DNA of 64,000 nt from Paracyclopina nana (Eukaryota > Arthropoda > Copepoda > Cyclopoida > Cyclopettidae), in NCBI GenBank assembly GCA_019096065.1, contig JAGUCH010000001.1:9114001-9178000 (forward strand), in the 5' to 3' direction. Numbering within the stretch: position 1 is the stretch's first letter; every line of letters begins with the position of its first letter. A program made the translations under genes and the position numbers. Shown here piece by piece: positions 1 to 64,000 of this stretch. The notes under the pieces are model-generated. The model was not told the DNA's origin. It did no database searches and saw only the letters and a list, made by a program, of their open reading frames with translations.

Positions 1-579
1 GGAGATGTCGAGCTAAATCTTGGCAAAATGTGATGTCATCTCCCTGGTTCCAACTCGGCTGCTCACTCAAGTTGACATTTAATGTCGTCACGATTTATTA
101 CCAGTTACTCTCAACCTTCTCTGGGCATAATGTTATTAGCCATTGTTCGATGACCGGCCTAGCAGCAGATCTTGCATAAATCTTGAGCTTCTTCAAATTT
201 GCATTTCAATGATTTCACATAAATCTCTCCCAAAAATGACTCTTGATTTATTCAATATTGATAGGTAACAGCAATGACAGAAAAAAAAAATAATTCGGAC
301 AATTTAGTCAACTACCTCCTTAAAAGTAAAATTAGTCCAAGATGCAATATCTATGCAGTTTGATAAATAAAGTCCTTTATGTAAGAAGTCAATTATTTTC
401 AAAGGTATGCATGCCATATCGGTCATATCTGGACGCGAACCAAAAAATGTGGGTGTATTTGTGTAATCTTCTTGGGGGGGATCTGCTGCTGACCCACTAA
501 GCCTGCATTTTTCTTCTGCCATTCAAAATCTGAAGTATGCATGCATAATGATAACAAATGGCTGTCATGATGATGAGCT
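1..579. other. 3' flank of the DEG/ENaC gene
   Basis: No coding exon is supported here. On the minus strand it is the 3' UTR and flank of the channel gene that stops at 580. A minus-strand AATAAA (plus TTTATT at 247-252) is the nearest canonical polyadenylation signal to that stop. Short open frames in this stretch have no splice support or family resemblance. Confidence 0.5.
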
Positions 580-2835
580 TTAGTTTGATAACAATCGTCC
601 AACACCTCGAAAAACAATCCAATAGAAGAGCTCAAAAAAGGAAACGACGCTTATTCCCAAGCATAGCCCCAAAATGCCACCAACTTGAGACACAAAGCTA
701 ATACTGTAAAGAGGCGTGCTTCAATATTGCACGCCTTTTTTTAGAATAGAAAGCAATTTATATTACCCTGTCATTGTCGCCTTCTTTTGGTACTCAATAA
801 TAGTTGGGCTGTCGAAAAATATGTGTACTAGAGCCACATCGTCTTGGTAGGCATGGTAGTCACGGGCAGGTAATGCTTTTTTGAATACGTAGTCGGGTTG
901 AAGCTGTCTGAGCTCGCTTAGTACGAACGGCTTTTTGCCTGTATTTATGCTTACGTTATTCAATTCATAATCTAGAGCAGACAAATGACATGTAATTCTG
1001 GAACTTTTAAGTGGATACGAGTACCTCTGGCCACAACGTCACCCCATAAATTGGGAACCCCGTCAATTTTGAGCGTGAGCTTGCAAAAGTCGGATATCCC
1101 CACGTTCTTCCCATCACACTTTCTAAACGGAGCTGACGAAAATTTAGAGCTTAGAATGGTCGAGGTGCAATCTGGCAAGCAATGCTTGCAAGCCTTCCCT
1201 CTGTCCACAAAAGTCATGAACTTTGCAAAGTCTGCTGTATATCGAGGATGACATATTCTAAATGAGCAGAAACTACACGATTTCCAGTCGTTGGCAAAAT
1301 TAATCCCACGAACCTGTTTTGCATCGATGGCATGTTCCAAAGGGAGCAGTTATGCAGAGCATACGCAGCCTTCAGCAAACATTCGTCAATGCAAAAAGCA
1401 TAGGTGTATTGCGAATACATCTCCAGTTCGTACTCGTTGTGATGATAGCATTCTCGTTGCTTAGCATTCAGCGAAGACAAAACTGAATCTTCAACATTAA
1501 TGGCAATTTTGTTCAATTGTATGAAGCTATGAAAAGATTATATAGCGCAAAGTAAGAGAATGAAAGACTCTTGAATATACCTTTCTTGTCCGGGTGTAAC
1601 GATGATTTGCTTCAAATCTTGATTTGGGTATTGGTCCTGACGAGATAATGCCTGAGAGTTGGATCACGTTTGGAGTAAAGACTCGTATACCTGATTGTAG
1701 ACGCTAACAGCGACACCGATGTTGTTGGACAAAATTGTTCCTGAAGAAATACCATAAGTCTGTAGATCCAAAAGAATGCTCAGTCCTCCTACCATGCCCG
1801 GAGCAGCATTAAGGTCACCCCAATCGGTATCCGGATTGTCCCTCCTTAGTGTCTCAACAGCCTACAGCGATGCAAAAAAAGCAACCCATGCTATATTGTT
1901 AGAATTATGGTTCGGCTCACAGAGTTGAACGCTGAATCTCGATACATGCCATTATTAGCATTGAATGTGCAGCAAGGCCCACTTATTGTTGGAAGGAGCA
2001 TGAAGAGTTCACTGCATCTTTTCGGCTGACCTTGTAGCTCACATCTTTTAATGAGCGTATCGCAACTGTCAGCCAAAGTCCTCCACAATATGTTGTAGAG
2101 AAGTTGCGTGTTATTGGGATCGCTCAACATGTCCTCGACAAAATTAAATTTCTCGGAGATTTGGTCAGTGAGCTTCACTCTTGTTTCATTCAACAATGCC
2201 TCTTTTGTTGGGTTCACAAAGAGATCATAGGGCAAATTTTTGCTAGGACTGATGGGCTATTATTGGTACAATTTTAAGTATCTTGAATTAAAACTGCACT
2301 TATCAACTCCCTTGAGGATCTCAACATCTACCAATGTTCCAATGTCATAGTACATGAAACTGACAAAATCCGGAAGCGTTGCCTCTGAAGACGAATTCCA
2401 GCCTACCAGCTCCGAAGTAATTTCGTCAAAGTTTTCAAAGTTCTCGTCATTCTGAGGTTTGCCATATTTTGAAAATAGAAGGCTTGAAAAAGAATTAATT
2501 TACTGATGTCATAAGCGTCAGTATAACTTAATGTACCCTTTTAAGTTGTCAGTGATGCTGGCTCCAGATTTGCAGACAGTGACAGCAGGAAAACGAGTAC
2601 TTGCTAAACTTCTAGTGACCGAGTTTATGGTGATAGTCACGGGTGAACCCTGCCAATCGTAGTAAAGTTGGTAGGTTAAGACTGCACCAAAAATGGTGGC
2701 TCCAACCACGACGCAGAACCAAATTAATCTCTCAATTATTCTGCAGGAGGCAGAGCCAAAAACGTAGGCAATACCGTGAATTACAGTTTGGTCAGCGAAA
2801 GCTGCCAAAAAATGCTTGTTACTCTTGCAAGCCAT
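580..2835 (-). CDS. DEG/ENaC (pickpocket-like) cation channel, 9 exons, 606 aa
   Basis: Amiloride-sensitive-type sodium channel subunit, expected as a trimer in the plasma membrane; members act in mechano-, chemo- or peptide-gated sensing and in epithelial salt transport. Exons (plus coordinates): 2537-2835, 2300-2482, 1921-2242, 1691-1861, 1581-1651, 1314-1526, 1025-1257, 767-971, 580-703; the sum is 1821 nt and all phases agree. Visible marks: N-terminal FADQTVIHG (residues 13-21), TM1 near 35-58, the post-TM1 RFPAVTVC segment, extracellular Cys-rich stretch with ACKHCLPDC, and the C-terminal GGILGLCLGISVVSFFEL at about 574-591, which carries the G-x-S filter and TM2. Length is typical for arthropod ppk proteins. 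In-frame stops lie just upstream of the ATG, fixing the start. Introns are 52-78 bp apart from the 63-bp last one. It lies 160 bp downstream of the Kelch gene on the same strand. Ligand and gating are unknown; subfamily not resolved. Confidence 0.93.
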
Positions 2836-2948
2836 CGTAGTCTACTACAGCACATGCTTGCCAATTATATGGTACGTTCCTTTAATGTCCTCCTACATTG
2901 CCCCTTAATGCCATTGATCCAAATGCACAGAGACAAGGTATTGTTAAG

Positions 2949-2954
2949 TTTATT
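2949..2954 (-). promoter_or_regulatory. Polyadenylation signal of the Kelch gene
   Basis: Minus-strand AATAAA, 42 bases past the Kelch stop codon and only about 115 bases before the DEG/ENaC start codon, so the space between the two transcripts is extremely short. Confidence 0.6.
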
Positions 2955-2995
2955 GGTCTGCCCATTTTCTAGTAGTGATCATTTTCGTACGTTTT

Positions 2996-5900
2996 TCACT
3001 CAGTTTTGAACTCTTTTGGCAAGTCGGAGCAATGGAGAGAGGAGGAGGAAAAGAATCCTCCGTCCATATCTGAAGAGAACTTGGCCCTATTTCTCAGCCT
3101 CCTCCAGTTCTTTTCGGTCAAAATGTACACAGCCCCAAATCCATCTTTGTCATTGGCAATTAGGTAGACTTTACAGCCAATTGTCACCATTTGAGGCCTT
3201 AAGATTGTCAAGAATTGACACATGATTCGTGCATAAAGGGCTTTGCATACACATAGCATACCTTTTGGTTGGAAAAGGAATTTTGTGCTTTTCGTCAATG
3301 CTCCACGTTTTATTGGAGGGCGAAAATATTTCTGCCGTTTGAAGTAGTGTCCCATTACCATCGATTCCTCCTACAACCATTAGTAGCTCCCCAGAAGGAG
3401 TATTGATACTCACGCAAGAATGGCCTTTTCTTGGAACAACCATGCTGCCCACTTTGCCCCACGCCTGCTCATTGAGTATATCATAGCGTTGCGTAAACCC
3501 ATTCAGTGTGGCATTATCCTGAAAATGCAAGTCGGCATAAAGGACTTTCGAGACCTAATGCTATTAGCGTGAAAACCTTGGTAGCTCCTCCTGAGGCGAC
3601 AAAGCTTTTTGCAACTTCAATCATGCAATGGCCTGCTTGAGCAACACCCAAAGGCTTTCCCTCCTGTGCGGCTGGAGTTGAGGGATCAAAAAATGTCGTT
3701 TTCTCGGATGCCTCAGATGTGTCCGATAGCACTCCACCAGTGAACCACCAACTTCCATCGGAAAATGTCAATGGAGCTGAATCATACAAAAGCCTTATGC
3801 AATCTCCACTGGTCAGCATAAGTGCAAAAGTACCTTGCTCTGAGCGCTTTTCCTTTAAGTCGATCACATGCCTCCATTCCATATCTTTGGAGAGGTTGCT
3901 GATTCCGTGGTTGCCATCATATACGTATATTGTGCCATTGAGGTCGCTGATCATTATATTGCTATTGCTCGCATTGAATTTCGGAGGCCAACATTTCTCG
4001 TTCAAGGGAGAGTGGGACACAATTTCCACTTTTCCTTTCCCATTGATGCCAATGAAAGCTATGTCTGAAAAAGGAGATATGCAGAGCTTTTGTCATTTCC
4101 ATGCTCCGGGATTTGCTCATACTTTTGGAAGGTCTACATTTCACACTGTAAGCTCCTTTGGAGTCCACTCTTTTATTTTTTGTGGCATTGCGGCCCGGAG
4201 CAGAGGCTTCTTCATTTTGATTTGTGTCATTGTCTGACAAAGAGTCTGATTGTTTATTCTTGTCTGGCGGTGAGCTTTCAGATCCATCTTTTGTGCTTAT
4301 TTTATCAATTGGCTTTTCTGAGCTCTCGTCCAGCTTCTCGGTTGTATTCTTTAAGTCTGGTTCACTGGCCTTCGTATCTGCGTTAAAAACATTTTGTGAG
4401 ACGACTTTTTCCAACAACCTGAGTAAGTTTTCTTTTGAGCGAGATTTACCATTTGCTTTTTCTTCTTCTTCTTCTCCTTCTGCACCAGCAGCAGTTGAGT
4501 TGGAATCAGTTATTTCTTTGTTCACATCTTTCAATGGGTTCACGGTGGTCGTCTTCTTTTGGCCTCTATTAGTCGGACTCTCTGTTGCTGAATTAGCCCC
4601 TAACGACTCGTGGAGGTTTGATTCAGCTCTTCTATCATTGTCAACTCGAGCAACTTTGGGCTTCTCGACTGAATTGCTGCTTATCGTCACGTTATTCTCT
4701 TCTTTTTCAATAATCTCATCAAAACTGGACTCGTCAATTTTTTCATCAGTCTCTGATCTATGTTCATGATATGTTTCAGGTGCCCCTTCACTTGAAAACT
4801 TTTTTCGAGCATTTGCATGACTTTCTTCTGAAAAGTTGGTCGCAGTGTCCCCCTAGAGAGAAAGGAAATAATTATCTATTATTTGTAAAATTAGAGCACT
4901 TTTAATTGCCTTCGCTTCTTTCTTCCCCGCGAACTCTCCTGAGTGCCTGTTTGGTTTATTCACAACATCTCTTGTCGAATTTACTTCCACAAAATCGGGC
5001 TCCTCTCCATTCTTCAATGTTTCAATTAGTGTCAAATCTAACTTTGAAATTGGGATTAAAACTACCTCATCATCTTTGATAGCATCATTCTTCTCATTCA
5101 GCTCCGTCAAGTGATTTGTGATGGGTAGCTCAATTTCCTCTCTAATTTTTGCTCCTCGGTTTGATGCATCAACAAGGCTGGATTCAGCGTTTTTACTTCC
5201 AGATCCTGATGAAGAAGCTTCATGTTGCTTCTCCTTTTCAGAATTGGAATATTTGTCACTAGAGCGTGTTGAATTTCCTTCACCTGCACGACTTGCTTCA
5301 TTTTCGTACTGCAAAGTATAATGTAGCACAGAAATTGATGCAGACTGATGTAACTCACTTCTTCTTCATAGCTGGTATCAGATTCATCAGTGGATGACCG
5401 GTTTCCCTCAGACTTGATAAAAGGCTCGTTCGGTTTTTGATTCAGATTATGCCTGATTAAGCCTTTCAAAATGGACCTCATCATACTTTGACCACTTGAT
5501 GACTTTGACGACTCCTCTTGCCTTTCACCACTTTCTGATTTATCCCCACTCCAAGTTTTGTCCTTTGAAGAACTTTCGTCAGTCAAATAAGCTTCTGTCT
5601 CATCCTAGGAAATTTAATCGGCGAAAGCCAGTAGGTAAATTTTAGTCCTCTTATTTCCACCGTTACACCTACCTCTTCGTAGTTGTCGTCATCTGCTCCA
5701 ACCGCCTGGAGATTATTCTCGCTTTTTGTGAAACCTTCAAGATTAGACCCGTCTGTTGTCGAATCACTATTAGTATCGCGATTCCATGAGCCATTCACGT
5801 CTGACTTTTTACCATCTCTTCCGGATGCAGAGTCTTCCTCCTCCTCCTCCAATTCTGAATCTACAGGAGCTTGATCAGAGTCTTCTTTCAGAGGTTTTTT

Positions 5901-7540
5901 ATTTATTTTTCCAACGGGTTCTAGTGCCTCAGATTCAGTCTCAAAGTCTTCTTTTTTAAACTTCATCAATGTCGTGTGAATAAAAGAATCTGGCATTTGA
6001 GGAGCGGGTTCCAGCTCTTGGTCAAAGTCTCCGTCTAAAGTGGTCTCCTCGTTTTCTAAATCGGTGCTTTTATCCTCTTCCGCTTTGCCAAGTACTACCT
6101 TGTCCTCGGGATTATTTCTGAAGCGGATGTTGAAAGATTGTTCAAGATTTTCGTCGTCATACTCTGACCTATTGTCATTAATGCTCTTTTGCGTTGACAT
6201 ATCTAACTCATGGTCATCAACATCAGGTGGCTCCTCATTCTCCGAGTAATTTTCAGTAATTCCATCATTTCCATTGGAGGGCAACCTGGTTTCTTCAATC
6301 GGATCAGAATTATCCTCGACGGGCTCTTGATCTTCTTCAATCTCCTCGGCATTAGATCTACTGTCATCGGTCTCCTTTTCTTTTGAGTTATTTTCGCCAT
6401 TAGTCTTAGGCTTGGAATGCGTCCTTTTGCTACCATCTTCAATATCGGAAGATTCTTCGCTGGCGCCTTTATAACTGGATATGCTTTCACGGCCAACTTT
6501 TGTCATTTGATTCAATTCTGCAGTTGTTTGCTCATCAGTTGCATCTAATTTACTCAATATGCCTTCTGCTTCCTCAATTGCATTAGATTGTCCGATTGCT
6601 AATTTTCCTGAATTATCCCCACTATGGCCGGTGTCAAAGCCGACTTTATTGCTCCCTACTGAAAAGTGATTGCCATCTGGGAGATCAATTTCAATTTCAA
6701 TTTGTTCCACTTCATCATTATTATTTGATTGACTGTCAGCCTCAGAGTTGTCCTTGAGTACAGGCATCTCACTTCCCCCTGGAATTAAAGTTACCTGATT
6801 TTTTTTTTCATAACGCGCTCCCTTAAAAAAACCTGAATCCCCGCTGATTTCCTCCTCGTATTCATGTTCTTCATTCTTTTCGCTAGCGTTTTCATAATAG
6901 TCTTCCTCCTCATCAACGTATTCTCTACTGTCTTCATAATAGTACTCCTCATCGGTGCCTGAACAATAGGGCTTTAAAGTTTTGATGTTGAAACTTGAAT
7001 GGTTTGTTAACTTTGTTTACGCGTATTCTTGAAAAAATATACGACGCCAGAATAGGATAAAGTTGAAAAGTTTTGATTTTGACTGTTTTTGAGCATTCTC
7101 GACTATTTGTTTGCAAAATATCAAGTAGCTTAGATTGTTGACATTGCAATGCATTGTAGGTCAAATTCAAGCTACCAGATGACCGCCGACATGTACGCTT
7201 CACGCTTTTGGCTCTTTTCATGAAAAACTCGACTGAATAATGTAAAAGCAAACTGTTACGTAAATACTAGTTTTACTCGACACAATAACGTGGCCAACAT
7301 TAATATCACCTTTCTTTGCGTTCGTCTCCTCGGGGCAATTTGATTTTGTGCTCGGAGTTTCATCGTATGGTTCTGTGGAGAAAAGAAAAAAACTAGAAAA
7401 AATGCAAGTGCAGCTGGCTTTAGGCTTTCTTACTTACTGCATATGCAAACCATTGGCTTTGAATGGTCGTATGATTGAGCTGTAGCCAAGAGTGTGACGG
7501 AAAAAAGATTGATCAGTCTCCATGTCTTGGAATGAAACAT
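2996..7540 (-). CDS. Secreted acidic Kelch-repeat protein, 9 exons, 1257 aa
   Basis: Exons: 7438-7540, 7310-7372, 5673-6958, 5359-5604, 4910-5308, 4123-4852, 3577-4064, 3262-3518, 2996-3197; total 3774 nt, in frame. The ATG at 7540 begins a clear signal peptide (hydrophobic core INLFSVTLLATA, likely cut near residue 21). A short Cys segment (VCICKPYDETPSTKSNC) follows, then about 850 residues rich in Glu, Asp, Ser, Asn and Lys with almost no hydrophobic or Cys residues, so disordered and strongly acidic, including YYYED and DYYEN tyrosine-acid clusters (possible sulfation). The last ~330 residues contain Kelch-type blades: SWWFTGG and MVVGGIDGNGTLL with the following EIF..W signature. Kelch propellers bind proteins; a secreted one with an acidic polyelectrolyte arm could bind calcium, chitin matrix or cationic partners (inference). 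The 54-bp intron after 4910 seems to be GC-AG; an alternative is a GT donor about 90 bases earlier. Divergent from the CAP/TSP1 gene. Confidence 0.85.
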
Positions 7541-7720
7541 GACTGAACATACTTCACCTTCAAAGGAATTCTTGTACTTTGATATGTGATACGATTCTTC
7601 CATAATTTTTTCAGCTGATGGCGGGTGGAACTTTTTCCCTTGGAATGTTTGGGCAGCAACCAAGGTTGAAAGCCCCAAGAAGCTTTCTACTAGTCCGACG
7701 GAGCCCTTTCAACTTCCCAG
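7541..7720. promoter_or_regulatory. Divergent spacer between the Kelch and CAP/TSP1 genes
   Basis: The Kelch start codon (minus strand, 7540) and the first supportable CAP/TSP1 exon (acceptor TTTTTTCAG ending at 7614, or a second good acceptor CTTCCCAG ending at 7720) are under 200 bp apart, head to head. The stretch probably holds the Kelch promoter and 5' UTR. A shared promoter is an inference, because the first exon of the plus-strand gene was not found. No TATA box is obvious. Confidence 0.35.
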
Positions 7721-10700
7721 ACAATCAAAACAGGCCTATGGTGACAAGGAAATTATTGACCCAAAAGACACAGTCTGTCTTCCACGATATACTTGTGGCC
7801 AACAAAATTTGAGGAGTCAATTGGACAACAATGTGCCTTTCCTGGATCAGTTGAATGATGCAACAGTCAGTTGCTTGCTTAAGATTTTTTTGTGAACTTT
7901 TCAATAGCTTCAGTTTGCTTGCAGGAAAAAGGGGAAAACTTTGTATCCTTTGCGTTGCTGGCAGACATTCCAAGTGACAGTCTGCGACCAAATGGATCAA
8001 CCAGTCTTGGTGGGTTTGACATTGATGCCGTAATAGCTGAAGTCGACGAGGACAGCAACAAGTTCATATTTGGGATGAAAAAGGAGTGCTCAAAGGACCA
8101 ACTGGAATTTTGTGCTGGTAACAAGTACAAAAGCGGAGATCACACCATGTGCAAATACTGCGTAGATATACTCTCACACGATTTTATGATACACTTAGTG
8201 AAATCAAGTTATCGTTTTCTCAGGGATTGGGGAAGAAGTGCCCGTATTATCTGGACCCTAGCACTAACGACGTGACGGGAAGAGTGATTGATGACCAGAA
8301 AACCATAGATTACATACTGAAATTACACAATGAAGTGAGGAGTAAAATTGCCATGGGAAGATGCGATCAACCAAAAGCTGGTTGCATGTGGCCTTTGGTA
8401 GGATAATGATATGCAGCAATAACTAAATATAGTGCGTGCTCATAATAACCTAATTTAGGAGTGGGATCCGGAATTAGCCAGGGTAGCCCAAAAGTGGGCA
8501 GACCAGTGCGCTAATGTCGACTACAGGAATGACGTGAAAAGGAAGGATCCGTTTTTGTTTCATGACGAGCATGCTCAAAGGAAGATTGGTATTCTCCCCA
8601 TTCTCTCCTGATACAATAATGGAAGAAGCATCCTCCTCTTCTTTTCAGAGAAATTCAGCAACTGGCAGGGTGTTGGCCAAAACGTGGCAAGAGATATCGC
8701 CCAAGGGACTGCGGGCCAATTCGATGCCCATAAACTGATAGGCCATTGGTTCAACCAAATTTTGTTCTTTGACCCAGAGGCCGTCAAGTCGTTTGGGTAG
8801 CAGAAGCTCAAGATGCTTTTCCTTCTACAATTAGAAAGCTTTTCTTTTTGGCTTTTAGGTCAGGTAATCAGTGCAGCAAAGGCATTGGGTATTACACCCA
8901 ATTAGTTTGGCAAGACACCACTCATGTTGGCTGCGGGTGGACTCAGTTCCAGTACCGAGGATTTCCTGGGTACTACGAGAATTTCCTAGTATGTAATTAT
9001 GGTCCATCTGCCAACGTTTGGAAGCAACCAGTGTACGACATAGCAAAGGAGACCTGCAACTGCCCTTGCATCAATTGCAACCCTAAAACGGGAATGTGCC
9101 CACCTGCTTGCAGATTTGCAGTTTGGTCCTCATGGGAGTCTTGGTCAGACTGTTCTGCAACCTGTGGCGGCGGACAAAGGTCGAGGGATAGACAATGTGT
9201 CGAGTCTCGTGTGCCACCCCCAGATGAATTTTGGACCAAAAGAGCCATTGATGCTTATGGCAGTCTCTCCTTTGTTCCGCGCCAAAAAGACGTATCAATT
9301 GATCCCAAAAGAGTGCTCGATCCCAAGTGGTGTAAGCGAGGATCTCCTACGGAAAAGGCGACTTGTAACGACGTTGCGTGTCCAAGTAAGGGCTTTCCCA
9401 TCTCGCATTAGTTTTCCCTTGTCTGTATTTGCCGTGTATTTTTCTCTTTTAGCCTGGACCAACTGGGGCGAATGGTCTGAGTGCTCAAGGACTTGTGGAG
9501 GGGGCGAGCAAAGGCGGGAAAGAGTTTGTGAATCTGCTAGCCAGAGGCTCTCGTATGCAAAAAGCACTTCCGTCTGTCCAGGCGAAGGCACCGAGGTGAA
9601 AGTGTGCAATTCTAATCAGTGTCCAGGTAACCAATCATCATGCTCTATTTTTAATGATATTTAACTCATTATTCTGAGAATAGAGCTGACACCCTGGTCG
9701 TCGTGGACGCAGTGTAGCAAGACCTGCGGAACGGGAGAACGAACGAGAGCCCGAGAATGCAAGATTATTGATAAAAGAGAAGCTAATGCATGCGGAAATG
9801 CTCCATTGCTCGAGCGAGAGACATGCAATGCCCAAAAATGTCCCATTTACACAGAATGGTCAGAATGGAGTCAGTGCTCCGTCACTTGTGGCGGAGGAGA
9901 ACAAACGCGTGAAAGATCCTGCGTTTTGCCCCCGATTTCGCCCTTTTATGCCAAAGAATTGCTTTGCAATGGGCCTCCAAGAGAAACAAGATCTTGCGGT
10001 ACTAATGATTGTCCATCCTGGTCTGAATGGTCACCGTGGTCTTCGTGCAGTCTCACGTGTGGCGGTGGCTCCAGCACAAGGAGCAGAAAGTGTGCTTTGC
10101 CTAACAAGACCGTTGTTCCTGCAACTCAGTGCCAGGGAGGAAAAGAATCGGAAACGAAGCAATGCAACGAAAAGAAGTGCCCAGGTATAGTATAATGCTC
10201 ATTATGCGTCCTAAGTCAACTTGTTTGAAAAGATGCGTGTCACAGAGCTTGGCCCATGGTCAGAATGGTCGGAATGTAGCAAAAGCTGTGGAGGAGGTCA
10301 ACAATCGAGGATGAGAGAATGCGGCCTTTCTCTTGACGCGAGATCCCCTGAAAATCCGTGCAAAGCATCGTTAGATGAATCGAGGCCATGTAATCCGGAT
10401 CCTTGCCCCGAGTTTGGTCCCTGGAGCTCCTGGACTCCTTGCTCGGTGACATGCGGTGGAGGTAATCAAACTCGAAGCCGAGAGTGCTTACCCCATGATG
10501 ATCCGTCGGTGTCGGCTCGAATCAAGGCGTTGTACTGCGATGGGCTTTCTCTGCAGAGTCAAGGATGCAACACAAATGAGTGCCCAGTTTGGACCGAGTG
10601 GACAGAATGGACTGCTTGCTCTGTCACATGTGGCGGAGGAAAGAGGCAGAAAACGAGGGAATGTGTACTACCTGGTGGGGGCAGAAGCGCAGATCTGTTT

Positions 10701-13700
10701 TGTCCTGGAGATGATTTAATGGAGGAGAATTGCAACCAAGATAAGTGCCCAGGTAAGATGCGCAACTTTGAAGGTAAGCTGCAAAAACCCTAAGTGCTAT
10801 TGTTATGCAGAGCTGGGACCTTGGGCTGAATGGACTCAGTGTAGCCTAACTTGCGGCGGAGGAACCAGGCGCAGGCAAAGAGAATGTGGACTACCAAAAG
10901 TTCGCGGTTTGATTGATAATCCTTGCAAAAAACCGCTGTCGGAAGAGGAAAGTTGCAACGAAGGCAAGTGCCCAACTGTCTCAAGTTGGTCAGCTTGGAG
11001 TGAGTGTTCAAGATCGTGCGGCGGAGGATTACGTAAGAAGACGCGAGAGTGCGTTCTGCATGAAGGCCTATTTTACGCAGTGGATAATCCTTGTAACGTC
11101 CCGCTCGAGGTTATGGAGGAGTGTAACGCTGTGACCTGTCCAATGTGGACTGAATGGGGCGAATGGACTGATTGCTCAAAAACTTGTGGGGGAGGCAAAA
11201 AGCGGAAATACAGGCAATGTGTGGACCACAGGGGCAGTTTGGTTGACTCATCCAATTGTCCTGGTGACGAGGTCTTGGCGAAGGACTGCAGCACTCAAGA
11301 GTGTCCTTCTTGGACGGACTGGACTGATTGGACCGAGTGCTCGGCAACATGTGGCGGTGGCGAGAGAAGTCGAATACGTGAATGCATCGTCTCCGAGCCC
11401 TCGATCGATGATGATACAAGGAAAACATCTGCCAATCTTTGTGCAGGCGATGCCATCGAAACTGAGACATGTAACCGCAACGATTGCCCAATTTGGACAG
11501 ATTGGAGCGAGTGGACCGAATGTTCAGCTACCTGCGGCGGAGGCCAACAGCGGAGAGTTAGAGATTGCATTTTGCCCAAAGCTTTGAGCGAGGACGGCTG
11601 CGATGGCGAAAGTGAAGAGATCAGAGAATGCAATGCAAACAAGTGTCCAGTATGGACTGACTGGACCGAATGGTCCCCTTGCACAAAGTCATGTGGAATT
11701 GGCACTAGGTTAAAGACTAGGCAGTGCGTTCTGCCTGCATCCTTGGGACCTGAACGGATCGGGCTTTTTTGCACCGGTGACGCTGAGCTAGCTGAAGAGT
11801 GTAACGTACAATCGTGTCCTGTTCCCAGCAAATGGTCCGAATGGGGCGAGTGCTCTAAATCATGCGGAGGTGGCACACGCACCAAAGTCAGGGAATGTGT
11901 CAATCAGCGAGATGCCCAAGGAAACCCGTGTAAAGCTGATCTCACCGAAACAGAGGCTTGCAATGAGGAGCCGTGTCCAATTTGGACTGAATGGACAGAG
12001 TGGACCAGTTGCTCTGTGACTTGCGGCGGAGGCACGAGAAAGAAGGCCAGGGAGTGTGTCTTGCCCAAAAGTGACCAGCTTGGGTGTACAGGCGAGTCAG
12101 AAGTGGTTGAGGCCTGTAATTTGAATACTTGCCCATCTTTGACACCATGGACCGAATGGACTCCCTGCTCAGTGACTTGTGGTGGCGGATCTCAGAAGAG
12201 GATTAGGGACTGCTTGATTCAAAGATCGGGAGCTGAGAGCAACCCGTGTTTTGAGGAGCTCGAGGAGACGCGGGAGTGTAATGCGGACAAATGCCCTAAA
12301 TGGACGGAGTGGTCAGAATGGACTGATTGCACTGACACTTGTGGTGGTGGCTCAAGGTCAAGGGTGAGGGATTGTATTGAAGACAGGAGCAGTCTAGCTT
12401 TAGATGCTTGTGGGCCTGGATCGAGAAACGAGACGGAGGCTTGTAATCCCCAGCCTTGTCCCATGTGGACTGACTGGACTGAATGGTCTCAATGTTCAGC
12501 CTCTTGCGGAAGTGGCACTCAACACAGAGCCAGAGAATGCACCATTCCCAGCATCAATCGTGATGGCGGGGATCTCGAATGCGATGGCCTAGCGTTCGAG
12601 GACAGAAAATGCAACGAGCAGAAATGCCCTCAATGGACGGAGTGGACACCTTGGTCAGATTGCTCCAAATCCTGCGGTGGAGGCACTAGAGTAAAAACGA
12701 GATCTTGTCCGGTCTCTTTAGCACGAAATGATAGCCCTTGCGGGGACGAAGGCTCTGGAGCAGAAATTTCGGAGAGCTGCAATGAGCAGCCATGCTTGCC
12801 AGATCCCGCGTGGAGTGACTGGGGCGACTGGTCTGAATGCAGCCTCACGTGTGGCGGAGGAACTAAAAGCAGATCCAGAATATGCGAGGCGCCTAAAGGC
12901 TGGCGGAAGAGACGTAATGTTGATGATGCTCCGTGCCCCGGGCTGTCCACAATGGTTATGTTCTGCAACATGAACGACTGTCCCCCTGAAACAGCATGGG
13001 GCCCATGGGGTGGTTGGTCCGAGTGCTCCAAGCCATGCGGCGGCGGTGAAAGGGCCCGATCTAGGGAATGTGCTGTGGTGCAAAGAGACGGCCAGCCAAC
13101 TTCATGTTTGGGTGACAGCCAGGAAAAGGGAAGTTGCAATGACTACCCATGCGTTCAATGGACCGATTGGGGGCCTTGGTCCTCTTGCTCAGCGACCTGT
13201 GGCAAAGGCCTAAGAAGTAGATACAGAAAATGCAAAAACCTTGAGCGTGATTCGTCTTCTACTGTGGACCCCACTAGTAACTGCATTGGCGAGGCTGAAG
13301 CCACCGAAGAATGCTTCGCAGGCTCCTGCTCCACGCTTGATTGCGGCGAAATATCCGCAACGACGAAATTCTACTCATTCAGCGGTCGGCCAGCAACGAG
13401 CATTGGTACTTCCAATTAATGATGTCACATTTTTCGGCTTTAACATTATTTTCTTTGCTATTAGCTGATTGCTCGTGGGATTACTTTGGCTGCACCAAAA
13501 GACTAGGCAAATGGCCCAGCAATAAGCAATGCTGCACTCAGAGGTTTGACAACTGCTGCATGTTCGTCATGGGGAAGCTGCCCATGACCACGACAACTTC
13601 CTCCACGACCACATCAGTCTCGACGAGTAGCACTACTTTGGCTGTGCAGGAATCTCAAGTTACCACGAGTCCACCTTTGCACTCGACGACTCAAGTACCA

Positions 13701-14656
13701 GGGGCGAAAGTGGAGCTAAGTAGGTTTTACCACAACTTGATGTTCTACTACTTGTGCACCTCTTACCTTTTTTTACTTGCTTTCATTCAGTTGATTGTAT
13801 CTGGTCCTACTTCGGGTGCATTGAGCATAAAAGGAAAGACGAGAAAAGTTGCAAAGTCGACTTTAATGATTGCTGTATGCTCTCCATGGGCATGCCTCCT
13901 GATGTCACGACAACAACCACAAAAAGGTACAATTCTCGTTCGGCCTAACTGTTACAATGTTCCCTTGATGGTTTTTGCAGGCCCATAAGCGATATTGACT
14001 TGCCGGAACTGCCCGACTTTCTTAAGCCGGTATCGTCATCCACTGCGAGGCCTCCAATTCCTATACAAGATATTGACTTGCCTGATGGAGCCAGCATCAT
14101 TCAACCCGACGAAGAACAACCAGCAGTTGTGGAAAAGCCTGAAGAAGAAGGTAGGCGTAATTTTACGCTCCTCTTTTAGAAGATCTTGAAGTACAATGAT
14201 TTTTTGTATCTAGGATATTTTGGCTGCCTTGGTAGGATTTATGCTTGTGAGGTGTCTGGAAACGCTAATTGTCTCAAAGCAGAACGATGCCTTCCCCCAG
14301 AAGCTGTAGTTGCTGAAATAGAGACTGACAGAGGTGATAACGCTTAAGTTTCAGAAAATGTGCGGATCACGGACAGGCTCTTTATTATCATTCCAGACCC
14401 TTCAACGGCTCCACTGAGCGATGGAATTTCCATCTGCAAGGCAGCAAGCAGTGGGAAAAACTCGAATATCCTGGTGCCACATCCTACCGATTGTGGCAAG
14501 TTTTATAGCTGTCAAGCAATTAAAATCTCTGATGGAGCATGGGACTGGATTGCTCATGAGCAACTTTGTCCGTCCACGACAGGATTCGACACTGAACTTC
14601 AGATTTGCAACTTTATTGAAAAACTGCCTCGGTGCTATGCTAGAAAGCTATTTTGA
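7615..14656 (+). CDS. Giant secreted CAP / 23x TSP1 / YFGC-module / CBM14 protein (5' end missing)
   Basis: At least 2026 residues. Exons: 7615 or 7721-7865, 7925-8161, 8224-8397, 8459-8588, 8649-8796, 8859-9385, 9453-9626, 9684-10184, 10246-10752, 10811-13405, 13465-13719, 13791-13926, 13981-14150, 14214-14333, 14397-14656; phases all agree. N-terminal part is an antigen-5-type CAP domain: Cys segment with [56 protein letters not shown] and FLVCNYGP, followed by a Cys-rich hinge (TCNCPCINC). Then 23 TSP1 repeats of the form WxxWxxC..TCGGG..R.R.C with C-mannosylation-type WxxW signatures. A Thr/Ser-rich linker separates copies of a new Cys module built on YFGC. The C-terminus is a CBM14/peritrophin-A domain ([13 protein letters not shown]). 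CAP proteins are secreted; TSP1 arrays bind glycans and matrix; CBM14 binds chitin, so a cuticle or extracellular matrix role is likely. No in-frame ATG or signal peptide was found in the first exon. Confidence 0.88.
9117..13331 (+). repeat. Array of 23 TSP1 coding repeats
   Basis: Repeats of roughly 55-65 codons, each starting with a W-x-x-W pair and CS.TCGGG, are encoded by five exons: 1 in 8859-9385, 1 in 9453-9626, 3 in 9684-10184, 3 in 10246-10752 and 15 in the single uninterrupted exon 10811-13405. Early exon borders fall at the start of a repeat (phase 1 introns), as expected for shuffled modules; the 15-repeat block has lost or never gained introns. Variants of the core: TCGTGE (repeat 3), SCGIGT (14), SCGSGT (19), PCGGGE (22), TCGKGL (23). 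Confidence 0.92.
13465..14333 (+). other. YFGC Cys-rich modules and Thr-rich linkers
   Basis: Within the CAP/TSP1 gene. Module A (exon 13465-13719) reads [11 protein letters not shown], then a paired CC, then [13 protein letters not shown]. Module B (exon 13791-13926) reads [11 protein letters not shown], then one C, then [13 protein letters not shown]. Each is followed by a Thr-rich tract ([10 protein letters not shown] and VTTTTTK). A diverged third copy in exon 14214-14333 keeps YFGC and spaced Cys residues but lacks the CC pair. Between B and the third copy is a linker in which DIDLP occurs twice. One module per exon with phase 1 borders suggests exon duplication. I do not recognise the domain. 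Confidence 0.7.
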
Positions 14657-14854
14657 AGAGGCGTCCAAATTAGAAAATATTTTATGTGAATTTGTCAATG
14701 CAAAGCAAGTTGTTGTTCATTATGGTTACGAGACAATTCTATGAGCGTAGAATTGTGTTATGTCTAACGCTCTTGGGCGCAGGTTAAATGCAATTGAGCG
14801 AAACATGATGGCTTTATTTTTTTTCTCTTGTGCCATTGCATACATCTTTTTGCC

Positions 14855-14860
14855 AATAAA
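14855..14860 (+). promoter_or_regulatory. Polyadenylation signal of the CAP/TSP1 gene
   Basis: First canonical AATAAA after the stop codon at 14656, implying a 3' UTR of about 220 bases. A second AATAAA lies near 14975. Confidence 0.55.
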
Positions 14861-14979
14861 ACTCGTACTCCTGTAATTGTTATTTTCAGTTTCAGCTTTG
14901 TATTCGCGGCGGTAATTAGTCTCCATATACTGCCAATTTATCTGATGAGCTTTACTTTGCATGCAGAGGACGACAATAA

Positions 14980-15950
14980 AAATTTGTTAACGACTCTTTT
15001 ATTACCTTCGCAAAAGAGTTCTATTTTGGCATAGTACTTTTTCGAAAATCAATCCTGCTGAGCTAAATTGAGTTTACTGTCATATAAGCTACTTTTAAAA
15101 GCTTTTCAAAGCAGCCTTTGAAACATTGAAGAGCGCTTTTTCTGGTAAGCACTTTCTCGACATTTTGGGATTGTGGGCCATGTCATCAAACTACGCTGAC
15201 AGCTCAAGACTTTTTTCATCAGCGAAAGCGCAGGAAAAGTACGTGTTTTTGAGTCACAGCAGCAATTTGCTGATATTCATTATTGGTTGAAGTGTAAGCT
15301 CAGAATTTTGCAATTTCTTACGCCACCACAACGAAAATCTGGAAAAGTTGTGGTTCTTCTCTTACGAAAGATCTGAGCAAGTGTTTCGTTACTGACATGA
15401 ACTGAATAAAGTCTGCATAAAACATTCATTTCCAAACATAGGATTAGTAGTTAGCCCACTATCAATGTCTTTTGAACTCGAAATGCCAACTGATTTCTAC
15501 TTGAAAAACCGAGCTGTAGAAAAATACTCTTTGAACTACCATAAGGTTATTTTTTTCGCAGAAATGTAATCAGAGCCTCAGGAGTCATCAAAGTCCAAGT
15601 GATTGAAGGCTACCTCTAAAAAGTATCCGATTGGTCTTGATCTGCAGAGCGTCAAATCCGATCTGGACTCATTCAAAGGCCTTTCCAATTTTACCAACAT
15701 TTTCCTTGGTGCACTTGTGTTCTGACCAAACTTCTGCTAGTTAAAAATAGGCCTGCGCCTGGGTTTTTGCACGTGATGCGCCGATTAGAAACTAATCACA
15801 TCCCTCATTGATACTCAATCTGCCATATTCACTCGTTAGCGTGTTGATGTTGTTTTGCCAGAAAAAAGTGTTTACCCAGGAGTCTTGTTGCGTATCATAT
15901 CGCGCAAGTAAGTAGCTTTCGCTCGCTTGTTTGTGATGCACACTGGGAAT
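14980..15950. other. Intergenic stretch
   Basis: AT-rich sequence after the CAP/TSP1 polyadenylation signals. I see no exon, repeat or RNA gene that I can support. Confidence 0.4.
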
Positions 15951-16244
15951 TCAGGGCCGAAGTTGTCTTTGCGTTTTGTCAATTTGATGCCAGGATTGAG
16001 ATGCTTCTTTTCTTTCCGAGTCTCTCTCTCCCTCTCTTCAAAAAGCAGGGCTTGCTTGTCTCAGAGTCTCGTTATCAAACGGCTTTGAGGGACGACGGTG
16101 ACCGACGAGAATACGCGCGAGCGCCAGCTTTTGCTTCTCCTACTCCGCGCGGCAGCGCATTGTCGCTTTTTAGGCCTCAAGAGGCAGTTTTGGGGCCTAT
16201 CGAAAGGTTGACAGACATAACTTTTGGTCATCGCTAATTGAGAG
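15951..16244 (+). promoter_or_regulatory. Candidate promoter / non-coding first exon (perhaps of the GPCR gene)
   Basis: An island of higher GC and CpG content in AT-rich surroundings, with a CT-rich tract (TCTCTCTCTCCCTCTC), ending at a strong donor (GAGAG|GTAAGA, donor at 16245). The GPCR coding exon begins with an acceptor only 18 bases before its ATG, so that gene needs an upstream 5' UTR exon, and this is the best candidate I see. The 78-codon open frame from 16001 looks incidental. Confidence 0.3.
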
Positions 16245-19200
16245 GTAAGATTTGAACAAAAAATACTACTAGCTTAGGAATACAGTCATTTTTGACCTTT
16301 GTAAATGCCACGCCTCAAATTCTGTATTTTTGGGCTTTGTCGTGACAGAAAATATTCAATTTTCCCCTCATCCAGAGAAAATTGCCAGATTCCCCATGCG
16401 CATAGATGCTAAAAGGAAAAGCGAGGAATTATAAGTTTTGCATGAATGTTAGTAATGTATTATGTGCACATTTTGAGAGTTCTTCAACAACAATAAGCAT
16501 GATTGCTCGAAAAGATAAATGAGGGTGAAATTACGAATCCCTCCGATTCATCGTTATTCGCTGAATCTTACAAATGATGGGGAGCAAAGTCATTTTTTGC
16601 TAGTCACAGGAACTCTTGACAAGTGAAAAATCGAGATTCTAAGAGCCCAGATGTGTTTCAATCTGAAAAATGCGTCGTGGAACAATGAGATGCCTTGCAG
16701 GCTCTATTGTTGCTGATGTGGCGCATGAATAATTTCCTTTTTTGGATTGACAATCTATAACGGGACATGTGGGGTCAATTCATTTCGTTTAGGGGTTTAC
16801 AACGTAACTTATAAACGCAAATTTACGGAGCAGATATGCATAACCAAATGGAAATGTTTTCCCAAAGACAAGCGACAAAGTTGACAGCAAGGTTTCCAAC
16901 ATTGGCATGCATTCATTTTGAACCAATTTGAATAATGCATGACACTTCCAAAGGTGCAGTTGGCTAGTATTGCTCTCTTTCTTCATGAAACCTTTGCTTG
17001 GCATTTACATAGTACTTCGTTGTTTTGAAATGAAGGGGCCTCGCCAGACTCTGCAAAGTAGGTGATTCGTCACATTTTCATTCATCATTCAGCACAGTTT
17101 AAGAACACTTGTTGATGAATATGGGATTTTATTACTTATTTTCCCAGCATGCTTGTTTCCAGGAAGATACACGAGCACACGCTCCATCACATTAAAGTGA
17201 ATGTTGCAAAAGCCAGGATACAATGATCAAAGCAGCTGAAGAAAATCTGCTTTTGTTTTTTCATTTATTTGCTCTTCAGAAACAGCGTCGGCTTAATTTC
17301 CAGGTCAAATGAAAAAAGTTCTTTGGCAGGCCTAAAACTTTTCACTAAATCTAATGCCCGGTTCATGCCCCAAACTACATTTGAAAAATGTACAAAAAAA
17401 CCGCTATAAACCAAGGGAGAATAATCGTCCCATCAAAGCTGTAAAATGATTCCTTTATTATAAGTTATGTGCTAAAAGTTATTCTACTTAGAATTTATGT
17501 CCAAATTAGCATTAGACAATTTTTTATTATCGATAAATAATGCTTAAGTGGACCTAAAAAATAGCCTCAAAAACAAGAAAAAAATCGAAAAAGAAAAAAT
17601 TATGTGCCGGAAATTCGCCCGTGAAAATGCTGCTCGGTGTCGGTGTCAAGCTGAACTCGCTCTGAGCTACTCTTCAGAAAGTCAGCGCCTGATTCACTTT
17701 GCCCTTTGTTGTTTGAAGACTATTTTATCGCATACTATTTTACATGAACAGCGCATAAGCCTTGCAGTAAGTAGTTTTGCAATAATTGTATCCACGAAGG
17801 CTTTAAGCTGAGAATTTATAAAGTTTTGAAAGCAGGAAAGTTAGACATTTTAAAACAAAAACGTTACTGCCATTTCACAGCCACTTCCCCCCTTGACTTA
17901 GTGGGTATAAGTTTTTATGCCCTGTTCATGTATTAAGAATGCCTTAAGGTATGGAAAAAATTGCCTTAAGGAAAAGTGAATCTGTTGCTGACTGCTACTC
18001 TACGAGTTCAGCTTGGGGCCGAGCAGCGTTTTGAATGGCCATTTTTGCTATTTTGTCTCACGGTTTTCAGCTTTTTTCAAAACAAACTAGCTTTCTTAAC
18101 GTTTCTTTGATAAGAGTTGAAATTTAACTATTGATTTCTCTCAAAATGGCTAAAATGTGGAGTGCTTAATAGCCAAAATTAGATTTGTTTACTGTCAAGT
18201 TGGCTTAAAGTCGTTCTGATTTTTTTAGCATCAGCTGGCGCTTGTCATAAGACAATTTTTCTCCTTTCCTTGAGGTGTTTTCGTGCACTTTCATAAGGAG
18301 TTTGGGGCGTACATGAACAGGACATTAGGCTTTTGAAAAAGCGCTCACTAAATCTAAGTGCTAATGGACGCTTTGTGTGGGTTTTGAAGGTAATTGTTTC
18401 AAGCAAAAGATGCTTATAGGAAAAGTAGTGATTTTCTTCGCTAGAGTATTAAAAAATTGTTGAATCACGCAGGGTGTTTTGAAAGAAGAGGTGTTTTGAT
18501 AAAAGAGAAGGCTATATCTTACAAGCAATCCTGAAAGAACATAATCAAGTTAGAGCACGAAACTAAAGTGAGCTTTTTCGTTCGTCAACAATATCATGCA
18601 AGAGCTACTACGCAAGTCCATGATACCAAATAGCGTTCTGTCTATGTTTTTTACATTTTAACAAGGATTTTAACGTCACGTTGAAATCAAAAACCAAAAC
18701 CAAAATCCACAGATCTTGCGGCTCTTTTATTTGCGTAGAAGTAAATATGTGAGGACAATCAGCTGAACTCAATGAAACACTTCACGTAGTGAAAATCCTC
18801 TCTGACTGAACATAGTGAAACTAAGTCGAGGTGGAATGTCAAGAACCCCACTCATCTCATGCGTTCACCTTAATAGTACAGTACAGATCACCTCCACGTT
18901 AATTACAAATATTTATTATCAAGTATGGCACAGAAGTGTTTGGAGTGCCTACTCTTGTCGGCCTTGGGCCTCTCTTAAGATCCAATAAAAGTGGAAGGAA
19001 AAATGAATACACCACATCATTGATGAGGGGTCAAAAAAGGCGCCGCAAATCAATCACCATGTTCATTACATCCAGTGTCATAGGATCACTGCGAATGCAA
19101 TTGAGATAGATGCCAATGTGCAATGATTATAGTCCAACATCAGCTCTTAGGCAGTGGCTCTATATGTAATGAAACTTTTAAAATAGAGCTGTCGCTGTAG

Positions 19201-20313
19201 CTTCTTCTTCAATGACCACCTCAGTCAATTGGGCTAGAATTCATCCTATAAGTTCGTTTTGCTCCAATGCACGCACCTACTCAATTTTCTCATTTCTAGC
19301 TAGGCAGTGTGCGCAGCAGGCAATTCCTCAAGAGACAATGCTGTTGTTGCACTTCGCAGTCATTCGGATCAGCTACAGCCTTTTAGAAATGTCACAGTAT
19401 GCTACGGTAACTGCATACAATTGATGTCATGTCAAAATCAGAATCTGCAGCATGATAAAGCACTGTACTTCCCATTCAGTAATGTGTTGTGCTAAAAATT
19501 AAAATACTCTATGCACTAAGATATGACACATCTAGCAGAAGCCTAATACTTTACCAAAAAAGATATATTTTCTGACTAGATTAGCCAAATTTTGCCTATT
19601 TTGGAAACGCGATATTTAATGTAAAATGGCTAAAATACCTAAAAGCCGCTTGCAATGCCATTTGCTAGAAAGTTGGAGCTTTTTCATCATCGTTAAAAGG
19701 TTCTTCATTTGCATTTTTCATAAAAGTGTCAGGCGAGGTGTGAGTATTTTGCTAATATCTCCATTTACAATTAGACAAGTATCTTGAAGAATAGTGAGGA
19801 GCAAAACGCTCTTAGCTTTTACTTGGCAAAGAAATGAATGTGGTCATAATTGTTGAGCCCCAATAAAAGTATTAATTTCCTCTTATTGCTTTAGAAAAAA
19901 GTCCCCTTACAACACTACTGTATTGTGCGCACACTTTGGCCGGGATATGTAATTGCCTAGTACAGAGGAAACCACTCACAATTTATAAGCAGTTTTAATA
20001 AGCAGATAATTGCAATTTTCAACTTTAAAAATACAGGCAAAATAGTAGCTAGAATTTCCACCAAAGACTAGAACGCGGATATCAGGGCCATGACTCCCAA
20101 GAATGGCCACGTCCACAAGAATGACAATGACTTCTGTCCCCTCATTATTCAGCTAACGAAGGTGGGAATTTGAAACGAGAAAGTGGGAAAATATGTCGAA
20201 AATAAAGCAATTACCACAATGTCTTGTTCTTGGAGAAAGGCCAAAGACTGAATTTTCGCTCCGATTTTTCGAATCATTTAAAAGAAATTGTTTAGTAAAT
20301 AAGGGCTTATTAT

Positions 20314-20411
20314 CTTCCGCGTCTTTGTTAGGCTCAGTCAGTATATAGAGCGTCAGATTCCTTTACTAGATGTCCAGGGTTCAATTCCCATTTGAGGAAG
20401 ATGTATTTTTT
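20314..20411 (+). other. tRNA-like relic or SINE head with Pol III boxes
   Basis: Contains a perfect internal B box (GGTTCAATTCC in the GGTTCRANNCC form) and an A-box-like TAGGCTCAGTCAGTA, a GCTC/GAGC D-arm pair, a possible outer CTTCC/GGAAG stem, and a T6 run at 20406-20411 as a Pol III stop. The anticodon stem does not pair and there are extra bases before the D arm, so it is not a working tRNA; a degenerate tRNA or tRNA-derived SINE fits better. Confidence 0.35.
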
Positions 20412-21604
20412 CTCCTTTTTCTGTGATGGGGTTTACTTCTTGGACAATGTCCTGGTCCTATTTGTTGGTCTCAAACAGGGGAGCAACACACCTTTAAAAA
20501 AACTTTATAATGTGTGTCTCTTGAAAAAGTAAGACAACAGAGCTTTCATATATGTGTAGTTGAATAATCTGAGACGAATTGGTAAACTGAATGTGAAAAT
20601 TGCTTTCCATCATATAAATTCACAAATTATTATGTCACTCCCTTACTCACAAGGACCTTTCCAGCAACAGTGTATCTTTACTAATATAGCCCTGTACATT
20701 TACAGAAAAAGGACATGCAAAAAATTCTTACAAAGGATCGCATTTGTTTTTCAGCCACCAAAAGGAAGAAACCATTTTTCAAGCTTTCCTTATGCAAATC
20801 CTGTAAAATTAAATTCGTGTCCTCTCTACTTTGTAAGAACCACTATCTATTAATTAGCAAAAATATCGCGCAAAGCCAGAAGCACAACAAACGATCCCTG
20901 GTACATCATTCCGTCAAGGTTAAAATGCACAAGATGCATGCGTTCACATGTCATTAATCTGCTTTCTTTCTTTTTTGGAAAAATAACACTATATGGTGTA
21001 GCTCAAGCTATGCGCTGCAGCATACTTTGAAAAGACGACCCTACTTTTTCACAATTGGGTAGCTCAGATGCAATCTTATTTGCAAACTAAGAATTTTTAG
21101 CGTTTGCAATTGAAGGCTTTTTTTCTTGGATTCCATACAATATGCTTGCGGGAAGGATTTTCAGTTCAATCAGCTTGAATATGCTCAATTTTTGCAAGGC
21201 CTCATTTGTTGTTGCACCTATTATCCTAGGCTGACCTAATAAACAACTCTGCACTGCATGTTCACTCTTCTGCAGATTTCTACTGAGATTCAAGGAAACA
21301 GGCCATTCCACGTCAGTTGCAATTTGTTGTCGCATTACAGCAACAAGTTTTTTCGAGCTATTTGGGGCCAAGTTCTGGGGCTAAATATTTGCCCGTGATT
21401 ATCGAAATCCTAGCTGGCCTCCCACATTGCACAGCAAGAAAAAATTAAGTAAGCTGACTTTTAATTGACTGAGCCACTCACCAATTTAGCATTGTGACAA
21501 TAATCTTATCCAGCCAAAAGCGCATGGCTGAATATTGCGCCAAATGAAAAATAATTTTCACAAAGAGTAGCAAGTGAACATGTGCAAACTCCCTGTGACA
21601 CGTA

Positions 21605-22444
21605 TAGCGCCATCTAGCACATTCCCCGAGAGTTGTGAGACTTTCGTACTTATGATGTCGGACCAAAGTTTGAGGACTTTTTAATAAAAGTTGAGGCACT
21701 TTTTTGGGCAACTTCAAGGCTCCGATCAAGTTGCCCTCTTCTGACAAGGCCAATTCAATCAGTAAAGTAAGCATGGTAAAGTTTGTCGAGACTTGTACAA
21801 GGGTTAAAAAGTTTACTCAAGTATTTTGTTAATAAGCCCTTCCATAAAGGGCTTATCGATTTTTCCCGTCTTACATTTTCTTTCATAATACTTGGCCCGC
21901 GGCGTTCGCTAATAGGCTTAATAAGCGCGCGGCCTTATGTCGACAACAGATGTTTGACTTGGTTTCCAGGGACAATACTTGATTGCTTGGTGTGAGCTTT
22001 GTTTTAAGCTCAGTTGCGGCGCTAGGGGGCGCTGCTAAAATTCGAACACCAAATATTGGCGTATGAAGCGGGTTCTGAGAAGTTTCCACTTTTTCTTGAT
22101 TCTTTCATAAATAGTCATAGTATTAAAAGGTTAAATTACAATCTTTCCAACACCATTGAAGTAGATCAGACCCGAAAAAAGCAAAAAATCCAAAATATGG
22201 TCTCAAATTGCCATAAAAAAGGTTGTCATTCTCACTCACAAAAATGCAGACAAACGAATATTCAGTCATTACAGATATCTTTAAGGAGTTATTTCTTTTC
22301 CCTTTTCGCTATTTATTGAGTGATGCAATACTTTCAGGAATTCACTGCAGAAAAAGTTCAAAATTGCAATTTAGGTTTAGTTTAGATCATTACGTAATCA
22401 AATGACTGTATGAGCGCCAAGCATCTAATGCCATCTGTGGCGGC
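21605..22444. promoter_or_regulatory. Cluster of CTCF-like motifs upstream of the GPCR
   Basis: Three matches to the AG(A/G)(G/T)GGCGC-type core of arthropod CTCF sites: 21605-21620 (minus strand GCTAGATGGCGCTA), 22018-22035 (plus GCTAGGGGGCGCTGC) and 22428-22444 (minus CCACAGATGGCATTA, weakest). Motif identity is from general knowledge of insect CTCF binding; binding itself is inference. Confidence 0.35.
21832..21856. repeat. Short perfect inverted repeat
   Basis: ATAAGCCCTT and AAGGGCTTAT flank a 5-base spacer. No function is evident. Confidence 0.6.
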
Positions 22445-22650
22445 TTCGAAAACTAAATCGGCGCAGTGCAAGCAATGAAGTATTATGCAAACAAAATTAG
22501 TACCGAGTATCAAGGCCGAAGGGCTGACCTTGGGGGTTTTTTTAAAGCCCCGTTGTCTCTTCTTTTCGACAGATTGCTGGCAAAGCAAAACAACTATGCA
22601 AATCCTAATGTAATTGGCTATATATTTTCCAGGCCTCGTAAGAAGCAAAA

Positions 22651-25600
22651 ATGGAGGACGAGATGAGCAACGTTACCGATATGGCTGCAGTCAATGATGT
22701 TGTTTCCGTCAATGCCACCGAGCTCCCACCAGACATGAAGTTCAATTCAGGCCACGTGGTCTCCATAGTTGGCTACAGCTCGCTGTTCTTGGTCAGCTCG
22801 GTGGCCAACTCAACGGTGTTGATGATCCTGGTTCGGAGGTACAAGAAGACCAAGTCCAGAGTCAACCTGCTGCTGATTCACCTGGCCATCGCAGATCTTT
22901 TTGTGACCTTTCTCATGATGCCCCTGGAAATAGGCTGGGCCTCAACGGTCATGTGGCTGGCCGGAGATTTCCTGTGCAGATTCTTCAGTTTTTTCAGAAT
23001 ATTCGGGCTGTTCCTCAGCTCAAATATTCTGATATGCATCTCCATGGACAGATTTTACGCCATCGTATGTCCTCTGTCAACTGGAACAGCCACCAGAAAC
23101 ATGAAAATTCTTCTCACCACAGCTTGGGTCCTCAGCATTTTGTGTGCTTTGCCTCAGGTATGTCCTGTGCTCAGGCTGCTTAGGCGTATCTGCGCAGAGT
23201 AAATCGAGCGAGGAAAGCAATTTTGTGTAGCCTAATTTGGATGCATTTGTAGAACTAGTATTTTTTCAAACTGAAGAAAGGCACAAAACATGCAGGCTAT
23301 TTCGGCCCTAATTGTTGAAGAAGAAGCATATGCTGGTGAGTACAGAGATAAATGGCTGAAAAAAGAGCCAGTTTGTCGGAATCGTTGCTTCAAAATGCAT
23401 GTAATGGGAAAGCAGGATCACGAGATACGAGCGCTAGGCGAAGCCTAGTACACTTCAAGGAAGTTGTGCAGAAAACTGCTATGGCGGTTCAATCTTCTTA
23501 AGCGTGGTATTTAGGGGGAGTGGAAATGTGACACGAGCAGCTAGTGCTCAATCGTGCAAAATAGGGATACTTTGCATAACAAATTGCCATCCTAGATCTC
23601 ATTCTGACAAGCCGTTTGTTGTAAATTTCAGGTTTACATATTCCACGTCGCAGCCCATCCAATGCACACTTGGTACACACAGTGTGTGACTTTCGGCTCT
23701 TTCCCGAGCGAGGCATGGGAGAAAGCCTACCTCATTTTCGGAATGGTGATGATCTATTTCCTGCCCCTAGTGGTTATTGTAGTCACTTACTCCATTATAC
23801 TCTTCACCATATACCAGAAAAGTCGACCAGGTAAGCGGGGTGATTTATGTACGTGTGTCTGGTCAATTTGCGATCTGCAATCATTATTTCGCCACCCCTT
23901 CAACTCTGATTGCTGATGCATATACAATAATGTACGTGGCTTTTCACTCGTAATGAGAAAAATCCTTTGAGCGCGAAATAAATGAGGCCTCCAGACGGGG
24001 AAAAATCTACTTTTTCATGCAGAAGCTAGAAATAACACACGCGTAATTAGCCTCGCTGTGTCACATTATGCTCGTCACGCGATGAGCATCATTGAAAGCA
24101 TCTTTTGAGGTCACGAATGCACCACCAACTTGCTCATGCTATCTTTCGTGGATTTTTATTAATACTTCACTTCAATTTTCCTGCTTTCGGTTCGGTCAAT
24201 TTTCTCAGCCAGAAATAAAAAAATGCAAAATTCAAAGTGAAAACTGTGAACGAAATCTTAACCATTTATATGCTTTGAAACTTTGATAGGTGCAATTTTG
24301 CAAATGTCAACTTCGTGACTTCTCCGCTTTTCGTCTTCCAAATCTCCAGTAATGTGACCTTTAAATAGTGAAAACGACAAAAACAAACGATAATCATCTC
24401 GATTGCAACTCGAGTTAGTGTCGCAAAAGAAGAAGTTGACTCTAAGGAAGCCTCAGAAGCCTGAAAGCTTTTTTATGTCTCTTTTACTTACTCGGCTACA
24501 GGCATGTGTCATAAAGCAAAAATGCTGTTTTAAAGCCTGCTGAGCTTCTCTACAAGCTTTCAGCATAATTGAATTGCGCGTTGTTTTGAGGGGAAGAATT
24601 AAAAAATTTTCATCATTTTTGTTTGGCAAGGCACACTTCAATCTATTAGTTTCCGATGTTACATACCAACCAACGTAGTAATTGTATTTTTGAATCCACT
24701 TTAATTGATTGATTTTCAGATAATAATGGATCTCAGTCTGGTGACGGGTTACGTCGTTCAGGGGCTGGTGTGTTGAACCGGGCCCGTGCTCGTACCTTGA
24801 AAATGACAGTTGTTATCGTGCTGGTTTTCATCTTTTGTTGGACTCCATATTACATAATCACTTTATGGTAAGTCTATTGCACAGTCTGAAGGACTTGATT
24901 TCCTTTGAATGCTAGGTTGCATGCAATTCAATTATGGTTCGGAAGCTTCAATAGATTGCTAGCTTTGCTTGGGTTTACATAAGTCTGATGATGATTCGGC
25001 ATTCCTCTTTTCATGTGCAATACACGAGATGATACTGAACCTGACTCACGACGATGATCAATCAACCGCAGCAATAAAAATATTTTAAGGATCTCGATGC
25101 CCCTTTGGATACTCGATGGACCTTGTTGACAATTGAGTTTGCTCAATTGGGTTGACTAAACCAATAGAGAACAGCAAATAATACGCTAGAAATGGTGTAA
25201 TTCATCTGCAATAGTTATTTAAAATGAATAATTAGTAGCCTAGCATGTTATATATTCAGGCTCCCTTTTGGCCTTTCAATTCGTCAGCAAAAGTAGAAAG
25301 AAAAAGCAACCTATGCAGCTTTGCTTTTGTTTGTTAAAAACCACGATGCAAGCTGGGCCAGAGCAAATGCAAACCACCACGAAAACAGCTTTTGTGAGTG
25401 CGAGCTGGAGTCGTCAAGAAAAAGCTGATGATCTCAGCACAAAGAGTCACCCTGAACTACAAATGAATTTGTACATCAGCGATAGACCTTTCTACTTGTA
25501 GGAAAAGGACTGCAGAGTTTTCGTAAGGCTAGGACTTTTCCGAGAGTCCTAACAGAGAAAATAAAATATCTAGAATTAGTTGGCTAATGACAACTATAAC

Positions 25601-27103
25601 GTCACAAATCGAGTATGCACGAATGCCTACTTTGCTTTCTTTTACACTCTGAATAATACAACGTGTTAATGCACAAACTGGGGACGATCAATAAAGTGTA
25701 ATTACAATTTCAGGTTCTTTTTGGACAAAGAGTCCTTCCAACATTTGGACCAGAGAATTCAGCGAGGCTTATTCATATTTGCCTGCACCAACTCTGTCAT
25801 GGATCCCATAGTCTATGGGTTTTTCAATTTGCGCAAAAGCAACTCGAATAGAAATCAGGTGCGTATCGCTCATTACAATGTCTTTATAGCTGTTTGCGGC
25901 TTACAAATTGGACACTCTACTTGATGATATTAGATGGGTGTAAAAAGCAGGGTTAAATGATGTGTAATGTAGTCAGTGTATTTTTGTAGTACGTTTTTCT
26001 TGAGTGTTCCTAATCCTGAGGGTGTATTTTAAAAAACAGAAGGGAACATCATTTTTGAGCTCTCCATTTAATTTTGCCAATCCAAAAAATGCAGACTATG
26101 GCTCACCACATGACTCACAGAAGATTGCTCAATGGGAGCAATTCGCGTCTTGAGACCTTTGTGACAACCTCAGAGGCTGATAGGCGAAATTCAGCAGCCT
26201 ACAGAACAGTAATTAAATTACCTTCCTAATGCAGAGCACGTTTTTCATGGTGTACATTATTTCCCCCAATTTATGCTACGTACATGAATGTGAAAAGCTG
26301 CCGTTTCGGATTTCTTCTTCTGCTATCTTGTCTCCTTCACAAAACCATTTTTAAAAAGGCTTTCTTTTGATGTTTTGTTGTACGCAGAGAAAGCTTGAGC
26401 ACAGAAGAAGGTAATGCAAAAAGAGCGCCTCTAATTTGCTTTTACCTTCTGGCTTTTGCTGGTGAAACCGAGAAAGTTTTGAATAAAAACCCTATACCAT
26501 GAAGTTGCAAGAATGCTTTTCAAAGTCAGACACTATTTTAAGTTTTGATCTCACCTAAATCCCCCCAAAAAATTTCGCCAGGCTACTAAAAAAGGCTTCA
26601 ATTCAGCATGCCGATTGCTTTCTGGTGTGATAATCACACGTGTATACTTCCAATGCATTTTGTGCAAGTAAATGAGAAATACTGATCGCAATTGTATCTG
26701 CACATTCATCAATCTCACAAATCATTTTTTCCGCATCATCAGTCACAATTGTTGTCATCATTATTTCAATCTCGTTCTCTCCACGAGAGCCCCTTCATGC
26801 TTTATGTGCATTCAATGCTGATTGTGATTTTGTGATAATTTCATATAGCTTCTCTTCGAAATAATTCTTTACTTCTTGTGTCGTGAAACTAAAGCTGCAG
26901 AGCAAGTATTTCTGATTTGCACACCCCCATTTAAAAGTGCCTTTGTAGATGCGAACAATTTATTTTAAGTCTGCCTGTACTTTCAGCACACAATGGTTGG
27001 ACAAAATACTCTAGCTGTTCCAAATGGCCGCGGAATGAACGTGAGACGGCATTCGGCTGATCCTGGATACGGAAAGCATACGATGGTGGACAATAACCTG
27101 TGA
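22651..27103 (+). CDS. AKH/ACP/corazonin-class (GnRH-superfamily) peptide GPCR, 6 coding exons, 409 aa
   Basis: Class A neuropeptide receptor expected at the plasma membrane, coupling to an adipokinetic-hormone-like, ACP or corazonin peptide. Coding exons: 22651-23157, 23632-23830, 24720-24867, 25714-25858, 26095-26208, 26987-27103; 1230 nt, in frame. Evidence: TM1-TM3 with HLAIADLFVTFLMMPLEIGW and a CRFFSFFRIFGLF TM3 run; second extracellular loop FHVAAHP..WYTQCVTFGSFPS; TM6 TLKMTVVIVLVFIFCWTPYY; TM7 FIFACTNSVMDPIVYGFF with DPxxY. The DRY box is DRF. N-terminal sequons (NVT, NAT) suit an extracellular tail. The last two exons encode a Ser/Thr/Arg-rich cytoplasmic tail. The ATG lies 18 bases after an acceptor, so a 5' UTR exon is upstream. 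Long introns (0.5-0.9 kb). Which of the three peptide receptors this is cannot be settled without a tree; ACP or AKH type seems closest. Confidence 0.93.
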
Positions 27104-27166
27104 GTTATCGAACGTGCGGTGGGAAAAATCAAATATCGTTGTTATTTGTAAAGGAAAACCAAGCTC

Positions 27167-27172
27167 AATAAA
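27167..27172 (+). promoter_or_regulatory. Polyadenylation signal of the GPCR gene
   Basis: AATAAA 64 bases after the GPCR stop codon. The convergent sushi/Ig gene ends 70 bases further on. Confidence 0.6.
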
Positions 27173-27231
27173 ATGTTTACTACATGTCCACCCAATTTCC
27201 ATAGGTACAGTATAAACGGTTTTTGGCACAC

Positions 27232-27237
27232 TTTATT
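27232..27237 (-). promoter_or_regulatory. Polyadenylation signal of the sushi/Ig gene
   Basis: Minus-strand AATAAA beginning 6 bases past the stop codon at 27243. If used, the 3' UTR is very short and the two convergent transcripts barely overlap. Confidence 0.45.
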
Positions 27238-27242
27238 ATTGC

Positions 27243-30200
27243 TCATTTTATATAAACCCTCTGCAAGATAAACACCGCTAATCCAGATACCAAGAATATG
27301 CTCCTGGAAACAAGGGACTTTGAACTCGAGGCTGTATACGGAGCGTCCTTGGGGTATACTTCATTTTCATGTACTTTGGGCATATTTTTCCTCCACTTGT
27401 TCTCATCAAGCTCCACTGGGCTTTTGTCGCTGTTGTGTGGCACAAAAACGTTGTCATAGTTGAGAGGCCTGATTGGCTCCTCAGGCTTGTTGCTATTCAC
27501 TTCAATTTTGCCAGAAAAAATGGCGGATTGGGTCAGCTCAGGATGCATAAATGCAGGGTCACTCAAAACTTCCTGGGTAATCTGAAACTCCGGATACTCG
27601 TAGTAGTAATTTTCGTCATCATACTCTTCGTACTCTTCCTTCTTATCAACTGAGTTGGTATTATCCTCCTCTTCGAATTCGTCCTCTTCTCTGTCAATTT
27701 GGTTGTCTACTTGAACATCAATCTCTAAGGGATCCGGATTGAGGGTGGTGGAACTAGTCGTGCTAGTGCTCGTGGTCTCCACCACAATTGGCTCAACGTT
27801 GACTGTCACCAAGTTAAACACAGGCTTGATGACAGCCTCGTTGATGGCCTCGCATCGCAACTGTGCACCATCATCTTGAAAAGTGGGAACAAATGTGATC
27901 TGGAATTGACGGAGGAGAGAAATGATACATTAGGAACACAAAGAACAGAAAGTGAAAAACTCAGAAAGCCAATCTGAGAATCAATACTAACTTGGGCAGT
28001 AACAATGTCTTGGCCTTGGCGACCTGCTAGGCTTTCCAAAATGGTTGTTCCACGCACCCAGTTGAGGGTTGCTGGAGGGTTGCCCTCTTTCGTGAGACAG
28101 GTTAATACATAGGGCGTGTCTGGTACCCAATACGTGCCTGGTTCGGGTGCACCCGAAACATCAGGAATCCCAGGTGGATCTGAAATGAATTCAGTTGCGT
28201 CATCAAATTATCAGATTTTCCTGGTGCTTATTAAAACAGGGCACAGTGGATCAAAAAGCCGATTTTACGCGCATGAGAAATTACGTCAAATCGCAGATTT
28301 CCAATTTTAGCACCCATTTTCAGTTTCTAATTTGTATGACTTTTAGGCTATCTAAAGAGCACAAATTAATGTTTATTGACAGATAAAGATTCAAATTTGG
28401 TGAAGGAAACATAATTTTTGGACAAAAGTTGATTTTGGCAAATTCAGTAGAATTAACAGCAACTTTGTACAATTTGAGCAAAAATTGAATCTCCCATAAC
28501 TTTTGATTCCAAACGACTCCAATTGAGTGACCAAGTAAGGGAAGTCAAGCTTATAGCATAAATTGATAATTCACCAGAATTGGCTGCTCTTACTTGCTCT
28601 CCCGGGTGCCAGGATGGAATATTTTTAGCTTACCGCTAATAAGAAAGAGGTGCTACGTTCATTTCGCGACTTTTTTCCGTGCGCGTGAAATCGGCAAATA
28701 AACCCACTGTGCAGGGTAAGTTTTTGCATCTTTTCCAACCTATTTAGAGATGCCTTGACGACCTTAATTTATACTTTGGCAGATTTGATTTCATGCCTAC
28801 ATTAATTCATTGTCAAATTGGATTTCAGGCATCAATTAAAATGATAGTACCACCATTTTTTGCTAGTTAATTCACTTACAAAAGACCTCGACGTAGTGCG
28901 AATGAATGATAAAGTCGCTTTTTGCATCGAAGCCAGAGCATTCAACGACCAATTTGCGCACACCATATTCAATCTGGCCTGGATTCAAGAGAAACTCTCC
29001 CTTCTCCATGAAAGTTGTCACCAGCGAGGTTTCGGAGTTTCGATCTTCTTGATTGATTAATTTCATTTGCAATTCCACGTCCTTTTGATTGGCTGAGCAC
29101 CGGAATTGAGCTGGTTCGTTGAAACGAATGGTGGAAGGTCCACTGATCTTTAATGTTAATTCCACTGGAGCTGGCGTTGAAGGATCTGTCAAAGAAAAAA
29201 GAGGCAATCTAGGAGAAGTCGTTAAAATGCATCAGTATCTGAGTTCCGGCGTGGGATATAGCAAATACAGCGAAACTCTTACACACGCCTAGAGAAGAAA
29301 AGCCTCTTTGAATTTGATCTGAGAAGAAAGCCTTTTACACGTTCCGAATTTGGACTAAAATACTACTTTTAAAAAGCAAAGAAAATATTATTATCAGCTC
29401 ATACATTCTTTACTAGGGATTTGTAGACTTGCGTATTTGGGCTGCATCGTGACACATACATTCTTTGCAAGATAGCATTCAAATTGAGGAAAAACCTGGA
29501 TTTCCGGGCTTGTTAAACGTTTCGTCCTTTGCGCTGCTTCAAGCCATATGCATTTATTCAGCTTTTACAAATCAGTGCCTCAACGCTTAGTTGTGGCTAG
29601 TATTTTGCAAGGAGAGCATTTTCTCACTTAGCTGAGCTTATACTTTATGTGGCAGCTGAGGGCAAAACGTGACACAAATATGGAAAAGATGAATCAAAAT
29701 AATACGACGCCTGCAAAGATGCATGAAACGTGATTCAAAGACCATCGTTCATGATTATCACGATTCAACGCCCACTTTCTTACTTCTCCCCCAAAAGAAT
29801 AAATTAAAGCTAATTTGAAAGCACGGTTGAAAAATTGACTTATAGTAGTGATTTATGAGACTTTTTAGGCTTTAGATTTGGGAGCCTCGTTAATCTTTAA
29901 TGGACTTTTCAGCAGACAATGTATACTCACTTAAAAGTGCCACAAACTTTGTGGCTGATATCAAAATCCTCCTCTCATGGTAGGGATCGGGCACTTGACA
30001 TTCAAACGAGATGTGGTCTCCTAGTTGAGCAGCTCTCATTAAAAGCTGACTGGTCAACGTAAGTGAGCGAGAGGAGACCCAGCCAGAAGCTCCCCTGTCA
30101 TTTTCGTTGTCTCCTCGGGACTCGACCCACTTTTCAATGGGCTCCTCGAGAACGACGAAACCATCCTGGACCAATTCCTCTAGGAGGTTGGAGTGGTGCG

Positions 30201-33200
30201 AAGTCACTTTGAAAGTCAATTTGCTGGGTAGATTGCTCGCAGATGCCTTGCACGTCAGCCTCGCATTAAGGTTGGGTGTGAGTTCATCGGGCCCTTCGAT
30301 AACTAGCCTCTCTGGAGGATCTGCAAGTAGTAAGCCTTCACTCTACAGAACATACTATGCTTCATGTGGAAGACTCATGCCGTTCATTTTTAAATGGTTA
30401 ATTTTTCGATGAAGCAATACAAAAAAAGGAATGGTTAATAGTTTCTAGATCAAGACACTGAGCCACCATTATCGAATATATAAAGTGATCATATGGCATT
30501 CGTCGTGATGATTCAGAGTCGCATAGGGATATGCTTAAATAGATGGAGATATGCTGTGCATTAACACATGGATTAGAGAACATTTTGACGAAGATATGGT
30601 CACATGCTTTAATGAAACTGCGGCCCCTCAAAACTGCAAAGATAAACCAATGAGTTGGCAGCCTGGGCATTCTTGCACCGTTTTTTGTGCTGCAAATCTA
30701 ACCATGCATGCATCACCAGCCCATACAGTAGTTTAGGAAAACTTGATATCTGCTTTTAAATGCATTTTTACACAGCGAATATTGTTCTTCCGCTTTCTGC
30801 TGGCCTAGGTTATCATTATTTTTTCAAGCTAACATTTACGCTGCGGAAAAAGACGAGAAGTGAATATTAATAGACTGCCTCTGATATCATACCATATGAG
30901 TGTACAGAACGAGTATGACCAAGCATAATTCCGCTCTCCATACAGCAAGCAAACACTGGAGTATGTTTCATCATATTTCCACCAAATGACCCGATTAATT
31001 GATATTGAGGGAAAAAGAAGCAGCGAAAAAAAGCTAAGAAGCAAAGTTAATTCAACTGCGGTCCTCTATGCTCAAAATAGAAATTCAAACGAGGCAAACT
31101 TTTATCTTGACGCCAAATCGACAACTTTCAGCCCTTAAGAAAACTAGACTTGACACATCCAGCAGCAGTGTGCAGGGGGAGCAAAAGTCGAAAACAAAGG
31201 CTTCCCTTTAGTAGCATTGAATAAATGAACTCCTGCACTAATGAGTAGGAACGAAATTAGTCGCTGCTGCTTTACAAATTCTTTCAAAAGTGCAAGCTCA
31301 GAGCACACAACGTACGTACACCGTATAAAGACCATCATCAAGATTACTAGGTAAAATAAACATATGCTCACATCGATTAACATACAATCATTTATGGAAC
31401 TATTTTTGCATGCTCACAACGCATTTCCATTAGCATAGAGGATACATTTTTTATTTTTATGCAGCATGCAGGGAAAGTGACTGGTGGGTGCAACTTATCA
31501 GTCCAGAAACAGCCCTTCTTGATATAATGCGAAACATTATATTCTATCATATATTAATTCAATGATGGGAAAGTATGGCACAGTTCGGAGCAAGCGAGAG
31601 TGCCTACTTGTAATTTTGCTTGTAGTACGTGCGGTAAAAATTGGCTTACGCATAGCTTACCGGTGAGCCGAGTTGAAAAGCTAGAAATATACCAGGTTAT
31701 ATAGAGTTGCATGCGCAAGAGAAGCCCGTTTTCCCCCATTGTTAGTCTCCAATCAAGCTAGGCATATCATCATTAAGGGTAGCGTAAAAATAGGTGTACT
31801 ATACAGCAAGCGTCAATGAAGCTCCAAAAAGCTCAGAAGCATGCACAACTTACAGAGTACATTAAGTTTGATGGCTGAGCTGTCAGCCCGCCTGTCACCA
31901 TGATTTTGCGCTGAGCAGCTGATTTCTGCATCATGGTCCGAGGGCGTTACGACAAAAGAGTGAATATTCTGGAAAGTCTTGGGTCCTGGCCCGAAACTTT
32001 GGCCGTTTTTAAGAAAAGTCAGCGAGGGAATCGGGTTTCCACCCCGAGCAGTGCATCTGAGATCTAGCGTTTGGCCAGCTCGCAAAACAACCGAATTCGA
32101 CCGGGTAACGAGCTCATTGTCCACTCTAACTTTCATGGAAGGTTCACCGGGAGGACCTTGCAATTGCAACAGTATTTTCAGAGGCTAATTTGCCATCAAA
32201 AATCCAACAGTTCGCCTAGCTGGGCTGTTCATTTGAAAATGGGAAAAATGAGGAGAAACATTGCGGGGCTTCAGCTATATATCAGAAGCCCTCTAATAAT
32301 CTCGCTAGAAATGATTGATTGGAAAGTGGGGAAATTTGTCCTCTTTTGCGAGGACATCTAATGTGCATCATCAATTCTTACTTATGCATGTAGGGGCCGT
32401 GTCGTTCCACTTCGAGCCATCGCAGAAGACAGTGCGGGAGCCAATAAGGACAGCGCCCTGGTCGCAGGTGAATTGGTAGACAGCACCTTTCAACAGCTTG
32501 GCAGAAGTTCCGTACGCAATTTGTTGCATTTCGCTCTCGTCGCAGCCTTTCCCTGAAAATTTGAATAGCATTCTTTTTTAAAAGATTATTTCACGCGCTG
32601 AGATAAAAGCAAATGCCTGAATCACTTGTGAAAGGGTCTATATACTCCCTTTTTTCCCTCTCTCGAGCTAAAATGTACTCTTATTTGCTTACTAGCACAA
32701 ACTGGTGGCTCTCTGAGGCTCCATTTCTTGTGGTCCAAGCAATGGTAAACGTGGTCTCCAAGCAGATGAAATGGATTTCGGCATTTATACTTGACCACCG
32801 AGCCACGGTAAGGGCTGACCAGGGTTCGTCTCGCGTTTTTCACGTCCGGAAGATCCCTGACCTCGCAACTTCCCATTTCTGGAGGAGAAAAAAATCAAGA
32901 CCACCGTTCATAATAAAAGCAAGGTCCCAAGGGAAATCAGTGTCGAATGGGACTAATTCGCCGTTATTGTGCTATATGCAGGTCGTAAATGTCGCATTTT
33001 TCATGGTCCTGCACTTTTTATCCGACCAAAAAATAGCCTTACTCGTGCACACTGGCGTAGCTGAGCTCCAAATTCCATTGACGCACTTAATCAATGGCTT
33101 TCCCACCCGCACGTAGTCAGCGTGGCACGTTACGTTGGCCACGAAGACGGCCCCCGATTCCGTTACGGGGGTAACGAGGCCATTTTCCACGACTGGTTGA

Positions 33201-36200
33201 ATGCAAGTGCCTGCAATATAGAAAGAGAGTCACTTTAGCCACCATGATCGTTAATCTGTCTATTCGCTGCAGCGGGGAAGATAACAATCACAAAATGTCA
33301 CGTCAGTCAACAAGTCGATTTTCTGGATTTTCCATTTTTTCCTCCCGCGCGTAGGCGTTCATCTTTAGTCTAGACTACCATCACACTCTATTACACGACT
33401 TGGTAGATAAAACTTTTTCACGCTGAAAAGTACGCGAGTTTACACAGTAGGTAGATAGATAATACCAAGTAAGACTGACAGACAAAAACTTTTCCCTTGT
33501 TGAGATAACTTTTGGCGGAAAAAGCCCCCCAAAAATGATCTTTTTATCTAATACAGATTTTCAGCTTGACTTCACCTCTCCAAGTAGAGGCAAGTTTTCA
33601 ATTGCCTTGCAGGAAAGCAAGTCCCGCGTATGAACGTGCCATCAAATTACTTTTTTCTCATAATATGCTGGTATACTCACGCCCATCTAATACACTCTGA
33701 AAGATCATCCACACCAAGGACTACGGTCGATGAGACATGCAACCTTGCTACCACTCTAATTACAGAAAAAATAAATATCTGCATTTTCTCAACAAGGCCA
33801 TGTTTTTTGTCATGGCATTATGAGAATGCAATGATCATAAAATCCGCCACTTTCTAGACACAACGTAGACTAAACTAGCCTGCTGAAGGGATGATGCACT
33901 CCAATCCAATTTATGCACTGTGTCTCGACAACTATGACACTCTGGAGATCAAAGGAGACTTTTAAATGTCAAATCCTCTGAATGCAACCTGTTTTCATTG
34001 CAGTTTTCCGTCTAAAAATTGAATCACTGTGCTGCTCCAATTGTACCCAAGACCGACATGTCTTCAAGAGAAGAAATGCTATTGTCGAAGAAGGGAAAAA
34101 GTTTTCCTCCTTTCTTCTCCAGAAAATATATGTAATTCTTCACCGTGAACTTTATGATGGGAGACTTGTGGAACAGGTGGACCGAAAAAGATACTTGTTT
34201 GGGAAATTCAGGCCCCCAAAAACCGTGTTTTGACTCCGGAAATAGTGCTCATCGCATAGAGATAAATCTGAAAGCTGATCTTGACGTAATGATGACGGGA
34301 AGAATCATTAAGAGCTGAGAAAACATTTGCCATCAGAACTGGGGCCAGCTTTGCTGAGACTCGCCGCCATATTGCTCTGTATTAGCCACGGTTGGCGAAG
34401 CAACAGCTCCCCCAGCTGATGACCATTCCTATTTAGCAGATTACTTTTGTCCTGATCTAAATCACCGAAGCAGCATTGCAGATAGATTCTTCGCCGGTGC
34501 GGTGCCAAAGAATGGTGCAGTAAAAGCCCAGAAAAACCAGCTTATCCTCGCGAGCACTTTATGATCAGCGCCAATTTCTCGCCCAAAATCCGCTATTTCC
34601 ACCTCAGTGTGTGGCAAAATAGCCCCCAATAGCTGAACTAATGACACAAAAGCAGCAGCAGCACACAAGTAATTTCAGACAGTCAATAATTCTTTTGTTT
34701 GTACATAAAAAGTAATTTATGGTCTATTTGCTCCCAATACATATGTCTTGCCTAAAACGGCATTTGCAAAGTTTTGGAAGGATTTAGTAGTTTTTATTGG
34801 TAAACATTAGCAGATTAGTAACTCAACACCTGATGATGCCAACGCTGACAGCCACAGCTAATATACAGCGTACGTACGTCAGACAAAAAATGTCTGAAAG
34901 GTAGGTGCAGCACGGAGCAACAGCAGAGAGTGGGTTCAAGCAGATAGAATGTCACCTCAGGGGGAGGAAAGACAGACCCTTTGTAAACAGAAATCAGAGA
35001 CCTGGGAAGTAGTTTTCATAATCAAGTAGGGTGGAATTTATGGGCCACAAGAGTGAGGAGGTGCAGCTTTCACTTCAGATAAGGTGCTTTCCAAAGAGTG
35101 ATAATTGCAATATATAAGGCCTGCCACCTTTTTTCAAAAGAGTGTACAAAGACTCCACTTAAAAACTTTTGTTTAGGCGCTGAGCTTTTAAAAGTTGCCA
35201 TGCGAGCTAAAAATGTTTTAAATGTTATCTGTATTTACTTAGTGCAGATAAATCAGAAGCAACAGAGCTTTGATCTCCGAAATGAATTACTTCCTGCATC
35301 CTTCGGAATTGCAATGTAAACAAAAAAGGAATCTCTCCTAAATGTGGAACATGCATTAATTTCATTTCACTCTTGGGGCTGGTACTGTAGCTTGTAACAG
35401 TGCAGCCGATAGCATGTTTTTCTCACAGCAGCTGTTTCCCTTGCTTCCTGTTGAACAATTCGTCTTGGTTGAAAATTTGGGCTTTCTTGAGTTATGCTGA
35501 ACATTTGAACAAGAGCTCAAAAGCTATCTTTCAACATTCCCCAGACACCAAATTGTGATTTCCTACTTATGTTTGCGAGCAGTGCTTTTGTGGCCTCATA
35601 AAACCCCTTACTGGAAAATGTATTGAGTACTTGAGAGCAGCTCAAGAAATACCTTGCATTCTTGCTCATTTGCTGACAACGAAGCAGGGCAAAAATAAAC
35701 GAGAAAATTGCCATCAAGTTCACTCCTACGATTTAATTCTGAGAGTACATTCTCCATGAGCTAGGCAACTGCAATTCAATTATAGCAACCCGTTTTGCGC
35801 ATTATGTCAAATAGGTAGTGCATACCATGTTGGGGTTCCAATGAGTTCTGTAGCTGACATGCTTGTGCATTCTTCGGCTCTTTATTTCTGCAAGAGTGGA
35901 ATTCCAATAGAATGAGTAAAAACAAAAGCTTTCTTGAAAACTTTCGAGTCTTTTCAGTTTGGCTGAAGACTCTTCAATAAATCAGCTCTGCATCGAAGAC
36001 CGTACTTCCCATCTCAAAGCACTTTTTCGTCCACTTTTTGTGGCCATTAAGCAGCTCTAAAAACATGGCCGTGGGATTTCAAAAAACAGAACCGGTTACA
36101 AAAAAAACTCAATCAATTATCCAATCAAATTTTCATTTCTGAAGGAACTCTTCATTTTAAATTGACAGGCTGGGCTTATCTTTCCATCTCGGGCACCCAA

Positions 36201-39200
36201 ATTTACCACCCTTTTTGCTTCACCGGATTGATAGCTTTTGGCTGTCTTAAAGTCCATTTGAGGAGATTTTTAGCTAGAATAATTATTCCATGAAATAAAT
36301 CAGGGAATTTAGTTTAAAAACTTTTTCCTTATCATTCCTTTCAAGCTCATAATTCATTGAGAATGCAGAATTCAAAACAATCTCCATGGGCTTGACAAAA
36401 CAGTTTGTGTTCTTTGCTCTCCCCTTTCATTAATAGCCAACTTGGCTTCAAAACTATAAAACATCTATCACCTATATGGAACTGCTATATATATTTAAAG
36501 AAAATATCACGACTGCATTGCTGAAGGAAGTTGTAATTAAATTATAAAAGTTTTCACCTATCTCTTAAGATTTTTGGTTCTAAAATGGTCTCGGAGAACA
36601 AGTTTTTGGTTTGGATCTCGTGTGAGCGATGGGAAGTGAGGTGTGAATAAAATGATGCATGACAGACCCAAATTATGCTGCGAGACCTTCCACGAGCCTG
36701 GAAAAACATCAGGCAACATTTTCGCAACAACGGACAAATTTACCGCTTGTTGAAAGCACTTGAAGTATTTAGGCCAACTTGTCTTGGTGAGTTAAGTAAA
36801 GAAAGTCCCTCGGGGGCCTAAAAATGTGGGCCATATTTGCACGCGAATGCTAAACAACCCCCATTTAGCGAGAAATTCGGCCCTGCAGAATCATCAGGGC
36901 AAAGAGCAAAGGGGAGGAGACAAAGCTAGTCAGATTTCCCTCTTTATCCCCGTTGACATCTTTGAACACTCTCAAAAGGCGGAGATTTTCCAGCGAATGT
37001 ACTACCTAACCGCAAATCCACCTAAACGCAATCCACTTTTACGCAAATCTGCTTTTACGCAGTCCACCTAAAAGCAGTCCACTTAAACGCAGTCAACGCA
37101 TAGTTATTAAACATTCCAAGCTTTTTAATATGAGTACAGAGTATGAGTATGCAGAAAAATCTTTAATTACTCAAACTTAGATACTTGTACTGAGTAGGCA
37201 GAAAACATAGCAGGCTTTTTCAGATGAGCTCATATTTGGTTAGTTATAACCAATTGAAAGAGTTTGTTGCCTAAAAACTAATCTGCAAGACTCTCAAATG
37301 CTCAGAACCAGAAATATTCAAGCTCAAACTCTATTTGACTGAGCAATAAACTTACTCAAAGAAACCAATTTCTTATGAAGTCAATTAACTTTGATAGCTG
37401 AATTTTATTAATTTTAATGATTTTAATTAATATCACTCATTTGTTTTGTTCACAAATATTGTGAAATAATTATGTCTGTGTATTGCTGTTGACTGCGTTT
37501 AGGTGGACTGCGTTTAGATGGACTGCGTTTAGGTGGACTGCGAATAGGTGGACTGCGTTTAGGTGGATTTGCGGTATGGCAGATATACCTTTCCAGCTAC
37601 TAGCACAGAAGTGTCACGCTTTGATTACTTTTCTCCCCAAGGTCGACCTTCCATTGAGGTTGGGGGATGAGAATTTCGTATGAGAAATGCCCTGATTTAT
37701 ACATAAATGAATGTAGAGTTTTTGATTAAAGTTCTTAGCTTTGGCTTATCGCAAATAAAGAACTGCAGCTGCAGTAATAAAGTGCATTTTCAGTTCTTTT
37801 CAAAAACCCACTCTCTTCTCCAGATAAAATGCACATATTTATTATGAGGAGTTTGCGTGACCCAAACTTTAGAGTGTTCGCTGCACCACCAAAACTAAGA
37901 AGAAAAGAGGTAGACTTTGACATTACAACCCGCGTTCATTTATGACTCGCAGTTCATATGATTATCGAGCAACGAGGCATTTTTGTAGAATTTCAAGCAT
38001 GTCAGTTAAGCGGTTAATCCTTTGTTGTGACAAGATCCATAGATTGAGAAGGTCCTGCTTCGACTAGATTCAAATTTCAAATGGTAAAACTACGTAAAGT
38101 TGGAAGAGAAATGCCTGCCTAATCCTACTTAATTTTTTCTTCATCTCCTAAACAGTGAAAATCTCAGGATTATCCATGCTTGATGTTTTAGACAGGCCAC
38201 AAAAAAGGCTTGAATTTAATAGCAAACATTTGTTGTCTAGTCGCCTCAAAAAAGTGGATTCTGGACATTTGGTCAACTTAGTGTTAAATCTGACACTTCC
38301 CTTTGTGCGTAATAATCTTTTTTCAGCATCTTATGAATACAAAATGGCTTCTTGATGCCACACAGCTAGTGTAAAACGTGTCAGGTTGGCGTGTACAAGA
38401 TAGATGAAAGAGAACGACTGCAGCAATGCATATCCAATATTTCCACAAGATAAAAATGAACTCCAGCCATTTCTGTTATTTCCAATGTCCTTTTATGTAC
38501 TATGTTGTGGTCATCTCTCACAAGTCACAACAATCTGGACCCCTGGCTGTGCAAGCACTGAATTCGAAAATAGGTCTACAATTTGTCACACGAAGTGTGT
38601 GTGATATTGAAGTCGATATTGGGTGCATAAATGCACAATCCCAAAAATCTACCGCTGCTTTTCCCCACAGTGAGCCATGCACCTCCCTATTTCTCCCCCT
38701 GGGATCTTGATCTCTGCCAAATTTATTAGTCTGGCATTTTGCAGCTGTTTTTAGCCAAGAAATTCGACACCATTTTGACCATGATGCACACATTCGGTAA
38801 CATGCTGAGCCCATGTTGCTCCAAAAATCACTTAATTTTCCCAAGAATATTTTGCGCAGGAAATGTATTTGCGCGCGGTTTTTGTTCAAATTACCGCGTT
38901 GTAAAATGAGCATTTCGTGCATTATTTCTTCGCTGTTAGACTCATTATATTTTTTACGTGGCTTCGTCTATGCAAGGATGCTACTATCAATTAAGTTGAA
39001 CTTCCTTCAGCTTAAAAGCTTCCATTCTCTCATAATTGAAAAAGTGGGCTTTTCAGTCCCAGTTTTTCTCAAATGTCCATTTGTCAGATGTTCGAAACGT
39101 TTTTTATCGCTCTTATTAGATTCTAATCTGCCTGCTGTCACTCGTGTTCCTGTTAAACTCTTCTTTTCTCCAATCACACAGCCCTTAAGGCTGAATTTGA

Positions 39201-42200
39201 TAAGTTAAAATGAATTTCTGTGGTGGCTTTTAACAAAAGAATGTGTCAATTACAGCAGGAACGCTAGACTTAGTGGAAAAAAGTAACACTACCTAGCACT
39301 AAGATAGCATTTTTGGGTAAAACGGAGTACTACTCCTTCACTTGGCTGCATGCAGCTTTTACAGAAATAGCAGCAAATTATGCAAACGGGGTCAGTCATT
39401 CAAATATTCTTAACTACCACACCAAGAGAAAAATCGAACATAAGATTTTGCCTAATGTGACATTTGTTGGCCTATCAAAAAAGAGGCCAATCAAGCGAAA
39501 ACCTCCCCAGCAATAGTCCATTTGAAATCCCAAATTCAGCAGGTTTATCAATCAGTGCGAGAGGAGGAGATTTTATCTGACAAGATTCTCAAAAGTTCAA
39601 GGGAAGTCGAAAGTGATGGCAATAATGTGCTTTGGGGATGAAAAAAATTCGTGTGCAGATGTCACTCTTTTTTCCTCATTTGTCACTATTTCTCAAGCAG
39701 TAATGTTCACGCCTCATGATAGGCACGAGTGAACATTTTTCTTCAAAAGCTCTGCAGAAGCTATCTGCTAAATTGAAAAGAGTGGTGTAATGGGATTTTT
39801 AGGACTGTGCTTCATTTTTTGTTTGCATGTGGAGCAAGTTGAATAGCAGGAAATGAGAGTATCATGTCATTTTGCAAAGGATGACAAAGATTTTTTGCAG
39901 TAATTTCTGCAGTAATCAGGCTTTGAAAACTATCCCTTTCAAGACTAGGAGCTGCCATTAATTTAATATAGAAAAAAATGAGGCTTAAAATTCCTGCAGC
40001 TAATAAGCTGGGAATTCGGCTTTGAAACATTAATTTATAGTGATCCTCAACCACAATGTACCCCGTGTAACAAATGAGTGTAAAAACGATGATGCCTTTG
40101 TAGGGCTGCTAACTAAGTAAATGCTACATAAAGTTTTTCGAATGAGATCGGTTTGAAATCCTGATAAATATGATGATATTTATATCAGCTAAAGTTTTCA
40201 GGCAGGGATCATATTCATAACATGAGCTCGGGTAATTTTGGTCATGGTATAAATAAAAGGTTCTCGAGAGCTCCAAAAATACTCTGAAGGAAGAGAGAGC
40301 TCAAGTCAAAACAAATAAAGCTGATGTAAGTTTAGAGATCTAACGCGTTGATCAAACGTTTTTGTGCTTGGTAGCTGAAGTTGCAGTTCCATGGAGCTAT
40401 CAGTGTCAGTTTAAATGAAGCTATAAGAGCATAAAACTGCTGCACATTAGAAAAACCGGATCGAGGATTTGGCACTGAAGTGCTAAATAAATGGGGGATT
40501 GAGACTGCTATCAAAAAGTCATAAAAATTTTCGGATGATCTTTCGATAATTGGTGGGAGAAAAACAACATTTGTTTTCCATTTTCTAATGAATTGACGCG
40601 GGAGGTCGTCGTAGCATTTGTATTGCTGAAGGCTCAATTTTGCATGGACAAATATCATTTGGTGGTCATCAGTCACCACTAATGAGAACGAGTTACAAGT
40701 GGTGGAATTTGTTGTTTTTTTGAATGAGCCCCTCAGCAGCAAAAACCTTAGCGTTGCCCATTCGCAAAAAGTTGGGGACAACGAATTAATTCTGGCTTAC
40801 TTGCAACGATCCAGATTCCAGGAGAGTCGAACGTTTCAGCTGCTTTGTTTTCTTTTGGTTGAGTTAAACTCAGTAAACAGATCCGCGCTACCAGATATGG
40901 CACCTTTAAAGGGGCCTAATCTTCCGATTACCCGTTCTTGGCTCAGTTACGAGCAGAAATGTCAATTTGAGATATCACTAATCAGAACGGACTCGACCTC
41001 ATTTCTAGCAATTTTGCATTCAATCTTTCCCCTTCGAAAGCTGTCATAAGCGGGAAATCAAGACTATTCAAGAGAAAGGTCGGGAAACGTCTCTGAAAAT
41101 GTTCCCATAATAGTTCATTGTTTTTCGCCATGGGCCGCAAAAACATGAGCCTTGATGGGGTAGGAAACTGAAAATTTTGCCAGACCTGACGAAAATAAAG
41201 AAGGGCAAATTGCTGCCTTGGGCTCAGCGAGAGCTCATGCCATCGAAAATAAACCACAGGGTGTGTCATGATTTTTTTTTTTGCAGCCGGATTGACACGT
41301 TACTAACTAGTAAAGCAGAAGATGCTAAAAAACTGCATGTTCACTCGAAAACGACAAAAGTTATATCAGAGTGAAACATGACTCAAAAGTCACTAAAGTT
41401 CAAGGATTTTCTCCGTAATTGTAGAGCCACACAATCTCCTCTGGACAACTTCTCCAACAATCTTAATTTCAATAAAAGAGAGAAAAAACGCACTAACTGG
41501 CTCGTCACCATTAGCCGAAAGTAGTCAGCTTTTTATCCCCTCCTGCCTTTTTGCTGATAGCAGTGCCCATTTCGAGGTTTTTTACTGAGCCAGAAAAAAC
41601 GGGGATTGGAGCTTTATTGGGGCGAAATCCGGCCACCCTGTTGGTAAAAAGATGCACTTGTCACGAGCCTTCCATGTCTTCATCTTGATGAGAGCAAAGA
41701 TGATCGTGTTTATTATTTCGGCAGCGAATCTGGTGCAGCCAGACTTTCTATTGTGTGCTGCTACTCTCTTCTCTGCGCTGACGTAAAAAATGAGCTATTT
41801 ATATGACAAATTGGACCCTTTGCCTCTTGAAGTCGATTGAAAAGAAGAGTCGGGGGGTGGGGGTTAATGGACGCAGAAAAGCGCGTGACTTTCTTTGACT
41901 TCCCGTTCGGTCTTGAGACTGCGCGCTGTAAATCATTTCCGCTCATGTTTTACTCATCGCAGATGCAAAATGTGTTGAAATCTGCCCTCTTATTTATGGC
42001 TGAATTTTTTCCCCAATCAACTCCGATATACTATACGATCACATCTGGACAAGTTGGTTGGAGGTAATTTTGTCAGTCTCTCTGTCGGTCTGCTAAGCAG
42101 TTCGGATATCGTTTTCCAAGCTTTCCAAAATCTTTGGCGCGCCACATGTTCATCTTCATCAACCGATTGATTTTTTCGGATAGGTGCACAAAACAAATGA

Positions 42201-42542
42201 GAAGCCATTTACAGCAAATTAATCACGCGGATGCGAGCCAACGTTGCAGCATATCTATTGCTAGGCTACTACTAAAAGCCATAGCCCAATTTTGATTAAC
42301 TTTTCGGCATATGCTGCCATTATACTATAATACATATTTCGAAACTTTCATGTGTAAAATGCAGCCGCTCCACCTGTCGCATGCAGAGATAGTTTGTTAC
42401 GTAAAGGGATTTGATAAATCAGTTGGAATTGATTTGGTGAAAAATGCTTACCCTTTTCGTTTTCATTACTTGCGCAAGCACAGTGAGCAGCAACTAGAAG
42501 CAGGGCCAAAATGGAGGTTTTCCTCTTGCTCCCCATCATCAT
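27243..42542 (-). CDS. Sushi x3 / Ig x4 cell-surface protein with acidic stalk and GPI-type tail, 9 exons, 819 aa
   Basis: Exons: 42452-42542, 33043-33210, 32693-32878, 32382-32552, 31854-32156, 29931-30320, 28880-29185, 27992-28179, 27243-27899; 2460 nt, in frame. The first exon lies 9.2 kb from the next and encodes a textbook signal peptide (core ILALLLVAAHCACA, cut near residue 24); its phase 1 donor (AAAAGG|GTAAGC) fits the phase 1 acceptor of sushi exon 1. Three CCP/sushi domains, one per exon (residues ~31-86, 87-148, 149-205), each with paired Cys and a late W. Four Ig domains follow (Cys pairs such as LRCTAR/ISCSAQ, RLTCKAS/SFECQ, FRCSAN/VVECSG, LTCLTK/LRCEA); Ig4 is split over two exons. 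A Thr/Ser then Glu/Asp/Tyr-rich stalk leads to a hydrophobic C-terminus (SIFLVSGLAVFIL) with only QRVYIK after it, resembling a GPI signal. A role in adhesion or synaptic surface recognition is likely. Entry into Ig1 uses a modest acceptor. Confidence 0.87.
37009..37575. mobile_element. Foldback-like element with tandem repeats in its inverted ends
   Basis: Outer ends are inverted copies of ACCGCAAATCCACCTAAACG. Each arm (about 37009-37099 and 37488-37575) is built of five or six copies of a 15-bp unit, GTGGACTGCGTTTAG on the right and its complement on the left, with a 390-bp AT-rich centre that has no coding capacity. This matches the layout of FB-type foldback elements. No clean target-site duplication was seen. 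Confidence 0.7.
39812..41269 (-). other. Unassigned minus-strand open frames
   Basis: Three same-strand frames (40982-41269, 95 codons; 40332-40781, 149 codons; 39812-40054, 80 codons, with a hydrophobic stretch SLLAAGILSLIFFYIKLMAA) lie close together in otherwise AT-rich intron. None has a convincing start, and no GT-AG join restores one continuous protein by eye. They could be a decayed or nested gene (a membrane receptor was considered) or chance. No family was recognised. Confidence 0.2.
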
Positions 42543-44283
42543 ATTTGGCACAGATTTGCGAAAAGTATTTCTCGCTCACATTCAGTTTCTCACACGGGAA
42601 GAAATTCAGCCGAACTAGCGCAGCTTTTCCGAATAGGTCCAGCTTCGTAGGTTAGCTGCGTGTATAGGCAATATGAGCGCATTTTGTTGCCGCGGTCACG
42701 TCTTCAAACGGGGCATCAACCCGCAAATCGCCGCTGATTCCAGCATCAACGCGACGTTCCACATGTGTTTTCCGTTGACGACAACACATCTTAGTTCTGT
42801 GCAGCGACGAAAAACTTAAAGCAATAAAACCATTAAGAACTCTGACACCTCATGTCCAAGGGCACATTTGTTTTTCGAACAGTTATGGCACCCATGCATG
42901 GCCATGAAAGAGAAAAAGAATCTGATGCTAGAAAACTTCGTTTTTATGCGATGCAAACGGAATATCCAAACAATCAAGCAAAAAAAAATTCGTGGACACC
43001 TACGTATGAATTGTAATAAATCTATCAGCTTCAAAAATCAAACCAACTTTAGTAGCCTGGTGAAAAAATTGGCGACTCTTCTAAACAATTGTTAAAATGA
43101 CGAGGACCTCATGACTCTTAATTTATTTCTAAGGCCAAAATGGAGTGTTTCCCAAGCGAAAAAAGGAAAAGGAATGGAAATGATCAATGCAAGTTTTATG
43201 TATGTGACCAGAGCATTTTAAACATTTACCTACTGCTTAAAAAATAAGGTTGAAAATTTCCAACCCTAAATTAAAAGCGATGCCTACAAAAGCTAACTTT
43301 TACACTCAGATGTTTTCTTCAATATGAAGCCGAATTCGGATGCTCGCATAAACGCAAAGTTTTTATTTGAATCACTAAACCTTTGATGCTTTTTCATAAT
43401 TGAACAGAAGCAATAATTGTACATTTGTACGTGAGACTGTATAAAATCTAAAAAATAACTTCTTTTAGCTAACTGTTTTTATATTTTTATACTTAACATT
43501 ATTTAAAGGTCTATTTTCTTTCTCGAACTTCTGGAAGTAGCAAACCTAACAGCATGACGCTGAAAAACTTCCATCTTTAGTAATTTCTTTAAAAGCCTGT
43601 TCGTAGCCATCTTCTTATAACCAATTTTCCAAAATAATAAGTTCTAAATGAACAGAAGCCAGCAAAAAACCGAAAAATGAAACTCTCATCTACGAAGACG
43701 ACCATGGTATTTTCTGAGACTTTATTTTTGCTCTGGAACGCCGAAATAGTAAGTTTTTCCTTGAAATCCAGGAACAAAGGATCTAAATATGCTATGATAT
43801 TTTCAGATTTATCCAAGGTAATAAAAAATTAATTTTTTCATATTATATTCATTCGTGGAGCCTAAAATTGCAGTCAAATCCAAATAAACCCTGCAAATCT
43901 AGTAGAATGCGCAAAGCATACTTGGTTACTTATTAATCGATTAAATGATTAAAAAACATTGCACGGCGTAGAAGAGAAAAAACTGAAATGATAGGAATGT
44001 GTGCATAGGTATCTGCCAGGTAAGGCCGAAAAAATCGCACACATTGTTTCATTCTGGGTGTTGTAGAAGATGTGTATGTCAAAAGTTACGCTAATTCATT
44101 ATATTTCATGCGGACCATAATGTGCACCTACGAGCAGCCTCGATTTGGCTGGTGAAATTGAATCGAGGCTAAGTAATAACCAAAGCATCTACGCAAATTG
44201 AACTTGCTTAAAAAACCAATTCATGCTACATTCAACTTAAAAATGTGCAGAGACATTCCTCCAAATCACTCATTCGTCAAATG
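42543..44283. other. Divergent spacer between the sushi/Ig gene and the small secreted gene
   Basis: The first ~250 bases hold a GC-richer patch (about 42660-42780) that likely includes the promoter and 5' UTR of the minus-strand sushi/Ig gene. The rest is AT-rich; near 44136-44170 is a 9-bp inverted repeat (AGCCTCGAT/ATCGAGGCT). No exon was seen. Confidence 0.4.
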
Positions 44284-44291
44284 TTATATAG
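44284..44291 (+). promoter_or_regulatory. TATA box of the small secreted gene
   Basis: TTATATAG about 40 bases before the ATG at 44327, with pyrimidine-flanked CA initiator-like steps (CTCATTCATT) between. The spacing fits a TATA-type promoter with a very short 5' UTR. Confidence 0.5.
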
Positions 44292-44326
44292 GTTTTTTAG
44301 CTCATTCATTTGATTGCTTCCCAACC

Positions 44327-44648
44327 ATGAATACTGCATCAATTGTAAGTTGCCATTTAGTTTGAGAAAAGCAAAATAAAATAAAACTGCGCTTTTTAGG
44401 TTCTGCTGTTTTTGTTTATGACTGGCCTAGTGTCACATACTACTTCGATGGCAGTCATCGACCGAGTTCCAAGATCTGCTCACCGAGGCTATGGGCGTTA
44501 TGGCGGAAGATCCAGAACTACCAATTGCGGCCCATTTTCCCCTACTCCATGCTTTCCTTTAGCAAGGACTGCTGTTGTGATCGGTGCCACAGCCCTTGGA
44601 GCTGGCTTGATCGGAGCTGGCATTGGCCAACAATTCGGAAAGAAATGA
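44327..44648 (+). CDS. Small secreted peptide precursor, 2 exons, 88 aa
   Basis: Exon 1 (44327-44344) holds only six codons; a consensus GTAAGT donor and the acceptor at 44399 join it in phase 0 to exon 2 (44400-44648). The joined N-terminus is a strong signal peptide (SIVLLFLFMTGLVSH). After it come an Arg/Gly/Tyr-rich basic stretch with two Cys (NCGPFSPTPC) and a Gly-rich hydrophobic segment (IGATALGAGLIGAGIG), ending QQFGKK. The terminal Gly-Lys-Lys is the classic signal for carboxypeptidase trimming and C-terminal amidation; the Gly pattern could equally form a membrane-active helix. TATA box upstream and AATAAA at 44686 frame a compact gene. No family was recognised: host-defence peptide, secreted gland product and neuropeptide-like precursor are all open. 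Confidence 0.62.
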
Positions 44649-44685
44649 TTTATCTAACTTGTATCCAAAAATTACATTTTCAAGT

Positions 44686-44691
44686 AATAAA
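44686..44691 (+). promoter_or_regulatory. Polyadenylation signal of the small secreted gene
   Basis: AATAAA 38 bases after the stop codon at 44648. Confidence 0.6.
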
Positions 44692-46166
44692 GTTGCTTGG
44701 CGCTGATGATTTATCGGTCTGGTTTAGTAAAACATGAGTGCAAAGCTTGACCTAGAATTGGTTCATGCCAGGCTTATTGGTGATGGACATACTGTTTCAT
44801 TTATCATCACCATCATTGTATTTCTATCCAATATTGGCCGTGGCTTAAGCTATTTTTAAGTAATGGAAAGCCTAATTATTGTATCAAGGTTTTAGAACGT
44901 TGCACGATGAACCTGACATTTAGTCAAAAATCTCATTCTTTTGTTTGATCGAGCAAAGTGCATCTTATTTCGAATGCGTAATAGTGTAATGAAGTTAAAC
45001 TTACATAGCTATGTAGATGCCATTCATTAAGTCCTCAAAGTACATATGTTTGATAATTTTGCCTATCATAACTGCTCCATACTTTTAAAAGCCTAGCCGC
45101 ATTTGACTTACGTCAAACAATTGCCTAACATGAGTCTACTTACATTTTCTCCAAATCTGGACTTCAGTTATAGAAACAGCTCAAAATAAGCCTCAAATTG
45201 GTCATGAACGTTTATTTTCGATATTTGACCACACGCTGCGCCACATTTGAGGTCAAAGCATCTATGTTAATTTCAGATTTTTAATGTTAGAGGACCACAA
45301 AAAAAATGACAAACCGAAGCTTACAAAAACCATTCAAACTCGTTGTTTGTAAACTCTGAGCAAAAAATCGACATACTTTCGTTAGTTTTAGGTATATGTT
45401 GCCCATTTTATCGGAGCATTTCTCGATGATTCTTAAAGATCCCCCGAAACTGAAAATAATTAAAGATAATAATTAATTCTCATGTAACGTCTCAATCTAG
45501 GAAACCTGGCTAGCAAATTCCCCCCATGTACGCACTAAAAAATGGCGCATTAATTTGGATTTGAATTTTCTCTACCAGTAACCGCAAATCCCAGGTAGGC
45601 TTTCAATTTCCAAATACTTCTCAGCTTTTTCTCGCACCAGGGATTATTTTTTCCCGGGAAAAAAAAAGTGTCACCCGGCCAATTCGCTACTAAACTAAAA
45701 AAAGTTTGTAAAATTGTTTGCTTACGGCCGTCAACCAATAAGAAAAGGTGCAAAATCAAGCCAAATTGTCAAATATTTCCTCCAAAATTTGCAAAGAGGC
45801 TAAAGATCATTAGTTTTCTTAGCGTCTGCGAGCTGCATTAATTGCTGAATGCCTGAATATTAGTGATGGAACGAGAAAAGGAAAATTTGGCCAAACTGCT
45901 TAATAATCAAATATGGCTAAATATGCTAATATTTTTGCAAACCAACTTGTGAATGGCTCTTGACTGTTATCATCTTGTATGATAGTTTTCTAATGCATTA
46001 ATTCTCGCTAAAATGTAACTCGGATTTTGAAAATTCGTTCCATCACTACTAAACATCTTTCTGACGTCACACTGACTTGCATAGTAGTGGATCGAATTTT
46101 TAGGTCGCGATAATCTTGGAATTTCAAGCTACCAAGGATTTGCGTTTATTGGTAGAGAAAAATGAA

Positions 46167-46364
46167 TCCCTACCACCCTCAGCAAAAGTTAGGCCCTGCG
46201 AAAAATCCCTGATCGGCCGGGAAAGACTTGAGAACCTCGCACATTTTTCATTTCCTCGCTACGCTCGGATGAAAAATAGTAGCTCGGTTCTCAAGTCTTT
46301 CCCGACCTCTCAGGGATTTTTCTTGGGGCCTAACTTTTGCTGAGGGGGTAGGGAACTATTATTC
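46167..46364. mobile_element. Hairpin MITE with arms of about 85-90 bp
   Basis: Almost the whole unit is an imperfect palindrome: TCCCTACC..CTCAGCAAAAGTTAGGCCC on the left mirrors GGCCTAACTTTTGCTGAGGG..GGTAGGGA on the right, with further paired blocks GAAAAATCCCTGA/TCAGGGATTTTTC and CGGGAAAGACTTGAGAACC/GGTTCTCAAGTCTTTCCCG. No coding capacity. A second partial copy 1.3 kb away confirms that it is repetitive. Confidence 0.75.
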
Positions 46365-47662
46365 CGCCTTTCTTATGAAGAAGGCTGCATTAGCGCCCTA
46401 GCACAAATGACGATGGCTCTAATGATAGGGTGAGAGATAACAATCCGAAATTTTCGTCTTGAATTGACATACTAGACGGCCCTGAAATTAAGTAGATTGA
46501 TTTGATTTAAAAAGTACAATAAATGGTGAAAAATGAATGACAATACACTTCCCATAGGATTGATATCTCACTTAATAAAGACGATAAAAAATAAGAAAGT
46601 CTTTGGTGTGATTGGAGAATGTGAGAGTATACATAACAGTAGTACTCACGTGCTCCTGTATGCTATACCTTATGAATTGGTAGTTGTGACAACGGTCTTG
46701 AATCTGGCTCTAGTGACGCAAATCTGATATAAAACTTCGATTATCTAGAAACGCAGTAAGGACTGCTATATCTGATGGAGAACTGGGAAAGACATCATCA
46801 AGTTGCAATAATCTTGCTGATGATTGTTAGAGTTCATGAATATTGCAGTGACATCACTTGGTCATTTGATCGTGGAATTGGTCACTCAATTCAATTGGCT
46901 TGTATCACGTTTCATTATTCCGATGAGACACGCGTTTCTTCCGTGGGCTTCCACTCATACATTCTTCGGAAGCAAACTCGAGATCTGGCTAATTAACAGC
47001 TGATATTCATTGAGAATGGTAAATTGACCCGAAAGTTATTTGACCCCACCTCATGAATTTTTTAGTGCTTTATTATAGCCAAAATGAGTAGCATGAGTTT
47101 ACGAAGCCACTTTTTGAAAGCAGATATGAGTTCCTCGACAAGTGGAAATTATAATTGGCATTTTAAACTTCCTAAAATCTATTGCAATGAACCAAGAATT
47201 AAAAGCTTTTTGATAGAGTGTGTAGATGAAAAAATGGACACTCGGTAGCTTTGCGTATCGAAGGAAGTCATTGCGTCACAAGATGAAAAGCTTTCTTTGT
47301 TGTCAGCTCCGTCTATTTTAGGTTTGATTGCATCAAGGAATGTTTATGGTTTTTAAAAGAATTTCTTGATAACTTGCCATTTCTTTAGCCATGACTTTAG
47401 CTTTTGGCTTTGGCTTTTCAGATCCTGGCAAGCTTTTCTCAAGACTTTTCGTCATAGTTGAGCATAAATCGTAAAAAGCTAATCTTACTCACCACATCCT
47501 GTTTATTTTGATCTTCTAGATAACGTTAAAGGGCTGCGTTTGTTTTGTTGTCATTTTGAGTGTTCGCTACCAGCTTTGTATAATTCGTTCTAAGAAGAAT
47601 TGTGGCTTTTCTTGCAAATTAGTGGCGACTTCAATAAAAACAGCCAGGCCAAAGCTGCTCTG

Positions 47663-47773
47663 CTCGTTACACTCGGATGAAAAATAGTAGCTCGGTTCTC
47701 AAATATTTCCCGACCTCTCAGGGATTTTTCTTGGGGCCTAACTTTTGCTGAGGGGATAGGGAACTATTATTCT
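47663..47773. mobile_element. Half copy of the hairpin MITE
   Basis: About 110 bp nearly identical to 46257-46365 (for example CTCGGATGAAAAATAGTAGC and GGGGCCTAACTTTTGCTGAG), covering the loop and right arm only. The match runs about 10 bases beyond the palindrome, so the true end of the element is TAGGGAACTATTATTC or further. Confidence 0.75.
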
Positions 47774-49400
47774 CGGCACTTGTAAGCATCCTAAGATCCA
47801 GGAGTGGCCTCATAATAAGCGCTGCCTGAGAACACCGTGAGGCATTTTTAGATTAATGTAAATTAAATTGTTCATTCATGAACGACACAATTTGTCCTTT
47901 CTGTAGAAATACGTAAGTTTCCATTTTTCAAAAAAATAATCTCGCCTGAATCGGTTTTAAACGAATAGGTTAATCAAATTAACATTTGCTCTGGCTCACG
48001 GCCACAAGCGTCATTAAAGGGACTTTTAGGCTAAATTATTTAAGAATTCATGCATGATGCTGAAGTGGCCACTCTTAATTGAGATTGGTTATAACTTTTT
48101 TTCTTATTTAGCGGCGAAAGTACTTCTTTAGCTCTCATGTACTAAAATAAAAATTACAAATTTCCAACTAGAGGGGATGGAGGTACTTATCGGTAATGAA
48201 GCTTTTTAAATTAATCAATTTTCATTGATTTAAAAACTGCGGTGAGCATTTCCAAAACGTTCTTTTGATAAATCTCTGGAAAAAATTGGGGTTAACTGCT
48301 GAAAGTTTTAACTTGAGTTTGGAGTATTTTAAGCTATTCTCATCACAACTGCAACTTCCCATAATAAATTCAGTTATCTTCTTTTTAGACACATATAAAA
48401 GCACCTCTCAACTTCATAAAATAATTGAATTGCTTGCCATCTGCTAATAGATGTTCTGCTCATTCACCACCCTCCAAAAATTCTGAAGCTAATCGTAACG
48501 AAATCAATCTAATCCGATTGTGTACTATTTATAAACTTTACTTCGATCCCTCAAAGTGATTCAATGCTGGGATGATCTGGTTTATTTTACGATCACTCTG
48601 CTCCCTAGGGTCCAAGTGCTGCTTGGCTCTTCGAAGAAATCAATCATTGATTAAAAATGGGCTATGAAAGCCCTGTTGCACTTTCCATCTCCTTTGATTG
48701 TTCCTGATAAAGAGTTTAGGGGCATATTACAGCTAGAAACTTAATGCCTTCTTTCCGCTGGTCTTTGTTTGCCGGAAGATACTGCGGCAGAATATCCAGA
48801 TAATTGGTCAAGGCTCCTACTGAAATTTCATCCATTCATTTCGCATCTCAAAAACTTGCTGATCGGCTCCAATTTCCCAAGTGCGATTCAATTTATAATT
48901 TATTCCATCACCAAGCGTCAACTTCTCGAATCTCGCCATGACGTGGAACAAAACCTCTGAATTTCTCTACAACTTCCATTTGCCTTTGCAGACGATTGCC
49001 CAAAAATACCATGCTATTTGCGTGGTATTTAACAAACAATGACATCATCATCGTGACCTGATTACCCGTAAAACCGAGGGGAGGTTCGCGCAACCCTTTG
49101 ACCCGCTTACGCGCAACCTTTCCGACGCGACCAATATTTTTTCACCAGAGGCCTCGATTGTGAGCGCGCAGAGGGCCTTTAAGGCCATCGTGTTTGGTCT
49201 GGTTTGGCTTTTGTGTTCCCAGATGTGCAAATGGTTGCGGTGGGTGCACCTGTGAAGACTTGAGCTCAAAATTTGGAGTGCACGTGTGTAACTGGCCGGG
49301 ATCGGACGTCGACGTAGAAGAAATAACTTGACACCCACGATTTCACACGCACAAAAACATATGGTCGATGAAAGACCTCAAGTGTTGGCCTCAGCAACGC

Positions 49401-49576
49401 TGACCTCGAGCCATAGTGAACCAGTGCGGCCTCTGAGGCCCAAATTTGCGCCCTTTTGAGCGAGTGAGTGCACAGGTGTGCGTTGAGATGCGAGTGATGA
49501 CCTCATCTTGACTGTTATAGTGGATTCTCCCCAAAGTGTGACCTCGTTGCTAAATGACCTCCGAGGTTGAGGTCGA
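49401..49576. promoter_or_regulatory. Cluster of nuclear-receptor half-sites
   Basis: TGACCTC (complement of AGGTCA) occurs at 49401, 49498, 49539 and 49555, followed by GAGGTCGA at 49569. Spacings are irregular; the 49539/49555 pair is close enough for a direct repeat. The functional reading is inference. Confidence 0.3.
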
Positions 49577-50895
49577 CCCTTGCTCGTGACCAACCATGGG
49601 ACTACCGTCGATTAGCGTCAGCTTCAAAGAATATTTTAGCTACATTCACAGTAACGTCGGTAAGTAGCAGTAAAATATTTTTGCTGCGAGTGCTATTTGT
49701 TAATGTGGCGCTATTTTACGCACTTGACTCGGTCTAATTTGCTGGTACTATAATAGCCGCTAAATTAAGATTCCCATTTAAATGCCGGCTTAGCAAGGAT
49801 TCATTCTTGGAGAGGCTAAAAGTATCCGTATGTTGGCTATATGCTGAAAGGGGGTCGTCATGGAGACATGTAATGAAGGTCTTCTCGATTTGGTCTTGTG
49901 GCGAGCTGGAAAAAAAGCATCATGATTGCGCTAATTCCCGTAAATTGCTATCGCAGGCTGACTTTCAGAGGTTTTAAAGAACAAAGCAACACTGACGGTA
50001 TGCATGAAGTTTCTATTTTAAATGCCACTCAATTTGATTTAAAAATGATAATTTCCAGTGATTGAAGGTGGTAAAAATAGATGGGGTATATGTGGAAGCG
50101 CGCGTCATCCTAAACAGTGGAAAAATACTCAATAATTACGAGCAATTGAAGCCTCAAAGAGAATGGCAAAATGCTACGTAGCTGCAAATGCAAAATGGAA
50201 TCGTTTGTCGCTGCATGAGAAATCAGACATTCGATCCGCTGCACTATCTGTTTACATTCGGCGCAATCAGCGGGAAAAGTATATCATCGCATCCTGGAAA
50301 AAGTCAAGAAAGGCTGCGATGACGCGGCCTTTATGGCGAAAGGTGTCAAGGCCACATTCGCGCCTTTTCTTGTTGGTGTTCCGGGTGTGAGACGTGCAGA
50401 TGTGGTCTCCCTCGATCCAGGTGTGCACCATCAAGACCGAACCGTTATTAGGCGCCGCGCGACCAAGAACACGCGGCCCCCATTTTCGCTCGTTTCACCC
50501 CTAAACGGCCTCCATTCGCCTCGTTTTCGCCTCGCTTCGCTCATTTACCCTTCTTGCGAGGCCGCGGAGGTTTTTTTCGCCGATGGCACGGCCCTCGCGA
50601 TGGACAATCGCCTTTTCCATGTCCATATTGGGCCCGTGCGTTGCTGCATGACATGCATGCCTTACGTAGCGCGAGAACTTCCCCGAAGCTGCCCGCGTGC
50701 ACCGCCGTTGGCCACGATCCTGCGCTTCGCCACAGCTCAACTTCGGCCTGGCGCAACTCGGCGTCTTCTTCCAAACGTCAAAAAGAAGCCACTACCAGCT
50801 GATCGCTCCAAGGCGTCGATGCCAATTTCGAATTTTCCCGCCGCTGCTCTGGCGCTAGATTAACCGTTTTGGGGGGGCGAGCGCGCGATCTGGAA

Positions 50896-50914
50896 TGACG
50901 TCATTTTGACGTCA
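50896..50914. promoter_or_regulatory. Two perfect CRE sites upstream of Egr
   Basis: TGACGTCA at 50896-50903 and again at 50907-50914, 11 bases apart (one helical turn), about 260 bp before the Egr start codon. Full palindromic CREs bind CREB/ATF factors, and Egr genes are classic activity-induced early genes. Confidence 0.6.
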
Positions 50915-51175
50915 GATCAGGCGAGCTCGGTTGGAGGCTCCAGAGAAGTTTGGCTTTCATTCGGCATGGTTGAGGGAGCGCCGGGGATTTCTCTCTGCCT
51001 TTTCTTGCTGCCTCAAAAGCAAATGGTTCAAGCCTCTCACCGCGAGTTGAGGCTAAGCCTCGAGACGAGACGCACGCAAGAAACCGCGATCATTTAGCGC
51101 ACGTTGGCTTCTGCGATCCGACCTCATCGTCGTCATGCCAGTTGCCAAGTTCCCCGAGGTCTCGCCAGCCGAAAA

Positions 51176-55842
<4,667 letters not shown>

Positions 55843-57655
55843 TTGCTGCGTGTAACTAACCTGTCGCCCTATTTTTAACCATTAATCAAACTCGTAACAA
55901 CTCGGCGGCTACCCGTACTGTCTGCTGTTTTCTTCCTTCTTTCAGCAATCTAGACACTAAAGAAAGTACCCTCCACTTGAAAAAACCTAAGTAGACAAAA
56001 CTCGAACTTGTTCCAGTTTTGGGCTAGCGTCACTGCAGCTGCTGTCCCACCACCGCCCAGATCTGCATTTAGTAAATTGAACCTGAGCTTACACAACCAC
56101 ACACATTTTCTGAGTCGCGCGCGAAGAGAGCAAAAATTGAGGATTTGGGGCTACCACTTTTGTACGGGCGAGAAGGGCGAAAACTGCATCATGAATCAAT
56201 TCGTTGTTGAATGTTTGTATACTTATACACTGCTATATTGCTACCCGACTTTGAAACTACTGTAACTGTGACATCGTGTGTTAATTGTCAATCATACAAA
56301 CTACCTAAACCCAACACAACTCCGTCCACAGATTTTTCATACCCTCCTCCTTTTTTAAAAAGAGATGTACCTTGAATGAAGACTCCAACCTTTAGGCCAA
56401 AACGCAGATACCGTTTTTTATATTGCAGTGTTACATTTCCACCCACCCGCGAATGCTCGAGTGCATACTAGTATTGGAAAGAAGTTCATCAGTTTCTTAA
56501 TTCATAAGCCATCGTACTTACCAAAATGTTTAATGGCTTTTAAAAGCACATAATTTTGAAGTTGGTTGGCTTCGGTTTACGATTATGAAACTTTAAAAAG
56601 AGGTCTTTTTCAATGACAATGGCTAGCAACGGCAAATGGACAAATTGTTGCACAGGAATCAGCTTTTCTTGAAGTTGGCTTCACCTCCGATTAGTACAGG
56701 CAACTGAAAGAACGGGATGGCTCCATTCGAAAATGGGTCAAAGAAAGCCCTATTTTTTCTCGAAACTAAAAAGCTGATAATAATAATTTCTCCCTTGCTC
56801 CAAAAGTTTGACGGAAGTCGAGTGGAAAAATGGTTGCTTAGAAACTATCATAAGTATTATTTTCGTCAGTTTGTCTTACTGCTAAAGTAGCCACTAAACA
56901 AATGCATCACATATGTACAGTTTCTGAGCCAACATCCCTACACATTAATAAGGCTACGGCTAGAAATACCTGCTGCGATGAGCTGCAATCACTATCTTCT
57001 AATGCAGCTTTCTTTAAAAAGTGCTATCTTGCTGCATCCAACCAATTAATTTTTTTCTAGTGAGTACGCTTTAATTGCTAAAAAACCTAGAAATAGAAGC
57101 ACATGCTTGTCCACTAGTTGGTCAGCTATGCTAATTTTTTTCCTCGACGTTGTCTTATTTGCTTTCTTCTTACCTCTTAAAGTGCCATAATCGTTCCCTG
57201 AGCTGCACACACTAGCTTAATATGAGCAAAAAAAGCTCAATCAAGCAAAATAGAAGGGGATACTTCATCTCCCTTTCCCTCAGAGTTGGAAACAATACTT
57301 CTAGTTATTTATTTTTTGCCTGGATGCTGAGTGCTTTCGCCAAGTAAAATAGCTCAATCATCTCCTCTCTTTCAACGCTATACAGTCATTGTAACTTATA
57401 ACAAGCTACTTATTTACTTTCGTAATTCCAGAATAGAAACACAACAATTTTAATAATGATCCAGGGTTGTAAAGACTTCAGCAACGTGAAAAATCTAATT
57501 ATGAATTCAGTTACGTGCATACTATAATATAAAAACCCTATTAACAAAGATGTACCAAGGAGAAAGAGTAAAAATCGTTGTTTTATTGAAATAATTTTAA
57601 ATGTGCAATTGTCATGTGCATCTTCTAATGAATGTTTTTAACAAAAACCAACCGG

Positions 57656-57661
57656 AATAAA
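57656..57661 (+). promoter_or_regulatory. Possible Egr polyadenylation signal
   Basis: First AATAAA on the plus strand after Egr; assignment depends on the transcript reaching this far. Confidence 0.35.
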
Positions 57662-58447
57662 AATGTTCACCATTTATCGTGCTATTACTAGAAACAAATC
57701 ATGAATGCCTATCCCCCCAAAAAAGTTGCCTAATGCAGACTTATTGGCGTTACCTCAATGTTACACTTGGAATTCTTAGGCTTCGTTTTATCTGCCACCA
57801 AGAACTTCCCGTGAAATGTTTTTGAGTTGCTGGAAAACATCTTTCATTTGCGAGCTTGCTGACCATTGACGTCAGTGCATAGCATTGTTTCATAAGCTGG
57901 TGGAGAGCTTTTTTATTATGAAAACCTTAACTCAATTGGCATTTATGAGGGTTCATTCATAGGGCTTTCGTAAATAAGCTTTTTGTTTCAGCATGATGCG
58001 CACAAAAATTGCTTTAATGCGTATCATCATCACAAGTACGAGGCTTTTTATGGTATTCTATCTAAGAGAAAAAAAACGTGAATCTGACATATTACCAACA
58101 TTAACACATCTAATTGGAAGCCAACTTTTAACCTAGCTCATAGCAGTAATTTTGCAATTCTCATCAAGCAGCGGCGAAAAACAAGGAAAATGCTCTTCGT
58201 TGACTTTTCCTCAACCCGAAGAGAAGGTCGTTCCTGTGCTAATCAATATAATCTAATGGTTACTTTCATAAGGTTTCAGTTTCTAGCGTTAACTCTCCCT
58301 GAAAAGAAGACACCAAATATCACCTGGAAAAGTTTAAAGGCCTTACAAATGAAAACATGGTTTTGCACGATTAATTGACGTTCGGTGACACAGTTAGGTT
58401 ATTAAGTTTGGAGTCCGAGCACCGTCTCAGATTAATTGATTATTGCT

Positions 58448-58520
58448 GAGAAAATCAGCTGTGCTCATTTGGTAAACTTTACTAAGCGAAAGAGCACAAA
58501 TGAGTACAGCTTATTTTCTC
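58448..58520. repeat. 24-bp-arm hairpin, miRNA-precursor-like
   Basis: Left arm 58448-58471 (starts GAGAAAATCAGCTGTG) pairs with right arm 58497-58520 (starts CAAATGAGTACAGC) with one mismatch and one site that would be G:U in a plus-strand RNA; loop of 25 bases. Arm and loop sizes fall in the animal pre-miRNA range, but a small MITE remnant would look the same. Confidence 0.5.
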
Positions 58521-59195
58521 GATGGGTTACGATACAACGTAGTGCTACGGGTCGCGGAGGAATTTCTTGAACCGTAGAAAAAGCGAAATCGCGATCAATT
58601 GAGTTACACTCTTAGCTTCAAAAAGAAAACGTACGATTTTGGGGACTTGAGCCGGAAAAGTTTATTTTTGTTGAAAGAATTAGGATTATGTTGCAATTAC
58701 TAGTACTACAGCGCGCTAGGAAGAATTAAGGTTAAACATCTGGTCACCCTGCTGGCATGACCAAATACGAAAAACCGCTCGTCGGCTCCAATATCTAATA
58801 TGGCAGTTTCTGAAACTTTAGTAATTCATTTCTAAGTATGCTTCTGGCAACACTATATAAGAAGTATACAAAAAATATTCAGGCTACTTCAAAAAATGTA
58901 GATGAGTAATAAAAACATTTTTCAATGGACCAAAGTCTTCTATCTAAATAAAGAGTCGGATAAAAATAAAGATGTCATGTTACTGTTAAGGCATTTTTGG
59001 CCATGATGAGAGAGTCGAAAAAAAACAATAATTTCAAATGAGGATCGACTTAAGTTTTCGAGACGTCATCCGGATTGAAAATACGACTCAAATAGCAGAA
59101 GAAAGGACAAGGCCAGATGTGCATAGAAAAGAAAGGCTAGCTCGCAAAAACGGCTTTGTGAAGCAGACAAAAAATGCAAGACATCTTTGCAAATC

Positions 59196-60042
59196 ATGGG
59201 TCACATTTCGAGCAAACCGGCGGCCTCTGAGGACTCGCTGAAACTCTTTGGAGCCTCCGGATTCGGTCAGAGTGGCGGAAATTTGAGCGTTTGCCAGGGA
59301 TTGAGCCAACTTCAGGGCGAAGTGCTGCGTCAGACACGAAGCCTGCAGCAAGTGTCAAACATCACGTACGAAGTGTTCCTCGACACCATCACCGAGCTCA
59401 ACGAAATCTCGAGCCACTTCTTGGATTCCAACGGAAAACAGCTGGTGTTTGCTGTCAAAAAGGGCTCGGACTCCTCGTTTCTGTGGAAAGCAACTGTTCG
59501 CGTAGCTTGTGTCAAAGTTGACGCCGAGTCGAAGCACGTCGACTCATACCGATGCTTGAGCCTTAAGCAGTACCTAAGAGTGTACAATTCCTTGAAAACT
59601 CAGTCCGCTGCCGTCAGAGAGGGATTCACGGATCAACAAGGGGCCAAAGCAGCGAGCCTTGCTGAAGGTGAGCCTTTAAAAACACTTGTCAAGGCTGCGG
59701 CGTGAGAAAATGTCCCTTATTTTCCTAGGCGAAGAAGCTGGGAATTGCGGCCAATTTGAGCTGGTAGATACCAAAGCTCTTCTGGACGAGCTCAGTGATG
59801 CGGATCCGAACAGCTTAGACGAATGCTGCATCTGCCTTGAGCGCAAGCCTGATGTGATTTTGCCTTGCACTCATTCCTACTGCATGCCATGCATTGATCA
59901 GTGGAACATTGAGCACAAGACATGTCCAGTGTGCAGAGAAACGCTCGACACCACTGATGACGGATGGGTGATCTCTGAGGGACCAGACTGCATTGACGTA
60001 ACCATTGAAATCCAGAAAAGTTTGATGGACTTGGCCCAATAA
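59196..60042 (+). CDS. RNF141: RING-finger protein 141, 2 exons, 261 aa
   Basis: Probable E3 ubiquitin ligase. Exons 59196-59667 and 59729-60042 (61-bp intron), 786 nt in frame. The start MGHISSKP keeps Gly2 and Ser6, as for N-myristoylation, like MGQQIS of vertebrate RNF141. The family-specific N-terminal domain is clear (TYEVFLDTITELNEI, KKGSDSSFLWKATVRVACVK), followed by a C3HC4 RING at about 190-229 (CCICLERKPDVILPCTHSYC, then CPVCR) and the conserved WVISEGP tail. The protein is about 30 residues longer than the human one. The ORF also opens at a TTG upstream, but the ATG fits the family. TBC1D25 starts 215 bp downstream on the same strand. Confidence 0.94.
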
Positions 60043-60043
60043 A
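60038..60043 (+). promoter_or_regulatory. Polyadenylation signal overlapping the RNF141 stop codon
   Basis: CAATAAAAT: the TAA stop (60040-60042) sits inside AATAAA. No other AATAAA was seen before the TBC1D25 start, so either the 3' UTR is only tens of bases or the transcript continues into TBC1D25. Confidence 0.45.
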
Positions 60044-60257
60044 ATAGCAGGTAATTTGATTACAGACTCTGCAATCAACGTACGCACCTCGACATCTTTA
60101 GATCCGACGAGCTATTTCGTTTTCATTCATTTCTTTTGTGCGCAAAAGAAAAGATTTTTTGCTGACGTCAGAGTCGTTAACTTGGCAATGGATTCATACT
60201 AATAATGACCCATAATTATCCACTAGGTTGACAGCTTTTTTCAGATTTGATGCGAAG
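60043..60257 (+). other. Short RNF141-TBC1D25 spacer with splice-like sites
   Basis: A donor-like AGCAG|GTAATT at 60051 and a strong acceptor CTTTTTTCAG ending at 60244, which is 13 bases before the TBC1D25 ATG. The acceptor could close a TBC1D25 5' UTR intron, an intercistronic intron of a two-gene transcript, or be a spliced-leader acceptor. Confidence 0.35.
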
Positions 60258-62578
60258 ATGAGCAGCATTGGCACTGGGGCAGTCTTCGAATATGATCGCG
60301 ATGCGATTCGCGTCAGCGCTCGATTTTACGTCAGGTCTGAAATCGGACCCGAAAATAGCAACGATTTGACGACCAGCGAAGCTCGCAAATTTTCAGTTGA
60401 CCCCAATTTAACGTCGTATGAAACCTTGCGCAATCTGCTGAGCCGCGCTTTCGACCTCAAAGATGATGTGGATGAGTCATTTCGGATTTCGTACTTTTGC
60501 TCGAATGAGTGGCTGCCAATGTTGTCCGATTGGGATTTGGATGCTGCCGTTCTCAGTGCTTCGGATCCTTGCTTGCAGTTAGCACTAGTCAAAGCTAGTC
60601 AGAGGGACAAAGTAACACTTGAAGGTAATTGACATTTCCTCCTTACTACCACCCATAACAAGTAAATGTGCACTTTCGTAACTGTGACGACAGATCTGGT
60701 TGAAAGGTTTCGCGTGATTTCCAAAACGCTCGTGGGCTGTCGAATTTTTTAATTTCAAAGTATACCTAGGAAAAATATTGCTCCCAATTTCAGTTGAAAA
60801 AGAAGCCATAGTTGAGGAAAAGCCCGCTTTATCTCCCACGTCTGCGCAAGATGCTCTGCAACAGCTAGTCATATCGTCGAAACGTGACGGAGCCAATTTT
60901 CTGAAGACCACATTGCCTGCTTTGACAATTAAATTTCAAAAGATGGTCAACTTGCCCCCGGAGGAGGCCGTGCATCAAAGCCCTCAGCGACCTCCCATGA
61001 GTGACCGCGAGTTCCGCTCGTTTCTGGACAACGTCGGTGAGCTGGTTAGGCCACGCGAATTGAGACTCCTCGTTTACAAAGCAGGGGTGGAGGCCCCGCT
61101 TCGAAAAGTCGTCTGGAAACATTTGCTCGGAGTCTACCCGAGCGGCCTCGATGGCCGTAAAAGGCTGGACTATATGCGGCAAAAGTCCTTGGAGTATGAC
61201 AAATTGAAGAACGCCTGGCTTGAAATTGTGGCCCAACAAAAGGTCAGCGAAGACATCAAGATGGTTACAAATATGGTTAGGAAGGACGTGCTGAGGACTG
61301 ACCGAGGCCACAAGTTCTACTCCGGGGAGAATAACGAGAATGTCACAGCCCTCTACAACATATTGACCACCTATGCTTTGCACCACCCGTCAGTTGGTTA
61401 TTGCCAGGTACATTTTCACATCTATACCGCCATTTTGTCTCCCTCAAAGTGATGATACATTTTAGGGCATGTCTGACCTACTCTCGCCGATTTTGATGAC
61501 CATGATGGATGAGGCGCATGCGTACGTGAGTTTTTGCGCCCTGATGAAAAGACTAAAAAAGAACTTCATGGTTGACGGGCTTGCCATGACAAAGATGTTC
61601 CAGCACCTATCCGAAGGGCTGACCTATTACGACCCCGAATTTTTTGCCTACCTCAAAATTAACCAAGCTGATGATTTACTTTTTTGCTATCGTTGGCTTC
61701 TGCTCGAGATGAAACGAGAATTTGCCTTTGAAGATTCGCTCCAAGTCCTGGAAACGCTGTGGGCCTCTTTGCCACCGGCATACTCGGACAAAGATGGCTT
61801 GCAATTATTTGAAATTGAAATCAAGTGCGAGGCCAAAAAGCAGGAGTTGAAGGGAACCCCACGGAAAGAGAGTGTCTATGCAAAAATGGTCAGCCTGAGG
61901 AGGCGGACTACGTCGGGTGAGTCGCTTGGTAAAAACTTAAAATATTGATTGATGCAGCTTGTTTTTGTAGGAGATTTGAAGAAACTTCTCACCGCACCCC
62001 TTGGCTTCGCCCGTGAACAAGACAGGCCTCGTATTCATTCAGACAGCTCCGCTTCCATTCTGACTGACAAAAAGAGTGCGAGAGAGGTGATCGCAAAAGA
62101 ACCAGTGGGAAAAGCAAGCAGTTTAAAGATCACAGATTTGAAGGACTTTAGCAAATTGGCTGGAAGCTCCAAGGTCTCGTCCACGTCGTCTTCGCTCAAC
62201 TCTTCCGTTGTGAAAGAAAACAGCTTAGACGACCCGTTTGACCATGACAATATCGGCTATGTCAATGGTAGTGGCAGTAATTCCTCAACAGCTCCCCCAG
62301 TGCTTTTGTGCGATCGCTTGCCCGAGCCAACGGAATTCGGGGATGGAAACCCATTCCTCATGTTCATTTGCATCGCATGCTTGCTCCAGCATAGGAATGC
62401 TATCATGAACGGACGGTTCGATTACCAGGAAATTGCCATGTATTTTGACAAAATGGTGCGAAAACATGATGTCAAAAAGACTTTATCCATGGCACGAAAA
62501 CTATTCGCAGAGTATCTTAACGACGATTGGGCAGTCACACTCACCAACGAAAGGGAAAGAGTGAAGGCAAGTTGTTGA
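60258..62578 (+). CDS. TBC1D25: TBC1 domain family member 25 (Rab GAP), 4 exons, 679 aa
   Basis: Rab GTPase-activating protein; the vertebrate protein acts on Rab33B and binds Atg8/LC3 in autophagosome maturation. Exons: 60258-60624, 60794-61407, 61466-61916, 61971-62578; 2040 nt, in frame. An N-terminal PB1-like segment (ISYFCSNEWLPMLSDWDLDA) is followed by the TBC domain: VRKDVLRTDR (284-293) gives the catalytic Arg of IxxDxxR with Val for Ile, and GYCQGMSDLLSPI gives the Gln finger. FFAYLKINQADDLLFCYRWL and LKREFAF-like MKREFAFED are TBC1D25 signatures. After a Ser-rich insert the C-terminal half-domain EFGDGNPFLMFICIACLLQ and FDYQEIAMYFDKMVRKH closely matches the family. Length is close to human (about 688). 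Confidence 0.95.
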
Positions 62579-62915
62579 CGAGGAGGGGGCAACTTTTCAA
62601 ACTCGCATTTGAGCTTGGTACCCATATACTATCAAGAGCAGCTTTATCTTCAGTCATGCAGGAATGAAAAAAACAAATTGTTCCTTTAGAATGCGCGTGC
62701 AATTTTTGTGTTGTTATGTTTTGTTTTTGTCTTGCGCGTAAAAAAGGCTCATCTTTGCGGCCTGATTTTTGAAAGATGCGTTGTTCCCAAAAATGCATCT
62801 CCCTCCTGTAATTTGTGATCATGATCGTGGCATTTTTTTTGGCAACTATGACTTATTTTTATTGTGAAGCAGGTTCGACTCTCGAAGGAAACTTCTGCAT
62901 ATTTCGTCACTATGA

Positions 62916-62921
62916 AATAAA
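62916..62921 (+). promoter_or_regulatory. Polyadenylation signal of TBC1D25
   Basis: AATAAA (within GAAATAAAGC), giving a 3' UTR of about 360 bases. Confidence 0.6.
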
Positions 62922-62939
62922 GCAACTATATTAGGACAC

Positions 62940-64000
62940 ACCATAATCAGACACTATAATGAGCTCAAAGAGGGACAAATAAAAATCACGACGTTGCCTT
63001 GTTGCACATTTATTTTTGAATACAGATACTTGGCAAATAGGATATGCATTTTTGCATTCTTGCAAATTCAGTAGGGCTTTTATTACAATATTTTTTTGTT
63101 GCAATTGTTGCAAGGCTAGCCATGTTGGTCGAATTTTAGGTTCGTTTTGTGGCCAAAAAGAATTGCGATTTCAGTTACATTTGTGATTAGCATTACACGA
63201 AGAGTGCAGGCTATATAGATTTGACTTAATTAAAACCTCTCTTTTGTCTTCTCGATTACGGTTTTTAAATTGTTGATTGCAATCTCTTTTGATCCTCATT
63301 TCAAAATGTTTATTTTCATGGCTGTTTGAACCTTGCTATTTTGGAGATTGTTTTTTCTAAAAAAAAGGGCAACTAAGAATTCTATCTGGTCTTTTACTAA
63401 CAGAGTTGAAATTTTGAGCTGGTTGCATTCAATCGCCTCAGGAATGAGTATGGCAGTCAAAATGAAAATGATGATGGCCAATCTCACATCATAATATACA
63501 TGCACGGTCAGTTATGCATTTAAAAAGAGAATATTATGTCTGGCGCCTCTTTTCAGCAGCATTCCTTGACTTAATTTAGGCCGTTCAGCTTGGTTAACTT
63601 TTTTGGCAATTGATTTATTTATCAAAAGGGAAATTCACATTACAAAAAAATGAATGTGGCCTTTTGAGTACCTTCAATTTTTCCATGCCTCAATCTGAAG
63701 CAAGAAAAAAGCTTCTGGATGATCACAAAGGTTGGCTGTGGTATGACAATTTTTATGTTGAGCTTTTCATATGTCCATTGGGTGGTCTAGCAGAAACAAT
63801 GATGCTCAATTTAATTGGTATCTTCTGCCATGTACATTTGTAGAGCAGAAATGGTGCAGGCATTCTAGGAAGCGTTCATTGCCTCAAACTTTGCTCCCAA
63901 TCAGGCTAGAGATTGAAGATACACGGTCAACAGAAAATTTTCGTTAGATCTCCCTGATAAGCTGATGTGAGACGACATGATTGAAGTCAAACATATCCAT
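62940..64000. other. Terminal intergenic stretch
   Basis: AT-rich. Two open frames (minus 63296-63505, plus 63610-63843) lack ATG-plus-splice support. No feature supported. Confidence 0.35.

What the first reader, a model, noticed from the sequence alone, without database searches (positions are those of the whole stretch)
7615..14656. A CAP domain fused to 23 TSP1 repeats, new Cys modules and a chitin-binding domain
Seen: one phase-consistent exon chain joins an antigen-5/CAP domain, 23 TSP1 repeats, two clear plus one diverged YFGC module, and a C-terminal CBM14 domain in at least 2026 residues. Known: CAP proteins of arthropods are usually single-domain secreted proteins of 200-250 residues; TSP1 arrays are matrix or complement-like; CBM14 binds chitin. 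Inference: a chitin-anchored, heavily C-mannosylated extracellular scaffold presenting a CAP domain, possibly a lineage-specific matrix or defence protein.
Basis: partly seen in the sequence, partly recalled or inferred. Interest (0 to 1): 0.78.

Follow-up and report, generated by a model that had tools for sequence, protein, structure and literature searches.

The report
CAP–thrombospondin-repeat–chitin-binding giant secreted protein
One arthropod-type gene encodes a large, apparently secreted protein that joins a venom-allergen-like CAP domain to 23 thrombospondin repeats and a chitin-binding tail, possibly a sugar-decorated strut fixed in a chitin-containing coat; the parts are known, and I found no description of the combination in the papers I could search.

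Summary
CAP and the first TSP1 share one open frame, which argues strongly against two genes. In the same genome relatives of the pieces occur apart: a gene on contig 3 has similar modules plus CBM14 with no TSP1 match nearby, and two further CAP genes with changed metal-site motifs run into other tails. Of 23 repeats, 22 carry the O-fucose consensus and 23 the C-mannose consensus; Dpy19 and O-FucT family matches exist. Best reading: a modular, glycosylated extracellular strut anchored to chitin with a non-catalytic CAP head. Expression, glycosylation and chitin binding are untested, the species was not determined, and no eukaryotic proteome could be searched, so uniqueness is unproven. New variant of a known kind; moderate interest.

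The parts
7402..7465 (+). Exon 1: start codon and signal-peptide-like sequence MQVQLALGFLTYCICKPLALN; donor ambiguous between 7465 and 7468
   Evidence: 3 phase-compatible ATG-to-donor candidates in the stretch enumerated (starts 6600-7559), two of them this exon with either donor
7615..8161 (+). Exons 2-3 (7615-7865, 7925-8161): N-terminal region without a Pfam match, then the antigen-5-like pre-CAP Cys region (HTMCKYC)
   Evidence: no Pfam family at E<=1 for the N-terminal region; antigen-5 similarity reaches back to HTMCKY
8224..8796 (+). Exons 4-6 (8224-8397, 8459-8588, 8649-8796): most of the CAP domain
   Evidence: PF00188 at residues 216-382, E 4.9e-17; closest solved structures 2vzn 1.7e-30 and 1qnx 3.3e-22
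8859..9385 (+). Exon 7: CAP C-terminus, Cys-rich linker ([19 protein letters not shown]) and TSP1 repeat 1 in one exon
   Evidence: one ORF 8773-9411 matches PF00188 (6.1e-5) and PF00090 (2.6e-7)
9453..9626 (+). Exon 8: one TSP1 repeat (repeat 2), phase 1-1
9684..10752 (+). Exons 9-10 (9684-10184, 10246-10752): TSP1 repeats 3-8
10811..13405 (+). Exon 11: TSP1 repeats 9-23 in one 2595-bp exon
   Evidence: 899-aa ORF; 23 TSP_1 stretches in the whole protein; best solved relatives properdin 7.4e-27 and thrombospondin-1 4.7e-22
13465..13719 (+). Exon 12: module 1 CSWDYFGC...CCTQRFDNC, then a Thr/Ser-rich linker
   Evidence: two strict pattern matches in residues 1746-2082, reached in 0 of 2000 shuffles; no Pfam match at E<=1 and no PDB match at E<=1
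13791..13926 (+). Exon 13: module 2 CIWSYFGC...CKVDFNDC
13981..14333 (+). Exons 14-15 (13981-14150, 14214-14333): Pro/acidic linker and diverged module 3 CLGRIYAC...CLKAERC
   Evidence: resembles by eye the third module of the contig-3 gene
14397..14656 (+). Exon 16: CBM14 chitin-binding domain and stop codon
   Evidence: PF01607 E 2.3e-9; 55% identity to C3:4585396-4585596

Best explanation
One intact gene encodes a secreted modular extracellular strut. Shown: a signal-peptide-like start, CAP, 23 TSP1 repeats, three Cys modules and CBM14 in one phase-consistent reading. Inferred: in the ER the TSP1 repeats are O-fucosylated and C-mannosylated, giving a stiff rod; the C-terminal modules and CBM14 fix the rod in a chitin-containing matrix (cuticle or gut lining); the CAP head, with two metal-site motifs changed, serves as a displayed binding surface for lipid or protein and not as a metal-dependent unit. 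It probably arose by joining a CAP front, a TSP1 array and a C-terminal module/CBM14 cassette, relatives of which occur apart in the same genome.
For: Complete 16-exon reading, 2082 aa, one terminal stop. CAP+TSP1 in one open frame. 23 TSP_1. 22 of 23 repeats with C-x-x-[ST]-C and 23 of 23 with W-x-x-W/C; consensus definitions from passages of PMC11990869. Dpy19 matches at two places and O-FucT matches at three places in the genome. CBM14. Contig-3 gene with modules and CBM14 in matching order. CAP relatives at C1:8.72 Mb (41% over 240 aligned positions) and C5:3.196 Mb (29% over 234) with different tails. In the four-row alignment C7 keeps WYNE and HFTQ; the window has WFNQ and YYTQ, C1 WYRD and VTQ, C5 IESD and no TQ motif. 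Other genome CAP fragments printed keep W-Y-x-E (L011, L013, L015) and/or H-[YF]-T (L010, L011, L012).
Against: No transcript, protein or localisation data. One CBM14 domain, of a family with 99 matches in this genome, is a weak anchor by itself. The AlphaFold2 model of module 1 was uninformative (mean pLDDT 55.1 from one sequence, showing short strands, not helices), so the module's fold is unknown. An RKRR at residue 1603 could allow cleavage inside TSP1 repeat 21 and so separate the CAP-bearing part from the chitin anchor. By overall identity C7:4337 (34% over 208 positions) is nearer to the window CAP than C5 is, so the grouping of window, C1 and C5 rests on shared motifs, not on a tree. 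The other metal-site positions were not assessed one by one; one His (FHDE) looks kept.
Confidence: 0.5

Rival explanations
1. Fluid-phase or gland-secreted effector: a properdin-like TSP1 protein or salivary/immune protein in which CAP is the active head and CBM14 recognises chitin of fungi or prey and is not an anchor in the animal's own matrix.
For: Best solved relatives of the array are properdin; the CAP domain is nearest to venom allergens among solved structures; a potential furin-like RKRR site could release the N-terminal part.
Against: 23 repeats plus Thr/Ser- and Pro-rich linkers and a cassette shared with another CBM14 gene look more structural; two CAP metal-site motifs are changed. 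None of this excludes the rival.
Confidence: 0.23
2. Matrix protein in which CAP is a passive relic: the TSP1 array and chitin-binding tail do the work.
For: Changed metal-site motifs in window, C1 and C5 CAP domains.
Against: The CAP domain matches the full Pfam model (positions 1-117) over four exons and keeps the TQLVW...GCGW and NFLVCNYGP stretches (CAP signatures, recalled); a CAP front is kept before three different tails.
Confidence: 0.21
3. Two adjacent genes (CAP gene and TSP1/CBM14 gene) merged by exon chaining.
For: The components occur apart elsewhere in the genome.
Against: CAP end and TSP1 start lie in one ORF without intron or stop, 8773-9411; no stop in the whole chain.
Confidence: 0.03

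Closest known systems
Hymenopteran venom allergen 3 / antigen 5 (PDB 2vzn, 1qnx) of the CAP superfamily
   Same: CAP domain by sequence, HTMC-Y-type N-terminal Cys region, CAP signature stretches
   Different: Those chains are 218 and 209 residues; here CAP heads a 2082-aa protein, and HYTQ and WYNE of 2vzn are YYTQ and WFNQ
Properdin and other TSP1-array proteins
   Same: Tandem TSP1 repeats; highest-scoring solved relatives of exon 11
   Different: Properdin has only TSP1 repeats besides its signal sequence (passage of PMC5446238) and 7 of them (table passage of PMC11990869); here 23 with CAP and CBM14
CPAP1-type cuticular proteins (one ChtBD2)
   Same: Single CBM14/ChtBD2 that makes up a small part of the protein
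   Different: CPAPs have no other identifiable domains (passage of PMC3504105); here CAP and TSP1
Papilin / ADAMTS-like matrix proteins
   Same: Secreted matrix proteins with TSP1 repeats (papilin listed with 5 in the table passage of PMC11990869)
   Different: The Pfam scan at E<=0.01 lists only TSP1-type models and CAP, no protease, Kunitz, spacer or PLAC domain
Anthozoan TSR proteins with new domain combinations (PMC5446238, passages seen)
   Same: Shows that TSP1 repeats join with various other domains
   Different: The passages seen name astacin, VWA, trypsin, ShK and Ig; 'CAP domain', 'SCP' and 'Cys-rich secretory' occur 0 times in the text

Membership tests
CAP superfamily (antigen-5-like) | Sequence match to the CAP domain above the curated cut-off | tested here: met
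   PF00188 63.3 bits against cut-off 21.1, profile positions 1-117 of 117
CAP superfamily (antigen-5-like) | Cation-binding tetrad of the central cavity, here the His of HYTQ and the Glu of W-x-x-E (assignment of these residues recalled) | tested here: not met
   window YYTQ and WFNQ; C7 paralogue HFTQ and WYNE; 2vzn HYTQ and WYNE. The other two positions were not assessed. A CAP protein without the tetrad is known (HpVAL-4, passages), so this does not exclude membership in the superfamily
   2082 residues with 23 TSP1 and CBM14
TSP1-repeat (TSR) proteins | TSP1 domains with six Cys | tested here: met
   23 of 23 repeats with six Cys; 23 TSP_1 stretches
CPAP1 cuticular proteins | One ChtBD2 and no other identifiable domain | tested here: not met
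   CBM14 present but CAP and TSP1 also present; definition from a passage
Papilin / ADAMTSL | Spacer, Kunitz, PLAC or Ig domains beside TSP1 (recalled) | tested here: not met
   Pfam scan at E<=0.01 lists only TSP1-type models and CAP; the same scan missed CBM14, so small domains could be missed
Chitin-anchored matrix proteins | Binding to chitin in vivo | not testable with these tools
   Only the CBM14 sequence match

The most novel reading that the evidence does not exclude
This arthropod lineage has evolved a set of 'CAP-headed' extracellular giants: a CAP type with changed metal-site motifs serves as the N-terminal head of very large secreted proteins (here 23 TSP1 repeats plus a chitin anchor; at C1:8.72 Mb a repetitive acidic tail of roughly 3,300 residues), tied together by a so far undescribed C-x6-C...C-x6-C disulfide module.
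Probability: 0.38. Interest if true: 0.6.

Novelty: new variant of a known kind. Interest (0 to 1): 0.43.

Why it matters
CAP proteins are studied mainly as small venom, saliva or sperm proteins of uncertain mode of action (recalled). A CAP domain fixed at the tip of a long glycosylated, chitin-anchored rod would give a setting in which CAP acts as a displayed binding head, and would add a natural many-repeat substrate for TSP1-specific glycosylation. The recurrent Cys module would be a candidate new domain family. If the architecture proves widespread in related arthropods, it is a lineage innovation of the extracellular matrix; if not, it is one more product of domain shuffling.

Tried and rejected
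Two-gene reading: rejected because one ORF holds both CAP and TSP1. Assembly collapse or recent expansion: rejected because repeats are 28-62% identical. Alternative first exon: 3 candidates enumerated; the top-scoring one (6864-6954) is more hydrophobic than mine but lies antisense within the minus-strand ORF 5586-7016, so I preferred 7402; this is a judgement, not a test. Alternative exon-2 end at 7869 gives an early stop. AlphaFold2 on module 1 from a single sequence: low confidence, not used. NCBIfam on two ORFs: no family. Relatives of the CAP-TSP1 junction in the prokaryote-genome and viral contig collections: none confirmed, as expected for an animal gene. Repeat-HMM scan of the fetched loci: the 70 top rows printed came from loci overlapping the window gene, so nothing was learnt about other TSP1 arrays.

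Literature: seven searches on the architecture listed no paper that I could tell describes CAP+TSP1+CBM14; I saw listings with starts of abstracts only. Six papers were opened with 'find': PMC11209345 on spider CAP proteins (0 occurrences of thrombospondin, TSP, chitin; no passage), PMC7694928 on blowfly CAP proteins (0 thrombospondin, 0 chitin; describes a double-CAP protein; passages), PMC5893428, PMC11990869, PMC3504105 and PMC5446238 (passages). An eighth search, for the organism, gave nothing. 0 matches of nematode cuticle collagen and of insect odorant receptors are inconclusive because no control genome rang; the organism is called arthropod-type from 80 Chitin_bind_4 and 99 CBM14 matches.
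Full report
Observation. ORF listing and splice modelling give one gene on the plus strand with 16 exons, CDS 7402-14656, 2082 residues, a single terminal stop, and 15 GT-AG introns, 14 of 54-71 bp and the first of 149 bp. The donor may be 7465 or 7468. Pfam on the whole chain at E<=0.01: TSP_1 with 23 stretches (E 2.7e-205) and other TSP1-type models, and CAP at 216-382 (E 4.9e-17). CBM_14 is found on its exon (E 2.3e-9) and by the genome-wide family search at the same place (C1:9128462-9128635), but is not listed in the whole-chain scan. The end of CAP and the start of TSP1 repeat 1 share ORF 8773-9411, so the fusion does not depend on my splice choices.

Repeats. 23 of 23 repeats have six Cys; lengths run 52-62 residues except repeat 1 (88); pairwise identity is 28-62%, mean 41%. 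22 of 23 carry the O-fucose consensus C-x-x-[ST]-C (repeat 22 does not), and 23 of 23 carry at least two W-x-x-W/C sites, 61 in all. The consensus rules are from passages of PMC11990869. The genome has Dpy19 family matches at two places and O-FucT family matches at three, so the modifying machinery is plausible; which O-FucT is the TSP1-specific one was not tested. Best solved relatives of the exon-11 ORF are properdin and thrombospondin-1.

CAP head. Closest solved relatives are venom allergen 3 of 2vzn (1.7e-30) and Ves v 5 (3.3e-22). A CAP query of the own genome found the window exons and relatives elsewhere. In a four-row alignment window, C1:8.72 Mb and C5:3.196 Mb share HVGCGW-x-QF and YENF-x-VCNYG. 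C7:4337 keeps WYNE and HFTQ, whereas the window has WFNQ and YYTQ, C1 has WYRD and VTQ, and C5 has IESD and lacks the TQ motif. Other CAP fragments of the genome that were printed keep W-Y-x-E (L011, L013, L015) or H-[YF]-T (L010, L011, L012). Against a simple subfamily: by overall identity the window CAP is 41% to C1, 34% to C7 and 29% to C5, and no tree was built. CAP proteins without the cation tetrad are known, for example HpVAL-4, which binds sterol (passages of PMC5893428). That HYTQ and W-x-x-E hold tetrad residues is recalled; the other two positions were not assessed.

Tail. The 'YFGC' modules fit C-x6-C...C-x6-C; two strict matches in the C-terminal 337 residues, a count reached in 0 of 2000 shuffles. 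Nine modules that I picked by eye from this genome align with four invariant Cys, which partly reflects the picking. No Pfam match at E<=1 for three examples given and no PDB match at E<=1 for one. The contig-3 gene at 4584033-4585596 carries, by my reading of its unspliced open frames, four such modules and CBM14 in the same order as the window tail plus one extra module; BLAST supports the first module (46%, 1.4e-13) and CBM14 (55%, 1.5e-15), the second only weakly (0.0149). The nearest TSP1 match on that contig is about 2.9 Mb away (positions). Weaker resemblances to module 1 are at C3:1311900 (E 2.3e-4), C7:5166363 (0.0087) and C9:2883687 (0.014). In the C1 CAP gene the open frame runs 3,366 residues from its last CAP exon onward, so roughly 3,300 beyond CAP, with 3 strict non-overlapping pattern matches (0 of 2000 shuffles reach this); the C5 gene's tail has 1 (33 of 2000 shuffles reach this, so weak). 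These last are by Cys pattern only, not by alignment score.

Uniqueness in the genome. In a hand-made table of 12 other CAP-match positions, ten lie on contigs with TSP1 matches listed, the nearest pair being 122.5 kb apart; two on C8 have no TSP1 match on their contig. I left one CAP match (C7:5347564) out of that table; by hand its nearest TSP1 match is about 637 kb away. So the window holds the only CAP-TSP1 neighbourhood seen, with the caveat that exon-split domains and lower-ranked candidates can be missed (one search scored 150 of 189 candidates; one search did not itself list the window's CAP).

Mechanism. Shown: a modular protein with the above parts and a signal-peptide-like start. 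Inferred: ER glycosylation stiffens the TSP1 rod; CBM14 and Cys modules hold it in a chitin matrix; CAP is a non-enzymatic binding head. Rivals are a fluid-phase or glandular effector, a passive CAP, and (nearly excluded) two genes. An RKRR at residue 1603 is a possible cleavage site that would favour release of the N-terminal part.

Known or new. Every large domain is known. I found no description of this combination in seven literature searches (open-access library only; listings, and 'find' passages of a few papers), and no eukaryotic proteome could be searched, so 'new architecture' is provisional. Filed as a new variant of a known kind.

Noticed in passing
L037-L039, genome C1:8710772-8722547 (-): A second CAP gene, about 400 kb from the window gene: signal-like start, CAP relative, then a Thr/Ser/Glu-rich tail of roughly 3,300 residues in one open frame with repeats spaced about 90 residues and Cys modules.
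   Followed up: partly
L028, genome C5:3196898-3198200 (+): A third CAP gene with changed motifs in a 491-aa open frame, followed by an Arg-rich stretch and one C-x6-C...C-x6-C pattern.
   Followed up: partly
L040, genome C3:4583958-4585608 (+): Gene with four C-x6-C-type modules (by eye) and a CBM14 domain, parallel to the window gene's tail; its 5' exons were not resolved.
   Followed up: partly
L043, genome C7:5165467-5166641 (-): A Cys module followed by a long Thr/Ser repeat tract and what looks like a fibrinogen-like domain (recognised from recall, not scanned).
   Followed up: no
window 5586-7016 (-): Very acidic 477-aa open frame without a Pfam match at E<=0.1, on the opposite strand just upstream of the CAP-TSP1 gene.
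   Followed up: no
window 55348-55839 (+) and 22642-23199 (+): An open frame that looks like EGR-type zinc fingers and one that looks like a GPCR (both recognised from recall, not scanned).
   Followed up: no
window about 9211-9333 (TSP1 repeat 1, residues 453-493): The first TSP1 repeat holds an insertion of about 30 residues relative to the other 22 repeats (88 against 52-62 residues).
   Followed up: no
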